A DNA stretch of 64,000 nucleotides, from contig CADABQ010000005.1 of NCBI GenBank assembly GCA_902786205.1, positions 62,001 to 126,000 on the forward strand, in the 5' to 3' direction. Every line of letters begins with the position of its first letter. Position 1 is the stretch's first letter. Below, piece after piece: positions 1 through 64,000 of the stretch. Source of the stretch: an uncultured Lachnospiraceae bacterium. GTDB lineage: Bacteria; Bacillota; Clostridia; Lachnospirales; Lachnospiraceae. A model generated the notes under the pieces. The model ran no database searches. It saw only the letters and a list, made by a program, of their open reading frames with translations, and was not told the origin of the DNA. A program made the position numbers and the translations under genes.

Positions 1-181
1 TCTCTCCACTCTGTATAAAACGTACAACACCAGGTGCTACAATAGAAGTAAGTGGGATATGTCCTGCCAGAACACCAATTTCCCCTTCTGTTGTACACAC
101 TTCCAACATTTCTATATCATCTTCGTAAAATACGCGATCTGGAGAAACAACCTGAATATGAAATAATTTATTATCTGCCAT
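1..181 (-). CDS. atpC: ATP synthase epsilon subunit, 3' part outside window
   Basis: Start codon at 181 on the minus strand; the reading frame stays open to the window edge, so only the first 60 residues are visible. The translation begins MADNKLFHIQVVSPDRVFYE and continues into the GEIGVLAGHIPL segment, which is typical of the beta-sandwich domain of the F1 epsilon subunit. Epsilon couples rotation of the c ring to F1 and can inhibit ATP hydrolysis. It is the last gene of the ATP synthase operon and starts 11 bases after the atpD stop. Confidence is high for identity; the length cannot be judged. Confidence 0.93.
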   Translation of the reverse strand, partial: MADNKLFHIQVVSPDRVFYEDDIEMLEVCTTEGEIGVLAGHIPLTSIVAPGVVRFIQSGE

Positions 182-192
182 CCAAATTCCTC

Positions 193-1605
<1,413 letters not shown>

Positions 1606-1619
1606 TCATCGTCTCTGAC

Positions 1620-2474
1620 CTATTCAATTGCAGAAGCCCCTGCAACAATTTCTGTCAGTTCCTGTGTAATACTTGCCTGTCTTGCTCGATTATATTTCAA
1701 GGACAAATCTGCAATCATTTCCTCTGCATTATTGGATGCAGAATCCATGGCCTGCATTCTAGCACCATTTTCACTGGCAAGTGCTTCGCATAATGCCCCA
1801 TAAATCATACTATTTACATATTTTGGAATAATTTTATCCAACGCTTCCTCTGCATTTGGTTCATAGTTCATCAAAACTAAATCGTCTGCCTTTTTTTCTC
1901 CCACTTCTACCGCCACCGGCAATAGTTGCGTTAACGTTGGAATCTGTGTAATGGTATTCTTAAATACCGTATACGCAATATAAATCTTTCCTATCTCACC
2001 TTTGGCATAAGCCTCCAGTACAGCTCTTCCAATATCTACCGCATCTGAAAATAAAGGTTCATTCATTACCTCCGAAAAGTCGGCTTTTATTTCATATCCA
2101 TTTCGTTTTAAAGAATCTCTTCCTTTACGACCTACAGCATATACAAACACGTCTTCCTTTTCCATGTCACCCTGTGTCAATAACTTCACTACGTTATTAT
2201 TATAACCACCTGCAAGTCCACGATTTGAAGATACTACAATAACAGCTATTTTCTTACTATTATTTGACTGTAAATACGGATGATCTACATTATCTGATTT
2301 TGCCAAGATAGAGGTAACTGCATCATGCATATAGTGAAAATATGGCTTTGATGCCTCAACTCTTCCCTTTGCCTTTTGAAGCTTCGCAGTAGAAACTACC
2401 TTCATAGCAGCCGTAATCTGACTGGTATTCTGAATCGATTCTTTGCGTCGCTTAATCTCTCTCATAGAGGCCAT
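1620..2474 (-). CDS. atpG: ATP synthase F1 gamma subunit
   Basis: Central rotor stalk of F1, 284 residues. The N-terminus MASMREIKRRKESIQNTSQI and the C-terminal segment ending ITQELTEIVAGASAIE form the two helices of the family's coiled coil. The internal VVSSNRGLAGGYN stretch is also characteristic. The gene follows atpA with a 14-base gap and precedes atpD. Start supported by an AGGAGG-like sequence just upstream (cacctcctc on the plus strand near 2480). Confidence 0.97.
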   Translation of the reverse strand: MASMREIKRRKESIQNTSQITAAMKVVSTAKLQKAKGRVEASKPYFHYMHDAVTSILAKSDNVDHPYLQSNNSKKIAVIVVSSNRGLAGGYNNNVVKLLTQGDMEKEDVFVYAVGRKGRDSLKRNGYEIKADFSEVMNEPLFSDAVDIGRAVLEAYAKGEIGKIYIAYTVFKNTITQIPTLTQLLPVAVEVGEKKADDLVLMNYEPNAEEALDKIIPKYVNSMIYGALCEALASENGARMQAMDSASNNAEEMIADLSLKYNRARQASITQELTEIVAGASAIE

Positions 2475-2488
2475 ATTCTACACCTCCT

Positions 2489-4024
<1,536 letters not shown>

Positions 4025-4029
4025 TTATT

Positions 4030-4578
4030 TTAGTTCAGTTGTATTTTGCTAAGTTCCTTTGCCATATTGTCTATTCTGGTACGGATACTGCTATCTACAA
4101 CTCTGTCTCCAACACGAATAATCAATCCTCCAATCAAGGATGCATCCACATTGAAGTTCATCTCAAATTCTACATACTCTGTTGTGTTTAATAATTTTTC
4201 TTTTATTTGCTCTTTTTGCGTATCTGACAATGGAACCGCAGAAACAATATAAGCAACTCCTATTTTCTTATATACTTTTACCCTATCTGTAAAATACTGC
4301 AAAACAGACAAAATCTCATTATATCGATCTTTCTGTAAAAGTAAGACAAGAAAACCAACCATCACATCCGATACCTGTCCCTTGAAAATGCTTTCTACTA
4401 CAGATATCTTTTCCTCTTTATCAATCTTTGGATGATTCAAAAGTTTTAATAACTCTGGATTTTTTTGAATCGTCTGCTCTATGGCAAACGCCTCATCCGA
4501 TAGTTGCTCTAAACATTGTTCATCTATTCCCAGTTCAAAAAGGGCTTCTCCATATGTTTTAGAAACTAACTTTGCCAT
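4030..4578 (-). CDS. atpH: ATP synthase F1 delta subunit
   Basis: Peripheral-stalk subunit that joins the b dimer to the top of F1, 182 residues. The N-terminus MAKLVSKTYGEALFELGI and the C-terminal DASLIGGLIIRVGDRVVDSSIR segment are typical of the OSCP/delta family. Its first 13 bases overlap the 3' end of atpF, a translational-coupling arrangement common in this operon. Confidence 0.96.
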   Translation of the reverse strand: MAKLVSKTYGEALFELGIDEQCLEQLSDEAFAIEQTIQKNPELLKLLNHPKIDKEEKISVVESIFKGQVSDVMVGFLVLLLQKDRYNEILSVLQYFTDRVKVYKKIGVAYIVSAVPLSDTQKEQIKEKLLNTTEYVEFEMNFNVDASLIGGLIIRVGDRVVDSSIRTRIDNMAKELSKIQLN

Positions 4579-5135
4579 GTGCTATCACCTATTTCTTTTA
4601 AGGTCTCGTCGATCAGCGCATCCTGCTGCTGTGCATCAATTGAAGTCTTTACAATCTTTCCAGCCATAGCAGAGGCAATTGTGATCATTTCCTGTTTCAC
4701 TTCATCTTTTACTTTATTTTTCTCTAAAGCAATATCTTTTTCTGCGCGGACACGAATGCGGTGTGCTTCTTCCTTGGCTTCCTCCACGATTTCACGTTCC
4801 TGAAGTAATGCCTTTTTTCGAGTATCACTAAGAATACTCTCAGCCTCTTTACCAACATTTTTCAGCTTGTCCTCATACGTCTCCCTCATTTGAAGGCTTT
4901 CTTTTTTTGCTTGTTCAGCCGTCTCTAATTCTTCTGTAATCTTTGCCTGACGTTTTTCCAAGAACTCCCTAACCGGGTTAAATAAAAGTTTTGACAAAAA
5001 TACAAATAAAACAAACACTGCAAGGGCTGTAATACACGCATCTGCAATCAACTGTGTATCCAATCCAAACAAACGACTGTAGCTATCTCCATCTGTTGCA
5101 AGAAACACTGTTGATATCCAACCTAATCCTTTCAA
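4566..5135 (-). CDS. atpF: ATP synthase F0 subunit b (TTG start)
   Basis: Peripheral stalk subunit b, 189 residues. One N-terminal membrane helix (about residues 30-50, ADACITALAVFVLFVFLSKL) is followed by a long charged helix beginning at PVREFLEKRQ. The start codon is TTG at 5135, chosen because an AAAGGAGG ribosome binding site lies eight bases upstream and no nearby ATG has one. The first 20 residues before the membrane helix are somewhat longer than in many b subunits. The 3' end overlaps atpH by 13 bases. Confidence 0.94.
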   Translation of the reverse strand: MKGLGWISTVFLATDGDSYSRLFGLDTQLIADACITALAVFVLFVFLSKLLFNPVREFLEKRQAKITEELETAEQAKKESLQMRETYEDKLKNVGKEAESILSDTRKKALLQEREIVEEAKEEAHRIRVRAEKDIALEKNKVKDEVKQEMITIASAMAGKIVKTSIDAQQQDALIDETLKEIGDSTWQS

Positions 5136-5213
5136 TGTACGGCCTCCTTTCCCTCTTTCTTAGTTTGGTGTCCTGTCAATATTTTTTTCGAACACAACGC
5201 CACTTTCTTACTC

Positions 5214-5489
<276 letters not shown>

Positions 5490-5551
5490 CTAATTCTTCG
5501 CTTTGTATACATCTACATATACAACCCCTGTTTTACAATTACTTTTGTCTT

Positions 5552-6316
5552 TTACTCTTCCTCACCAATTGCATCTGCAACGAATACCATAGTCAACATA
5601 CAGAATACGAATGTCTGAATCGCTCCCGCAAACAAATCCAAATATGCATGAAGTGCTGCAGGCCATACCAATGTTAACACTTTTGGTAATAAGCCATATA
5701 CCAGCCCCAGCATAACGGTTCCTGATAAAATATTACCAAACAAACGTAATGACATAGAAACCGGTGTTGCGAGATCTCCAATAATGTTAATTGGGAAGAA
5801 GAAGAAAATCGGCTCAAACCACCCTTTTACTTTTCCCAATTTCTGATACTTAAATCCATTGTATTGAATCATGATAAAAGTAATCAGTGCCAGTGGCAAT
5901 GTAACACCATAATCAGCCGTTGGCGCTCTCAGTCCAAACAACCCTGATATGTTTGACAGGAAAATAAAACAAGCCAGTGTTCCAATATAATTGGCAAATT
6001 TTGGTCCATGTTTCTTCCCCATATTGGATATTACAAGGCTATCCAATGCCTCTACAAGCATCTCAAGAATATTTACAAACATCCCTGGTGACTTATATGG
6101 ATCTGCCTTTTTTATTGCTCTGTTTGCTACAACTGCAAACAAAATCAATGTCAAACATACGATAAACAATGCCACATGAGTCGTTGTGATATACAACTGC
6201 TGACCGAATAAATGATATTTAAAATATCCAGTCGTTCCTAACTCAACACTGCTGTCTGCACGAATAAGATTCCTAGACGGCAGGGCCTTTGATAGCAAAG
6301 CATATTCTACATTCAA
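5552..6316 (-). CDS. atpB: ATP synthase F0 subunit a
   Basis: Ion-channel stator subunit, 254 residues, with several hydrophobic helices. The essential arginine lies in MSLRLFGNILSGTVML, the universal signature of subunit a. The N-terminal ~35 residues are poorly conserved. Start ATG at 6316 has GGAGGG about 11 bases upstream. With the Na+-type c ring it should form the Na+ path through F0. Confidence 0.96.
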   Translation of the reverse strand: MNVEYALLSKALPSRNLIRADSSVELGTTGYFKYHLFGQQLYITTTHVALFIVCLTLILFAVVANRAIKKADPYKSPGMFVNILEMLVEALDSLVISNMGKKHGPKFANYIGTLACFIFLSNISGLFGLRAPTADYGVTLPLALITFIMIQYNGFKYQKLGKVKGWFEPIFFFFPINIIGDLATPVSMSLRLFGNILSGTVMLGLVYGLLPKVLTLVWPAALHAYLDLFAGAIQTFVFCMLTMVFVADAIGEEE

Positions 6317-6381
6317 ATGTTCTCCCTCCTTTTCCTTTCTCCGTTTTTCAAAACAAAATTACATTGTATTGAATACTTGGT

Positions 6382-6774
6382 TTATTCTTTATGATGAAAA
6401 AACGATTGTACATATGCGGATGCCTTTAATGAAAAAGCTCCCAGAACAACACCCAATGGATGAAACCATTTTGGACATAACAATCCTGTTACTACAACCG
6501 CTATCATAATCAACATACGAATCACTGCCTGACTCGCTTCTCGTTTTGAGGCTTCCGCCTCTCCCATATCTAAACTTTTTTGCAAACTGAAATAAAGATG
6601 AATAGCCATAATACATCCGCCAATAGAACTTAAGAATACACCTCGGATAAAACGGATCCGGTCATGTAAAAAGAATGCACCAAACATACTAATGACTGCT
6701 GTATATACAATAATCCCCACTAATAACCACAATATTGTCTTTTTCTCCTTACGCATATCCCCACTCACTTTCAT
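6382..6774 (-). CDS. AtpI-like small membrane protein of the ATP synthase operon
   Basis: A 130-residue protein with about four hydrophobic helices (LWLLVGIIVYTAVISMFGAF, an IRGVFLSSIGGCIMAIHLYF helix, and two near the C-terminus). Position directly upstream of atpB and topology match ATP synthase subunit I, which is involved in c-ring assembly and ion handling. The sequence is not strongly conserved, so the call rests mainly on context. Start uncertain: ATG at 6774 or the in-frame ATG at 6756. Confidence 0.7.
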   Translation of the reverse strand: MKVSGDMRKEKKTILWLLVGIIVYTAVISMFGAFFLHDRIRFIRGVFLSSIGGCIMAIHLYFSLQKSLDMGEAEASKREASQAVIRMLIMIAVVVTGLLCPKWFHPLGVVLGAFSLKASAYVQSFFHHKE

Positions 6775-6804
6775 CCACTCTATTCCATCCGGTCTACTTT
6801 TCTG

Positions 6805-7107
6805 TCATTTTTTCTGTCTATCTTGTTTTTTCTCACCTTGTCTCTTCAAGTTGTCAAAATATTCCTGCTTTGCATTTTCTCTTTTTAAATCTTTCTCATA
6901 AAACCCTCTTACAAGTTGAAAAAAGTTACGAAATGCAGCTAAAACCCCCAGAAGCATCATAATCAGAAAACCTAATGTAGTATCCAGCTTTTCATCCAGC
7001 CACAAACCAATCCAGCCGCATACCAGTAACGGCGCCAGCATAGTCAGTCCAATCTGGAGGATCATAATAAAAGCCTTTGCAATACCTTTGTTTTCTTTTT
7101 TCAACAT
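6805..7107 (-). CDS. AtpZ/AtpI-family protein, first gene of the ATP synthase operon
   Basis: About 100 residues: a basic N-terminus, two membrane helices (AFIMILQIGLTMLAPLLVCGW and a second at GFLIMMLLGVLAAFRNFF) and a strongly charged C-terminal tail rich in Lys, Arg and Gln. The pattern WIGLWLDEKLDTTLGFLIM fits the AtpZ/AtpI family, small proteins proposed to help assembly or cation supply of F0. The ATG at 7107 is preferred over 7137 because AAAGGAAGAG lies just before it. The gene opens the operon behind the promoter at 7160-7187. Confidence 0.75.
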   Translation of the reverse strand: MLKKENKGIAKAFIMILQIGLTMLAPLLVCGWIGLWLDEKLDTTLGFLIMMLLGVLAAFRNFFQLVRGFYEKDLKRENAKQEYFDNLKRQGEKKQDRQKK

Positions 7108-7159
7108 TCTCTTCCTTTCGTATCCTTTTTTGTTCACATTTACAAATGCACATAAATTA

Positions 7160-7187
7160 ATTATACATCTTTTTTAAATTTTGTCCA
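7160..7187 (-). promoter_or_regulatory. Predicted sigma-A promoter of the atp operon
   Basis: On the minus strand a -35 TGGACA (7182-7187) and a perfect -10 TATAAT (7160-7165) are separated by 16 bases, about 50 bases upstream of the first operon gene. Seen directly in sequence; activity is inferred. Confidence 0.7.
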
Positions 7188-7245
7188 TAAAAACCGAACT
7201 TATTCCCTATGATTTAATAATAATTTAATATTTTTCACTTTGCTC

Positions 7246-7275
7246 TTTTCATAAAAATCCTATCTATGGTATACT
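7246..7275 (+). promoter_or_regulatory. Possible promoter of the DUF402 gene
   Basis: A TTTTCA box (7246-7251) and TATACT (7270-7275) with an 18-base spacer precede the gene by about 30 bases. The -35 box is weak. Confidence 0.4.
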
Positions 7276-7307
7276 ATTTAAATAGAAACCGTTGGGGAGG
7301 GATTCGT

Positions 7308-7814
7308 ATGACAAATAAAACATTGAAACTATATCGAAAACGTATTATACCGGAGGAAATGATCCTTTTAAAAGATGATATAGTTCTTCATCAAGATACT
7401 TCTATTATTATTACCAAATGGAACTCTTTAAAACCTCGAAAAGATTTTTCCAACGGAATTTCTGCTTATTTTATAGAAGAAGGTTTTAAGGTAAGTAAAA
7501 TATTTGACAAACATCAAAAATTGGTTTATTGGTACTGTGATATCATTGAAACCGAATACAACACCGGACAAAATGCATATATTTTTACTGACTTACTAGC
7601 AGACGTTGTGATTTATCCGGATGGTACATTACGTGTATTAGATTTGGATGAAATTGGTGATGCATTAGAAGACAAACGTATCACAAATGAAACAGCTATT
7701 AAAGCACTTCGTTTGTGCAATCATTTATTGGAAAAAGTATATTCTGGAAGTTTCAAAAAATATCAGAATATAGTAAATAAATATGAAACAAAAGAGGGCA
7801 ATTCACACAATTAA
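7308..7814 (+). CDS. DUF402 family protein (possible nucleoside di/triphosphatase)
   Basis: A 168-residue soluble protein. The ATG at 7308 is preferred over 7266 because GGGGAGG ends eight bases upstream. The central and C-terminal parts carry the DUF402 signature: an aromatic YWYCDI followed by DLLADVVIYPDGTLRVLDLDEI, with its cluster of acidic residues that bind metal in characterised members (Staphylococcus Ntdp, a nucleoside tri/diphosphatase). The gene is transcribed away from the atp operon and ends at a strong hairpin shared with rpiB. The substrate here is unknown. Confidence 0.8.
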   Translation: MTNKTLKLYRKRIIPEEMILLKDDIVLHQDTSIIITKWNSLKPRKDFSNGISAYFIEEGFKVSKIFDKHQKLVYWYCDIIETEYNTGQNAYIFTDLLADVVIYPDGTLRVLDLDEIGDALEDKRITNETAIKALRLCNHLLEKVYSGSFKKYQNIVNKYETKEGNSHN

Positions 7815-7823
7815 GTAGCAAAT

Positions 7824-7868
7824 AAAAAAAGACAAAAATATTGTATTTACAACATTTTTGTCTTTTTT
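7824..7868. terminator. Bidirectional terminator between DUF402 gene and rpiB
   Basis: The arms AAAAAGACAAAAAT and ATTTTTGTCTTTTT flank an inner TTGT/ACAA stem. A-rich and T-rich flanks on the two sides allow termination of both convergent genes. Confidence 0.85.
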
Positions 7869-7888
7869 ATATAAAATATTACTAGTCC

Positions 7889-8317
7889 TTAATCCTCAAT
7901 CTGAGCAATTCTTCTTACATGTCTCTCATCATTAGAAAATGGCGTATTTAAAAATGTATCAACAATCTTTACTGCCAATCCAGGACCAATCACTCTTGCC
8001 CCCATAGCTACAATATTTGCATCATTATGCTCTCTTGTAGCCTGTGCACTAAAGCAATCATGACAGAGTGCTGCACGAATTCCCTTTACCTTGTTTGCTG
8101 CAATAGAAATACCAATTCCAGTACCACAAATAAGAATTCCTTTTTCAGCTTCCTTATTTGCCACTGCATGTGCTACCTTTTTTGCATAAACCGGATAATC
8201 CACAGAATTTGTGTCATAACATCCATAATCTTTATATTCTAAATGATTTTCCTCCAAATATGCTATAATTTCCTGTTTTAATTCATAACCACCATGGTCA
8301 CATCCAATTGCTATCAT
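7889..8317 (-). CDS. rpiB: Ribose-5-phosphate isomerase B
   Basis: A 142-residue RpiB/LacA-type isomerase that interconverts ribose 5-phosphate and ribulose 5-phosphate. The N-terminus MIAIGCDHGGYELKQEI carries the family's substrate-binding DHGG. ILICGTGIGISIAANKVKGIRAA is the phosphate-binding/active-site segment, with Cys replaced in the usual fashion, and HNDANIVAMGARVIG follows. The ATG at 8317, with an AAAGGAG site upstream, is preferred over an upstream start that adds 17 non-conserved residues. Gene order tsaC-phosphatase-rpiB next to atp mirrors Bacillus ywlC-ywlE-ywlF near atp. Confidence 0.93.
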   Translation of the reverse strand: MIAIGCDHGGYELKQEIIAYLEENHLEYKDYGCYDTNSVDYPVYAKKVAHAVANKEAEKGILICGTGIGISIAANKVKGIRAALCHDCFSAQATREHNDANIVAMGARVIGPGLAVKIVDTFLNTPFSNDERHVRRIAQIED

Positions 8318-8372
8318 GTAAATGATTTCTCCTTTCTGCTTAATTGTATTTTCAAACGGATGAAACACCCGA

Positions 8373-8420
8373 AGTCAAACGGATATTCACAATCCGATCT
8401 GCTACTTGTTCATAACACTA
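8373..8420. repeat. Family B element, partial copy (B1)
   Basis: About 48 bases related to the outer arm of family B (GGATATTC.CAATCCG.TCTGCTACTTG.TCATAACAC), compared with the full copies at 19611-19771 and 41539-41704. Its inner end abuts the stop codon of the phosphatase gene at 8418. Confidence 0.65.
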
Positions 8421-8900
8421 TTCTACATATCTCTCTGTATCTTGTAACCCATACATTTTCTTAAGTTTTATTACAATTTTTTTTATCACTCTGGACATCG
8501 TCGCAAAACAATCTTCATATTCCACTACTGAACCACCATAAGGATCCATCATGTCCATCTCTTCACCTATAAATCCATACATAGTGTGAACACTGCCTCT
8601 AAAATCAAAATCCCGTATAATTCTTTCTTTCTGATGCATAGTCATAGTAAGCACCAGTGTTGTCTCATCCAAATCCTCATTATCCAACATTTTTGCAGTT
8701 CTTTCTTCCAACTCTAATCCATGATTGATTAAAACAACCTGTACCTTAGGATTTATCGGCTCTGGAAATAATACGACCATTCCTCTCGATGTAATCGTTA
8801 CATCCTTGTCCGTAACCATACTTTTACAGATCATCTCTGCCATAAGACTTGCTGCTGTATTATCCTCGCAAACAAATAGTATTTTTTTATATCTGCGCAT
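8418..8900 (-). CDS. Low-molecular-weight phosphatase-fold protein, P-loop arginine missing
   Basis: 160 residues with the fold signature of low-molecular-weight protein tyrosine/arginine phosphatases (YwlE-like): ILFVCEDNTAASLMAEMI at 7-24 in the place of the active-site loop, and MDPYGGSV (118-125) containing the general-acid Asp119. Active members have Cys-x5-Arg-Ser; here Cys11 is present but the arginine position is Ala17. The phosphate-binding arginine is thus absent and catalysis is doubtful. It starts 12 bases after the tsaC stop. It could be a sensor or scaffold that still binds a phospho-group, or an inactive relic; the rest of the fold looks intact. Confidence 0.8.
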   Translation of the reverse strand: MRRYKKILFVCEDNTAASLMAEMICKSMVTDKDVTITSRGMVVLFPEPINPKVQVVLINHGLELEERTAKMLDNEDLDETTLVLTMTMHQKERIIRDFDFRGSVHTMYGFIGEEMDMMDPYGGSVVEYEDCFATMSRVIKKIVIKLKKMYGLQDTERYVE

Positions 8901-8912
8901 ATTTCTCCTCTT

Positions 8913-9968
8913 TTATTCCGCGGTAAGAATAGAATATCCCGCTGCTTTATTTAAACGATTCATAATTGCCATTCCCATCGGATCTCCTTCAAAACTCTCT
9001 GTATAAATCACATCCACATCTAAATGGTCAAACTCACGAAGGATTTTGTACATTCCTCTGGCTATACTTCCCTGTTCCATTCGAGAACCAATGCTTCTTA
9101 CTACACCATTCTTATAATACTTCACAGTCTCATCTGTTGCAATAATCCCTACCTTTTTTCCTGCCTTCTCCTGCTCTTGACTCAACTGGTAAATCCGATC
9201 TATCACTTTTTCTTTTTGTCCCTGTACAATTGTAAGCTGGGCTTTGGGAGCATAATGTTTATATTTCATACCTGGTGCTTTGGGCTTTCCTGTCATGGCT
9301 CCTTTTCTATCCAAAATTGCAGGATCGATCTGAACTGGCCCTATTACATGTTCCAACATTTCCTTTGTAATGTAACCTGGACGCAGAATAGTAGGAATTG
9401 CACTTGTAAGATCTACAATTGTCGATTCAATACCAACTTCCACCATGCCCCCATCCAGTATCATATCAATCTTTCCTTCTAAATCTTCCTGAACATGAGC
9501 TGCCATAGTAGGACTTGGTCTTCCCGATGTATTTGCACTTGGCGCAGCAACATAAACATCAGATTCCCGTATCAAACGTAGTGCTACTGGATGATTTGGC
9601 ATACGAATGGCAACCGTATCCAATCCCCCGGTAGTTCCTAATGGTACTTTGCTGCTTTTCGGCAAAATCATAGTCAAAGGTCCCGGCCAAAATCTTTCCG
9701 CCAATTGTCTTGCCTTTTCTGGCACAGCATCCGTTAAGTCTTCTAATGCCTCCACAGAAGCAATATGTATGATCAAAGGATTGTCTGATGGTCTTCCTTT
9801 TGCCTTATAAATTTTTTGAGCCGCCTGCGAATCCAGTGCATTTCCACCCAATCCATATACTGTTTCCGTAGGAAACGCCACCAATCCACCTTTTTGAAGA
9901 ACTTTGGCAGCCTCTTCATACACCTCTGACGGTCCTTCTTGCGTAACTACCCGAATTTCTGTTTTCAT
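8913..9968 (-). CDS. tsaC: Threonylcarbamoyl-AMP synthase, two-domain Sua5 type
   Basis: 351 residues. The N-terminal YrdC-like domain (about 1-205) holds the nucleotide/threonine-binding residues in KAKGRPSDNPLIIHIAS and the SANTSGRPSPT segment. A Sua5-type C-terminal domain follows (about 215-351, MKYKHYAPKAQL...). The enzyme makes threonylcarbamoyl-AMP from Thr, bicarbonate and ATP for t6A37 modification of tRNAs. The two-domain form is usual in Bacillus (YwlC). First gene of a run with the phosphatase and rpiB. Confidence 0.93.
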   Translation of the reverse strand: MKTEIRVVTQEGPSEVYEEAAKVLQKGGLVAFPTETVYGLGGNALDSQAAQKIYKAKGRPSDNPLIIHIASVEALEDLTDAVPEKARQLAERFWPGPLTMILPKSSKVPLGTTGGLDTVAIRMPNHPVALRLIRESDVYVAAPSANTSGRPSPTMAAHVQEDLEGKIDMILDGGMVEVGIESTIVDLTSAIPTILRPGYITKEMLEHVIGPVQIDPAILDRKGAMTGKPKAPGMKYKHYAPKAQLTIVQGQKEKVIDRIYQLSQEQEKAGKKVGIIATDETVKYYKNGVVRSIGSRMEQGSIARGMYKILREFDHLDVDVIYTESFEGDPMGMAIMNRLNKAAGYSILTAE

Positions 9969-10036
9969 GAAGTCTATCTCTTCTTTCTATCTATCAAATT
10001 TCCTTATATTTCATTATACAATGTGTCACTAAGAAA

Positions 10037-10067
10037 AAAAAGCCCCGTTTTCCATCCTTGGCATTTT
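10037..10067 (-). terminator. Possible terminator after cwlD
   Basis: On the minus strand AAAATGCC pairs with GGGGCTTTT (one bulged base) and a run of eight T follows. It lies 70 bases past the cwlD stop. The stem is short. Confidence 0.45.
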
Positions 10068-10136
10068 GTTTATTGTACCGAAAATCTATTGGCGGACTGC
10101 CTCTTAAAACTTTGAATGATTTTCTCTAAATGGCAA

Positions 10137-10823
10137 TTATTTTTTTTCCTTTAAATACTGTAAAATGCCTTTCACAATCCCCTGTGCCATCTTTTCCTGA
10201 TAATCCTCCTCTGTCAATAACATTTCTTCCTTTGGATTAGACAAAAAACCACATTCTACTATAACAACCGGACAATTGACTTTTTTTAATATATAGTATT
10301 CTTTATTTGCCTTTGCCTGTCTATGATTTTCTTCCGTTATCTCTTCCTTGATACTTTTTTGAAGAAATGTTGCCAACTGTTCTCCTGCCTCTGAGGCTTC
10401 ATAATAAAACACCTGACTTCCATGAGAGGATGTATCTGTAAAACTATTTTGATGAATGCTTACGGCAACTGCCGCCCCGCTGGCATTCATAATCTCCACA
10501 CGTTTTCTCATATCTGCACTTTTTTTCCCACTTTTTGCTTCTGCGCATAAATCGGTATCCGTACTTCGTGTCATTACTACCTGTATTCCTTTTTTCTCCA
10601 AAATCCGTCTTACTTTACAGGCAATCGCCAAATTAATATCCTTCTCTAAAACTCCGGTAATTCCCACTTTTCCAGGATCATAGCCACCATGTCCTGCATC
10701 TATAACTACCACTATATCGTCTGTCTTCTTTTGTGCAACCTCAACCACTCCTACATAACAAATTGCCATAACACTAATGATTATGGCAATTCCCATGAAA
10801 ATCAATTTTTTATTATCTTCCAT
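10137..10823 (-). CDS. cwlD: N-acetylmuramoyl-L-alanine amidase, CwlD-like
   Basis: 228 residues. An N-terminal membrane anchor/signal helix (about 8-28) is followed by an Amidase_3 domain. Zn-binding and catalytic positions are visible: His in VVIDAGHGGYDPGK, Glu in GVLEKDINLA, His in SIHQNSFTD, and the catalytic Glu in VVIVECGFLSN. In Bacillus, CwlD removes stem peptides to form muramic-delta-lactam in spore cortex; that role here is inferred from family and length. It lies 77 bases downstream of the GH18 gene, so both may be expressed behind the structured leader. Confidence 0.85.
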   Translation of the reverse strand: MEDNKKLIFMGIAIIISVMAICYVGVVEVAQKKTDDIVVVIDAGHGGYDPGKVGITGVLEKDINLAIACKVRRILEKKGIQVVMTRSTDTDLCAEAKSGKKSADMRKRVEIMNASGAAVAVSIHQNSFTDTSSHGSQVFYYEASEAGEQLATFLQKSIKEEITEENHRQAKANKEYYILKKVNCPVVIVECGFLSNPKEEMLLTEEDYQEKMAQGIVKGILQYLKEKK

Positions 10824-10900
10824 ACTTTTCGCTACCCTTTTTCTTTATTTTATGAAAAAAGTAATTTATTTATACCTTATAAAGAAAAGAACAAGCGCAA

Positions 10901-12781
10901 CTAATTGGTATATTTCATCAATGTATTCCAAATATTTTTCTTTTCCATTCCAAGCTTCCAGCAACTAATACCTGCAATCTTTCCATTGTTTTGATCCGAA
11001 AAGATGATTTTTAACTTCTCCTCTATAGATTTTTCATCCTCCAACCATATTTTATACACACTATTATCTGCCTTAAATTCTGCATAATTCTGTGCTGTTG
11101 TTTCATCCCATTTTGCAGTTGCACCATTCCGCTTTACAGTTTCCTCTGCCTGAGACATACTTAATGCACTAGAACTTATTTTTTTTGCTCCATTTTCGTC
11201 GTATTCTCTCCATAGTCTTGTATAAAATGGAATTCCAATGATTACCTGACTCGGATTTACACTTTTTGTTATCTGTTCGACCGCATCTTTCACATAACCA
11301 ATCGATGCTACGGAACCACTTTCCTCGCTTCCAGCATAATGTTCATCATATGCCATAACGACCACATAATCTACTACTTTTCCCTGCTCTTCCCGATCAT
11401 AATAAGTTGTGTAACTACTTGGTACATAAGAATCCACAGATAAAACAATTCCATTTGCTCTACATTTTACAGATAATTCCCTTAAAAATTCTAAATATGC
11501 GGCGGCAGTCTTTTTGGTTATATATTCAAAGTCAATATTGATACCATCTAAATTGTACTCAATTGCACTGGCAACTAAACGATTCACAAGTTTATCTCGA
11601 TTTGTAGTATTTCCTAAAACCGTTGCCAAATCAACCGTTCCACTTTTGGCTTCAAAATCATTGCAAAGAGCCCATACCTCTAATCCATTGTTATGTGCCT
11701 TCTGTACATAATCTTCACTGGCAAGAGAAGAAATTTCGCCTTTGTTGGATGAGATTGCAAACCAAGTTGGCGATATCACATTGAGTCCCTTTGTAGATGA
11801 AATTGTATTTAAAAGTCCTGCATTTGCTGACATATTCGTAACCTGGTGCCATGCCATGGATATTTCCTTGCTTTTTGTAATATGCGGATATGTTTCCTCT
11901 TTGTAATCATTTGTCATAGTTTCCTCATATACATCCGATAAATGTTTTTTCAGCACATATCCCGTTACACCATCCTTCGTCATAACTTTGGCATAACTCT
12001 TTAATTCTTCACTTCCATCATTTACAACACGTAATACGTCTGATTCTTCCAACTTTTTTAAAATATCACACTTAATACCTGCTCTATATCTAAGTTTTGT
12101 ACTTTTCTTTACTTTATAATAAGAATACGTATTTCCCCATCCACTTTCAATCATAAGACGATTTGGGTTTTTATAAAGCTTATACGTAACATTAGAATAT
12201 TCCTTAACAAAATCCAATGCTATATATGCTTTTTCTCCCTTTGTTTTTACAATTTCATACTGCTTTTTGGATTTACTTTTGTTTACCTGATAGTTTCCAC
12301 TTCCCACTTCACTTCGGATTACTTCATACGCTGTAGTATAAGATAAAATGTTTTCCGTACTATCAAAATAAAATCGTTTATTGATATATTGTTGTACGAC
12401 TTCATACGGAATATATATTTGATTTTCCTCCACAAACCCAGTATCTTCTAAATATGTGTCATGCACCATCAGTGCAACTTCATTTCCTTTCACATGAAAA
12501 TATTTTGATAATGGCATTACTTTGTTACTAGGCGAATAACGTTTATATAAAAAGGAAAAAGCAATCACAAACAGTAAAACCAGAAAACTTGCTGCTAAAA
12601 TCATTGGAAGTTTTTTCTTTTCTTTCCGATTTTGTCTTTTTCTTCTCTTTTCTTCCCATTTTTCGCGTCTGGAACGTTCTATCAGACTTTCCCCTTCTTT
12701 CCTTTCTTCCTCTTTTAACTTCTCTATTTCTTTCTTTTTTTCAAAGAATACATTTTTTTCATTTTTATTTTCATTTGCCAT
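10901..12781 (-). CDS. Membrane-anchored GH18 family protein with SH3 domain
   Basis: 626 residues. A very basic, charged cytoplasmic N-terminus (1-57) and a membrane helix (about 58-79) lead into a copper-amine-oxidase-N-like domain (about 95-215), a bacterial SH3-like domain (about 222-285) and a C-terminal glycosyl hydrolase 18 barrel (about 305-626). The barrel motif DGINIDFE is at 412-419, with Glu419 as proton donor; Asn replaces the first inner Asp, as in spore-cortex SleL/YaaH-type members. Expected to cut peptidoglycan-type glycans at the cell surface. Start at 12781 has AGGAGG nearby. Preceded by the leader RNA at 12871-13090. Confidence 0.85.
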   Translation of the reverse strand: MANENKNEKNVFFEKKKEIEKLKEEERKEGESLIERSRREKWEEKRRKRQNRKEKKKLPMILAASFLVLLFVIAFSFLYKRYSPSNKVMPLSKYFHVKGNEVALMVHDTYLEDTGFVEENQIYIPYEVVQQYINKRFYFDSTENILSYTTAYEVIRSEVGSGNYQVNKSKSKKQYEIVKTKGEKAYIALDFVKEYSNVTYKLYKNPNRLMIESGWGNTYSYYKVKKSTKLRYRAGIKCDILKKLEESDVLRVVNDGSEELKSYAKVMTKDGVTGYVLKKHLSDVYEETMTNDYKEETYPHITKSKEISMAWHQVTNMSANAGLLNTISSTKGLNVISPTWFAISSNKGEISSLASEDYVQKAHNNGLEVWALCNDFEAKSGTVDLATVLGNTTNRDKLVNRLVASAIEYNLDGINIDFEYITKKTAAAYLEFLRELSVKCRANGIVLSVDSYVPSSYTTYYDREEQGKVVDYVVVMAYDEHYAGSEESGSVASIGYVKDAVEQITKSVNPSQVIIGIPFYTRLWREYDENGAKKISSSALSMSQAEETVKRNGATAKWDETTAQNYAEFKADNSVYKIWLEDEKSIEEKLKIIFSDQNNGKIAGISCWKLGMEKKNIWNTLMKYTN

Positions 12782-12870
12782 CTTTTTTCCCTCCTGTTCA
12801 CTCCAACATATTATAATGTCTTTTATCCTTTTCTATCCTATGACTATCAGTCTCATTATATCCAGTAATA

Positions 12871-13090
12871 AAGAAAAAGTCAAAAGACACCTTATAGATT
12901 CGGTGACCTTTGACTCTTCACCATTACTGTTTATATGTCTATCAAGCAGACCGTAAACAGTAATTTTTCAACAACAGTTTGGGATTCTTGGTCCTTTCTT
13001 TTTTATTTTTTGTAGTGTGCGACTGTTACATCGCATTTTAGTAACATAACCTTTTGGGTTATCTCAAGAGAAATTCTTCTGCGTATCTCC
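12871..13090 (-). ncRNA. Structured leader RNA with pseudoknot and terminator upstream of GH18 gene
   Basis: A minus-strand transcript starting near 13090 would be about 215 nt. In order it shows a hairpin ATAACC/GGTTAT (13046-13062); an H-type pseudoknot in which GTTAC (13041-13045) pairs with GTAAC (13025-13029) while loop bases TGCGA (13031-13035) pair with TCGCA (13018-13022); an 11-bp hairpin (12923-12933 with 12954-12964); and a 14-bp terminator hairpin (12879-12892 with 12902-12915) followed by a T-rich tract. A competing GGTGA/TCACC stem would break the terminator. I do not recognise a known riboswitch class. It is either an attenuating leader of the GH18-amidase genes or a free-standing small RNA. 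Confidence 0.6.
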
Positions 13091-13096
13091 TTGCAG

Positions 13097-13125
13097 ACTA
13101 TACTTTTTCCAAACATCCGGTGCAA
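13097..13125 (-). promoter_or_regulatory. Predicted sigma-A promoter of the structured leader
   Basis: On the minus strand -35 TTGCAC (13120-13125) and -10 TATAGT (13097-13102) are separated by 17 bases. The predicted transcription start is about 13090. Confidence 0.65.
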
Positions 13126-13129
13126 ATAT

Positions 13130-13740
13130 ATGTTATATCTTTTCAATCAAAATATTTGTTTTATTTATTCCGGATTATGCACAATTGTACTGGCATACAA
13201 ACTTCCTTATTTATATAGTATAGTCTGTATTTTTTGCTTCACCTCCTCACTTACAAATAAAACAGTGCCTAACTTTATCTTATTCTTATTTCCATTTTTT
13301 CCATGTTTGCGCCTGTTTATTTGTTTTCAGATTGGTTTATTTTTAACCTCTCCTTTTGCTTTCACACAGTTCCTGTCATTTTCCTGTATTTTGTACTTTT
13401 TCATAATGGAATGTAGTCACACGATTCCGTGTCAGAATGCTGTCTTTCTAAAACAGCTTTTAGATGAAATAGAAACAATCAGAATAATGTAGATTGTATT
13501 TTGAGACTTGTACTGCAATATTCATTTTCTTCAGTCTTGCTCACTACACACAGTCACCTGTGTTTTCACAGGCCCTATTCTAGCGGATTTCCCAATGCAT
13601 TTCAATGCACAAATCAAACAAATTTATCTCCAAAATATACCTTCTTTTCTATAGTCTAAAATGTCACACACCACCTATTTCCTTATTTTGTAATAGTTCA
13701 CCATAGTTTACTGTTCATGCACAGCATTGGTTCTATATCT
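13130..13740. other. Gene-free stretch of about 600 bases
   Basis: No convincing gene. The longest open frame on the plus strand (13091-13492) begins with TTG, lacks a ribosome binding site and is hydrophobic low-complexity. On the minus strand an AGGAGGTG at about 13240-13247 is followed only by frames of about 11 codons. Small direct CTGTGTTTTCACAGG-type palindromes occur near 13558. Function not visible. Confidence 0.5.
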
Positions 13741-13748
13741 ATATATTA

Positions 13749-13777
13749 TTGACTTTAACCGATACATATTCTATACT
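13749..13777 (+). promoter_or_regulatory. Predicted sigma-A promoter of mecA
   Basis: TTGACT (13749-13754), 17-base spacer, TATACT (13772-13777), about 25 bases before the mecA start. Confidence 0.8.
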
Positions 13778-13802
13778 GAGAAAAAGGAAGGAGTTGATTT
13801 TT

Positions 13803-14594
13803 ATGAAACTAGAACGAATCAATGATAATCAAATCCGTTGTACCTTAAATAAAGAAGATTTGCTGGATCGTCAATTAAAAATTAGCGAACTCGCTTATGG
13901 TACAGAGAAGGCAAAAGAATTATTTCGTGATATGATGCAACAGGCATCTTATGAACTTGGTTTTGAAGCAGAGGATATCCCACTCATGATCGAAGCAATT
14001 CCTCTCTCTTCCGAAAGTCTTGTACTCATTATTACTAAAGTAGAAGATCCGGATGAATTGGATACACGCTTTTCTAACTTCTCCTCTGATAGTAATGATA
14101 TGGATATTTTAGACACAGATGAAGAAGATATACTGGATTTCCCTGTTTTATCCAATAGTGAAACCGGTCTTTCTGAAGTAATAGATGCGCAAGAGGACGA
14201 TGCAAAGAATGAAAAAGAATTTATTCCTTTATCCAATGCGATCGCTCCTGATAATGTTCTTCCACAAAAGCAAGAGAAAAAGAATTCTTCTGAACCTGTG
14301 AATACGATTCGAATTTATTCTTTTTCCTCTTTAGATGAAGTGACTTCTTTGGCTTATGAATTGAACGATATATATAAAGGTGCAAATTCTTTATATAAGA
14401 ACACGGAAAATGATATTTATTATCTAATCATGCAAAAAGATAAACATAGCATAAATGAATTTAATCAAATTTGCAATCTAGCCTGTGAGTTTGGCAAATT
14501 AGAACGAACTACCTATGCCACCATGGCATACTTTCACGAACATTATAAACAGATTGCAAAAACAAATGCGTTGCACATTTTAGCGACTTTATAA
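13803..14594 (+). CDS. mecA: Adaptor protein MecA
   Basis: 263 residues. The ATG at 13803 follows a GGAAGGAG ribosome binding site and gives the usual MecA N-terminus, MKLERINDNQIRCTLNKEDL. The N-terminal domain (1-~95) binds substrates. A long acidic linker (~95-165, many Asp/Glu/Ser) joins it to the C-terminal domain (~180-263) that docks on ClpC. MecA recruits proteins such as competence or stress regulators to ClpC/ClpP for degradation. Single-gene unit with its own promoter and a terminator. Confidence 0.93.
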   Translation: MKLERINDNQIRCTLNKEDLLDRQLKISELAYGTEKAKELFRDMMQQASYELGFEAEDIPLMIEAIPLSSESLVLIITKVEDPDELDTRFSNFSSDSNDMDILDTDEEDILDFPVLSNSETGLSEVIDAQEDDAKNEKEFIPLSNAIAPDNVLPQKQEKKNSSEPVNTIRIYSFSSLDEVTSLAYELNDIYKGANSLYKNTENDIYYLIMQKDKHSINEFNQICNLACEFGKLERTTYATMAYFHEHYKQIAKTNALHILATL

Positions 14595-14615
14595 AACAAA
14601 ACGTAACGCAAAGTA

Positions 14616-14661
14616 TATAGAGGGTGTGTCTGTAGTTACACCCACAGGCGCACCCTCTATA
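14616..14661. terminator. Hairpin between convergent mecA and thiD
   Basis: TATAGAGGGTG pairs perfectly with CACCCTCTATA, with an inner CTGT/ACAG stem. T-rich tails are weak, but the position between two convergent stops supports a shared terminator. Confidence 0.7.
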
Positions 14662-14682
14662 CAATAACAAACATTCTATTTT

Positions 14683-15480
14683 TTATCGAAACTCTACCAT
14701 ATGATTTAGCGGACCTCTTCCTCTCCCCAAATTCAGATTCGCACCAATAGCTTTTTCTACATATTTCTTTGCTTTTTTGCAACTTTCCTGCAACGTATAT
14801 CCTTTCGCTAAGTTACAGGCAATTGCAGATGATAGCGTACAACCGCTCCCATGTTTATTCGGATTTGTCAGTATTTCTCCTGAAAACGTACTGCAATTTT
14901 TATCTTTTTCGTATAAAATATCACTGGCACTATCCGAACAATGCCCGCCTTTTACCAAAACAGAAATCGCATACTGTTCCGAAAGAAAAGCTGCTGCCTG
15001 TTTCATCTGCGCAAGTGTTTCAATCTTTTTCTCTGTCAAAACATTGGTCTCAGGTAAATTCGGTGTAATCAATGTACTCCACGGAAATAATTTTTTCTTC
15101 AAAACCTCCACTGCATCCGCTTCCATCAACATATGTCCGCTGGTAGATACCATAACAGGATCTAATACAATCGGTATCTTTTCGATAAGTTCACTATGTT
15201 CTTCAAAAAAATCAGCTAATGCCTCAATGATTTCTTTGTTTCCAAGCATTCCAATTTTTATGGCATCTGGAACAATATCCGAGAAAACCGCCTCTAATTG
15301 TTTCTTTAGAAATGCTCCACTTACCAGCATTACATCTGTTACGCCCATTGTATTTTGTGCTGTAAGTGCTGTAATCACACTCATTCCATAGACCCCATGC
15401 ATCGTCATTGTTTTTAAATCTGCCTGAATCCCTGCACCACCACTACAATCACTTCCAGCAATTGCTAACACTTTTCTCAT
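14683..15480 (-). CDS. thiD: Hydroxymethylpyrimidine/phosphomethylpyrimidine kinase
   Basis: 265 residues. ThiD phosphorylates HMP twice to HMP-PP in thiamine synthesis. The N-terminal MRKVLAIAGSDCSGGAGIQAD is the substrate/ATP-fold signature, and the C-terminal NKHGSGCTLSSAIACNLA contains the catalytic anion hole (GSGCT) of the ribokinase family. The ATG at 15480 is preferred over 15501, since GGGGAGG lies seven bases before it. Last gene of the thiC-thiE-thiD unit, separated from thiE by family A element A1. Confidence 0.95.
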   Translation of the reverse strand: MRKVLAIAGSDCSGGAGIQADLKTMTMHGVYGMSVITALTAQNTMGVTDVMLVSGAFLKKQLEAVFSDIVPDAIKIGMLGNKEIIEALADFFEEHSELIEKIPIVLDPVMVSTSGHMLMEADAVEVLKKKLFPWSTLITPNLPETNVLTEKKIETLAQMKQAAAFLSEQYAISVLVKGGHCSDSASDILYEKDKNCSTFSGEILTNPNKHGSGCTLSSAIACNLAKGYTLQESCKKAKKYVEKAIGANLNLGRGRGPLNHMVEFR

Positions 15481-15536
15481 TCCATTTCCTCCCCTTAGCA
15501 AAGTCCATATGATACGTTATTTTTCCCATATATTTT

Positions 15537-15778
15537 GTAACAGTTCAGCCGGGCAGAAATGATTGTGAAAATTGCACATGACTGCTAGCAGGCTAAGTGC
15601 AATTTCCACAATCATTTCTATTAGGCTAACGCCAAACATGAATACACATTGAACACTTGGCGAAGTATTTTTGAGCCTAGTGTGAAAGCGTACAGAGTGA
15701 AGTGTCCAGACAAAAAGGATATTTTTAGTCATGTTGTATATTCTGGCACTTTATGAATGTACCCGGCTGAACTTTTAC
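15537..15778. repeat. Family A element, full copy (A1), overlapping thiE 3' end
   Basis: 242 bases with inverted ends: GTAACAGTTCAGCCGGG on the left and the complement of a GTAAAAGTTCAGCCGGGT end on the right. It contains an inner hairpin (AAAATTGCAC...GTGCAATTT) and the CACTTGGCGA...GAGCCTAGTGTGAAAGCG segment also found in copy A3. The right end carries the stop and the final codons of thiE. Confidence 0.85.
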
Positions 15779-16390
15779 TATATTTTTAAGGTTCTCTGCT
15801 GCTTTCCTTATATCCTGTGTGTCCAAAATAGCAGAAATCACTGCAACTCCATCTACTCCACAGGATTTTACTTCTTTTAATCGTTCTGCTGTAATTCCTC
15901 CGATTGCCACAATAGGAATGTCCACGCTCTGCCGTATGGTACACAATTCTTCCTGCGTGATTCCCTTCGCATCCTTTTTGGTAGGCGAAGGATAGATTGC
16001 TCCTACTCCCAGATAACTGGCACCCTCTTTTTGTGCTTGTATTGCCTGCTCCACAGTCTTTGCCGTAGCTCCTATTATCTTCTCCGCACCTAAAATGCGA
16101 CGTGCCTGTGCTACTGGTAAATCTGACTGTCCAAGATGAACACCTGCCGCATCGACTGCCAAAGCAATATCCACACGATCATTGATAAGAAGTGGCACCT
16201 GATATTGATCGGTAACCATTTTTAACTCTTTCGCCAGATTATAAAAGGCTCTTGTACTGCAATCCTTTTCTCGAAGCTGTACCATGGTACAACCGCCTAA
16301 AATTGCTTGTTCCACCGCATCTGGCAGAGTGGTATGTTGTAAATAGCTCCGTTCCGTACAAAGATACAGGCTATAATCTATCTTTTTCAT
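15725..16390 (-). CDS. thiE: Thiamine-phosphate synthase, C-terminus encoded by repeat
   Basis: 221 residues. ThiE couples HMP-PP and HET-P to thiamine phosphate. Visible motifs: VQLREKDCSTR near 35-45, LLINDRVDIALAVDAAGVHLGQ, and the phosphate-binding GVGAIYPSPTKKDA. The ATG at 16390 has AAAGGAAA upstream. The last 17 residues, [17 protein letters not shown], are translated from the end of repeat A1 rather than from a conserved thiE tail, so the native stop has been replaced. The core fold ends before this tail, so activity is probably kept. Confidence 0.93.
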   Translation of the reverse strand: MKKIDYSLYLCTERSYLQHTTLPDAVEQAILGGCTMVQLREKDCSTRAFYNLAKELKMVTDQYQVPLLINDRVDIALAVDAAGVHLGQSDLPVAQARRILGAEKIIGATAKTVEQAIQAQKEGASYLGVGAIYPSPTKKDAKGITQEELCTIRQSVDIPIVAIGGITAERLKEVKSCGVDGVAVISAILDTQDIRKAAENLKNIVKVQPGTFIKCQNIQHD

Positions 16391-16424
16391 AGTATTTCCT
16401 TTCTGCCACATCGCTATGTCCCTA

Positions 16425-17729
16425 TTATTCATCAAATATGCTTACGATTTCCCCATCTAAAATACGGTTCATATTCTTTACCGCACAGAAATTTCCACAC
16501 ATACTACAAGTATCTTCTTTTTCTGGTGCTGCTTCGGCACGATACCGTCTAGCCTTTTCCGGATCCATAGCCAAGTCAAACATTTCTTCCCAGTCCAATT
16601 TCTTTCGTGCTGCACTCATGGCATAATCCCAGTCTGCTGCTCCTTTTACACCTTTGGCTATATCGGCTGCATGTGCCGCAATCTTCGCCGCTATAATTCC
16701 TTCTTTTACATCCTGTAAATCTGGTAATCGCAAATGTTCTGCAGGTGTCACGTAACACAAGAAGGAAGCTCCATAGGTAGCAGCAATTGCTCCTCCAATC
16801 GCAGATGTAATATGGTCATATCCTGGCGCTACATCGGTAACTAGCGGTCCTAATACATAAAAAGGTGCGCCATGACACAAAGTTTTCTGTATTGTCATAT
16901 TTGCCTCAATCTGATTTAATGGCATATGTCCTGGCCCTTCAATCATAACCTGTACATCTTTTTCCCATGCACGTTTCGTAAGTTCTCCTAAAACAATCAA
17001 TTCTTCAATTTGTGCTGTATCCGTAGCGTCCGCAATACATCCTGGACGGCAGGCATCTCCCAAACTCATTGTAATATCATATTCTCGGCAAATATCCAAA
17101 ATTTCATCATAATGCTCATAGAATGGATTTTCTTCTCCTGTCATCTCCATCCACGCAAACATAATGGAACCACCTCTGGAAACAATATTCATAAGACGTT
17201 TATTTTTCTTAAAACGTTTTGCAGTTTCTCGATTCAATCCACAATGAATCGTCATAAAGTCTACCCCCTCTTCTGCATGCATTCGTACAATGTCAAGCCA
17301 TTCCTGTGCAGTAATCTCTTTTAATGCCTTATGATAATACACAACCGCATCATAGATTGGCACTGTTCCCAAAATTGCACTACATTCTGTAGCAATTTTT
17401 CTTCGAAAAGTTCTGGTATCTCCATAAGAACTTAAATCCATGATTGCTTCTGCTCCCATATCCACAGCACTCTGTACTTTCGCTAATTCCATGTCCATAT
17501 CAATGCAATCTCTGGAAATTCCTAAATTTACATTAATTTTGGTTTTCAACATAGAACCAATTCCGTTGGGATTTATGGCTGTATGCTTTTTATTGCAAGG
17601 AATAATGACCTTTCCTTCTGCCATATATTTTCTCAGTTCTTCTACATCCATATTTTCTTTTTCCGCAACAATTTTCATTTCTTTTGTAACAATGCCTTTT
17701 CTGGCAGCATCCATCTGTGTTGTATACAT
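16425..17729 (-). CDS. thiC: Phosphomethylpyrimidine synthase
   Basis: 434 residues. ThiC converts aminoimidazole ribotide to HMP-P with a radical-SAM-type [4Fe-4S] cluster; the C-terminal [11 protein letters not shown] holds the CX2CX4C ligands. The N-terminus [15 protein letters not shown] is the family start and fixes the ATG at 17729. The open frame continues upstream to 17816, but those residues come from repeat A2 and are not conserved. First gene behind the TPP riboswitch. Confidence 0.96.
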
Positions 17730-17771
17730 TTTCTTTACCAACCTTTCTATCATTATACTGTTTTCAACATT

Positions 17772-17853
17772 GTAACAATTCAGCCGGGAACATTCATAAA
17801 GTGCCAAAATATACAAAATTAGCTAAAAATATTCTTTCTAGCTGAACTATTAC
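17772..17853. repeat. Family A element, short inverted copy (A2) in thiC leader
   Basis: 82 bases bounded by GTAACAATTCAGCCGGG and GCTGAACTATTAC. The interior (CATTCATAAAGTGCCAAAATATA) is the reverse complement of the right part of A1, so this is an internally deleted copy in opposite orientation. It lies between the riboswitch terminator and thiC. Confidence 0.8.
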
Positions 17854-17932
17854 TCAAAATCTTATCTTCCTATGTACAATTTACAATAACAGAGCATTTT
17901 ACCCTATAGGACGTATTTTCCTTTAGAACAAA

Positions 17933-17964
17933 AAAGAATCAACACCAAAACGTGTTGATTCTTT
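17933..17964 (-). terminator. Terminator of the TPP riboswitch leader
   Basis: AAAGAATCAACAC pairs with GTGTTGATTCTTT. On the minus strand the hairpin ends in GATTCTTTTTTGTT. It lies about 50 bases downstream of the TPP aptamer. Confidence 0.85.
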
Positions 17965-18015
17965 CCCTTTCCTGCAAAGTATTTATCTGATAAACAAATC
18001 TATCATACCATTTTA

Positions 18016-18090
18016 TGCTCCCTACCACGGTATTAACCGACAGGTTCAAAGGGTCAGGCAACGCCTTCTCAACACGTAGTTCCCCTGCAT
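18016..18090 (-). promoter_or_regulatory. TPP riboswitch aptamer
   Basis: The minus strand shows the THI-box core: GCAGGGGA opening strand, the TTGAGA equivalent of CTGAGA, then GACCCTTTGAACCTGT and a closing ACCGTGGTAGGGAGC. These are the pyrimidine- and pyrophosphate-sensor helices of the TPP riboswitch. With the downstream terminator it should shut off thiCED when TPP is abundant (established mechanism, applied here by inference). Confidence 0.95.
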
Positions 18091-18102
18091 ATTTTCTTTT
18101 TC

Positions 18103-18131
18103 ATTGTAACAAGATTATTTGTGTTTTTCAA
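18103..18131 (-). promoter_or_regulatory. Predicted promoter of the thi operon
   Basis: Minus strand: TTGAAA (18126-18131), 17-base spacer, TACAAT (18103-18108), directly upstream of the TPP aptamer. Confidence 0.7.
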
Positions 18132-18213
18132 CATAGAATCAAAAGATTCTTTTTTCCAAACTGTGTGAAAAGAACTGTTCCAATTGATTACAACTACTGG
18201 CAAACAAAACCTT

Positions 18214-19218
18214 TTATTTTTTTACTTGCATATTTTCTATTTTTTGCAAATACATTCTAGCAATCTGTCCATCTTCCCGCTCTGGATATTTTTGTAGTAA
18301 TTCATAAATAATAGACACGTAAGTTTTATCCAAGTCCAATATATCCGCAGTCTCAGTAGCATCAAATCCTTTTTGGTACAACTTTCGAAGCGTTCCCACT
18401 TCACTTTCTCTCTTTCCTTCCTCATGCCCCTCTGTTCGAATTGCTTCTTCCGCTGCCGCAGTCCACTCTTCCATCTCTTTTTCCACCATATCATCTAACC
18501 ACTCTTTTAAAGTCATATATCTCGACCTCACTTTCGCATCAATCTTGATCTGTTCTACCCGATTATTTAAGTTTGCAATCTTTTCGCTCTTAATCTTTAT
18601 ATTTCGTGGATTCTTCAAATACTCCAAAAATTCTACCAACACAGGCGATAGTTCCTCTTTATTTTCTCCCACTGTACTTAAAAAAATCTTTTGCGTTCCA
18701 TCACCAAGCGGAAGATTAAGATTTTCCAAGCATCGTTCTTCAAATGTATAACAACACCTCTTCTCACCAAACGGATCAAAATGACAGATAAAAATAACAA
18801 AACTCTTATTCAATAAATTGTACGATTTGCTTCCTGCTGGTAACAACTTAGAATCCAACAAACCTTGGTAATAACGACTTCGTTTTGGTGTGTCCTTTTT
18901 ATCCTCCACCTGCATCTCCACATTGTAGACTGTATTTTCCTCATCTTCCACATAAATATCCATTCGAATGCTTTTCTGCTCTGGTATGTTGCTCTCCTGT
19001 TTTTCCTTTTCTAAGATTACGACCTTAGCAATCTCAATCCCAAGAATAATTTCCAATACATCTTTGCAAACGGTTTCATCCATCATTGCTTCCCCAAAAA
19101 GGAAGCTATCAGAAAAAGTCAACTCATCGAATGGCTTCATCTTATTCCTGGCAATCGTTTTTCCTACAAAATCCATTGCCTCTACTCTGTTTCCCATTTT
19201 TTCTGTTTTTTTCTTCAT
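18214..19218 (-). CDS. Rpn-family PD-(D/E)XK nuclease / transposase-like protein
   Basis: 334 residues. N-terminal PD-(D/E)XK nuclease domain: KPFDELTFSDSFLFGEAM (28-45), then catalytic Asp87 in RMDIYVEDE and Glu101-x-Gln103 in YNVEMQ, the Rpn/PDDEXK_2 pattern. The C-terminal part has a charged helix and a putative helix-turn-helix (KGFDATETADILDLDKTYVSIIYELL). Family members promote RecA-independent recombination in E. coli and are often multicopy in gut Firmicutes. Start supported by GGGGAAGG seven bases upstream. Stop lies just upstream of the thi promoter. Confidence 0.85.
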   Translation of the reverse strand: MKKKTEKMGNRVEAMDFVGKTIARNKMKPFDELTFSDSFLFGEAMMDETVCKDVLEIILGIEIAKVVILEKEKQESNIPEQKSIRMDIYVEDEENTVYNVEMQVEDKKDTPKRSRYYQGLLDSKLLPAGSKSYNLLNKSFVIFICHFDPFGEKRCCYTFEERCLENLNLPLGDGTQKIFLSTVGENKEELSPVLVEFLEYLKNPRNIKIKSEKIANLNNRVEQIKIDAKVRSRYMTLKEWLDDMVEKEMEEWTAAAEEAIRTEGHEEGKRESEVGTLRKLYQKGFDATETADILDLDKTYVSIIYELLQKYPEREDGQIARMYLQKIENMQVKK

Positions 19219-19556
19219 GCACTGTCCTTCCCCAAAGACAGTAGAGTTTTCTTATATCTAATATTCTCAACGTAAAAGTATCTATATAACAACCTAAATA
19301 TACTTTGCACGGTTTTATATTATGACAGTATTTGTCAGACTTTAACTAATTACGCATATAAATCGTTTCTTTGCGTGTTCCATATCTTTAGCATTATTAT
19401 AACAAAACTCCACTGCTTTGACTATATTTCCTTTTTTCTGTTACGTTCCTAATTGGAATGTTTGCCGATTCGGCTGAATACTAGAGTGTAAAAAGATTTT
19501 TTTACACTTGATGTTAAGTATAACATATAAAAAAGAAAAAGCAAGAATATAGTAAA
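19219..19556. other. Gene-free stretch upstream of the Rpn gene
   Basis: AT-rich, no open frame of note. A GTGTAAAAA/TTTTTTTACAC inverted repeat lies near 19486-19508. A GTTACGTTCCT stretch (about 19440) also occurs in the element at 47155-47286. It probably contains the Rpn promoter. Confidence 0.4.
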
Positions 19557-19595
19557 AAAGATTCGCTAAACCAATCTTGCTTTAACGAATCTTTT
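19557..19595 (-). terminator. Hairpin beyond the DUF4352 gene and B2
   Basis: AAAAGATTCG.TAAA pairs with TTTA.CGAATCTTTT. The minus-strand tail is T-rich. Located past element B2. Confidence 0.65.
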
Positions 19596-19610
19596 CTATT
19601 TTTCCTTTTA

Positions 19611-19771
19611 TCAAGTCAAGTGGATATTCGCAATCCGCTCTGCTACTTGCTCATAACACGATTAGCTGCTATCGCAGCATATCAGAAAGGGCTTACACCC
19701 CTCCTGATACAAGAAAATCCAACCACTTATTGCCCTAAGCAATAGAAGTGTGGGACTTTCTTGATCGTGTT
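19611..19771. repeat. Family B element, full copy (B2)
   Basis: About 160 bases. An outer arm GGATATTCGCAATCCG precedes AACACGAT (about 19655), and the far end is ATCGTGTT at 19764-19771, an inverted pair. Inner segments (TATCAGAAAGG, CCACTTATTG, CAATAGAAGT) recur in B4, which is in the opposite orientation. The element ends eight bases from the stop of the DUF4352 gene. Confidence 0.85.
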
Positions 19772-19778
19772 AAAGCTA

Positions 19779-20384
19779 TTACTTTTTCTTATTCAAATGA
19801 ATTTGAATTTCTTTATCACTCCAAAAATCTGGCTGATATCGTAATACTAACTTCTTGTCATTTTTAGGTGCCTCAAATGTCAAAGAACCTTTTACTGTTC
19901 CTCCGGCTACTAATTCTCCTGAATTCAAAGCCGTATCCTCGTCTATCATTGTAAATGTAATATCACTTACCTGTCCACTACTATTTTGCAATGAGAAATC
20001 ATACGTATTGTAACTAACCTGATCATCACCATCATTATAGATGGTAAGCATTACAGTCACAAATACTTTTCCACTCTTAGGTTTGTCATATTGACTTCCG
20101 TTTGAGTAAGATACTTTTGTTACCTTAATCGCATAATCCCCAAGTTTCACCTTATCTCCAACATAAAATTCTTCATTTTCGTCCTTCTCTTTGCTGTCTT
20201 TTTCCTCGTCTTTCGTATCCTTTTTTGCCGTGTCTGTCTTATTTGTATCAGTCTGTTCTATTTTACTTTCCTCTATTTTTTTTGCACCCTCATCTGACGA
20301 ATCGGAACTACTTGCAACAATACACAAGACAACTACAACTATAATTGCCCAAAACCACCAGCGTTTCCAAATTGGTTTTTTCAT
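19779..20384 (-). CDS. DUF4352-type exported protein
   Basis: 201 residues. A membrane anchor (about 9-26, WWFWAIIVVVVLCIVAS), a low-complexity charged linker rich in Lys/Asp/Thr (27-72), then an Ig-like domain (about 73-198). That domain's KLGDYAIKVTKVSYSNGS and KSGKVFVTVMLTIYNDGDDQVSYNTYDFSLQNSSG segments resemble the DUF4352 fold of surface/lipoproteins. No proper lipobox. Function unknown. It lies downstream of the kinase gene in the same direction with a 130-base gap. Confidence 0.7.
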   Translation of the reverse strand: MKKPIWKRWWFWAIIVVVVLCIVASSSDSSDEGAKKIEESKIEQTDTNKTDTAKKDTKDEEKDSKEKDENEEFYVGDKVKLGDYAIKVTKVSYSNGSQYDKPKSGKVFVTVMLTIYNDGDDQVSYNTYDFSLQNSSGQVSDITFTMIDEDTALNSGELVAGGTVKGSLTFEAPKNDKKLVLRYQPDFWSDKEIQIHLNKKK

Positions 20385-20514
20385 AAATTTTTTCCTCCTC
20401 TGTTTTTTTGGTAGTTTTCTACTGCATCGAAAACTATCAACTGCTATTTAGTATAAAGGAAAATTTTTCTATTTTGGTATGCTATCTGCATACATTTTTT
20501 TACTATCCCGTGTG

Positions 20515-21600
20515 TTATTGTCGAGGTAATCGAGGTGCAAAGCATATCCCTATTACAAAAACGACTGTTGCAATACAAATTTGTATAAAATAACGTTCCC
20601 ATTTTTTACAATCATCCAACCACCTTTGAAACCAATGAAAGGGATCTAATATACAGAAATACGGTGCTATAATAGCGATAGACGCTAACAAAACGCCTTG
20701 CACCTTTTGCTGAAAATCAGACAAAGTGATATAGGTGGAATCAATACTGATTAAAAAAGCAAAACCAAAAAAATAACCGATTACAGCTAAAATTTCCTTC
20801 CACCAGATGCCTGAACGAAAGCCCGGTATTTCACGAATACCGTACCCTTTTTTATTATTTAAACTACTACCATTATTTCTAATTCTTGAATCCTCTACTA
20901 ACTGTTCCTTTATTTGAGCATAAGATTCATAACGATTTCGATAATCAATCTGCGTACAAGTCATCACAATATCTCGAAAAGGCTCTAATTCTACTAAATG
21001 CTCTGTTGGCATTTTCCCAGTAAGCATTACATTGATCAAAATTCCCAATGCGTACATATCTGTTCTTTCATTTGTCTGACTAAACCCAAATTGTTCCGGG
21101 GCTGCATATCCTACAGTCCCCATAATAACTGTATCTGCTGTTTTTTCCTGTTGATAAGACCGAGCAATACCAAAATCAATCAATTTTAAAACACCATCCG
21201 TAGATATAATAATATTAGAAGGGTTGATATCTTTATGTACTATATTTTTCTTTTGCAATTCTTCTAGCAAATCCAACAACATGCAACTATATTTTCTTAC
21301 TTCTTGTGAAGGTAAAGCTCCCCGTTCCAATTTTGTCTTTAAACTTTCTCCACTAATATATAGTTCAAAAATGCGACACTCCTTGTCCAATTCAACAATT
21401 TCTTCTATCTGTGCTAAATGGGGAGAACATACTTGTTGTAATTTTTGATAAATACTCTTTTTACTTTTTTCTACCCGTTTTTCCACCATTACTTCATTGG
21501 TCCATGTATTATAAACCAAAAAAGTTCTATGAGGTACTTTTTTATCTAAAGGCAACAAATTTTTATATTTTTCCTCTAAATACTCCTCTATATGTGACAT
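20515..21600 (-). CDS. Membrane Ser/Thr protein kinase, divergent N-lobe
   Basis: 361 residues. Kinase domain at about 25-235: catalytic loop VHKDINPSNI (His122, Asp124, Asn129), magnesium-binding DFG (142-144), activation segment to APE (167-169) with GTVGYAAPEQFG, as in PknB-type kinases. A glycine-rich ATP loop is not recognisable; a candidate ATP-lysine is in VEKRVEK (about 41-45). The C-terminus has about three membrane helices (269-287, 303-317, 338-355). Divergently oriented to the HTH gene at 21761. PASTA domains absent, so not the usual cell-wall kinase. The FHA protein at 44033-45640 is a possible reader of its product. Confidence 0.85.
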   Translation of the reverse strand: MSHIEEYLEEKYKNLLPLDKKVPHRTFLVYNTWTNEVMVEKRVEKSKKSIYQKLQQVCSPHLAQIEEIVELDKECRIFELYISGESLKTKLERGALPSQEVRKYSCMLLDLLEELQKKNIVHKDINPSNIIISTDGVLKLIDFGIARSYQQEKTADTVIMGTVGYAAPEQFGFSQTNERTDMYALGILINVMLTGKMPTEHLVELEPFRDIVMTCTQIDYRNRYESYAQIKEQLVEDSRIRNNGSSLNNKKGYGIREIPGFRSGIWWKEILAVIGYFFGFAFLISIDSTYITLSDFQQKVQGVLLASIAIIAPYFCILDPFHWFQRWLDDCKKWERYFIQICIATVVFVIGICFAPRLPRQ

Positions 21601-21679
21601 AGTTTCTTTCTCCTTCTTTTACACTAAACAATTGTATTATTTTCACAATATATGGTACAATAATTTTACATTTTTTACA

Positions 21680-21709
21680 ATTATACAAACAAAACAGTAA
21701 AAATTACAA
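21680..21709 (-). promoter_or_regulatory. Predicted promoter of kinase gene in divergent region
   Basis: Minus strand TTGTAA (21704-21709), 18-base spacer, perfect TATAAT (21680-21685). The 160-base divergent region contains several TTACAAT/ATTGTAA words that could be operator sites for the neighbouring HTH protein (inference). Confidence 0.55.
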
Positions 21710-21760
21710 TAATTATATGTTACCATTTCTATCATTAAAGCAAAGGAGAAAACATTACTT

Positions 21761-22189
21761 ATGAAAGCCAGAACACAAGAATTGCTTGAAATTCTAACTA
21801 GCGGAATTTCTATCGAAAACTACTATCGTACATACGAACAAGAATTACAACAAATTTCCATTTCTGACTGGTTAGAAAACCTCCTACAAAAAAAGAAATT
21901 AAAAAAAGCAAGTGTAATTAAATCTGCCGAACTGGATCGCACATATGGTTACCAACTTTTTAATGGTACAAGAAAACCTTCCAGAGATTCTCTTATCTGT
22001 CTGGGTATGGGAATGATGCTTTCTCTGGATGAACTTCAAATTTTATTAAAAGTAGCACGCTTCGCTCCCCTATATGCCAAAGATCAAAGGGATAGTGCAA
22101 TTATATTTTTTGTCTCAAAAAAGAAAAAGGTCTGTGATCTGGATGCCTTCCTCTTAGAACAAAACTTACCCGGAATAATCCGAATTTAA
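21761..22189 (+). CDS. XRE-like helix-turn-helix regulator, divergent to kinase
   Basis: 142 residues. N-terminal helices (1-45) are followed by a Cro/XRE-type HTH (about 48-95). In it, KKLKKASVIKSAELDRTYGYQLFNG matches the HTH core and TRKPSRDSLICLGMGMMLSLDELQILL the following helices. The C-terminal ~45 residues form an additional helical tail. Start with AAAGGAG about 11 bases upstream. No catalytic motif. Pairing with a protein kinase suggests a regulator of, or a substrate for, the kinase. The stop codon is one base from repeat A3. Confidence 0.75.
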   Translation: MKARTQELLEILTSGISIENYYRTYEQELQQISISDWLENLLQKKKLKKASVIKSAELDRTYGYQLFNGTRKPSRDSLICLGMGMMLSLDELQILLKVARFAPLYAKDQRDSAIIFFVSKKKKVCDLDAFLLEQNLPGIIRI

Positions 22190-22190
22190 C

Positions 22191-22417
22191 GTAACAGTTC
22201 AGCCGGGCAGAAACGATTGTGGGACACATTGAACACTTGGCGAGGTATTTACGAGCCTAGTGTGAAAGCGCCCCCTTGTGGGACACATTGAACACTTGGC
22301 GAGGTATTTACGAGCCTAGTGTGAAAGCGTACAGAGTGAAGTGTCCAGCCAAAAAGAATATTTTTAGCTAATTTATATATTCTGACACTTTATGAATGTC
22401 CCCGGCTGAACTATTAC
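22191..22417. repeat. Family A element with internal duplication (A3)
   Basis: 227 bases from GTAACAGTTCAGCCGGG to CCCGGCTGAACTATTAC. A 53-base segment (TTGTGGGACACATTGAACAC to the GTGAAAGCG end) occurs twice head-to-tail, at about 22218-22270 and 22276-22329, separated by CCCCC. The left boundary is one base beyond the HTH gene's stop. Confidence 0.85.
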
Positions 22418-22429
22418 AATTTAACACAT

Positions 22430-22475
22430 GTAGTCAAAGATATTCGCAATCTGCTTTGCTACTTTCTCATACCAA
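22430..22475. repeat. Family B element, partial copy (B3)
   Basis: Outer-arm remnant (GTCAAAGATATTCGCAATC followed by TGCTACTT.CTCATA), like B1. Adjacent to A3. Confidence 0.6.
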
Positions 22476-22523
22476 AGCGACACTACATACCTTACGAGAT
22501 ACGAGACTTGACCCACACACCTC

Positions 22524-22567
22524 GTACAAGAGTACCCACCGCCTAAAGGCAGTGGGTACTCTTGTAC
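22524..22567. repeat. 44-base inverted repeat
   Basis: GTACAAGAGTACCCAC and GTGGGTACTCTTGTAC are perfect 16-base complements around a second GCCT/AGGC stem and a two-base loop. TTTTAT follows on the plus strand, so it could terminate plus-strand transcripts from the HTH gene. Confidence 0.8.
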
Positions 22568-22653
22568 TTTTATAAATCATGTCATTGTTCAGAGGCTTCC
22601 AATCACAAAATTGTTCAAACTGAAAATTCTCACTAATTTTATACAAAATAAAA

Positions 22654-22692
22654 AAGGATGTCATAGTAATCTATAACCTTCTATGACATCCT
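22654..22692 (-). terminator. Terminator of the fru-pts operon
   Basis: GGATGTCATA pairs with TATGACATCC around a 16-base loop. The minus-strand tail reads TTTTTTATTTTG. It lies just past the ptsI stop. Confidence 0.8.
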
Positions 22693-22700
22693 TTCCTTCT

Positions 22701-24404
22701 TTATTTTTTTCGTTGTTCCAACAATTTCTCTACTTCTTCTCTGGTTCCAAGGCCTTCCACCTCTTTGGCTAATGCTTTTGCTTCCTCTATTGTCCACTTT
22801 GCAATCGTATTCCGAGTGGCTAATACTGAAGTTGCACTGACACTAAATTCATCCAATCCATATGCCAATAACAATGGAATAAGCTTTTCATCTGCTGCGG
22901 CTTCTCCACACATTCCCACTGGAATACCAGCTTTATTTCCACAGGCAATTACATGTGCGATAGAACGTAATACTGCTGGATTGTAAGCGGAATACAAATA
23001 TGCTACCTGTGCATTACCACGATCCACTACCATCGTATATTGTGTCAAATCGTTTGTTCCTATACTAAAGAAATCTGCCTCCTTTGCCAGTAAGTCTGCC
23101 ATAAGAGATGCAGCAGGTGTTTCTACCATGATACCTACCTTTATTTCTTTGTTGTATGCAATCTGTTCCTGATCCAATTCCTTCATCAACTCGCCAAGAA
23201 TCTCTTTTACCTGTCGAAGTTCATCCAAACAAGTAACCATAGGAACCATAATACGGATATCTCCATATGCACTGGCACGAAGAAGCGCTCGAAGCTGTGC
23301 TCGATATAAGTCTTTTTGCCTTAAGCATACACGAATTGCTCGATATCCAAGAAATGGATTCTCCTCTTTCTCCAGATTCAAATACGGTATTTCCTTATCG
23401 CCACCTACATCTAACGTACGAATAATCACAGGTTTGCCCTGCATGGTTTCTGCAACCTGCTTATATGCTTGGAACTGTTCTTCCTCGGAAGGCGTATTGG
23501 TGCGGTCCATAAACAAAAATTCTGTACGGAACAATCCAACACCTTCTCCATCTCGTTCCAACACCATGTCACTATCCTGTGGTTTTCCAATGTTACAAAC
23601 CAATTCTACCTGTTTTCCGTCCGCTGTTATTGTAGGTTTTCCTACCAATGCACGAAGTGCCTCTTTCTCTTTTAAATATTGATCTCGCTTCGCATGGTAT
23701 TCTGCCTTTTCTTCTTCGGAAGGGTCCAAAATTACCACACCCAAATCACCATCTAAAGCAGCTTCCTGTCCATCTTTTACCGTTTGCATAATATCTGGAA
23801 CACTTAATACTGCTGGTATTTCCAAGGCTCTCGCAAGAATCGCTGAGTGAGAAGTTTTTCCACCCACTTCAGTAAGAATACCAACTACATTTTCCTTATG
23901 CAATCCTACCGTCATGGATGGTGTCAAGTCTCTGGCTGCTAAAATCGTTCCCTTTGGTACTTGACTAATATCTACTTCCTCTTTTCCAAGCAATATTTTC
24001 AGTAAACGGTTACGCATATCCTGTACATCCGTCACACGCTGGTTGGTAAGCTCATCTTCTGCCATAGAAAAAATCTGAATGAACATATCACAAACATTCC
24101 ATAAAGCACGTTCCGCACAAGTTCCGTCCTTTATCTGATTTGTAACCTCATCTGCCATGGCCGGATCTGATACCATAATCACATGCCCCTCTAAGATTTC
24201 AGCTTCTTTTTCTCCAACCTGTTCTCGCATCTTCGCAGCCATATCCATCGTTTTTTCGGTAAAATCTTCTACCGCTTTTCGAAAACGTGCAACCTCTGCA
24301 TCCACATCCGTTATCTTTTTATCCTCAAAACTTAAATCTGTCTCTTCAATCCGTACAATTGTTCCAACCCCATATCCTTTGGAAGCCCCAATTCCCTGTA
24401 TCAT
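22701..24404 (-). CDS. ptsI: PTS enzyme I
   Basis: 567 residues. Enzyme I takes phosphate from PEP and passes it to HPr. The phospho-accepting histidine lies in GGKTSHSAILAR. The C-terminal PEP-binding TIM barrel contains VGIMVETPAASLMADLLAKE and FFSIGTNDLTQYTM. The ATG at 24404 is preferred because AGAGGTG lies six bases upstream; a GTG at 24413 would add three residues. Last gene of fruR-fruK-fruA-ptsH-ptsI; a 280-base gap with a hairpin separates it from ptsH. Confidence 0.97.
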   Translation of the reverse strand: MIQGIGASKGYGVGTIVRIEETDLSFEDKKITDVDAEVARFRKAVEDFTEKTMDMAAKMREQVGEKEAEILEGHVIMVSDPAMADEVTNQIKDGTCAERALWNVCDMFIQIFSMAEDELTNQRVTDVQDMRNRLLKILLGKEEVDISQVPKGTILAARDLTPSMTVGLHKENVVGILTEVGGKTSHSAILARALEIPAVLSVPDIMQTVKDGQEAALDGDLGVVILDPSEEEKAEYHAKRDQYLKEKEALRALVGKPTITADGKQVELVCNIGKPQDSDMVLERDGEGVGLFRTEFLFMDRTNTPSEEEQFQAYKQVAETMQGKPVIIRTLDVGGDKEIPYLNLEKEENPFLGYRAIRVCLRQKDLYRAQLRALLRASAYGDIRIMVPMVTCLDELRQVKEILGELMKELDQEQIAYNKEIKVGIMVETPAASLMADLLAKEADFFSIGTNDLTQYTMVVDRGNAQVAYLYSAYNPAVLRSIAHVIACGNKAGIPVGMCGEAAADEKLIPLLLAYGLDEFSVSATSVLATRNTIAKWTIEEAKALAKEVEGLGTREEVEKLLEQRKK

Positions 24405-24613
24405 CCCAATCACCTCTTTCTGTTTTTTCGCAATTTAGGACCTTCAATGTTCATACAAGTCCTAACTTATGAAAACAATTATTCTCCATTACTATTCACA
24501 GCTTTTCTTCTCTACATTCAGAAAAATCTGTGCAAAACCCGCGCAGAACGCTGCAAAATCAGCAGCTTCCTTTTTCTTCCTGTACAGAAAAACTGCCTAC
24601 ACGGCAGCTTTGC

Positions 24614-24665
24614 ATCAAGCAACTAGCCCCCTTACGCACAAGCACGACGTGTCTAGTTGCTTGAT
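24614..24665. repeat. Hairpin between ptsH and ptsI
   Basis: ATCAAGCAACTAG (24614-24626) and CTAGTTGCTTGAT (24653-24665) form a perfect 13-bp stem with a 26-base loop. No clear T tract. It could be a processing site or partial attenuator within the operon, or another short mobile repeat; a related AAGCATTGCTTGATAC word occurs near 33280. Confidence 0.65.
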
Positions 24666-24687
24666 ACAAATCGGATGTGAATAGTAA

Positions 24688-24951
24688 CTATTCTCCAAAT
24701 CCTGATAAGAATAATTCTTTAAGTTCTGCTAAACATTCTGTTTCCTGTTCTCCATTGCAGACTACTTCTACTTCCATACCACATTTAATGCAGCCACCAA
24801 TGATCATCATAATACTCTTTGCGTTAATCTGCTTGTCTCCTACATTTAGCTTTACCTCACATGGATACTTTGCTGCTGTCTTTGATAAAACACCTGCTGG
24901 GCGCATATGCAATCCCTGTTCATTTTTTACTGTAAATTTTTCTGTTACCAT
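24688..24951 (-). CDS. ptsH: Phosphocarrier protein HPr
   Basis: 87 residues. His15 in EQGLHMRPAG accepts phosphate from enzyme I. Ser46 in NAKSIMMI is the HprK regulatory site, so catabolite regulation through HPr-Ser-P is possible. Met replaces the more usual Ala after His15. It lies between fruA and ptsI in the fructose operon. Confidence 0.96.
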   Translation of the reverse strand: MVTEKFTVKNEQGLHMRPAGVLSKTAAKYPCEVKLNVGDKQINAKSIMMIIGGCIKCGMEVEVVCNGEQETECLAELKELFLSGFGE

Positions 24952-25010
24952 AATAATTACCCCTTTCTTTTCTCTCTTAATTGTTTATTTTGATTAAATT
25001 TATATTATTT

Positions 25011-26939
25011 TCAAGCCTTCTTTGCAATTGGTTTCTTAAGTAATGCCAATAAAAACATACCTACAACAGAACCGATTGCTAATGCTAAAAGGAACAATGC
25101 CCAATTTCCAATTACCGGAACTACAAACAATCCTCCATGTGGTGCACGAAGTGTACATCCAAATGCCATAGATAAACCGCCTGCGATTGCAGAACCTATT
25201 ACACAAGAAGGAATGACACGCAATGGATCTGCTGCTGCAAATGGAATGGCTCCTTCTGAAATAAAGCAAAGACCCATAATATAGTTTACTACACCTGATT
25301 TTCTCTCATCTGAAGTAAAGCGGTTCTTGAAAAATGTAGTAGCAAGTGCAATGGCAAGTGGAGGAACCATTCCACCAACCATAACAGCCGCCATAATCAT
25401 AAATCCTGCTTCACTCTGATTTGCAAGGGATGCGGTACCAAATAAGTAAGCTGCTTTGTTTACCGGACCTCCCATATCTACAGACATCATACCTCCAAGG
25501 ATAACACCAAGTAAAATCTTACTGCTTCCACTCATGGAACTTAATCCATTATAAAGTGCGTTGTTTAACCAAGAAACTGCTGGATCTAATGCACACATTA
25601 CAACTCCGATCATCAGAACTCCAACTAACGGATAAATAAATACTGGCTTGATGCCTTCCAGGGCATCCGGAAGTTTCTCACATAGTTTTTCCAAACCTAA
25701 CATCAAATATCCACCTGCAAAACCGGCAACCATTGCACCAAGGAAACCAGATGCGCCACCAGAAACACCACCAGGTGAAGCAAAAGTAGAACCAACGGTT
25801 GCAATATAACCACCTACAAACCCAACTGCAAGTCCTGGTCTGTCTGCAATACTCATTGCAATATAAGCTGCAAGTACAGGTAACATAAAGTTAAATGCAT
25901 ATCCACCAATCGTTTTAAACCACGCTGCTACTGGTGTATTGGTACCAAAGTTTTTCGGATCAATGGAATAATCATCCAACAAGAATGCTAATGCAATTAA
26001 AATTCCACCACCAATAACAAATGGAAGCATATGCGAAACACCGTTCATCAAATGTTTATAAATCTGATGACCAACTCCTTCTTTTTCTCCACTTGTATCT
26101 TCTTCCTTCGCTCCATGATGATGATAAACCGGAGCTTCTCCATCTACAATCTTCTGGATCAGCTGTTCTGGTTTGTGGATACCATCCGAAACTTTTACTT
26201 TCAACACCTTTTTTCCATCAAATCGAGCCATCTCTACATTTTTATCTGCGGCAATGATAATACCATCTGCCTTTTCGATTTCCGCTTTTGTCAGAATATT
26301 TTTAGCTCCGCCAGAACCATTGGTTTCCGCTTTTAATGGATAACCCATCTCTTTTCCTTTCTTTTCCAATGCCTCTGCTGCCATGTAAGTATGTGCGATT
26401 CCGGTTGGACAAGCCGTTACAGCCAAGATACGATATCCCTCTTTATTCTTCTCTGGCTCTTTTTTCGCTTCTTCAGGGAATTTTTCATTTTGTGCCTCAT
26501 CAATGCATTTTAAAAATTCCTTTTTATCCTTCGCTGCTAATAACTTTTTGCGAAAATCCTCATCCATCAATAACATGGACAATCTGGACAATACCTCTAA
26601 ATGGACATCTCCACCCTTTTCTGGTGCTGCAATCATAAAGAACAAATTTGATGGTTGCTCATCCAATGCTTCATAATCTACACCATTCGGAACAGTCATT
26701 GCTACAAGTCCTGCTTGCTTTACTCCTGCATTTTTAGCATGTGGAATGGCAATTCCTTCTCCAATTGCTGTGCTTCCCTGCTGTTCTCTTGCTAAAATTC
26801 CCTTTTTGTATTCTTCTTTATCCAGAAGATTTCCTGCCTTATCCTGCAATGCTACCAATTGATCGACTGCATCCATTTTGTCCTTTGGACTACCATTTAA
26901 AACAATTCCATCTTCCTTTAATAAATCTGTAATCCTCAT
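25011..26939 (-). CDS. fruA: PTS fructose transporter EIIABC
   Basis: 642 residues with three fused domains. EIIA (1-150) has phospho-His67 in AIPHAKN. EIIB (about 170-270) has phospho-Cys177 in VTACPTGIAHTYMAAEAL. EIIC (about 295-642) is the multi-helix channel. It imports fructose as fructose 1-phosphate, the substrate of the neighbouring FruK. Gaps of 51 and 59 bases to fruK and ptsH suggest cotranscription. Confidence 0.96.
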   Translation of the reverse strand: MRITDLLKEDGIVLNGSPKDKMDAVDQLVALQDKAGNLLDKEEYKKGILAREQQGSTAIGEGIAIPHAKNAGVKQAGLVAMTVPNGVDYEALDEQPSNLFFMIAAPEKGGDVHLEVLSRLSMLLMDEDFRKKLLAAKDKKEFLKCIDEAQNEKFPEEAKKEPEKNKEGYRILAVTACPTGIAHTYMAAEALEKKGKEMGYPLKAETNGSGGAKNILTKAEIEKADGIIIAADKNVEMARFDGKKVLKVKVSDGIHKPEQLIQKIVDGEAPVYHHHGAKEEDTSGEKEGVGHQIYKHLMNGVSHMLPFVIGGGILIALAFLLDDYSIDPKNFGTNTPVAAWFKTIGGYAFNFMLPVLAAYIAMSIADRPGLAVGFVGGYIATVGSTFASPGGVSGGASGFLGAMVAGFAGGYLMLGLEKLCEKLPDALEGIKPVFIYPLVGVLMIGVVMCALDPAVSWLNNALYNGLSSMSGSSKILLGVILGGMMSVDMGGPVNKAAYLFGTASLANQSEAGFMIMAAVMVGGMVPPLAIALATTFFKNRFTSDERKSGVVNYIMGLCFISEGAIPFAAADPLRVIPSCVIGSAIAGGLSMAFGCTLRAPHGGLFVVPVIGNWALFLLALAIGSVVGMFLLALLKKPIAKKA

Positions 26940-26990
26940 AACAACTCCTCCTTTTTACCCCTTTTTATCCGCCACACAATCGGAAAAGGT

Positions 26991-27902
26991 TTATAAACTT
27001 TTTAATGTTTCTTGTATCTTTTCTCTCGTTGCAAGATCATCTGAAAATGCCGTTGCACCACCGGCTGCCGTTCCCAGCTTTAATGCATATGCGTAATCAC
27101 CCTTTTGTATATAACCTGCCACAAAGCCAGCCACCATAGAATCCCCTGCTCCTACAGAATTTTTCACCGTACCTTTGGCTACGCCCATTTGATGCACCTC
27201 TCCATCTTCTGTTACCAGAATGGAACCATCACCAGCCATGGATACTACTACGTTTCTAGCTCCAAGTTTTTGTAATTCCTTGGCATAATGGACGATTTCT
27301 TCCTTTGAATGCAAAGTAACACCAAACATCTCACCCAATTCAAAATTGTTCGGTTTTATTAAAAATGGATGATATTTCAACACATTTTTCAATAAATCCT
27401 TCGTCGCATCTACCACAATCGGTACCTGTTTGCTCTGTAAACGTTTCATAATCTGTTCGTAAACATCACTAGGTAATGTATTTGGAATGCTACCAGCCAA
27501 AACAAGCATATCATCGGCAGTTAATTGTTCTAATTGTTCGTATAATTCCTGCAATTTATCCTCTGGTATTTTAGGTCCCTGTGCATTAATTTCTGTCTCT
27601 TCTTTTTTTTCTGCATTTTTAATCTTCACATTGATACGAGACGAGCCCTGTTCCAAGGAAATGAACTTTGTCTCCACACCCTGTGCTTTCACGCCGTCTT
27701 GAATTTCTCTTCCCGTAAAACCTGCTATAAATCCCAGTGCAACATTGGGTACTTCCAAACGACTTAATATAATGGAAACGTTAATTCCCTTTCCGCCATA
27801 AAAAACGCTTTCGCTATCCGTCCGATTCACTGCATCCGTTTCAAGACTTGGTACCCGCATAATATAATCCAACGCTGGATTAAATGTCACTGTATAAATC
27901 AT
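26991..27902 (-). CDS. fruK: 1-Phosphofructokinase
   Basis: 303 residues, PfkB family. N-terminal MIYTVTFNPALDYIMRV and C-terminal VKNSVGAGDSMVAGFVAGY (catalytic Asp in GAGD) identify it. Converts fructose 1-phosphate to fructose 1,6-bisphosphate. Start codon overlaps the fruR stop by four bases (ATGA), a sign of coupling. Confidence 0.96.
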   Translation of the reverse strand: MIYTVTFNPALDYIMRVPSLETDAVNRTDSESVFYGGKGINVSIILSRLEVPNVALGFIAGFTGREIQDGVKAQGVETKFISLEQGSSRINVKIKNAEKKEETEINAQGPKIPEDKLQELYEQLEQLTADDMLVLAGSIPNTLPSDVYEQIMKRLQSKQVPIVVDATKDLLKNVLKYHPFLIKPNNFELGEMFGVTLHSKEEIVHYAKELQKLGARNVVVSMAGDGSILVTEDGEVHQMGVAKGTVKNSVGAGDSMVAGFVAGYIQKGDYAYALKLGTAAGGATAFSDDLATREKIQETLKSL

Positions 27903-28648
27903 AGTCCCACCTCCCGTATTACGGTATAATCCGCATATTTTTTATTTTTTAATTGGTCAGTCACGATACACGCCTGACTAAGATTTCCAAAAGATACGGA
28001 ACTAATCTGACCGAACTTACTACTATCCGCCAATACACATCGCATAAAACTGCGGTTCATAACTTCTTTTTTTATCATTGCCTCAGCAGGGTCCGGTGTA
28101 GTAAAACCATATTGCTCATGAATTCCATTGGCTCCAAGAAATGCTTTGGTAAAATTATACTGTTTTAACGCATCTAACGCCGTCATACCTATCATTGCCT
28201 CGGTTGATAGTTTTAATTCACCACCAAGCAAAAAAACCTTGATCCCTTTTTGTGTTAATCTTTTTGCATGAAAAATTCCATTTGTTACAAACACGGCTTT
28301 TGTACGCTTGATGCAATCAATCAATTTTCCAGTGGTCGTTCCTGCATCTAAGTAAATAAAATCGTCATCCCGTATCAAACCTGCTGCATATTTTACGATT
28401 TTATTTTTTTCTTCTACATTTTTTACTTCTTTCTCTGCCACATTTTCTTCGATTGTCTTTCGCTCTTCTTCTATAACAGTAGCACCGCCATGTACTTTAT
28501 TAATCTTTCCCATTCCTGCTAATGTATTCAAATCTCTCCGAATTGTGGACTCTGAAATTCCCAATATTTTTGTAAATTCTGTAACCGTCACCGCTTTTCG
28601 TTCCTGCAACAATTGCAAAATCACACTGTGCCTTTCTTCTGATAACAT
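27899..28648 (-). CDS. fruR: DeoR-family regulator of the fructose operon
   Basis: 249 residues. N-terminal DeoR HTH: VTVTEFTKILGISESTIRRDLNTLAGMGKINKVHGGA (20-56). The C-terminal sugar-phosphate-sensing domain has YLDAGTTTGKLID and related stretches. First gene of the operon. The probable ligand is fructose 1-phosphate, by analogy with FruR/FruR-like DeoR regulators next to fruKA. Confidence 0.92.
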   Translation of the reverse strand: MLSEERHSVILQLLQERKAVTVTEFTKILGISESTIRRDLNTLAGMGKINKVHGGATVIEEERKTIEENVAEKEVKNVEEKNKIVKYAAGLIRDDDFIYLDAGTTTGKLIDCIKRTKAVFVTNGIFHAKRLTQKGIKVFLLGGELKLSTEAMIGMTALDALKQYNFTKAFLGANGIHEQYGFTTPDPAEAMIKKEVMNRSFMRCVLADSSKFGQISSVSFGNLSQACIVTDQLKNKKYADYTVIREVGL

Positions 28649-28718
28649 GAAATCCCTCCTTTTCTAGTTTTTGATTTATTTTGATTGTTTATGAAGGTTT
28701 TTCTCTCTTTCTATCCTT

Positions 28719-28747
28719 ATTCTCTCACGTTCCGTCAATTTTGTCAA
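28719..28747 (-). promoter_or_regulatory. Possible promoter of the fru operon
   Basis: Minus strand TTGACA (28742-28747), 17-base spacer, GAGAAT (28719-28724). The region contains several TTGAC words and AAAACGTTTAAAA (about 28868), which might be operators. The -10 match is modest. Confidence 0.4.
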
Positions 28748-28927
28748 TCATTTTCTTTCATTTTCAGTCAAAAAAATAATAATTTTGTCAAACTTCTTCA
28801 TAAAACGTCAAACCATACAAGCGTCAAAATGATCAAATGACTGTTTGCTCTAATTACTTGCAAATCAAAAACGTTTAAAATACTCTGCTTGCATTGGACA
28901 TTCTCTCACAACACTTTCTATTTATAA

Positions 28928-28957
28928 AAAAATAGAGTCATGCATGACCCTATTTTT
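28928..28957. terminator. Terminator after the toxin gene
   Basis: AAAAATAG.GTCATG pairs with CATGAC.CTATTTTT, palindromic with T runs on both strands. Confidence 0.8.
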
Positions 28958-28972
28958 CTCAAAATATATTAA

Positions 28973-29284
28973 TTACAATTTTCTCTCATAATTTTCCATC
29001 TGATGGAATATTCCAACTATATTTACAACATTCACTCTTACAGCAAATACAATAATATAGCCCATCTGTGGCACAACTGCCTCACGATATCCTCTCTTTG
29101 CCAGATAGGTATCCCTACTCTCTGGAAACTGAAACGGATTCTCTTCCAACCTATCATATATACTGTCTATCTTATCAAGCAAACGCTCCGCTACCTGTTT
29201 GTTTTTCAAACGATACATCAAATAATATACAAGATTACCAAGCATTTCATCGGCATGTTCAGTAACATTTAATTTATAAGCCAT
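28973..29284 (-). CDS. RelE/ParE-family toxin
   Basis: 103 residues. The start MAYKLNVTEHADEMLGNLVYYL, the RLEENPFQFPESRD segment and a C-terminal YREAVVPQMGYIIVFAVRVNVVNIVGIFHQ fit the RelE/ParE toxin fold, ending with a conserved arginine-rich strand. The start codon overlaps the antitoxin gene by 11 bases. Whether it cleaves mRNA or acts on gyrase cannot be told from sequence. Confidence 0.85.
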   Translation of the reverse strand: MAYKLNVTEHADEMLGNLVYYLMYRLKNKQVAERLLDKIDSIYDRLEENPFQFPESRDTYLAKRGYREAVVPQMGYIIVFAVRVNVVNIVGIFHQMENYERKL

Positions 29285-29534
29285 ACTTTTTCCTCGTTTC
29301 TTTCAGTGCAGCCCTCGCATCTTTTACCTGTCCTGTCGCCATTTGCTCTTCAGATATTTCAATATCTCTGTACATAGTAAGTTGTTTCATTGTTAATTCA
29401 TAAACCTCCATGCTCATAATGACCATATCACCATAACCGTTTTTGGTAACATAAATAGGTTCCTCTGTCTTATGGCACATTTCAGAAATCTCTGATGTAT
29501 TTTTCAAATCTTTAATTGGAATTATTTGTGGCAT
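29274..29534 (-). CDS. Phd/YefM-family antitoxin
   Basis: 86 residues. MPQIIPIKDLKNTSEISEMC and PIYVTKNGYGDMVIMSMEVYE are typical of Phd/YefM antitoxins that bind DNA through the N-terminal domain and neutralise the toxin through the C-terminal helix. It precedes the toxin gene, the usual order, with a GGGGGTG site before the ATG. Probably autoregulates. Confidence 0.87.
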   Translation of the reverse strand: MPQIIPIKDLKNTSEISEMCHKTEEPIYVTKNGYGDMVIMSMEVYELTMKQLTMYRDIEISEEQMATGQVKDARAALKETRKKYGL

Positions 29535-29654
29535 AATCTACACCCCCTTTATTATGTTCTAATTATACCATAATTATACCCTCATTCAATATTTTTATTC
29601 TTAGAACACTTAGCCCCCTAAACATTGAGGCATAATCTCTTACACCCAAAACTG

Positions 29655-29690
29655 AAAAACGGTCAATGACATATGTCAAAGACCGTTTTC
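29655..29690 (-). terminator. Terminator after prfA
   Basis: AAAACGGTC pairs with GACCGTTTT, with inner GACATATGTC. The minus strand continues TTTTTCAGTTTT. Confidence 0.75.
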
Positions 29691-29742
29691 TACCATTCTA
29701 TTTAATTGATATGTTTCAGCAAGCGAATGAAGTCAAACAATT

Positions 29743-30819
29743 CTAACCTTCTTCATTCATCTTCGCCAACTTCGCTGCCTGGTCGGCTGCAATTAAGTTA
29801 TCCAAAATTTCCTGAATGTCTCCGTTTAATACTTCCTGTAATCTATGAGAAGTAAACTTTATTCTATGGTCAGTTACACGTCCCTGTGGGAAGTTGTAAG
29901 TACGAATCTTTTCGGAACGATCTCCTGTTCCTACCTGACTTCTTCTTGCCTCTGCCTCTGCATCCTGTGCTTCCTGCATTTTTAAATCATATAAACGGGA
30001 ACGCAATACCTTTAATGCCTTATCTTTATTTTTAAGCTGTGATTTTTCATCCTGACAAGAAATAACAATACCTGTAGGAATATGTGTCAAACGAACAGCC
30101 GAATCCGTTGTATTGACACACTGTCCACCATTACCAGATGCACGGAATACATCAAATTTACAATCGTTCATGTCAATCTCAACATCCACTTCTTCTGCCT
30201 CTGGCATAATTGCTACCGTTGCCGTAGAAGTATGAATACGTCCGCCTGACTCCGTTGCTGGTATTCTCTGTACACGATGCACACCACTTTCATATTTTAA
30301 TTTTGAGTACGCACCCTCTCCATTAATCATAAAGACAGCTTCTTTAAAACCACCAATTCCATTCTCATTTACGCTAATAAGCTCTGGTTTCCAACGGTTT
30401 GCCTCTGCAAAATGTACATACATTCGATACAACTCTGCGGCAAATAAGGCAGCCTCATCACCACCTGCACCCGCGCGGATTTCCACAATAACATTTTTTT
30501 CATCATTTGGGTCTTTTGGCAACAACAAAATTTTAAGTTCATTTTCTGTTTCTGTCAAACGTTCCTTACAATCATTCAATTCTTCCTTGGCAAGTTCACG
30601 CATTTCTTCATCTGTTTCTTCATCCAAAATTGCTAAACTGTCCTCGATTCCTTCTTTTGCAGCCTTGTATTCATTATATTTTTCTACAATAGGTGCTAAT
30701 TCTGCCTGTTCTTTCATCAATTTACGGTATAAATTCTGATCATTCGCCACTCCCGGCTCACCAAGTTGGTTTAGAATTTCCTCTAATCTTCTTCCTAAAT
30801 CTTCCAATCTATCAAACAT
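29743..30819 (-). CDS. prfA: Peptide chain release factor 1
   Basis: 358 residues. The GGQ motif in [11 protein letters not shown] triggers peptide release, and the family start [16 protein letters not shown] fixes the ATG at 30819 with AGAAAGGAAG upstream. An in-frame TTG at 30870 is not needed. Reads UAA and UAG. Follows prmC, whose product methylates the GGQ glutamine. Confidence 0.96.
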
Positions 30820-30873
30820 GTTGTTCTTCCTTTCTTTGTAACTATTCCGAATACTGCTCACAAATAACAACCG

Positions 30874-31713
30874 CTATCCATGTTCTACACTCCAGCAACC
30901 GCATACAACTCGATCCAATCCTGGTAAATCCTTTACAATATGACAATCTATAAATCCAGCCTGTTCCATAAGCTGTTTTACTGCTTTACCTTGATTATAT
31001 CCAATTTCAAAACAAAGCCACCCATTTGGTAATAGGAATTTTTCTGCCTCCGAAATAATACGTTTGTAAAAATCTAGTCCATCTGTTCCACCATCCAGTG
31101 CCATAACAGGCTCATGCTCTCGCACCTCTTCCATCAAGGTATCTATTATCTTAGTTTCAATATACGGTGGATTCGAAACAATTACATCATATTTTTCGGT
31201 TACATTAGAAAACAAGTCACTATGAATCCATTGTACTTTACAGTTTAAACGAATTCCATTTTCCTTGGCAACTTCCAACGCTTTTTCTGAAAAGTCCACA
31301 CCAACAGCCTTTTGCAAATGGCAAAGTTTACTTAAACTTAAAATAATACAACCTGACCCCGTGCACATATCCAACACACGTTTTCCTTCGGCATATTTTA
31401 AGACTTCTTCTACTAAAACTTCCGTGTCCTGTCTAGGTATCAGAACATGTTCATTCACCATAAATTCATATCCCATAAATTCCTGGCTTCCAATAATATG
31501 CTGTAATGGAACATGCGCCTTTCTCTTGGCAATGTAGGAACGATATAATTCTATCTTTTCTTTTTTCGCTTCTTTCTTCCTATCCAATAAGAAATCTATC
31601 TTCTTTATAGAAAAGGTATACTCCAGCAGGTACATGGCATCAATTTCCGCATCCGAAATTCCAGCTTGCGTAAGTTCTGCCGTTCCTTCTTGAAGCAACG
31701 CTTCTAATGTCAT
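30874..31713 (-). CDS. prmC: Release factor glutamine methyltransferase
   Basis: 279 residues. N-terminal helical substrate domain, SAM-binding loop DMCTGSGC (115-122) and catalytic NPPY (181-184), which binds the glutamine side chain. ATG at 31713 has AAGGAGG seven bases upstream. Methylates Gln of the GGQ motif in RF1/RF2. Adjacent to prfA, 54 bases away. Confidence 0.95.
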   Translation of the reverse strand: MTLEALLQEGTAELTQAGISDAEIDAMYLLEYTFSIKKIDFLLDRKKEAKKEKIELYRSYIAKRKAHVPLQHIIGSQEFMGYEFMVNEHVLIPRQDTEVLVEEVLKYAEGKRVLDMCTGSGCIILSLSKLCHLQKAVGVDFSEKALEVAKENGIRLNCKVQWIHSDLFSNVTEKYDVIVSNPPYIETKIIDTLMEEVREHEPVMALDGGTDGLDFYKRIISEAEKFLLPNGWLCFEIGYNQGKAVKQLMEQAGFIDCHIVKDLPGLDRVVCGCWSVEHG

Positions 31714-31758
31714 ATACCTACCTCCTTGCAATGTATTTTACTTTCTATATACCATTTT

Positions 31759-33090
31759 TTACTCGAAGAACTTATCCAAAGCACTTAAAATCTCATCATC
31801 TGCATCATCCGATTCTGAATCTTCCAAAATGCCATCCCTGCGTAGTTCTTCGATAGGCTGCATTGGATGTCTGGCTCCTGTAGCCTTTTTTAGAGATGCT
31901 ACATGATGCACCTGTGTTTCCTTCTTTTCTATTTTTTCTGTTTTTTCCGTATCTGTTTCCGTCTGGTCACTTTCCTGCTTTCTTTCTACAACAGGCTCAT
32001 GGAAATATGCACCACGTCTTGTTCTCTTATCTGCCTTTTTCACGGCTGCAACCCTGTGTGGCTGTGCAGTTTCTGTTTTGTTTTTATTGCTAACCACTAC
32101 TTCCGGTTCTTCCTCTTCCGCATCTGGATGTCGCATAGTAACCATAGAAGACTTTTCTGACATTTCCATTTCTTTCTGATATGCCTTCCAGTCAAATACT
32201 GCCTCTACCGATTGAATGGCAACTTCTATCATAGAATCATCTGGCTCTCTTGTGGTAAGTGCCTGCATCCATAATCCGGGTTTGCTAAGAATGGTAATGA
32301 TAGTTCTATCATGGCTGCCTGCAAATCGGATAAATTCATAGGAAACTCCTGCTACCACAGGAATCAATACAATACGAAGCACTATACGAAGAAGCGGTTC
32401 CTCTACACGAATAAACATAAAAAAGAGAATACTGATTACCATAACATAAAGCAGAAAACTGGTTCCACATCTTTTGTGTTCCTTTGACTGTTTTCTTACA
32501 TTTTCTACCGTAAGTTCCAATCCATTTTCCACACAGTTAATCGTCTTATGCTCCGCTCCGTGGTACATATATACACGCCTAATATCCTTTGTCAGGGAAA
32601 TAGCAAACACATATAAAATAAAAATTGCAAGCCTCAATACGCCTTCCATAAGTGCCTGCACAATTGTATTTTCAATTAAACTACCTGCTTGTTCCGCTAT
32701 AAACCATGGTAAAATCATGAAAAGGGCAACTGCAACCACAAGAGCAATCACTACGGTAAAGCCCATAATAATTCCTTCAAATCGATTTTCTTTCTTTTCT
32801 TCTTTTTTCTCTTTTTTACCCTGTTCTTCCTCTTCTTCATAAAAACTGGCCGAATATGTGAGCGTTTTCATTCCAATACTAAGCGATTCTACAAAAGTTA
32901 CCACGCCTCGTATCAGCGGCAATCTCATCCAAGGATGCTTTTCTGCCACACTATGGTATTCTTGTTTGTCCACCACAATCTCATTATCTGGGGTACGAAC
33001 AGCAACTGCATACTGGTCTTTATTTTTCATCATGACACCTTCAATAACTGCCTGTCCGCCAATTCCTGAACTTTTCAATCTTCTCACCAC
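31759..33090 (-). CDS. DUF1385 membrane protein (YqhQ-like) with long charged tail
   Basis: 443 residues. The conserved N-terminus GIGGQAVIEGVMMKNKDQYA and YMYHGAEHKTINCVENG identify the DUF1385/YqhQ family. Several membrane helices lie at about 110-135, 145-165 and 215-250. Family members are usually about 300 residues; the last ~140 here are a charged, low-complexity extension rich in Glu, Lys and Thr. Start is GTG at 33090 with a weak ribosome site; an internal TTG is possible. Function unknown; constantly found between rpmE/rho and prmC/prfA in Firmicutes. Confidence 0.85.
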   Translation of the reverse strand: MVRRLKSSGIGGQAVIEGVMMKNKDQYAVAVRTPDNEIVVDKQEYHSVAEKHPWMRLPLIRGVVTFVESLSIGMKTLTYSASFYEEEEEQGKKEKKEEKKENRFEGIIMGFTVVIALVVAVALFMILPWFIAEQAGSLIENTIVQALMEGVLRLAIFILYVFAISLTKDIRRVYMYHGAEHKTINCVENGLELTVENVRKQSKEHKRCGTSFLLYVMVISILFFMFIRVEEPLLRIVLRIVLIPVVAGVSYEFIRFAGSHDRTIITILSKPGLWMQALTTREPDDSMIEVAIQSVEAVFDWKAYQKEMEMSEKSSMVTMRHPDAEEEEPEVVVSNKNKTETAQPHRVAAVKKADKRTRRGAYFHEPVVERKQESDQTETDTEKTEKIEKKETQVHHVASLKKATGARHPMQPIEELRRDGILEDSESDDADDEILSALDKFFE

Positions 33091-33319
33091 TTTCCCTGTA
33101 TTCTTTCGTTCTATATTTTAATAATATTGCTGATTTTCCTCTTCTTTTCACGCCATGCGCATTCAGATTTTCCTCCTCTTTTCTTTCTCTTTTTTTCTTC
33201 TCGTTGGAAAATCTTCATGCAGGGCTACCGCCCTATAGTTTGGTATCTAACAACACTCCTCTGCAAGCAAGCTTGCTCAAAGCATTGCTTGATACAAAAC
33301 TGCATGGCTATTTTATAGC

Positions 33320-33360
33320 AAAAAGGTCACAAGTCCAGTTTTTGCACTGAATTTGTGACC
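33320..33360 (-). terminator. Terminator after rpmE
   Basis: GGTCACAA and TTTGTGACC form a stem. On the minus strand the hairpin is followed by TTTTTGC. It lies just past the rpmE stop. Confidence 0.7.
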
Positions 33361-33376
33361 ATTTCAATTGACTATT

Positions 33377-33580
33377 TTACTGTGTTAAACCATATCTACG
33401 GTTGAACTTATCAATAGCTCCACGGGCCTTAATTGCCTTCTGCTGACCTGTGTAGAAAGAATGGCACTTAGAACAAATTTCCACATGCACGCTTTCCTTT
33501 GTAGATCCTGTTACAAATGTGTTACCACAGTTACATGTTACTGTAGCCTGATAATAATCTGGATGTATTCCTTTTCTCAT
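33377..33580 (-). CDS. rpmE: Ribosomal protein L31, zinc (C+) form
   Basis: 67 residues. [20 protein letters not shown] and [13 protein letters not shown] supply the four cysteines (CxC and CxxC) of the zinc-binding paralogue. The ATG at 33580 follows GAGGTG and is preferred over 33616, whose extra residues are not conserved. It follows rho. Confidence 0.95.
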
Positions 33581-33705
33581 AGTTTCACCTCTTCTATCGG
33601 TTCCCAACCGATTCAATTATAATACTGTTATAAACAACTTTTTCATTATAACATAGCTTTTTTTTCAATGCAACTATTTTCTTTCCAATCTTTTACTTGT
33701 TGAAA

Positions 33706-33784
33706 ACAGTTCAGCCGAGCCGAATGTTTTCAACTATTTCGTGTATTCTGCTACTTTACAAATGCCCCAGACGAAATTGTCACA
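33706..33784. repeat. Family A element, degenerate copy (A4)
   Basis: An ACAGTTCAGCCGAGCCGAATG end and an internal GTGTATTCTGCTACTTTACAAATGCCCCAG segment match A1/A3 with many changes. It lies about 40 bases downstream of the rho stop. A CCTAAAA/TTTTAGG hairpin at 33804-33823 is next to it and recalls the AGAATATTTTTAG segment of family A. Confidence 0.55.
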
Positions 33785-33823
33785 CTTATTGGATACCGTT
33801 CATCCTAAAAGAATATTTTTAGG

Positions 33824-35164
33824 TTATTTCATTTTTTTCGTCATTTCAATAAATTCTTTATTGCTTTTTGTCTTTACAAACAAATCAATATATCTTTCCA
33901 GCATTTCCTCCGAACGCATACCACTCAGTGCCTTTCGCATCGTGCGGTTTGCTTCTACTTCCTCTGGATTCAAAAGCAAATCATCTCTTCTTGTACTGGA
34001 TTTTAATAAATCAATCGCAGGGAAGATACGTTTTTCTGATAAGGAACGATCTAGTACCAATTCCATATTACCGGTTCCCTTAAATTCCTCAAATACAACA
34101 TCATCCATGCGGCTTCCTGTCTCAACCAAAGCAGTTGCCAAAATAGTAAGGCTTCCTCCCTCACGCATATTTCTGGCAGCTCCAAAAAATTTCTTTGGCA
34201 TATGCAACGCAGCCGGGTCCAAACCACCGGAAAGGGTTCTTCCGCTTGCCTGTACTGTCAAATTGTAAGCTCTGGCAAGCCTTGTAATACTATCAAGCAA
34301 AATAATAACATCCTTTTTGTGTTCTACCAAACGGCGTCCACGTTCAATTACCATCTCAGAAACACGCTTATGATTTTCTGGAAGTTCATCAAAAGTAGAA
34401 TAAATCACCTCTACATTTTTTCCTTCTATGGATTCTTTAATATCCGTAACCTCTTCCGGACGTTCATCAATTAACAAAATAATCATATGCATATCTGGAT
34501 GATTTTTTGTGATTGCTTTGGCAACCCGCTTTAATAAGGTAGTTTTTCCTGCTTTCGGTGGAGATACGATCATACCTCTTTGTCCTTTACCAATTGGAGA
34601 TACTAAATCCATCATACGCATACCTACGCTACAATTTGGAGTTTCTAAATGAATTCTTTCATTTGGGAAAATAGGAGTCAATTCCTCGAATTTTTTTCTC
34701 TTAGATGCTTCGGAAGGGTGTAACCCATTCACGCTTTTTATATATAACAATGCACTGAACTTTTCATTTTGATTTTTCACCTTTGTATTTCCGACAATGA
34801 TATCACCGGTTTTCAAATTAAAACGTCGGATCTGTGCAGGAGAAACATATACATCATTTTCACCAGGCAAGAAATTGTCACAACGGATAAATCCATAACC
34901 ATCTGACAGCACTTCCAAAATACCTTCCTTTGTTTCTCCACTATCTAATTGTTCTGCATCATGTCCATCATGTGGTTTATGCCCATCCTCTGTCGTTTCT
35001 TCCATATGATGTTGATGTTCCTGTTTACTCTTTCCAAGTTTCATCTCAATATTTTCGATTAACTCCACAAGTTCCTGTTTCTTCATTCCTGTAATATTCT
35101 TCAATCCATATTCCTTTGCCACTTGCTTTAAATCTGCAACCGTCATATGTTCGTATTTTTCCAT
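33824..35164 (-). CDS. rho: Transcription termination factor Rho
   Basis: 446 residues. N-terminal helical SAP-like domain MEKYEHMTVADLKQVAKEYG, cold-shock RNA-binding domain (about 80-155), Walker A in PPKAGKTT (202-209) and the hexamer Q/R loop region with SGGLDPAALHMPKKFFGAAR. A short His- and acid-rich insertion (50-80, six His) lies between the N-terminal helices and the RNA-binding domain. First gene of the rho-rpmE-DUF1385-prmC-prfA run. Confidence 0.96.
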   Translation of the reverse strand: MEKYEHMTVADLKQVAKEYGLKNITGMKKQELVELIENIEMKLGKSKQEHQHHMEETTEDGHKPHDGHDAEQLDSGETKEGILEVLSDGYGFIRCDNFLPGENDVYVSPAQIRRFNLKTGDIIVGNTKVKNQNEKFSALLYIKSVNGLHPSEASKRKKFEELTPIFPNERIHLETPNCSVGMRMMDLVSPIGKGQRGMIVSPPKAGKTTLLKRVAKAITKNHPDMHMIILLIDERPEEVTDIKESIEGKNVEVIYSTFDELPENHKRVSEMVIERGRRLVEHKKDVIILLDSITRLARAYNLTVQASGRTLSGGLDPAALHMPKKFFGAARNMREGGSLTILATALVETGSRMDDVVFEEFKGTGNMELVLDRSLSEKRIFPAIDLLKSSTRRDDLLLNPEEVEANRTMRKALSGMRSEEMLERYIDLFVKTKSNKEFIEMTKKMK

Positions 35165-35653
35165 TATTTATTTCGCTCCTTTTTTTTAGGAAATTTAATC
35201 ACCTATATAAAAATGTAATTTGATTTTTGGGTAATTATATGACTATTAGATTTATTATTTTGTTCTACAGCAACTTCTAGCAAAAGTATTTCGCAGAACA
35301 ATGATAATTATCATAGACTGATACTGGTTCTATTCTACACTATTTATTTCTAAAAGGAAAGCTTTTTTTTACTTATATAAATGTTGTCAAATATCCATAA
35401 CTGCACTTTCATCAGCTCTCATTTATTTTTCACATTCTACGCATTATCCCATTTTTACAAAATAAACACAACCACTTTATAGATAGCACAATTTAATAGC
35501 TTGTTTTAATCGAAAACATTCCAACAACACACAGGCATTTTCCTGTCACTAAATTCTTTTTTACCTCTTCGTCACTTTACACGTCATGTGTTTATCTTTT
35601 TTATGCACTTTGACGAAATTGTTAATTTTAGTTAATAATTTTGAAATTTTTTC
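35165..35653. other. Gene-free AT-rich stretch before secreted gene 1
   Basis: No open frame with a ribosome binding site. A second promoter-like TTGACG (35610-35615) is followed 17 bases later by TTAATA. It probably holds the rho promoter on the minus side. Confidence 0.4.
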
Positions 35654-35682
35654 TTGCCTTTTTTGTAATTCTTTTGTATGAT
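35654..35682 (+). promoter_or_regulatory. Predicted promoter of secreted gene 1
   Basis: TTGCCT (35654-35659), 17-base spacer, TATGAT (35677-35682). The implied 5' leader is about 170 nt, long enough for regulation; I recognise no riboswitch in it. Confidence 0.55.
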
Positions 35683-35861
35683 GAGATTAACAAATAATGT
35701 AAATTCAAAGACGTACTAGATAAGCCAAGCATAATCAATGTGGGAACTACATCACAGCATTTTTTATTCTTGGTTTTTTTATTCTTCTTTCAATTGCATT
35801 AGGGCGTTAGGAATTTTATTTTACGCTCATAACAAGTAAAATAACAAAAGGAGGAATTTTC

Positions 35862-38465
35862 GTGAGAAAATTTACAAAAAAGGCAGTTTGTCTTGCAATT
35901 GCTTCCTTTGTAACAGCTACTTCCGTATTTGGTACAGTTCCATTTACCACGCAAGCTGATACAGCAATTACAGCATATGCTGCAGAAACAAAAACTTACA
36001 CAGTAAACTTTACTGCTCCATCTACTAAAGAATGGACAGGTACTACCGTATATGCATATGCATATTATGATGTTACATCTGGCGGTAAGACTAAAACAGA
36101 AAAACCACTTGGTTCTTGGCCTGGTACACAAGCAACAAAGAACGCAGATGGTACGTATTCTATTGATGTCACTACAACCATTGGTTCTGCAAAAGTCATT
36201 TTTGCAAGTATTGATGGTGCTGTAGGCGAGGAAAAATTAGATGCAAATGGTGATGCATATCATGAATGTACTACAGTTGCACAGCTTCCAACCGGCTGGG
36301 AATTAGATGCCGAAGGTAATCCTAAGAAAGATGCAAATGGTAATTATATTCCAGTTAACGGATATGACATTTCCAGCAATGCATGGATTGCAAATGGTAT
36401 TGTTTCTACAAAAGATCCAAACCAAACTGCTACTCCTACCGCAACTGCTACACAAAAACCTACCGCTACACCAGTACGTCAAACTGCTACTCCAACGGTA
36501 GCTCCTACTGCTGTTCCTACTGTACAACCAGTATCCGGTCCTCAGGTTTATGTAGACAAAGAAAATGGTACTTCTTTCTATGAAGAAAATGGTGACTACA
36601 TGAATGTAGAAATTCGTCCAGTAGCCGGAACAACAAGCATTACTTATTCTGTAGATAATGGTCCTGAAAAGACTGCTACTTCTGCAACACAGGTAAAAAT
36701 CGGAGAAGGAAAAATTGCAAACTCTCCTATTACTTTAAAAGTAACTTCTACAAATGGTACTGTTACAAACACACAGACTTTTACATATTTTAAGAAAACA
36801 AAAGCACAGGACGCAAGTGCAGCTACTGTAAAGAAAACAACGATTGCAAAATCTATGGTTTCTATTTTTAGCACTGTAAAGACTGCTGCTACTTCACAAA
36901 CAAGAAAATTAAAAGTACATTTTGACCTTCCAACTAGCCAGCGTGAATTATGGACTGGTGATGATGTTCATATTTACTGCTACGCTTATTACGATGAAGC
37001 TGTAAATGGAAAGACTGTTACACAAAAACCTTTTGGTGCATGGCCTGGTACTGAAATGACAAAAACTTCAGATGGTTCTTATTATCAGGAAGTACTTACT
37101 TCTGTACCATATGCAAAGGTTATGTTTGTAAGTGTTAAAGGTGGAAAAGGTACCTATACTTACAATAATCAGGGTGATGATTATTATGCTTGTAACGAAC
37201 TTGCAAAACTTCCTTATGGTTGGGTAACAGATGCAAATGGAAATGAATTAAAAGACAGCTATGGAAACTGGATCCCTGTAGACGGTTATACAATCACTAG
37301 TGAGACATGGTTCTCAGGCGGATCTATTTCTAGAACAGCTACACCTACCCCTACTGTTACAGCTACTGCAAAACCTACGAATACACCTGTTGTAACAGCT
37401 ACTCCTACTGCTGAACCAAAAACATTAGACGGATACTTCGGTGCCTCTTTATCTGCACCACAGTTAAACACAACTTCACAGAAACTTTCAGCAGTTGCTG
37501 TAAACGCTGTTGGCGATGTAACTTATAAATTTATGGTAGATGGAAAAGAAATTTACTCTGGTAAAGACAGTTCTATCACATGGAACACAAGTGAATTAGC
37601 AGCTGGTACTCATGTAATTGCAGCACAGATTTCTGACAAGAACAATACTTGGGCAGATCAAAAGGTTTATACGATTGAAACACCTTATGTAGCACCTACT
37701 GCCACTCCTACAGTAGCACCTACTGTCACTCCTACAGTAGCACCTACTGCTACTCCTACGGTTGCACCTACTGCTACTCCTACAGTAGCACCTACTGCTA
37801 CTCCTACAGTAGCACCTACTGCTACTCCTACGGTTGCACCTACTGCTACTCCTACGGTTGCACCTACTGCTACTCCTGTGATTCTTCCAGATCCAACTGC
37901 TGTACCTAACAATCCTGTTTTAGCAGTTACTTTTGACAAAGCTGGAAAATCTCTTGGAGAAACCATTAAGGTAAAAGCTAAATTAACAAATTATAAATCT
38001 GCTTATACTTATACATATGTTGTATATCAGGGTTCTAAAAAAGTAAAAACTCTTGCTTCTAAGACAAAGAAGAATGTTGTAAACTGGACACCTGCTAAAA
38101 AAGGTGCTTACAAAGTTAAGGTTACTGCTTATGACAAAAATAAGAAAGCAATCACAACTACAACAAAGAAATACACTGTAAAAGCTGCTATAATTAAAAT
38201 TAAGAAATTTAGTTTCAGCAAAAAAACAATCAAAGCAAAGAAAACTCTTACAATCAAAGTAAAAGCTACTGCTAAAAAGGGAAAACCACAGTACAAGATT
38301 GTTGTAAAGAATAGCAAGGGTAAAACAGTTGCTACTAAGAAGTATTCTAAGACAACAACTAAGAAATGGAAACCAACAAAGAAAGGCACTTACAAAATTA
38401 CATTATATGTAAAGAACGGAAAAGGTGTTCAGATTTCTAAAACAAAATCTTATAAAGTAAAATAA
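35862..38465 (+). CDS. Secreted protein with two CBM26-like starch-binding modules
   Basis: 867 residues. GTG start with AAAGGAGG upstream. Signal peptide about 1-42 (cleavage near AYA-AE). Two starch-binding-module-26-like domains (46-180 and 350-485), each with an aromatic YAYAYYD strand and the LG.WPGT..T motif followed by AKV.F.S. A beta domain with TYSVDNGP (225-312), a YFGASLSAPQLNTT domain (523-608), a Thr/Pro/Ala repeat linker (about 610-672), and a basic Lys/Thr-rich C-terminal domain (690-867) made of two Ig-like repeats with WTPAKKGAYKVKV. No catalytic domain, no LPxTG. Inferred to bind starch at the surface; the basic C-terminus may attach to the wall. Tandem paralogue at 38865. 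Confidence 0.78.
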   Translation: MRKFTKKAVCLAIASFVTATSVFGTVPFTTQADTAITAYAAETKTYTVNFTAPSTKEWTGTTVYAYAYYDVTSGGKTKTEKPLGSWPGTQATKNADGTYSIDVTTTIGSAKVIFASIDGAVGEEKLDANGDAYHECTTVAQLPTGWELDAEGNPKKDANGNYIPVNGYDISSNAWIANGIVSTKDPNQTATPTATATQKPTATPVRQTATPTVAPTAVPTVQPVSGPQVYVDKENGTSFYEENGDYMNVEIRPVAGTTSITYSVDNGPEKTATSATQVKIGEGKIANSPITLKVTSTNGTVTNTQTFTYFKKTKAQDASAATVKKTTIAKSMVSIFSTVKTAATSQTRKLKVHFDLPTSQRELWTGDDVHIYCYAYYDEAVNGKTVTQKPFGAWPGTEMTKTSDGSYYQEVLTSVPYAKVMFVSVKGGKGTYTYNNQGDDYYACNELAKLPYGWVTDANGNELKDSYGNWIPVDGYTITSETWFSGGSISRTATPTPTVTATAKPTNTPVVTATPTAEPKTLDGYFGASLSAPQLNTTSQKLSAVAVNAVGDVTYKFMVDGKEIYSGKDSSITWNTSELAAGTHVIAAQISDKNNTWADQKVYTIETPYVAPTATPTVAPTVTPTVAPTATPTVAPTATPTVAPTATPTVAPTATPTVAPTATPTVAPTATPVILPDPTAVPNNPVLAVTFDKAGKSLGETIKVKAKLTNYKSAYTYTYVVYQGSKKVKTLASKTKKNVVNWTPAKKGAYKVKVTAYDKNKKAITTTTKKYTVKAAIIKIKKFSFSKKTIKAKKTLTIKVKATAKKGKPQYKIVVKNSKGKTVATKKYSKTTTKKWKPTKKGTYKITLYVKNGKGVQISKTKSYKVK
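37689..37877 (+). repeat. 24-base tandem repeat coding for APTATPTV
   Basis: Around eight copies of a 24-base unit (GCACCTACTGCTACTCCTAC plus four more bases) with little variation, encoding VAPTATPT. Near-identical units suggest length change by slippage or recombination. Confidence 0.9.
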
Positions 38466-38479
38466 ATTACTTTTCATGA

Positions 38480-38514
38480 AAATGGGAGCATATCTAACAA
38501 GTATGCTCCCATTT
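38480..38514 (+). terminator. Terminator of secreted gene 1
   Basis: AAATGGGAGCATA pairs perfectly with TATGCTCCCATTT around a nine-base loop, 15 bases past the stop. Confidence 0.8.
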
Positions 38515-38669
38515 CAGATTCTTGTCCATACGTTTTTCCCTGAAATATACCATTCTTTAAGTATTACTGATTATACGCAATGTCATTGCATTATAATTCT
38601 TTAAATTTTCTTTAAATTATTATTAGAAAACCATTGCTTTTTTACTGTTTTTTCCTTATTATGTAAGTA

Positions 38670-38755
38670 GAAACGATACTTGCCCGATAAGCAGGTAAAA
38701 AATTTGAAAGCACGAAACGTTTCCGGTACTATTTTGTACCTTTTGGAACGTATGC
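38670..38755 (+). other. Structured leader before secreted gene 2
   Basis: Within the 400-base gap two stems can be drawn: TACTTGC/GCAGGTA (about 38680-38697) and ACGTT.CC-GGTAC/GTACC-GGAACGT (38717-38751). No known riboswitch recognised. The rest of the gap up to the AAGGAGG at about 38850 shows nothing further. Confidence 0.45.
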
Positions 38756-38864
38756 ACTGTATAGAATTACAAGTTTTACTCCCTATTTTATACAGTCCTT
38801 CCATTCCTAATAATATGAATGCTTTCACTTATGTTTTACAAAATTTTATAAAGGAGGAATTTTC

Positions 38865-41522
38865 GTGAACAAATTTACGAAAAAGGCACTCAGCGTTTCC
38901 GTTGCTGCTTTATTATCTGTAACAACGATTTTTAGTGGCAACCAGATTAGCGCAAAAGCTGCCGAAACAAAAAACACCGTTGACGCAACACAAACAGCTA
39001 CAGACGAGCAGACTTCTACTACTCGCGTACATTTTACCCCACCAAACTCTGCGGAAGACCTTGCAAAATGGTCTACTGCAAATTCTCATCTCTATGTTTA
39101 TGCATACTATATGGAAGATGAAAACACAAGTGTGGATCTTTTAGGCAAATGGCCTGGTAATCAAATGGAAGAAAAGGGGACAGATGGTTATTATTCTTAT
39201 GATGTTCCAAATGCCCCAGACGGAAAAACAACAGAAGTTATTTTCTCTTGTGTAGAAGATAGTACAGGAAATGTAATTGTTCAACTTCCTGGAGAAAAGA
39301 AAGGTGGTTTAGAATTACCAAAAGATAAAGAACGTTGGTACGAAGGTGGCACACTCAAACGTGAAGAGTCTACTACACCAACAAATACACCTGCAGTAGC
39401 AACAACTCCTGCAGTTACTGCTACTTCTAGTGCAGTTGCTACCACTACAGCTCCTACACCTACGGCTACCGTAGCCCCTACTGCTGTTCCTACGGTAGAA
39501 CCCGTAAATGGTCCACAAGCAATCGTAAGTGTACCAAATGGCACTTCTTATTTTGAAGAGGATTACGATACATTAACCGTTAAAGTATCCCCTGCAAACG
39601 GTGCAACAAGCTGTACTTATTCTGTAGACAATGGTCCTGCAAAGACAATTACAGAAGCTACCGATATAAAAATTGGAGAAGGAAAAATTGCAAACTCTCC
39701 TATTACATTAAAAATCACTTCTACAGACGGTACTACAGCCAATACACAGACTTTTACATATTTTAAAGCAACAAAAGTAGGCACTTATACTTCTGTATCC
39801 TTAAAATCTTCTTTGACAAAGTTATTTGGAATTGTAAAGACAACTGCAGAAGCGCAGGCTACTACATTACATGTTTCCTTTAAGATTCCTGCAAATGACA
39901 ATAGCGAGGATAAAGATTTAAAACGCAGTAACTGGAAAGGTGATGATATTCATGTCTATGCATATGCCTATTATGACACACCAGAAACAGCTGCAGACCC
40001 AGATAAATTACCAAATTATCCTTTAGGAGATTTCCCTGGTACAGAAATGAAATCCGAAGGAACTGATACCTACAGTATTGATGTTTCTACCACAACTGGA
40101 GAAGCTAAAATAATATTTATTGCTGTAAAAGGTAAAGTTGCCCCTGAATCTACCGTATATGTTGACGAGAAGGGAAATGCTGGACTTCCATATAGAGAAT
40201 GTAAACAGTTGGCAAAACTCCCTAACTTAGATGGCTATACAATCAAAGGTACAACAGGAACAAAAATTTCCTTTGACGCAGCAGCAATGCCTACCGTAGA
40301 ACCTACTTCTACAGCACCAACTGCTACTCCTACCACAGTTCCTACTGCTACTCCACCTGAATCACAGAAGCCTGCTACTACGGCACCTGTAACACAGGAT
40401 CCTACTACTACGGCACCTGTAACACAAGAGCCTACACCTACTCCAGTAGTAAAAATGGATGCTTATTTTGGAGCTTCTTTATCTGCTCCGCAGTTAAATA
40501 CAACAAAACAGAAACTTTCTGCCGTTGTTGTAAATCCACAGGGATCTGTAAACTATACATTTGCAGTAGATGGAACAATTATCTACAATGGTGCAAATGC
40601 AACAATTGACTGGGATACAGAAGGTTTAAGCGCAGGTATGCACATTTTAACTGTTTCTATTACAGACGGAAAATCATTAAAATCCATTAGAAAAACTTAT
40701 ACCATTGAAACAGCAGCTCCTGAAGTAACTGCTACAGCGACAGCACCTGTAACTTCTGCTACACCAGACGTTACAACAACTCCTGCTATTGCTACGACAG
40801 CTCCTGCTATCGCTACAACAGCTCCTGCTATCGCTACAACAGCTCCTGCTATCACGGTTACTACTGCACCTGCTGTTACTGCTACACCAACCGTAGTACC
40901 TACTGCAACAGCGACAGCACCTGCTGTTACTACTACACCTGCTGTTACTGCTACACCAAAGGTTTCTGCTTCTGTTTCTATTCGTTCCGGTAAAACCGCT
41001 GGAGAAACCATTCCAGTTACACTTCGTTTTACAAAGGCAAAGAACGATAAAACAAACTATGTATATACCTATTCTGTAACAAAGAGCAAGAAAACCAAAA
41101 CACTGGCTTCAAAAACAACAAAGAAGACTGTAAAATGGACACCTTCTACAAATGGTACTTATACAGTTAAAGTTAAACTCATCAACAAAGCTAATGGAAA
41201 AGTTGTAAAAACTGTTTCTAAAAACTATAAAGTTTTAAAACGTGTTATTACAATTAAGAAAGTAACTATTTCTAAAAAGACAAACAAGAAAAAGGTCGCA
41301 ACTATTACAATCACTGCTAAGGCAGTTACTACAAAAGGTAAAGTTTCTTACAGAATTGTAGTACGCAACAACAAAGGTAAAACAGTTGCATCAAAGAAAT
41401 ACGCAAAGAAAAGTAAACTAGTTTGGAAAACAAAGAAGAAAGGCACCTACAAAATTACAATTTCCGTGAAAAATGGTAAGGGTGTTGAAGTTTCCAAGAC
41501 AAAAACATATAAAGTAAAATAA
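38865..41522 (+). CDS. Secreted CBM26-like protein, tandem paralogue
   Basis: 885 residues, GTG start behind the same AAAGGAGGAATTTTC sequence as its upstream paralogue. Signal peptide about 1-33. Two CBM26-like modules (55-165 with LLGKWPGNQM; 335-465 with PLGDFPGTEM), the TYSVDNGP beta domain (216-302), a YFGASLSAPQLNTT domain (about 540-625), Thr/Pro/Ala linkers around 170-212, 476-535 and 630-710, and the basic Lys/Thr C-terminal repeats (about 715-885). Domain order equals that of the first protein, so they arose by duplication, but linkers and first module have diverged. No enzyme domain. Starch or glycogen binding is inferred. Confidence 0.78.
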   Translation: MNKFTKKALSVSVAALLSVTTIFSGNQISAKAAETKNTVDATQTATDEQTSTTRVHFTPPNSAEDLAKWSTANSHLYVYAYYMEDENTSVDLLGKWPGNQMEEKGTDGYYSYDVPNAPDGKTTEVIFSCVEDSTGNVIVQLPGEKKGGLELPKDKERWYEGGTLKREESTTPTNTPAVATTPAVTATSSAVATTTAPTPTATVAPTAVPTVEPVNGPQAIVSVPNGTSYFEEDYDTLTVKVSPANGATSCTYSVDNGPAKTITEATDIKIGEGKIANSPITLKITSTDGTTANTQTFTYFKATKVGTYTSVSLKSSLTKLFGIVKTTAEAQATTLHVSFKIPANDNSEDKDLKRSNWKGDDIHVYAYAYYDTPETAADPDKLPNYPLGDFPGTEMKSEGTDTYSIDVSTTTGEAKIIFIAVKGKVAPESTVYVDEKGNAGLPYRECKQLAKLPNLDGYTIKGTTGTKISFDAAAMPTVEPTSTAPTATPTTVPTATPPESQKPATTAPVTQDPTTTAPVTQEPTPTPVVKMDAYFGASLSAPQLNTTKQKLSAVVVNPQGSVNYTFAVDGTIIYNGANATIDWDTEGLSAGMHILTVSITDGKSLKSIRKTYTIETAAPEVTATATAPVTSATPDVTTTPAIATTAPAIATTAPAIATTAPAITVTTAPAVTATPTVVPTATATAPAVTTTPAVTATPKVSASVSIRSGKTAGETIPVTLRFTKAKNDKTNYVYTYSVTKSKKTKTLASKTTKKTVKWTPSTNGTYTVKVKLINKANGKVVKTVSKNYKVLKRVITIKKVTISKKTNKKKVATITITAKAVTTKGKVSYRIVVRNNKGKTVASKKYAKKSKLVWKTKKKGTYKITISVKNGKGVEVSKTKTYKVK

Positions 41523-41538
41523 TTTAAAACACAATTTA

Positions 41539-41704
41539 ACACGATCAAGCAAGTTTCCCCACCACTTATTGCTCTACACAATAGAAGTAGCAGGGGGACT
41601 TGCTTGTATCAGAAAGGGTACCAATCCCCTTCTGATATGCTGCGATAGCATCTAATCGTGTTATGAGCAAGTAGCAGGATTGCGAATATCCGCTTAACTT
41701 ACTT
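41539..41704. repeat. Family B element, full inverted copy (B4)
   Basis: About 165 bases from AACACGATCAAGCAAG to GGATTGCGAATATCCGCTTAACTTAC; the reverse complement of B2 throughout. It starts 17 bases after the stop of secreted gene 2. Confidence 0.85.
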
Positions 41705-41719
41705 GTTTTGTGCAAAAGA

Positions 41720-41790
41720 GAAAGAGCCAATCACACAATTCTCTCTACTGTCAAATAGACCAAGAGAGAAAAGTGTGGTGGCTCTTTTTC
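41720..41790. terminator. Long bidirectional terminator
   Basis: AAAGAGCCA.TCACAC pairs with GTGTG.TGGCTCTTT, with an inner CTCTCT/AGAGAG stem and T run on the plus strand. Shared by the convergent secreted gene 2 and the flavodoxin gene. Confidence 0.75.
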
Positions 41791-41822
41791 TTTCTACATA
41801 ATAATGAGATTTAAAAAAACAG

Positions 41823-42839
41823 TTAAAACTGAAACAACAGGTCAAAGTTTCGTAACACTTTAAAATCGCCCTTTGCAGTAACCGCTCCAGACATAAAGGC
41901 CCTTTGCAATGTCATTTTTCCATCAAATATTTCTTGCAACACTTCCGTAGAAATCTTTACAGATACATCAGCTTTTTCTGAATCCACATACTTACAAACA
42001 AGCTTTTCTCCTTTTACTTCTAACAAAAGATGTGAATCCTCTTCTTCTATATTAAAACAATACGTAGCTTTTAGTCCTGCCTGCCCATGAAAATGCTTTT
42101 TAAATGCATCCATACGATCTTTCTCTATATCTTCTTCTGTTATCGTATCCTCTTCTTCTGTTTTTTCCTCTCCCAGCATTCCTTTAAACATTTGTGCTAA
42201 TTCCTGAATATCCTCTTTTTGCTTTTTTACATATTTATCATCAGATACATAAATAGATAATTGTTCGCTTTCCTGTGGTGTTAACTCCAGTGTATTTCCT
42301 TGCAATACTGTCTCCGTAACAACATTTATACTGGTTGGAAAACTCTGTTGCCTATGACTGATCAATCGATATAATTCCTCTGCTCTTTTTTCAATCAAAA
42401 AGGCATACGCTGCATTTGTTTCGAATTCCACATGATTTTTTACATATGCACAAATTCCTTCACATGGCACTCCGCCTAACAGCTCCCATGCTTTTATCAA
42501 TACATATTGTGCATCGCGTTCCCCACAGGTAGTGGATACAACAACAGGAAGCATTCGCATTCCATTTAATTTTCCCTTGTCACCATATAGCCAACACGCA
42601 TCTAAAAATTGTTGCATCAAACCGCCAATACCAAACCATTCCACAGAAGTCGCAAGAATTACACCATCCGCCTCCTTTATCGTATTGGAAAGAATATTGA
42701 TACCTTTTTTATCCTCATACAAATTATATCGGACAACTTCCACTCGTAATTCTTCTAACACCTCTGTCAATTTATCCATTACATAAATGGTTGCATCTTC
42801 AATCAATCCTCTTCCGCCATAATAAATATTGATTCTCAT
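41823..42839 (-). CDS. Flavodoxin-fold / NADPH-FMN reductase protein with SCP2 domain
   Basis: 338 residues. The N-terminal half (1-180) is a flavodoxin-like/NAD(P)H-dependent FMN reductase fold (MRINIYYGGRGLIED, ADGVILATSVEWFGIGGLMQQFLDACW). A charged linker leads to a C-terminal SCP2 sterol-carrier-like domain (about 240-338; FKKHFHGQAGLKATYCFNIEEED and DGKMTLQRAFMSGAVTAKGDFKVL). This fusion is known in Clostridia but its substrate is not. Its start overlaps the stop of the rhomboid gene by four bases, so the two are translationally coupled. Confidence 0.8.
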   Translation of the reverse strand: MRINIYYGGRGLIEDATIYVMDKLTEVLEELRVEVVRYNLYEDKKGINILSNTIKEADGVILATSVEWFGIGGLMQQFLDACWLYGDKGKLNGMRMLPVVVSTTCGERDAQYVLIKAWELLGGVPCEGICAYVKNHVEFETNAAYAFLIEKRAEELYRLISHRQQSFPTSINVVTETVLQGNTLELTPQESEQLSIYVSDDKYVKKQKEDIQELAQMFKGMLGEEKTEEEDTITEEDIEKDRMDAFKKHFHGQAGLKATYCFNIEEEDSHLLLEVKGEKLVCKYVDSEKADVSVKISTEVLQEIFDGKMTLQRAFMSGAVTAKGDFKVLRNFDLLFQF

Positions 42840-43885
42840 GCAGTTTTATCCTCCTTGTCTATCTTTCTGTAAAGTATCATTGCTAATAGAAATCCTCCGA
42901 TAAGGCCTCCAACATGTGCAGCATTTCCAACGGTAGAATCAGCCATTCCCACGTAAACATTTAAAAAAATTAGGAATACAATTTGAAACCATGAGATTTC
43001 CTCCAACCTTCCGTGATTACAGAATATTACCCATAATAGTGCTCCTGTCAATCCAAAAATGGCTCCAGAGGCTCCTGCGCATACTACATCTACATTTCCC
43101 TGACTCAAATAATAATATAAGGATACGATATTTCCCACCAATCCGGCTCCTATATATATTGTAAGGTACTTCCACTTTTCCATTCTTTTTTCCAAATAGG
43201 ACCCCATGACCAAAAGCATAAACATATTATTTAACAGATGTGCTGCCCCAAAATGCATAAACATACTGGTAATCATCTGTGTTTCCCAGATGCCATGTCT
43301 ATTGGGTGAAATTACCAATGCACCATGCTGTTGCATAAATGCCGGATTCTCTGTATTTCCCATGAAAGATAAAACAAAAAAAACAAGACAATTTAGAAAA
43401 ACTAATAAATACGTACAATAATTTTCTTTCCATAAAATAATGCTATTCTTTCGTTTTTCCAACTCTTCTGTTACAGTTTCATCACCATACAGTAAAGCTT
43501 CTTCAATGACCTTTTTAGCATCTAAAAAAGAGGCGATTTGATTCTCATAAATCAACAGACGATTTTCACTGGTATCTACAACCCAATGTTCTCCATAGGC
43601 TTCTACTAATGCACGAATTTTAGCCGGGTTTGCCGTACAAAGCAAATTTAACATACGAACCTGCTGAAAATCATACTGATACAGAGAACTTCGAACCCCT
43701 CTTTGCAAATTTTCATAATCTTCTACTGACAGTTCCTCAAAACAGTCACAATCTATCATTACTACTACATATGCATCACGTTCCTGGATCTTTAACAGTA
43801 CCTCCACATAGTCTCCATTGACTACAGCTCTTGTATATCCAGAATGAACCATATGTTTTGCAATTTGTTCCATTTGCATAAGCAA
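42836..43885 (-). CDS. Rhomboid intramembrane serine protease
   Basis: About 349 residues from the TTG at 43885; the ATG at 43879 is an equally likely start. A soluble N-terminal domain (1-150) precedes the rhomboid core: HFGAAHLLNNMFML (catalytic-site helix), Ser273 in GASGAIFGLTGAL and His324 in NAAHVGGLIGG form the Ser-His dyad. Cleaves membrane proteins; substrate unknown. Co-transcribed with the flavodoxin-SCP2 gene. Confidence 0.9.
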   Translation of the reverse strand: MLMQMEQIAKHMVHSGYTRAVVNGDYVEVLLKIQERDAYVVVMIDCDCFEELSVEDYENLQRGVRSSLYQYDFQQVRMLNLLCTANPAKIRALVEAYGEHWVVDTSENRLLIYENQIASFLDAKKVIEEALLYGDETVTEELEKRKNSIILWKENYCTYLLVFLNCLVFFVLSFMGNTENPAFMQQHGALVISPNRHGIWETQMITSMFMHFGAAHLLNNMFMLLVMGSYLEKRMEKWKYLTIYIGAGLVGNIVSLYYYLSQGNVDVVCAGASGAIFGLTGALLWVIFCNHGRLEEISWFQIVFLIFLNVYVGMADSTVGNAAHVGGLIGGFLLAMILYRKIDKEDKTA

Positions 43886-43895
43886 TTACCAAACT

Positions 43896-43914
43896 AAATG
43901 CAAAATTTGCATTT
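43896..43914. promoter_or_regulatory. Palindrome upstream of rhomboid gene
   Basis: AAATGCAAAATTTGCATTT, a perfect 9-base palindrome around one base, immediately upstream of the rhomboid start. Possible operator; no known site recognised. Confidence 0.45.
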
Positions 43915-44032
43915 CCTTTCTTTCAGATTTCTTTTTGATGATGTATCATCATACTATTATAGCAAGATTGCGTAACAGATACAAGGCACTTGACATGCAA
44001 TCCACTCAAAATACGTAACAGTTCCTCTGCTT

Positions 44033-45640
44033 TTATGCCTGTAATGGCAATGTAAATCGATATTGTATATCTGCAATAGAAATCATATCCCCATCCCTTA
44101 ATTCCTGCTTGCCTTCTCCTTCAATTTTTCGTTGGTTCACATACGTACCGTTGGTAGAATGCAAATCAGATAAAAAGAAATGACCATTCCTCTGTTCTAA
44201 TTTACAATGCATCCGACTAATATTCACCTGCTCTTTTAGCTGATTGGTTCCCTTTTGAAAACGCCCAATAAAGAATGGAAACTCTGCTACTTCTATTTTA
44301 ATTTGTTCCTTACTTTCTGGAATCAAATAACACTGTGGTTTTACATTCTTTAGAGCAGCATTAAATAAAGATGGTTGCACGATTGTTCGATCTAAATCTT
44401 TTGCAATAGTCTTTTCACAAAAATAAGAATCGTCCCTTGATTCTAGTCCTCTTTTTTGTTCCATAGAAAATGGCTCTTCTCTTTTCTCCATTTCTTTTTC
44501 AGACGATTGCTGTTTCTTATAGGAATATACCTTTTCCTCTATTTTTTCTTTTCTTTTAATTGGCTGCGACAATCTTGAAAACCGTTCCTTTTCTTCTGCA
44601 TTTTCTTTCTCTACTTGTATATTCTCATCGCCTTTATACCATGCATTGTTTTTTGTGCAAAATTTATTTTTTTCTATTTGTTTCATTTCTGTTTGTTCTG
44701 GTTCCACTTCGTCCCAAATTGGATTTTCATCTTCCTTATCCTCAAATACTTTTGATAAAATATACCAGTCCAACACACCACAGATCAACAAACACCCTCC
44801 TGCCTTCGCATAGGATAGCTGTCCGCATTCTAAAAATATGCCATACCTTGCCCCTACAAATAGCACTAATACTATAGCAATCTGCAAAACAACAGCAACT
44901 GCCATCTTTTCTATTATGGGTATCTTTTTGTCTTCTCTTTTCCTTGTCTCAAACTTTATTTTTTTCTTTGCTTCTTTTTCTTTTCTTCCTCCCAACACAA
45001 GTCCTTTTCTATTTTCCAAAGTCTCCTTTGAGTCTAAATCTGAAATAGGCTCTTCTTCTCTCTTTTCTCTTTCTTTTGCTTTCTGATAAAAATGCGAGTC
45101 CCCTTTTGGCACAGAAAAAACACTCCAAAAATGTTGCAAGGTACAATTCTCTTCTCGACTAATATCGTAAAATTTATATACTAACTCTACCGCTTCCCGA
45201 TCGCTATAATCTACTTGTTCTAAAAAATAGGAAAACAATTCTGTTAACTGCTCATTGATATTTCGTTCATAATTCCAAGTGTAACACAAAGAAATTGTTC
45301 CCGTATCCATCTGTCGATATATGTATTCCGGCTCCAATACAAAATGCTCCGGTTGTAGCAAATACTCTCTGGCTCTACCGATTGCATCTAATATCTCCGA
45401 AACCAATTGTGTGATTTCTCTCTTATTCCATTTTGTTTTTTCCGATTTCTGTAAAATTGTTTCTTTTCCGGTAATATCATAGTAAAATTTCTCTTCATTA
45501 TCTAATTTACGAACATCTAAATCTAGTAATCCCTTTATGCTATTTCCTTCTAGCATTTTAACCATATATTGCTTTTCCTTTTTTCCCTGGATTACAAGGT
45601 AATTTTTGTTAATATCATGCACAATCTCTACTTCAAGCAT
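44033..45640 (-). CDS. FHA-domain membrane protein of the Tad locus
   Basis: 535 residues from the ATG at 45640, preceded by GGAGGAGCAGGAG; an earlier ATG at 45670 would overlap the TadE gene. N-terminal DUF6382-like domain (about 1-190), two membrane helices (about 245-295), a charged linker, and a C-terminal FHA domain (about 450-530). The FHA domain shows FIGRF, ISRMHC and STNGTYVN, the residues that bind phosphothreonine. It lies at the end of the Tad operon, suggesting that a Ser/Thr kinase signals to the pilus. Confidence 0.8.
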   Translation of the reverse strand: MLEVEIVHDINKNYLVIQGKKEKQYMVKMLEGNSIKGLLDLDVRKLDNEEKFYYDITGKETILQKSEKTKWNKREITQLVSEILDAIGRAREYLLQPEHFVLEPEYIYRQMDTGTISLCYTWNYERNINEQLTELFSYFLEQVDYSDREAVELVYKFYDISREENCTLQHFWSVFSVPKGDSHFYQKAKEREKREEEPISDLDSKETLENRKGLVLGGRKEKEAKKKIKFETRKREDKKIPIIEKMAVAVVLQIAIVLVLFVGARYGIFLECGQLSYAKAGGCLLICGVLDWYILSKVFEDKEDENPIWDEVEPEQTEMKQIEKNKFCTKNNAWYKGDENIQVEKENAEEKERFSRLSQPIKRKEKIEEKVYSYKKQQSSEKEMEKREEPFSMEQKRGLESRDDSYFCEKTIAKDLDRTIVQPSLFNAALKNVKPQCYLIPESKEQIKIEVAEFPFFIGRFQKGTNQLKEQVNISRMHCKLEQRNGHFFLSDLHSTNGTYVNQRKIEGEGKQELRDGDMISIADIQYRFTLPLQA

Positions 45641-45653
45641 CTCCTGCTCCTCC

Positions 45654-46253
45654 CTATCTCTTGGTTCCATTTATATTTTTACTATTTTCCTTTATTTTCT
45701 TTAGTTGTTTTTTTATTTTATTTTGACCTGCTACATTGTCTATTGTACTATCCATAGCTGTATATCCACGTGCAAACTCCTCTGGATCATGCACAGGTAT
45801 TTTTACAGAAACTGTATATTCTAAAGGTGTTCCCGTAAAAAATTCCTTTACCTTACTTACTCCAATTGTAATACTTATTTTGGCAGTAATAGAAACAGAA
45901 CCATACGATACCTTTGCATTAACATTCCTTACCTTTCCCATTAACAACTGACAGGAAAGCTCCTTTTTGACTGCATTGGCTAAATTTGTTTCTTCCTTGG
46001 AAAGTGAGTTCAAATAAAAAAATACCCCTTTCTTCAAAATCTGATTATAATCTGGCTCTTTTCCCAAATCGTATCGTTCCTTTAAGCAAATTGCCTGCTT
46101 TTGCGCATAGGAATCTACAACAGACTGTCCCTTGCATTTATCTGCCATATAATGACTCATATAGATAATCGCCATTAAAGCAAAAAATACAATCGGAAAT
46201 ACAAAAGCAGCTTCCACCGTCAAATTACCGCGTTCTAATTTTCGCTCCTTCAT
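45654..46253 (-). CDS. TadE-like pseudopilin
   Basis: 199 residues. N-terminal GNLTVEAAFVFPIVFFALMAIIYM is the TadE/TadG signature (a Glu within the hydrophobic segment). The ATG at 46253 has AAGGGATG upstream and is preferred over 46283, which overlaps the preceding gene. Extracytoplasmic beta-rich domain follows. Minor pilin role inferred. Confidence 0.75.
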   Translation of the reverse strand: MKERKLERGNLTVEAAFVFPIVFFALMAIIYMSHYMADKCKGQSVVDSYAQKQAICLKERYDLGKEPDYNQILKKGVFFYLNSLSKEETNLANAVKKELSCQLLMGKVRNVNAKVSYGSVSITAKISITIGVSKVKEFFTGTPLEYTVSVKIPVHDPEEFARGYTAMDSTIDNVAGQNKIKKQLKKIKENSKNINGTKR

Positions 46254-46272
46254 TATGTATTCATCCCTTCTT

Positions 46273-47106
46273 TTAACTTCCACAACGACTGCAAGGTCGG
46301 TATCCAGGTATCTCTGACAATTTTACTTCTGATACATCCCTCTTTAGACCAGAACATCCAATTTTACTATGATAACGATTTCCATCTGTCGTAACATAAA
46401 TTACCTCTCCCTCAGCAATCACTGCATTTTTTACACATTTTTCGCAAGGTTTATACTTAGCTCCATACTGATTTCGCATAGAACCAACCTGCTTTATGGT
46501 TGTCGTCTGAATCTTTAAATCTAAATGGCTACACGTTATACTGGCATGATAAATGCTATTTTCTTTCCCAGTCTTTGTTACATACACCTTCTCATCATCC
46601 GCATCCTCTTCCCCTTCTTTAGAACCAATCTGACTGGTTCCAACAAAAAGTCTTGTTTTTGCTTGTTGTACATAATGCATAGAAGGTAACACAACACGAA
46701 ACAACGGCAATTCCACATCATAGGAAGCCTTTGCATATACTTCCTTGCTTTCCTCATCCAACTCAGTCGTATATAGAATTCCATGGCTTTTTCCTTTTAC
46801 ACAAGATTGTTCCAATAAGGCATCTGATACATAACTTTTCATTCGTTCTCCAGTTAAAATACCTCCAATCAACTGTTGCGTTGTGACTTTATAGGAATCC
46901 GGTTCCATTCCTTCTACTCCATAAGCATCGTAAATATAACCATATTTCGAGATTTCCTTTGCTGTTTCCCAAAGTCCAATACTCACCTTCTCCTGAATCA
47001 GCATAATCTGAAAAAAATATAGAAAAAATAAAATCATACTGATAAAAATCGGCATCAGCAAAGACGCTTCTACCGTAATAGAACCCTTTTGTTTTTCTTT
47101 ATTCAT
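46273..47106 (-). CDS. TadE-like protein with duplicated His/Cys module
   Basis: 277 residues. The N-terminal KGSITVEASLLMPIFISMILF is the TadE-type segment. The C-terminus has two consecutive modules of the form YVT-G-YH-x4-C-...-PC-x2-C. Module one has His187, Cys192, Cys221 and Cys224; module two has His246, Cys251, Cys272 and Cys275. Each has the spacing expected for a zinc site. Similar modules occur at the ends of some secreted nucleases. Attachment to a pseudopilin is unusual; zinc or disulfide role is inferred. Confidence 0.75.
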   Translation of the reverse strand: MNKEKQKGSITVEASLLMPIFISMILFFLYFFQIMLIQEKVSIGLWETAKEISKYGYIYDAYGVEGMEPDSYKVTTQQLIGGILTGERMKSYVSDALLEQSCVKGKSHGILYTTELDEESKEVYAKASYDVELPLFRVVLPSMHYVQQAKTRLFVGTSQIGSKEGEEDADDEKVYVTKTGKENSIYHASITCSHLDLKIQTTTIKQVGSMRNQYGAKYKPCEKCVKNAVIAEGEVIYVTTDGNRYHSKIGCSGLKRDVSEVKLSEIPGYRPCSRCGS

Positions 47107-47154
47107 TTTCCACCTCCATACCGAAAATGTTACAATGCATATCTATTCTTAAAA

Positions 47155-47286
47155 CAGACTGGTAAGAAATACTCTTTCAAGTGTGGAACTTATCTATAAG
47201 TATCCGTTTTTTGAGGTAATATACTAACTGCTGTGTTTCAATTCTTTTACAGTTACGTTCCTGAAAGAGCATTTTTTACCAGTCTG
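47155..47286. repeat. Element C, long inverted repeat in Tad locus
   Basis: CAGACTGGTAAGAAATACTC (47155 on) and its imperfect complement ending TTTTTTACCAGTCTG (47286) form about 26-base ends with three mismatches, enclosing about 75 bases. MITE-like form. Only one copy noticed in the window. Confidence 0.75.
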
Positions 47287-47383
47287 AATTGTTCCTCTAA
47301 TAAGACTAATTCTTCCCACTCTACTTATCTATCCGCACATCCCCTCTCTGCTTGTTCCAGCCTATAGAAGTTCGAAGCATTGT

Positions 47384-49813
47384 TTAATAAGAATAGCTTT
47401 GTTCCTGGATAAAATTCCATGTTCCATCCGCATATCCCCAGTCTTTACAAATAGCTAACGCTGCAAATTTTGCAGGTACCTGATAACTTTCCTTTACCTT
47501 TATGCTATAAATACATTTTTCAAAAGAAAATAATTTACTATGACGAAGTTTTATATTCTCCTCTATCATATCCATCGTACGATAAGTCTTCTGTGTTTGC
47601 TTCTCAAATAGTAAAAAAAGATTTAAATAATCCTCATAACCAATGGAAACACCTGCTACTTTTTTTCCTAATTTTTTTGCATAGTTTTGTATGGTAGCTT
47701 TTGAAATTGTAAAAATTGCAGAATACGGAAGTATAAATGTTTTTTTAGTTTTATAAAATGGTATTTTCTTTCCCTGCATTAGCGCAGCTACATCCACCAG
47801 ACTCTCCTCATATGCCCATACTGCTAAAATAGAAAATTGTGTAGCCCGAATCAATGGCTCTAAACTGGTAAAACCCACTAACGCGGCAGCTGTAGCATAT
47901 GCCATATTCATACCTTTGCTATCTGTTAATAAATAGGAGAAATTTATTACCGTCCGCAACAACAAAATACGATCAATCACCTGTGATAGATTCTTTTGAT
48001 CCGTAGCCTGCCCACACAAAATATACTCCTGTTCATAATCCAATGGTATTTTTTCAAAACGCTCCTCTTCACTAACAAAACTTTGAAAATATTCCTTGAT
48101 GTAAGCTTGATATAACAACGTATTGGAAGCATCCTTTCCCAGATCAGAAACTCCATTTTTATCTGCAAACATATCTGTTAATGAACCAAATAATTTCTTT
48201 TTGTCTCCATTCGCTGCATACTTTCCAGTTTCAATATTTCCGACTGCTTTTATTTTGCCTTTGTACCTTTTAAAATAATAATCTGGATTGGAGATGCTCT
48301 TTTGGGATACTTTTTTTCCTTGTGGCAAAGTTACACTTAATACCGCATCCTGCATTCCACCTAAAATATCCATGGGATCCTTTGCATCTGCATCGGAAAT
48401 TTTTCCATAGGAAAAGCATAAGGATTGTATACTATATCCTTTTAAATCTTCCAAGCGCATACGAATGGCATCTCTTTTTTTCTCATACGCTTCTGGTGTA
48501 CTGCCAACATTCTTTTCTAATTCTTTGTTTAATGCCTCTAATATACTTTTATTTTTTTGAAGCTGCTCCTTCATGGACACTGCCTGTTGGATCTTTTTAA
48601 TATCACCTTTTAAATCCGTTGCACTTTTTTTCAATGTTTTATATTGTTCTTTCGAAACACTATCCTTCTGACTGGAAAGTTTTTTATCATACCTGTTAAC
48701 CTTTGCTGTTACTTCTGGAATTTCCTTTTCTAACTTAGCAATCGTATTTAAAGATTCCTTGATTTTTTTTATTGTTCTGGAAACTTGTTTTTTTAATTTC
48801 TTTTGCTCTTGATTCACTTTTTTGATTTGCCCTTCTGTCGCAAGTTGTTCTTCCTTTGCCTTTTGCTCTTCCTTTTTTTTCTGTTCTTCTTCCTTCCTTT
48901 TTTCTTTTTCCGCCTTTTTGGGATCTTTTTCCAGTTGTTCTGTTTGTTTTTGCTGGCTTTTCTCCTCCTGCCTTTTTTGTTTTTCCTCTAATTGTTTCTC
49001 TTGTTTTAAAACATTACTTAAAATATCTTCTATATCTTTTAAAACAGCCGTTGCATTTATGTAATGTCCATTTGTTGACTGCCATACTTTTTCACTTGTA
49101 ATACCTACTGTTTTTTTCGTAGGATTTTCAATACATATCCTTTTTGCAAAATTGTCTTTTATTTTTATTTTTCCATTCGATGTAAATACCAGTCCATTTT
49201 TTCCACAAGAAATGCCATCCACCTGTTCCATCAGTTTTGTCATTAATTTTCCCGACTTTGAAAATGCCTCTTCCACTTCCGTCTCTTCTTCCATCGCCTT
49301 TGCAATCCCCTTGCTATCTTCCACAATACCTAAATGAGATAAAGCAGATTTTATTCCTTCCGCTGATACTTCATATTTCATATATTGTAATACCTGGTCT
49401 GTTACTGGATTTCCCTTATAATCGGTAGCTCGAATTGCAGAATCTACCTGCACAGAATCCATACCCATCCGGTATAGATCAATCCCTTTTTCTAAAACAC
49501 TCTGATTCTCAGAAGACGTAGCTAATGCGGTTTCCATATATTTCTTTAGTTGTTTTTCAAGTTTTCGATACTCTAACGTATCAGATTCCACACCTTTATC
49601 CATAAAAAACAAACGATACTCGTCATACAATGGCTTATAATACTCGGTTAATACTGCATCCATACTACCTTTCAGACAGCGTTCCATCTGTAGGGACGCT
49701 GTCTGTACTCTGGCATTTTCCAAACATGCAGCAATAACGGATAAAATAACAAGCAAAATCATAGATAAAAATACAGTAATACTTCCCCTTGTTTTTCCGG
49801 TTCTCCAATACAT
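47384..49813 (-). CDS. TadG-like/DUF5702 protein with long coiled coil
   Basis: 809 residues. The start is the ATG at 49813 (AAGGAG six bases upstream); an upstream ATG at 49900 overlaps flp and adds non-conserved residues. N-terminal GSITVFLSMILLVILSVIAACLENARVQTASLQMERCL is the anchor typical of TadG/DUF5702 proteins. A Lys/Glu/Gln-rich coiled coil follows (about 262-450). C-terminal domain includes a hydrophobic NFSYLLTDSKGMNMAYATAAAL region. Probably builds or scaffolds the pilus on the cell surface. Confidence 0.75.
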   Translation of the reverse strand: MYWRTGKTRGSITVFLSMILLVILSVIAACLENARVQTASLQMERCLKGSMDAVLTEYYKPLYDEYRLFFMDKGVESDTLEYRKLEKQLKKYMETALATSSENQSVLEKGIDLYRMGMDSVQVDSAIRATDYKGNPVTDQVLQYMKYEVSAEGIKSALSHLGIVEDSKGIAKAMEEETEVEEAFSKSGKLMTKLMEQVDGISCGKNGLVFTSNGKIKIKDNFAKRICIENPTKKTVGITSEKVWQSTNGHYINATAVLKDIEDILSNVLKQEKQLEEKQKRQEEKSQQKQTEQLEKDPKKAEKEKRKEEEQKKKEEQKAKEEQLATEGQIKKVNQEQKKLKKQVSRTIKKIKESLNTIAKLEKEIPEVTAKVNRYDKKLSSQKDSVSKEQYKTLKKSATDLKGDIKKIQQAVSMKEQLQKNKSILEALNKELEKNVGSTPEAYEKKRDAIRMRLEDLKGYSIQSLCFSYGKISDADAKDPMDILGGMQDAVLSVTLPQGKKVSQKSISNPDYYFKRYKGKIKAVGNIETGKYAANGDKKKLFGSLTDMFADKNGVSDLGKDASNTLLYQAYIKEYFQSFVSEEERFEKIPLDYEQEYILCGQATDQKNLSQVIDRILLLRTVINFSYLLTDSKGMNMAYATAAALVGFTSLEPLIRATQFSILAVWAYEESLVDVAALMQGKKIPFYKTKKTFILPYSAIFTISKATIQNYAKKLGKKVAGVSIGYEDYLNLFLLFEKQTQKTYRTMDMIEENIKLRHSKLFSFEKCIYSIKVKESYQVPAKFAALAICKDWGYADGTWNFIQEQSYSY

Positions 49814-49823
49814 GTTTTTCTCC

Positions 49824-50075
49824 TTAATAACCTCCGCTGATAGATACTTTCTTGTTTGCTTCCGTAGAATCCGATTTAATCTGTTTAAACGCATTCTCAA
49901 TAATTTTAGTTACCTGTTTTCGGAATATGCAAACAATTCCAACTAAAATAACTAAGATCAAAATAATCTCGACGCTACCCATTCCATCTTCTTCTGCCCA
50001 AAAATTTTTCCATGCTTGTTTTATATTCCCAAGCATTTCTCTCTTGTTTTCTTTCCATTCTGTTAATTTTTTCAT
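49824..50075 (-). CDS. Flp-type pilin
   Basis: 83 residues. Short basic leader then EEDGMGSVEIILILVILVGIVCIF, a type IV-class prepilin segment with Gly-Ser-Val-Glu processing site and Glu at +3/+5. C-terminal ~30 residues are polar. Matches Flp1-like pilins of Firmicutes Tad loci. Likely processed by the TadV-like peptidase at 54753. Confidence 0.85.
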   Translation of the reverse strand: MKKLTEWKENKREMLGNIKQAWKNFWAEEDGMGSVEIILILVILVGIVCIFRKQVTKIIENAFKQIKSDSTEANKKVSISGGY

Positions 50076-50099
50076 TTTCTCTCTCCTTTTTTGTTTTTG

Positions 50100-50159
50100 G
50101 TAACAGTTCAGTTAAAAAACATTTTGGTACTTTATAAATAACCTTGGCTGAACTGTTAC
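50100..50159. repeat. Family A element, minimal copy (A5)
   Basis: 60 bases between GTAACAGTTCAG and CTGAACTGTTAC, little more than the two inverted ends plus ACATTTTGGTACTTTATAAATA. It lies between tadC and flp. Confidence 0.8.
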
Positions 50160-50240
50160 ATTTTTCTAGATACTTTTTATAGATTCACTCTATCGTTTCC
50201 AGTAGTTTTTTACGCCCCTCTGCAAGGGCAAGTAAGTTTT

Positions 50241-51722
50241 TTAAATGGACTGAAATGCTGGCGCCATTATAATCAACAGAACCAATATCAACATAATCAT
50301 CATTGGAGCTAATAATTTAGTACCAGCCTCTTCTGCCAGCCTTTTTGTCATTTGTTTTCGATTTTCAAACGCATCCATCGCCTCATATTCCAAAATTTCT
50401 ACCAATCCCTTGGAACCTTTTCTTAAATTCTGTCCTAGTAAAGTAGAAAATTTTAAATATGGCATTAATTTTGCGCGCTGTCCAAAGTGTTCAAATGCTA
50501 CCATTTCTGTCACCCCATTTGTCATCTCTGTCCAAGTCTGCCCCCACTCCTCGTAGGCAAAACGCTTTTCTTTTTTTCCCTCCTCTCTCTTTTTCCGATA
50601 CTCCGTTGCAATTTTTCCCCATGCGGTACTAACAGTCATGCCAGCACTTAACAATAATGTAAATTTGTTAATCAATTCCGGATAATCTACAAGCATTTCT
50701 TCCTCACGTTTTCCTACTTTTTTCTTTAAATCTTGTGAAAAACTATTCCATAACAAAACTGCCATCAATATGGTAAATAAAAGAAGCATGCCACCAAAGC
50801 TCTTTTTCTTTGGTTCCGTATAAGTTACCTGTTTCCCATAAATCGTCTTTGGTAGTTCTATTTTCTTATCCGACCCATTCTTTTGGGAAACCTCTTCCAT
50901 GGTTTCATTTATTGCATTTTTCCACTCTTCCTGTGTCATAGTCTCCGACGGATGCACTAAAACGGAAAAATTCATTTCTTCTGTTGTCTCTCCATAAACC
51001 AATGTAGCCGTAAGCTCACAACTTTCTACGTTCTTTAACGATGCATTATGAAGCACTCCATTCTCCTCAATTACACTGTCATTCCAACTATTCCATCTAA
51101 CAAAAATAGCGCTATCTGGAATTGTATTCATTAAATTTAATGCAGTGTAAATTTCCTGCTCATTTTTATTCTTTCCTAAATAATGCTCCTGAACATAACA
51201 TTTTGCCTGTTCCATTTTCTTGGAAAGCTCTCTCTCTGTATAATTTTGTTCCGGAATTGCAATTTCTACTTCTTCCTGCTCCTTCCCATCCGTATCCACA
51301 GCAACGGTCACCTGTCTACTCCCCTCACCCACCGCCTGCCGTTCTAAATATCTATTATTCTGTATATTTTTCACACGTTCTCCCGTAACTTCAAGCAGAA
51401 AAAGCATGACCATACTTCCAAAAAATATTACAAACAAAATGGACAACTTTTTACACCAATATAAAATCTGTACATCCGATATATTTTCTCCAATATGAAG
51501 CTGTTTTAACATCTCCTTCTCTTCCTTTTTTTTCTGAAGTATGCTATACAACCTTGTTCCACTGAGCAAAAACAAGCACATAGGATACAGCATGCGAAGG
51601 GGATGTTCTTTAGAAGAAAGTTGTTTCACATATTCTTTTTGATAATTTTTTGTTTTCATATACAAAATAATCATTACCAGCACTCCAACTATACTCAACA
51701 CACAAAACAACACTTTTCCCAC
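50241..51722 (-). CDS. tadC: TadC-like type II secretion F protein, enlarged
   Basis: 493 residues. The T2SSF domain is in the C-terminal third (about 335-493; DYPELINKFTLLLSAGMTVSTAW, final helix LLAPMMIMLILVLLIIMAPAF). Before it are membrane helices near 3-21, 46-61, 93-112 and 307-325. Between 113 and 306 is a large extracytoplasmic or cytoplasmic domain not part of standard TadC. TadB and TadC form the inner membrane platform of the pilus. Confidence 0.8.
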   Translation of the reverse strand: MGKVLFCVLSIVGVLVMIILYMKTKNYQKEYVKQLSSKEHPLRMLYPMCLFLLSGTRLYSILQKKKEEKEMLKQLHIGENISDVQILYWCKKLSILFVIFFGSMVMLFLLEVTGERVKNIQNNRYLERQAVGEGSRQVTVAVDTDGKEQEEVEIAIPEQNYTERELSKKMEQAKCYVQEHYLGKNKNEQEIYTALNLMNTIPDSAIFVRWNSWNDSVIEENGVLHNASLKNVESCELTATLVYGETTEEMNFSVLVHPSETMTQEEWKNAINETMEEVSQKNGSDKKIELPKTIYGKQVTYTEPKKKSFGGMLLLFTILMAVLLWNSFSQDLKKKVGKREEEMLVDYPELINKFTLLLSAGMTVSTAWGKIATEYRKKREEGKKEKRFAYEEWGQTWTEMTNGVTEMVAFEHFGQRAKLMPYLKFSTLLGQNLRKGSKGLVEILEYEAMDAFENRKQMTKRLAEEAGTKLLAPMMIMLILVLLIIMAPAFQSI

Positions 51723-51725
51723 CTC

Positions 51726-52469
51726 CTATAAATGAATATCTGTAATTTTCCGCATCATACAATATGCTCCGGCATAAATCAGCAAAATAATAGTCATAAA
51801 AACAACACCAAAGATATTATGATACAATTGATCTAGAAACCCTGGCGAAGCAATCCACATATAAAGAATGATACCAAATGGAACAATCGACATGATCGTT
51901 GCCTCCAACTTTTTTTGTGTAATCATTGTTTCCATTTCTCGCTGAATTTCTAATCTTTCTTCAATATTTTTGCCTGTCTTTCGAATGATTTTCATAATGT
52001 CTCCACCAGTACGTTTAGCTGTCTGAAAGATTTCTGCAAAATTCTCGATATCCTCAACTTCCGTTCGAACAGCCAAGTCCATCAATGCCTCTTCCACTGG
52101 TCTGTTCATGGATATTTGATTACTAATCCAGGAAAATTCCTGAATAATGTCCGCATCCATCTCATACATCAGTGACAAATCTCTTATTGCCTCACGAAAG
52201 GCATTTTCAATAGAATAACCTGCATTCAATGCCGCAGAAAGGCTTAAAATTCCCTGTTTAAATTGTTGATTCAATTCCCATTTTCGTTTTTTTACCTTTT
52301 CTTTTTCCTGTAATCGCAGAAAAAGAATTGCCCCAGGTGCAAATAATAAAATTGCAAAAATACTTTTGTAAAACAGCCAGGCTATCGTGCTTGTAATAAA
52401 GAAGCCCATCAACATAATTTTAATTTTTTCTGTTCCTCTTGCCCTATACTGTCCATAATTGGTTGCCAT
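51726..52469 (-). CDS. tadB: TadB-like type II secretion F protein
   Basis: 247 residues. T2SSF domain QQFKQGILSLSAALNAGYSIENAFREA and TAKRTGGDIMKIIRKTGKNIEERL, with membrane helices at both ends. Platform partner of TadC; three bases separate the genes. Confidence 0.87.
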   Translation of the reverse strand: MATNYGQYRARGTEKIKIMLMGFFITSTIAWLFYKSIFAILLFAPGAILFLRLQEKEKVKKRKWELNQQFKQGILSLSAALNAGYSIENAFREAIRDLSLMYEMDADIIQEFSWISNQISMNRPVEEALMDLAVRTEVEDIENFAEIFQTAKRTGGDIMKIIRKTGKNIEERLEIQREMETMITQKKLEATIMSIVPFGIILYMWIASPGFLDQLYHNIFGVVFMTIILLIYAGAYCMMRKITDIHL

Positions 52470-52517
52470 ATTTTTCTCCTTTCTTTTTTATTTTTTATAG
52501 ATAAAACAGCTCTCCCA

Positions 52518-53741
52518 TCAACCAACTTTCATTCCAGCCCTTTGCAATTTTTCTGTTTGTTGTAAGGTATATTCCGTAGGACGTAACCTCCCTAACACAT
52601 GTCCATTTGCATCCTCTCCTTCTTCTACAAATTGATAAAGGGGTTGCGTTACAATTCTCCCTCCCTCTACCTGTAAAACCTCTACAATCTGTAACACTCT
52701 ACGACTTTTATCACGCAATCTTCCCAAATGCACAATAATTTCAATAGCAGAGGCAATCTGTCTTCGAACCGCCTCTAACGGGATATCCATTCCCATAAGA
52801 ACTAACGTTTCTAATCGTGACAACATATCCTCCGGTGAATTTGCATGCCCCGTACTCAAAGATCCGTCGTGCCCAGTGTTGAGCGCCGTTAACATATCAA
52901 TTGCTGCAGCATCACGTACCTCCCCCACGATTATTCTGTCCGGCCTCATACGTAACGCACTTTTTATCAAATCTCGAATAGTAATTGCATTTTTTCCTTC
53001 CACATTGGCATTTCGTGTTTCTAGTTTTACTAAATTGGGAATTTTCTTGATCTGTAATTCCGCAGAATCTTCAATCGTTATGATTCGCTCATCCTTTGGA
53101 ATTGCATTGGATAGAATATTTAGAAATGTGGTCTTACCAGAACCGGTTCCACCACTGATAAATACATTCATTCTCGCTTTGACAAGTTGTTCCATAAACT
53201 GTGCTGCCTCTTTTGTTATGGACCCCATTGCAATCAATTGCTCCATATCCATTGCTTTCTCTGGAAATTTTCGTATGGTAACAATCGGACCATTATTTAA
53301 TGCAATTGGTGGCAATACCACATTTACACGAGAGCCATCTTCCAAACGTGTGTCTACAATAGGGGAGGCTTCATTTACCACTCGATTTGCTTTCGATACA
53401 ATTTGCTGCACAACATCCTCTAATTTTTCCTTACTAGAAAAAGTCTTATGCCAACGTCGTATCTTACCTCCCTGCTCAATGAAAATATCATCCGCTCCAT
53501 TTATCATAATTTCTGTAATACTTTTATTTTCCACCAAATCTTGTAATACATCAAACCCTCGTAAACTATGGAATACATCGCGATGCAATTGCACTTTTTC
53601 CCACACCGTGTTTCCTTTACATTCCTCCCTTTCTGCAATTTCCTTATCAATTAATTCTCTTATTTCTTCATCTGATGTATCCTTTGCCAAATCAATTTGC
53701 TCCACTACACTTTTACGAATTTGCTCCTGTAGTTTTTTCAT
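52518..53741 (-). CDS. tadA: TadA/CpaF-type pilus assembly ATPase
   Basis: 407 residues. Walker A GGTGSGKT (197-204), Walker B RPDRIIVGEVRD and the His box GHDGSLSTGHANS. The ATG at 53741 forms an ATGA overlap with the tadZ stop and has AAGGAG upstream, so it is preferred over 53765. Powers pilus assembly. Confidence 0.94.
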   Translation of the reverse strand: MKKLQEQIRKSVVEQIDLAKDTSDEEIRELIDKEIAEREECKGNTVWEKVQLHRDVFHSLRGFDVLQDLVENKSITEIMINGADDIFIEQGGKIRRWHKTFSSKEKLEDVVQQIVSKANRVVNEASPIVDTRLEDGSRVNVVLPPIALNNGPIVTIRKFPEKAMDMEQLIAMGSITKEAAQFMEQLVKARMNVFISGGTGSGKTTFLNILSNAIPKDERIITIEDSAELQIKKIPNLVKLETRNANVEGKNAITIRDLIKSALRMRPDRIIVGEVRDAAAIDMLTALNTGHDGSLSTGHANSPEDMLSRLETLVLMGMDIPLEAVRRQIASAIEIIVHLGRLRDKSRRVLQIVEVLQVEGGRIVTQPLYQFVEEGEDANGHVLGRLRPTEYTLQQTEKLQRAGMKVG

Positions 53742-54739
53742 ACTATATTCTCCTTTTTCATCCATGCCTTTACTGCATTCCCAAAATTTCCTTGACTAAT
53801 ATACTCTATACTGGAATACTGCTCCTGTATTCTTGGTACTACAACAGAACTTCTTTTCTTCTTTATAACATCCCATTCTGATTCTGATAAACTTTTTGCC
53901 CATACTGGCATACTATCTTTTTCCTCCTCGAAAACAGGTTCCAGAATTCTGTCACATCGCTTGCATACATTCCACATTGCTTGATTTACCAAAGAAATAT
54001 CATATAGAATCACATCATAATTGGAATATTGCTCAAGTGCCGTCAATAACTTTTCCATTTGCTCCGCCTTCATTGCCTGCAAATCCAAATAATGCTCCGG
54101 TCCACAAAGATAAGCTGTATTTCCTACACTTTCCACCATAGCTGCCAATTTAATATCTAAATCTGCATACCCTTGTATAATGTAATACACTAATTGGGAA
54201 ATTCCCTGTCCAGTCCTATATTGCATCCATGGATAATTCTTTGAAAACGGCTCTAAATTTACAATCAATACTTTTTGTTGCTTTCCAAGCAAATGTCCCA
54301 ACACCATTGCAAGTGTTGTTTTTCCAATTCCTCCATAAGGAGAAAAAACACCATATTGCCTTGCAACATGACTCTTTTTAGGCAAATACATACAGGCACT
54401 TTCTTTTCCCTCCTCTGAACAGATTTGAAATACCTCTTTTAAAATCTGTCCCGCAGATTGAAACTTATAGATACAACTTTCCTCATTATCTGTAGCAGCA
54501 CCCTTTGTATCTGTCAGTAAAATAATTTTCCTGCACTTCTCCTTTAATTGCATACAGTTACTTTGTTCCGCTGCCAACAAAACTGTAACCTCTGTTTTCT
54601 CCATATACTCCAGTAATGCCTGTTTCTTCGTAAAAACACGTATTTTATAGGGAAACTCCTGTTTATCCTCTACAAAATTCAAAAATAAATTGGCATATTC
54701 ACTCTCCGGTTCTAAGATTGCTAATACTCTTTCTGACAT
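53738..54739 (-). CDS. tadZ: TadZ/CpaE-like localisation ATPase
   Basis: 333 residues. N-terminal receiver-like domain (1-115), then a ParA/MinD-type ATPase with deviant Walker A in VFSPYGGIGKTTL (131-143). Such proteins place the Tad machine in the cell. Overlaps tadA by four bases. Confidence 0.85.
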   Translation of the reverse strand: MSERVLAILEPESEYANLFLNFVEDKQEFPYKIRVFTKKQALLEYMEKTEVTVLLAAEQSNCMQLKEKCRKIILLTDTKGAATDNEESCIYKFQSAGQILKEVFQICSEEGKESACMYLPKKSHVARQYGVFSPYGGIGKTTLAMVLGHLLGKQQKVLIVNLEPFSKNYPWMQYRTGQGISQLVYYIIQGYADLDIKLAAMVESVGNTAYLCGPEHYLDLQAMKAEQMEKLLTALEQYSNYDVILYDISLVNQAMWNVCKRCDRILEPVFEEEKDSMPVWAKSLSESEWDVIKKKRSSVVVPRIQEQYSSIEYISQGNFGNAVKAWMKKENIV

Positions 54740-54752
54740 TTTTATCCTACCT

Positions 54753-55289
54753 TTATCCCTTTTTATTTTCTGCTATAATACCTATTACATATGCAATTCC
54801 CATAGGAACGGCAAAAGGTATTATCGTACTTTCATCTTCTCTGTCCATTTCATAAATTTGAATACTTCTTCCTGCTACTACTATATAGAAATAACTTGCG
54901 AGATACCGCAAACGAGAAACTAGATTTCGATGTCGCAACATCTTACCTACAGAATAAATTGCGCCTATGAACAAGGCAATCACGAAATATTTGATACTAA
55001 ATTGTATTCCATGCATTCCACTAACCATTATAAATAACTTAATATCTCCAGCTCCAAACATACGGAGAAGAAATAGTGGCGAAAGTATAAGCCCTGTCAG
55101 AATGATACTAATAGAATAAATAAAGATTCCCTTCCAACCATATAAATCAATCTGTTTTAATAAACCTAATGCAAAACCAGTAAAAATAACCCAGTTTGGT
55201 ACTCGATAATATCGATAATCATAATACATGGCGATACAAAATAGTAAGACTACTACCATTTCCATTCCAATTCCACTCACCTCCAACAT
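54753..55289 (-). CDS. tadV: Prepilin peptidase (A24, TadV-like)
   Basis: 178 residues, about six membrane helices. Catalytic aspartates: Asp24 in MYYDYRYYRVPNW and Asp82 in MFGAGDIKLF (the GxGD motif). Cleaves the Flp leader. Start uncertain: ATG at 55289, or at 55265 with GGAGGTG upstream. First gene of the Tad run. Confidence 0.88.
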   Translation of the reverse strand: MLEVSGIGMEMVVVLLFCIAMYYDYRYYRVPNWVIFTGFALGLLKQIDLYGWKGIFIYSISIILTGLILSPLFLLRMFGAGDIKLFIMVSGMHGIQFSIKYFVIALFIGAIYSVGKMLRHRNLVSRLRYLASYFYIVVAGRSIQIYEMDREDESTIIPFAVPMGIAYVIGIIAENKKG

Positions 55290-55306
55290 GCCATTTATTG
55301 TCCATC

Positions 55307-55334
55307 AAAAAAGGGCTGTCCGAAAACATGCCCT
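55307..55334 (-). terminator. Terminator between bofA and Tad locus
   Basis: Minus strand GGGC.TGT pairs with ACAGCCC and is followed by TTTTTT. Separates bofA-like transcription from tadV. Confidence 0.7.
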
Positions 55335-55488
55335 AGTTTACTTCAAAAAAAATCGATAGTCAACCCCATTCAAATAATTTTATAAATTGTTTATTTTCCC
55401 TTATTTATGGCGATTCTTAGGTAATAACTTCAAACACAAGCCTGCCACAGTATGTGACAGAAAGATTATAAAAAATGTATAAAATCTT

Positions 55489-55676
55489 GTAACTATTCAG
55501 GATGTGCCATTCACAAAATGCCAGAATATACATATTGGCTAAAAATATAAACTTTGGCTGGGCATTTTGTTCATGACGCTGTTACCAGCTATGAACTCAT
55601 ATGTGCAAATTGCACTTCATGAGCAAGCTCTCACGTACAATTTGCACATATGGGTTCGCACCTTCTGAACAGTTAC
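55489..55676. repeat. Family A-like element (A6)
   Basis: About 188 bases between GTAACTATTCAGGATG and TTCTGAACAGTTAC. The inside has CCAGAATATA and AAAAATATA segments of family A and a separate hairpin (CATATGTGCAAATTGCA/TACAATTTGCACATATG). It ends nine bases past the bofA-like stop. Confidence 0.7.
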
Positions 55677-55684
55677 AAAATCTT

Positions 55685-55954
55685 TTATATCCATAACAGA
55701 ATACCCTCACACGCATAAAGCAAAACAACACCAGGTATACCTAAAAAGGCAGAGCAAGTAAGTGTAACAGGATTTAAACCTACTACAGTATCATACCCCC
55801 ACTGTCCCAACAAAAGATTCATACCATAAATCAATACGCATCCCACACATGCCCGCACCAGAAAACGAAACAAAAATTCCAATCTCCTGGCACATACAAT
55901 CGTTCCGACTAATGCAGTAACCCCTACAATACAAACACTTCCCACTTCAACCAT
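55685..55954 (-). CDS. BofA-family protein (pro-sigma-K processing inhibitor)
   Basis: 89 residues with two or three hydrophobic helices. The C-terminal GLNPVTLTCSAFLGIPGVVLLYACEG closely fits the BofA signature. In Bacillus, BofA holds back SpoIVFB. Position upstream of the Tad locus is not the usual recR-adjacent place. The function may have diverged. Confidence 0.8.
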   Translation of the reverse strand: MVEVGSVCIVGVTALVGTIVCARRLEFLFRFLVRACVGCVLIYGMNLLLGQWGYDTVVGLNPVTLTCSAFLGIPGVVLLYACEGILLWI

Positions 55955-56408
55955 CTTATATTTCTCCCTACTTTCTGATCCTCTTCTAATATTTGCGAAA
56001 CTCTACTTTTTTACTTTATGTATAAGGTTCACATATTCATCATCCCTTCTTTACTACTCTATGCATTGACAAATTATACTATTCCACTTCTTTATGAATC
56101 CCTTACTTTTTTTGCATCCCTTTTGTCACAGGATGGACATAAAAAAGTAGTATACTTTAATAGAAATGTATTTTTTGCTGTAAAACTTTAGGTAAGATTG
56201 AAAAAAATTAAGAAAGGACGCCACCATATCTCAATCTTTACAATATAAAATACGTGGCAGAAAATGTTACAAATATTTTGATATTGGGTACAAAAATATT
56301 TTGCATCCCTTTGATACCAAATTGCTTGGCACAATATACTTTCCTAAACAAACTTATATCGATCTTTTGCCCTTGATATCTTATTGTACATTTTCTTGGA
56401 AAATTATT
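55955..56408. other. Upstream region of the subtilase gene
   Basis: About 450 bases, AT-rich. A TATACT (about 56151-56156) lacks a good -35 box. Short AGATTGA...TCAATCT inverted repeat near 56197-56240. No gene seen. Confidence 0.4.
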
Positions 56409-58985
56409 ATGCGAAAAAAACTAATCAGTACAGTTGTAACAGCCAACTTACTAGCAACATCTATTTTTTCTTCTCTCTCCTGCTCTCCGTTTACAACACA
56501 GAAAGCATTAGCCGCAGAAGAAAAAACAACAGACGAATCCGTAACCGATCTAAAAAAATATAACTCAAACGAAATCATCGTTGCTTATAAAAAGGATTCC
56601 AATGCAACCAAAAAGAAAACATTACGTATTGCTTCCCTATCAAAAGCGGAAGAAAAAGAGGCAAGCGTAGATACTTTAACAGACAATTCTGTCATTCTGC
56701 GTCTGGATTCGAAAGATACATTGAAAGATGCATTGGCCGCTTTAAGTACGGACAGTAGCGTTGCTTATGTGCAACCAAATTATACATACTATGCTACTTC
56801 TGAAAGTAGTGATACCCTTTCTCTTGTCAACTCTTTGCAAAATAACCCAGGTTATTCCAAACAATGGGGACTACACAATGATGGTACCTTACATTATGAA
56901 GAAGTGGATTATCGCAATCAAAATAATGGAAACAATGGATGGACATGGCCATTTTCCAATTATTCTATAAAAACGCAAGCCTCTACTTCCTCCAATACTT
57001 TAGAAGTGCAGGCAAAATCCGGAGTTGACATTAACTACCCAGAAGCCTTGTCTGCATGCAAAGGAAAAGGAAATCGAAAAACAATTGTTGCAATTGTAGA
57101 TACTGGTGTCATGTATGATCACGAAGATCTAAAAGATAATATGTGGGTAAATGAAAAGGAAACCGCTGATAATGGCATTGATGATGATGGAAATGGATAC
57201 ATAGATGATATTTACGGATGGAACTTCTACGGAAACGGGGGATTCAGCTGGTTTGGTTCTGATTCTGAATCAGGTTCCTCTACTTCCTCTTGGGGATATC
57301 CAGGATCAGATTCCTCTTCCAATGGAAATAATACCTACTACAATAAAAAAAGTGCAACTGAAGATTCCCATGGAACACATGGAGCCGGAACAATTGCCGC
57401 ATTAAATAACAGCACTGGCGTAGTAGGAATTGCATCCAATGCCAACGTAGAAATCATGACCGTAAAAGCTTTAGGTGGTTCCATGGGATATGGTTCTACC
57501 GAAAATGTGGTAAAAGGTATTCAATATGCCATAGACAATGGTGCTACTATTATCAACCTTAGTCTTGGTGGTGAAGAGGATGACCCTACGCTGAAAAATA
57601 TCATTGCAAACAACCCTAATGTTTTATTCACGGTTGCTGCCGGAAATGGAGATAGTAGCTATAATGGCGTAGATAATGACTCTACTCCTACTTATCCAGC
57701 TTGCTATACCTATGATAACCTTTTGTCTGTTGCAAATATACAATGCGATGGTACATTGCATTATTCTTCTAATTATGGTGCAAAAACCGTACAATTAGCT
57801 GCCCCCGGCTCCTGCATCTACAGTACAAGTACCGAAAATGACAGTGATACCACTAGCAACACAAAAAATAGTTCTGCAAAATCCGGTTATGAAACAATGA
57901 CAGGAACATCCATGGCAGCTCCTATGGTAGCAGGTGTAGCCGCTATGCTTTATTCCAAATACGATTCTTATTCTATACTGGATATTAAAAATGCAATTTT
58001 AAACTCTGTAACAAAAATGGATTCCTTAACGGATAAAGTATCCACTGGTGGTATGTTAAATGCATATGGTGCTGTTGAACTCTTGCAAAATGGTAGTATC
58101 AGCGCTTCTACACCAGTCCCTACTGCTACCACAATGGCAACACCAACGGCTACCGTAAAACCTACAAATAAACCAACTGCTACACCAAGAGCAACGGCTA
58201 CACCAAAATCTACTGCTACTCCTAGTGTTGCTCCAAGTCAAACACCAGTTTTTAGTTCAAAGCCAACGGCTACCGCTACTGCAACAGCTACACCAGATGC
58301 CAGCACCACACCAAAGGCTACTGCCACTCCTACTGCTTCTACCCTACCGACTACAAAAGCACCAGTAGCCACAACTACACCAGAAGTCAAACCAACCACT
58401 GCACCAACCGCTACCGCAACTATTGTACCAACACCAACCGCTACGGTTTCTCCTCTTAAAATCGATCGAATTGGAATTACCGGCACCAGTATTAACATTG
58501 GAAAAAAATATTCCATTATTACAAATGTAAGCGGTGGCAGCAGCAATTATACTTATGATTTTTATTTCAGTCAAAATAATAGTGTAACGGAAAAAAGCAG
58601 CAAAACCGGTATCGTTTCTTGGACACCGAAAAAGTCCGGTACATGCTTGATTCTTGTCTATGTTACAGATGAAAATGGAAATACGACACATAATTATATT
58701 ACTTGTAAAGTAAACCCATTAAAAGTAACCAAATTAACCAAAAGCAAAACATTAAAGACAGGACGAACGATTAAATTTACTACTAAAGTAAATGCAGGTA
58801 TTGCCCCAATTACCTATACCTATTCCCTCTATCGTAATGGAAAATGCTTTTCAAAACTAACAACCAAATCCACTTCCGTCTATTACAAAGTACGTAAAAA
58901 AGGAACTTACAAACTTACGGTAGTAGCAAAAGACGCAAATGGAAATAAAGCTACAAAATCCATTACGCAAAAGGTTACGAAGTAA
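56409..58985 (+). CDS. Secreted subtilisin-like serine protease with Thr/Pro linker
   Basis: 858 residues. The ATG at 56409 gives a clear signal peptide (1-36, MRKKLISTVVTANLLATSIF). An I9-like propeptide (about 50-128) precedes the S8 catalytic domain (about 145-560): Asp231 in VDTGVMYDHED, His321 in DSHGTHGAG, oxyanion Asn413 in AAGNGD, Ser501 in GTSMAAP. A glycine/serine-rich insert lies between Asp and His. A Thr/Pro/Ala linker (565-680) and two basic Ig-like repeats (about 685-858, ending KSITQKVTK) follow, similar to those of the secreted pair at 35862-41522. The open frame extends upstream to 56301 but without signal sequence or ribosome site. Confidence 0.93.
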   Translation: MRKKLISTVVTANLLATSIFSSLSCSPFTTQKALAAEEKTTDESVTDLKKYNSNEIIVAYKKDSNATKKKTLRIASLSKAEEKEASVDTLTDNSVILRLDSKDTLKDALAALSTDSSVAYVQPNYTYYATSESSDTLSLVNSLQNNPGYSKQWGLHNDGTLHYEEVDYRNQNNGNNGWTWPFSNYSIKTQASTSSNTLEVQAKSGVDINYPEALSACKGKGNRKTIVAIVDTGVMYDHEDLKDNMWVNEKETADNGIDDDGNGYIDDIYGWNFYGNGGFSWFGSDSESGSSTSSWGYPGSDSSSNGNNTYYNKKSATEDSHGTHGAGTIAALNNSTGVVGIASNANVEIMTVKALGGSMGYGSTENVVKGIQYAIDNGATIINLSLGGEEDDPTLKNIIANNPNVLFTVAAGNGDSSYNGVDNDSTPTYPACYTYDNLLSVANIQCDGTLHYSSNYGAKTVQLAAPGSCIYSTSTENDSDTTSNTKNSSAKSGYETMTGTSMAAPMVAGVAAMLYSKYDSYSILDIKNAILNSVTKMDSLTDKVSTGGMLNAYGAVELLQNGSISASTPVPTATTMATPTATVKPTNKPTATPRATATPKSTATPSVAPSQTPVFSSKPTATATATATPDASTTPKATATPTASTLPTTKAPVATTTPEVKPTTAPTATATIVPTPTATVSPLKIDRIGITGTSINIGKKYSIITNVSGGSSNYTYDFYFSQNNSVTEKSSKTGIVSWTPKKSGTCLILVYVTDENGNTTHNYITCKVNPLKVTKLTKSKTLKTGRTIKFTTKVNAGIAPITYTYSLYRNGKCFSKLTTKSTSVYYKVRKKGTYKLTVVAKDANGNKATKSITQKVTK

Positions 58986-59115
58986 TCTCTTTAACGTGTT
59001 TCATATATTGTTCTAATATTTACCATATACAGTTTTGGGCAATGTTAGAGCCAAAGTAGCGTACACATCCTCGCGAAGCGTTTCTCCTATTAAGCGCATT
59101 TTCTTGTAAAGCCAA

Positions 59116-59163
59116 AAAGGACTTTATACACATACTATTATAGCATTGTGTATAAAGTCCTTT
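59116..59163. terminator. Terminator between subtilase and thioesterase genes
   Basis: AAAGGACTTTATACACA pairs perfectly with TGTGTATAAAGTCCTTT around a 14-base loop. The minus-strand tail is TTTTTGG. Confidence 0.8.
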
Positions 59164-59173
59164 CGATTCTAGA

Positions 59174-59620
59174 CTATTCTCTGTTTTTTTCCAGTTCTGC
59201 TTTATCCTCTAGGGCTGCTAATGCAAAATTTTCATATAGATCTGGATACTCTTTTTTGAAACGTACCGGTTTCAAATTTTCATCTACAAAACAATGCTCG
59301 CTATGTGCTGTTGCGTATAATATTCCAGTCTCTTTATCTCTCATCTCATAAAACACAGAAAATTTTATAGAAGACATTTTTTTTATCCATTGTTGTATTA
59401 CAATAGTATCCCCAAAATGTATGGCTTTTTTGTACTTTACTTCAATACCGATGACCGGTATCAATAATCCTTGTTTTTCTATCGACTCATACGGTATTCC
59501 TTGTTTTTCCATATAATAGAGTCTTGTTTCTTCCATATATCTTACAAAATTTGAGTGATGCACTATTCCCATTTTATCTGTTTCGTAATAATTTATTTTT
59601 CTTTCATAAGGCTTCACCAT
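59174..59620 (-). CDS. Hotdog-fold acyl-CoA thioesterase (YbgC-like)
   Basis: 148 residues. YYETDKMGIVHHSNFVRYMEETR has the catalytic Asp and histidines of the 4HBT/YbgC family. Start at the second ATG (59620) with GGAG seven bases upstream. Substrate unknown; short-chain acyl-CoA likely. Confidence 0.9.
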   Translation of the reverse strand: MVKPYERKINYYETDKMGIVHHSNFVRYMEETRLYYMEKQGIPYESIEKQGLLIPVIGIEVKYKKAIHFGDTIVIQQWIKKMSSIKFSVFYEMRDKETGILYATAHSEHCFVDENLKPVRFKKEYPDLYENFALAALEDKAELEKNRE

Positions 59621-59713
59621 AGTTTTTCTCCGCATTCTTTTTTTGAAACTACGTGGACAACGCCACTTCAGCTTTCTGTATTCCCCACTCTTACAGGATT
59701 TAAGTAAAAACTT

Positions 59714-60082
59714 TTAACCCAGTAATCTATAAACCACTTGCAACGACACTCCCTTTTGTTTTGCAATTCTCTCTGGTGAATATCCATTTAGGGCATCTTC
59801 TACAATTTGTATTGCCTGTTCATATTCTTGTAGTTTTTGATCCCGTTCTTGTACCAATTGTTCTCTTCGTTCCAACAAGGATACCGATGCTTTAGAGGTA
59901 ATTTGCATAAAATCCTGTTCCCAAATTTCTTTTACCATTTTTTCTGCCTGGTTTTGGTCTAGTCCAAAGCTTTTTCTGATTGCTAAAATTGTTTCTTCCT
60001 TCGTTTTATCAAATTCTTTATAATTCTCTATCTTCGTTTGAATTGCAACTTTTTTAAGATATTCCTGCATTCCCTGATCCAT
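59714..60082 (-). CDS. Small helical protein with C-terminal HTH, possible Rpn remnant
   Basis: 122 residues, entirely helical and charged (LEEREQLVQERDQ-like stretch), ending GYSPERIAKQKGVSLQVVYRLLG, a helix-turn-helix-like motif. This recalls the C-terminal end of the Rpn protein at 18214 (KGFDATETADILDLDKTYVS). It may be the tail of a decayed Rpn gene or a small regulator. No family recognised. Confidence 0.5.
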   Translation of the reverse strand: MDQGMQEYLKKVAIQTKIENYKEFDKTKEETILAIRKSFGLDQNQAEKMVKEIWEQDFMQITSKASVSLLERREQLVQERDQKLQEYEQAIQIVEDALNGYSPERIAKQKGVSLQVVYRLLG

Positions 60083-60417
60083 ACATATTCTCTCCTTTTA
60101 CAGTGAAAATTTTCTGAAATCTTTCAACCTCTATCCATAAGAATTTTAGATTCCTTTTTTATAAGCTTTCCCACTTTTAAAAAGAACAAAGTGGGAAAGC
60201 CCATGTCAACTCCCTATATCTCTCACTCATGAGGAACTTGCTCCACTTTTCGTGTCAGATGCGGGTTGCACGCTTTTTACAACTATATTCCTTTCGCATC
60301 TGTACATATCCCACGGAACGTTTTACGCTATAGAACGCACATTCCTGTGGAGGTACAACAATCCCCGTTCCATTCATTTTTTCATTCAGCAAGGGAATTT
60401 CTGCTATCATTCTCACA
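60083..60417. other. Gene-free stretch after the permease-kinase gene
   Basis: Contains a GCTTTCCCACTTT/AAAGTGGGAAAGC hairpin (60165-60200) and other small inverted repeats. No open frame. Confidence 0.5.
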
Positions 60418-62559
60418 TTAAGCTGTTTTCTTTTTCGGTTTATTTTGAATGTCTATATATCCAACAATATGTTCTGCTAATTCTTCCATATCCATATTGC
60501 TTGTATTCACACAAAGGTCATAATACTGTGGGTTTCCCCATTCATACGATGTATAATAATTGTAATAGGCTTCTCTTCTTTTTTCTGTTTTATTTACATA
60601 CTGTTTTGCCTTTTCATAACTTACGTGATCACGCTCTGCAATATGTTTGATTCGATCCCCTAAATTTGCCACCACAAATATATCTATTGTTGGTATCTTA
60701 GCCTGATCTAATACATAATTCGAGCACCGTCCCACGATAATGCAAGAAGATTTCTTTGCAAGGTCTAATACGATCTGAGATTGCACTTCAAACATTATGT
60801 CACTTGTAGCTGCCTCATACTCTTTTGCTGCAAACATGCCACCAGCAGTAAGCGCATGTACCAACTCATTTCTCGGTACTTCTTCTTCTTTTCTGACCGT
60901 ATCTTCATCTAAATTTAGCTCCTTGGAAGCTAACTTAATCATATCCTCATCATAAATTGGAATATCTAATTTCTTTGCCAATATACCCGCCAATTCTTTT
61001 CCGCAACTTCCATATTGGCGACCAAATGTAATAACCAGATTATGACCCGTACTATTTTCGTAACTCTTTGCACCAGAATAGGCACTCACATCAATATTCT
61101 GCACTAAAGAGGCTGCGCCGACACCAACACCATCCGCTTCCTCATATCCATCAATTACCCAATCATTTTCAACCGAAATTCCAAGATACTCATCCGAATA
61201 TCCGGATGTAACTTCTGCTTGTGGGAATTTTTTCAAATACCACACCTTCATAATTACATAATACACAATAAATCCAGTAGGCAGTCCAAATAAATAACCA
61301 TAATCGGAACCAATATTTGCAGCAATTGTACCTAAAATCCAAGCTGCCATTCCTGCTAAATTTACACCACCGTGAAAACGGTACTGTCCATCTTCCTTAT
61401 AAAGTTCTTGTACATTTAATCTTCTTCTACGAATTACGTAATAATCACAAATCATAATTCCAGCCAACGAAGATAAGAAAGAACCGAAATATCCCAAATA
61501 AGTATATAACTGATTTAAAATATTCCAGGGTTGTACACACACACCAATCAATCCAGCAATAAGCACTCCCACTTTATACGGCATATTCCATCTGGCACCT
61601 GCGTTTGTAAAACACATGGCCGGAGGCACTAAATTTGCTGCTGTATTGGTGGACCACTGTGCTAAAATAACCATTAAAAGTAAAACAATCAACACTGGTC
61701 CCTTTGCTGTTGCCTGTATTACTTCTACCGGATTCCAGTTTCCTGTTGTTAAATAGGAAATCGCACCGATAACGGCAATAAATGTTTCAATCAGTGGCAA
61801 GGTTGCAAATTGTGGAATCCAATTATTTTTATTTCGCTTAAACCAGTTTTTTTCTCCCACAGGTGCCTTCAAACTTCTTGTCATATTAGGAATATCAGCC
61901 GCTAATGCTGCCCACATACCAATATTGGCACACATGGTAATCATCCAACAACTTGCTGTAGGATGTGGTGGCTTGTAACCCAAAATTTTTATATTGTTAA
62001 TGGCCGCAATATTATTTACTTTATAAAACATCCAACAAGTAATCAAAATAATACAGGGAGCAGCAAATGAGGCAAACTTATCAATTGCTTTCATTCCAAG
62101 CATCGTATTTACAATCTGTAATATTGCAAACACAGCAAACCAAATAGGCCAATTGTCAATTCCAAACAATGCTAAGGTAAAATAGTTAATTGCTGTAGCA
62201 CCAATGTAGGTATTGATACCAAACCAACAGGATGCTACAATTCCTCTTGCAATTGCCGGCAAATGCACACCCGCTAATCCAAAGGGTGCTCTCAAATACG
62301 TCGCAAACGAAAGTCCATGTTCAACACCAATATCTCCTGTCAAACTTCCCACAATGGCAATGATAATATTTGCTACTAATGTAGCAGAGGCTACACCCCA
62401 TATATTCATTCCGTCAATTCCACTTGCACCAAAACTAAATACGGAAATTACAATTGCCATTCCAATCCAGATATTTGCAAATCCAAGACCACCTAAGGTT
62501 CTCTTTTTTGAAGTTATCGGTAATATATCTTCCGAAATAAGTGTACTTTTTCCTTTCAT
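60418..62559 (-). CDS. NCS1 permease fused to cytidylate-kinase-like domain
   Basis: 713 residues in one uninterrupted frame. Residues 1-450 form an NCS1 nucleobase/hydantoin:cation symporter with about 12 membrane helices: GFANIWIGMAIVISVFSFGASG, SCWFGINTYIGATAIN and QWSTNTAANLVPPAMCF are family stretches. A linker (450-505) leads to a cytidylate-kinase-like domain (508-705). In it, GRQYGSCGKELAGILAKKL (513-531) is the P-loop (Cys where Gly is usual), VGRCSNYVL the next conserved block, and REAYYNYYTSYEWGNPQYYDLCVNTS the tail. Transport and phosphorylation could be coupled. It is next to hyuB, which points to hydantoin or a related compound as substrate. Confidence 0.88.
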   Translation of the reverse strand: MKGKSTLISEDILPITSKKRTLGGLGFANIWIGMAIVISVFSFGASGIDGMNIWGVASATLVANIIIAIVGSLTGDIGVEHGLSFATYLRAPFGLAGVHLPAIARGIVASCWFGINTYIGATAINYFTLALFGIDNWPIWFAVFAILQIVNTMLGMKAIDKFASFAAPCIILITCWMFYKVNNIAAINNIKILGYKPPHPTASCWMITMCANIGMWAALAADIPNMTRSLKAPVGEKNWFKRNKNNWIPQFATLPLIETFIAVIGAISYLTTGNWNPVEVIQATAKGPVLIVLLLMVILAQWSTNTAANLVPPAMCFTNAGARWNMPYKVGVLIAGLIGVCVQPWNILNQLYTYLGYFGSFLSSLAGIMICDYYVIRRRRLNVQELYKEDGQYRFHGGVNLAGMAAWILGTIAANIGSDYGYLFGLPTGFIVYYVIMKVWYLKKFPQAEVTSGYSDEYLGISVENDWVIDGYEEADGVGVGAASLVQNIDVSAYSGAKSYENSTGHNLVITFGRQYGSCGKELAGILAKKLDIPIYDEDMIKLASKELNLDEDTVRKEEEVPRNELVHALTAGGMFAAKEYEAATSDIMFEVQSQIVLDLAKKSSCIIVGRCSNYVLDQAKIPTIDIFVVANLGDRIKHIAERDHVSYEKAKQYVNKTEKRREAYYNYYTSYEWGNPQYYDLCVNTSNMDMEELAEHIVGYIDIQNKPKKKTA

Positions 62560-62604
62560 ATCTCGTCACCTTCCAATCTATACGAAATACCCGATACTGT
62601 TACA

Positions 62605-62638
62605 AAAGGTGAGACAAAACTACTTCTGTCCCGCCTTT
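62605..62638 (-). terminator. Possible terminator after hyuB
   Basis: AAAGG.G.GACA pairs with TGTC.C.CCTTT. The minus-strand tail TTTTGTAAC is short. It lies between hyuB and the permease-kinase gene. Confidence 0.4.
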
Positions 62639-62758
62639 AAAATATTGTGTATTTCTCCCGCATTCGAAGAAACACTTTTGTAGCTATCCATAGTAGCTAC
62701 TATTTATAAATGTAATTACCCCATTGTAATTGCATCCTGAAACATTAAGCCAACCTTT

Positions 62759-64000
62759 TTATGCACGTAGTGCTTTTGTTGCTTCCACATCTACTGTCAT
62801 CGTTTTTGGATCAATTACGACACCATAAGATGTTTTTGCGTCCTCAATGGTTGTAAAGTCATCCAATACATCTCCTAATACTAATTTTGGATCCCTTTCC
62901 ATCGGATTTCCATATCCGCCACCACATGGAGTGCAAATCTGTAATACATCACCTTCGTCGAACTCTTCATCCGATAGCTTTGACTCCAAACTAATTGCTT
63001 CTCCAGATTTCTTTAACTTTGTCATACTTGCTGAGGTTCCGTTGCTACCTCCAAAAATTCCCTTTGGTGCTTCCTTATGTCTATCACCCTCACAAGTAAC
63101 GGTTCCTTCCTGTAAAAAGCGTGTTTCACGAACAATTCCCAATCCACCTCTCCATTTACCTGGAGCAACCTTTGCCGGATTCAATTCATAACGCTCTACA
63201 CGAAGTGGATAATGCCACTCAATTTCCTCAATTGGAACATTTCTTGTATTGGCAACTAATGCATCACAAGAGTCAATCGCATCCTTACCACAACGTCCAC
63301 CATAAGATCCTTCATCTACTTCAAGATATACCCAATATTCACCCTTTTCCTGACTAAATCCATTATAACTAACAAAATGGATATGTGCAGAAGTACCCGC
63401 AGACACTCTGTCTGGCATCACATCTGCCAAAGACCTCATAACACAATCAGCCAACAAATTTGCCTGATTAAATCTTGAAAAAGAAGCACGTGGGAAGTTT
63501 GGATTAAAGATACAACCCTTCGGTGCAATTACCGTTACCGGTCTTCTCATACCATCATTCTGCGGAATGTATTGATGATAAATATTATCATCTAAGAACA
63601 AAGTATGCATAATATAACTAATAGACGTCATAGTCGTTCCTTCAAAAGATGCATTGAAAGCGGTATACACTTCATCTGCACTACCCGTTAAATCAATTGT
63701 GATTTCATCTCCCTTGATCGTTGTTGTCGTACATACCTTAAGCATTTTATCCAAATGCTTACCATCGTTATCCAACCATCCTTCTGCATAATAAGTACCA
63801 TCCGGAACCTTTGCAATGGCATTTCGAAGCATTCGTTCTGAATAATCCATCCAATCTTCAATGGCAGAAAATACAACTGGTACCGTATACTTATCCAATA
63901 ATTCTGTAAAACGCTTAATTCCATGTTTTGCAGATGCAATCATAGCCTTTAAGTCATTGGCATTCATAGATGGTGTACGAACATTATCCATAATCATCTG
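62759..64000 (-). CDS. hyuB: Hydantoinase B/oxoprolinase family protein, N-terminus outside window
   Basis: The frame is open at the window edge; 413 residues are visible, including the full C-terminus. Motifs: PRASFSRFNQANLLADCVMRSLAD, SAGTSAHIHFVSYNG, WRGGLGIVRE and the C-terminal GGGYGNPMERDP, all typical of HyuB/N-methylhydantoinase B. Usually acts with HyuA to open hydantoin-type rings with ATP. Located directly upstream of the permease-kinase fusion gene in the same direction. The start lies beyond base 64000. Confidence 0.92.
   Translation of the reverse strand, partial: QMIMDNVRTPSMNANDLKAMIASAKHGIKRFTELLDKYTVPVVFSAIEDWMDYSERMLRNAIAKVPDGTYYAEGWLDNDGKHLDKMLKVCTTTTIKGDEITIDLTGSADEVYTAFNASFEGTTMTSISYIMHTLFLDDNIYHQYIPQNDGMRRPVTVIAPKGCIFNPNFPRASFSRFNQANLLADCVMRSLADVMPDRVSAGTSAHIHFVSYNGFSQEKGEYWVYLEVDEGSYGGRCGKDAIDSCDALVANTRNVPIEEIEWHYPLRVERYELNPAKVAPGKWRGGLGIVRETRFLQEGTVTCEGDRHKEAPKGIFGGSNGTSASMTKLKKSGEAISLESKLSDEEFDEGDVLQICTPCGGGYGNPMERDPKLVLGDVLDDFTTIEDAKTSYGVVIDPKTMTVDVEATKALRA

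Follow-up and report, generated by a model that had tools for sequence, protein, structure and literature searches.

What does a membrane transporter do with a nucleotide-kinase-like domain at its C-terminal end? The question is raised by a gene on the minus strand (60418-62559) of the window, a 64,000-nucleotide stretch of a contig from an uncultured Lachnospiraceae bacterium. The gene is a single uninterrupted ORF of 713 codons, and its 713-aa product consists of an N-terminal NCS1 symporter followed by a PF13189 "cytidylate kinase-like" domain. Pfam analysis revealed that both parts are essentially full length, as had been read in an earlier note made from the sequence alone. PF02133 matched residues 14-435 (61255-62520, minus strand; E = 6.6e-55; 187 bits against a cut-off of 23.5; profile positions 1-438 of 440), and PF13189 (Cytidylate_kin2) matched residues 509-687 (60499-61035, minus strand; E = 1.4e-49; 169 bits against a cut-off of 28; profile positions 1-175 of 176). 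The stricter NCS1 subfamily model TIGR00800 scored 214.9, under its cut-off of 353. According to Pfam and to the alignment with fused relatives, the end of the NCS1 core and a variable linker occupy residues 436-508 (61036-61254, minus strand); linker residues 461-505 of the window copy share just 39 to 55% identity with those relatives. An AF2 model of the whole fusion was of low confidence (pLDDT 66), too poor for domain packing. The promoter scan at the fusion scored under the shuffle mean and was uninformative, and the Rfam scan detected no RNA element close to the gene. The sole Rfam match in the window was a TPP riboswitch (RF00059) at 18002-18096 on the minus strand (59.2 bits; gathering score, 54.3).

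A sequencing frameshift that joined two genes, which the earlier note had named as a possible refutation, and an assembly artefact are excluded, because the same two-domain ORF is intact in four other genomes. The search for full-length matches that the earlier note had proposed, done as a scan of genome contigs, detected the protein in five further genomes (L001 to L005; 71 to 81% identity). In the fifth copy (L001:3539-5700), the kinase-like domain contains a break in the frame and runs out of frame near residue 646, which may be true inactivation or an assembly error. L001 is the nearest relative, and a similar 122-aa gene follows the fusion in both (window 59714-60082, minus strand; L001:5847-6215). 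The six fusion genomes belong to Lachnospiraceae, other Clostridia, and Selenomonadaceae. The fusion is rare: this genome alone carried it among 392 sampled in the order and 398 in the phylum, and the six further genomes of its genus lacked it. Furthermore, the G+C content of L003 is 60%, compared to 37 to 44% in the other fusion genomes, yet in a tree its kinase-like domain clusters with that of the window, which suggests that the fusion was moved by horizontal transfer.

The transporter half is closest, by sequence and by fold, to the NCS1 hydantoin permease Mhp1 (PDB 2jln, 4d1a), with which it aligns over fusion residues 7-459. Identity in the fold alignment is about 26%, and Mhp1 has no kinase-like domain. 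Three of four Mhp1 residues compared are identical: Trp117, Trp220, and Asn318 are kept as Trp112 (62224-62226, minus strand), Trp216, and Asn309 (61633-61635, minus strand), while Gln121 is replaced by Asn116. In Mhp1, Trp117 stacks onto the hydantoin ring, Asn318 hydrogen bonds with hydantoin, and a Gln121Asn exchange reduces uptake and binding only in part (PMC4195764). The contig scan also detected approximately 60 Bacillaceae NCS1 proteins (L006-L067) that match the transporter part with about 43 to 57% identity but lack the PF13189 domain. None of their loci carries the gene set described below; in a few of them, read by eye, dihydropyrimidinase-, PreA-, and PucR-like genes lie nearby.

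The gene context was informative about the likely cargo. A hyuB-like gene (PF02538) precedes the fusion on the minus strand (62759-64000) and extends beyond the window end; its 590-aa product is complete at L075:1760-3532. In L002 to L005, the gene order is N-carbamoylsarcosine amidohydrolase (CSHase)-like, hyuA, hyuB, fusion. In this genome, hyuB and then hyuA continue the same order beyond the window, and the amidohydrolase is represented by its last 40 residues alone, at the contig end, with 88% identity to the L002 protein. An EamA exporter gene directly follows the fusion in L002, L004, and L005. The two upstream genes match caprolactamase models (CapA/CapB of the ATP-dependent hydantoinase/caprolactamase family, to which HyuA/HyuB also belong) below cut-off. 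The best solved match of the amidohydrolase, however, was N-carbamoylsarcosine amidohydrolase (1nba; E = 2.5e-63), and this neighbour points to N-methylhydantoin rather than caprolactam. N-methylhydantoin is a creatinine breakdown product made by bacteria. The three enzymes, assigned their substrates by homology and encoded together, match an anaerobic Clostridium route leading from N-methylhydantoin via N-carbamoylsarcosine to sarcosine (PMC4417704), which makes N-methylhydantoin (from creatinine), or else a similar cyclic ureide, the most likely cargo. The hydantoin degradation context that the earlier note had seen in the adjacency to hyuB is thus supported and sharpened, and a likely importer for N-methylhydantoin can be named in gut-type anaerobes. 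A search for the sarcosine/glycine reductase component GrdB (PF07355) gave 0 matches in this genome but was uninformative, since control genomes were equally silent. A search for a creatinine-deiminase-like enzyme, limited to PF01979, gave just a dihydroorotase-like gene, next to one resembling pyrF, as judged by eye.

To the kinase-like half, the earlier note had attributed a P-loop intact except for Cys at residue 519. The Cys was correct, but the PF13189 family has no canonical Walker A motif (GxxxxGK[ST]) at all. The fusion motif is GRQYGSCGKE, with the P-loop-like part GRQYGSCGK at residues 513-521 (60997-61023, minus strand), and the family consensus is [SG]RQYGSGG[RHK]. Among 65 stand-alone relatives, position 519 is Gly in 58, position 520 is Gly in all, and position 521 is R, H, or K in 60. 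The six NCS1 fusions have C, H, R, R, R, and R at position 519; we therefore rejected the idea that Cys519 is a local defect of this copy.

The only sequence relatives of the domain with solved structures are 3hdt (a "putative kinase" of Clostridium symbiosum) and 3fdi (Eubacterium ventriosum). Modelled by itself (pLDDT 83), the domain resembled them with TM-scores of 0.88 and 0.87, normalised to the length of each structure. Both are stand-alone proteins without assigned function, and 3hdt has Gly at the 519 position. The next fold neighbours, with clearly lower scores, were shikimate kinase, CMP kinase, dephospho-CoA kinase, and adenylate kinase. None of the enzyme-level family models hit the domain above cut-off. 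The CMP kinase equivalog TIGR02173 scored 42.3 bits against a cut-off of 102.1, and BLASTP against the canonical Cmk, which is encoded separately elsewhere in this genome, gave E = 0.83; CMP kinase by homology was rejected on these grounds.

These neighbours would fit an active nucleotide or metabolite kinase that is tethered to the transporter for local supply or co-regulation and whose soluble substrate has nothing to do with the cargo. In line with this, Arg514, Arg611, and Arg662, which are near-invariant and would suit a site that handles phosphate, are kept, so the domain could be an active kinase. The divergent P-loop, the lack of an enzyme-level match, and the presence of a canonical Cmk gene argue against a tethered kinase, and we consider it unlikely, although less so than a structural role, a phosphoryl switch, or trapping.

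The altered motif could also mean that the domain is a degenerate, nonbinding appendage that merely aids folding, oligomerisation, or localisation. Such decay would be consistent with the exchange of Gly519 for Cys, His, or Arg in 6/6 fusions, with Glu in place of Asp659 in four of the five copies that reach this position, and with the broken frame in L001. However, Arg514, Gly520, Asp537, Arg611, Arg662, and Trp674 are kept in all NCS1-fused copies covering them, so that the other family-invariant residues are almost all retained. Moreover, dN/dS of the kinase-like domain was 0.07 to 0.12 in the pairs with computable dS (most pairs were saturated), and by this measure the kinase-like part of the fusion is under strong purifying selection. 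Since invariant residues are retained and dN/dS is low, we conclude from the alignments that the domain is maintained, with an altered phosphate-loop region. A purely structural role is accordingly rather improbable.

The earlier note had stated that NCS1 proteins and this kinase family are normally separate. This holds for NCS1, but PF13189 was repeatedly associated with transporters. PF13189 was present in most relatives searched, frequently in multiple copies, and this genome encodes four PF13189 proteins besides the canonical Cmk. One other of them (L069) is itself a fusion, with a DUF6198 membrane protein. Pfam runs on L069 and on L231, L232, and L233 revealed PF13189 C-terminal to MATE (L231), EamA (L233), and DUF6198 (L069, L232) proteins. 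Further DUF6198-like fusions (L135-L137, L140, L141) were recognised by length, hydropathy, and similarity by eye.

In addition to fusions, we analyzed gene neighbours at 60 further PF13189 sites (L160-L219), mostly secondary copies, which the site choice favours. A same-strand gene with at least 8 predicted transmembrane segments lay directly upstream in 14/35 PF13189 cases and in 16/214 controls (Fisher p = 2.9e-6; segments counted by a simple hydropathy scan, control genes taken from the same loci). Secondary transporters were upstream in 15 of 38 PF13189 cases, namely MATE (6), CitMHS (6), NhaC-type Na+/H+ antiporter (2), and LrgB (1), compared to 3 of 40 controls (MATE, 2; DctM, 1) among the 25 commonest control families listed (p = 0.001). 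Several of these pairs overlap or almost abut, with gaps of -4 to +15 bases. ABC_tran genes were upstream in 8/38 PF13189 cases and 6/40 controls; because the controls were similarly frequent, ABC transporters are not counted as enriched. Downstream neighbours showed no significant excess of membrane genes (10/30; p = 0.08). In many genomes, the best-scoring PF13189 copy follows an RluD-like pseudouridine synthase gene and has no adjacent transporter, so linkage to transporters does not extend to the entire family. Adjacency to a transporter gene is also not proof of physical coupling.

In a quick tree of 127 PF13189 domains, the NCS1-fused domains formed one clade (SH-aLRT 100). The transporter-linked domains were scattered, and at least five changes were forced for the group with an upstream membrane gene. 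Judged by this tree, links between PF13189 and transporters arose more than once.

The repeated occurrence of the domain at the C-terminus of membrane proteins, importers and exporters alike, would suit a phosphoryl switch, in which transport is set by a phosphate that the domain places on the transporter or on a partner. For the NCS1 fusion we regard this as improbable: no protein-kinase family matched, and no phosphorylation site was identified. Least probable of all is the trapping of an imported compound by phosphorylation, which the earlier note had suggested and for which PnuC/NadR with nicotinamide riboside offers a parallel: despite the P-loop kinase fold and several near-invariant Arg and Asp residues that are kept, the family lacks Walker A and every NCS1 fusion has lost Gly519, hydantoins and the carbamoyl compounds of the operon enzymes carry no hydroxyl that could accept a phosphate, and exporters (MATE, EamA, ABC exporters), for which trapping would be pointless, are among the proteins to which the same domain is fused or coupled.

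Of the two mechanisms raised in the earlier note, nucleotide gating fits better than trapping. We propose that the fusion is a cation-coupled NCS1 protein that imports a cyclic ureide, most likely creatinine-derived N-methylhydantoin, with its C-terminal PF13189 domain on the cytoplasmic side. There, the domain would bind a nucleotide or nucleotide-like ligand, and the bound ligand would gate the NCS1 transporter allosterically. Characterised HyuAB-type hydrolases consume ATP at each turnover, and uptake would in this way track the nucleotide or energy state of the cell. Cargo, orientation, nucleotide binding, and the gating with its direction are all read from homology and context, and for the proposal as a whole we see roughly even chances. 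If it is true, a kinase-derived domain joins the known regulatory tails of transporters. A precedent for nucleotide control of a transporter in Bacillota is KimA, a KUP-family K+/H+ symporter of Bacillus subtilis (PDB 8b70), which is inactivated by the nucleotide second messenger c-di-AMP (PMC10284832). KimA was also among the matches of the fold search, but it belongs to another transporter family and has no known PF13189 domain.

The exporters that carry the same domain (MATE, EamA) make trapping unlikely as a general role of PF13189, which across transporters looks more like a switch than a cargo-trapping enzyme. A shared role in transport control, by nucleotide binding or as a phosphoryl switch, is favoured because one assumption covers all cases. 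A wider and more tentative reading, which we hold to be possible but short of probable, is that PF13189 is a general, kinase-derived transporter-regulating module of Bacillota. By sensing nucleotides or installing phosphate, it would gate both importers and exporters, drawn from seven or more unrelated families (NCS1, MATE, EamA, DUF6198, CitMHS, NhaC-type, and LrgB), either as a C-terminal fusion or as a co-expressed partner. If so, this would be a new kind of nucleotide control over transport. NCS1 symporters and PF13189 domains are each already known. Among 5.4 million openly available papers, we found no description of the NCS1-kinase fusion or of the wider transporter linkage, no function for PF13189 despite two crystal structures, and no PF13189 protein for which a ligand, an activity, or gating had been measured. 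The repeated fusion and coupling to unrelated transporters offers this orphan family a direct, testable role.

Several PF13189 loci had further features. A longer form of about 320 to 350 aa, with an N-terminal extension of about 120 to 140 residues, was found in L138, L143, L214, and L235; it lies 12 to 15 bases behind a CitMHS_2-type gene in L214 and L235 and behind similar-looking transporter genes in L138 and L143. In L234 (1330-2607) and L236 (369-1394), PF13189 is followed by a C-terminal extension; the extensions of the two loci resemble each other and look nuclease-like by eye, and a hypoxanthine phosphoribosyltransferase-like gene adjoins; many PF13189 frames of 316 to 366 aa may share this form. 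Two PF13189 genes stand in tandem, 6 bases apart, at L119:1471-2736. In L077, L090, L101, L104, and L148, PF13189 lies directly behind a LivF-like gene, apparently the last of a branched-chain amino acid ABC transporter operon. Finally, on a contig from a viral collection (L237:793-2782, read by eye), a MATE-like gene overlaps a PF13189 gene by 8 bases and two serine recombinase-like genes adjoin, which suggests that such a pair is able to travel on mobile elements.
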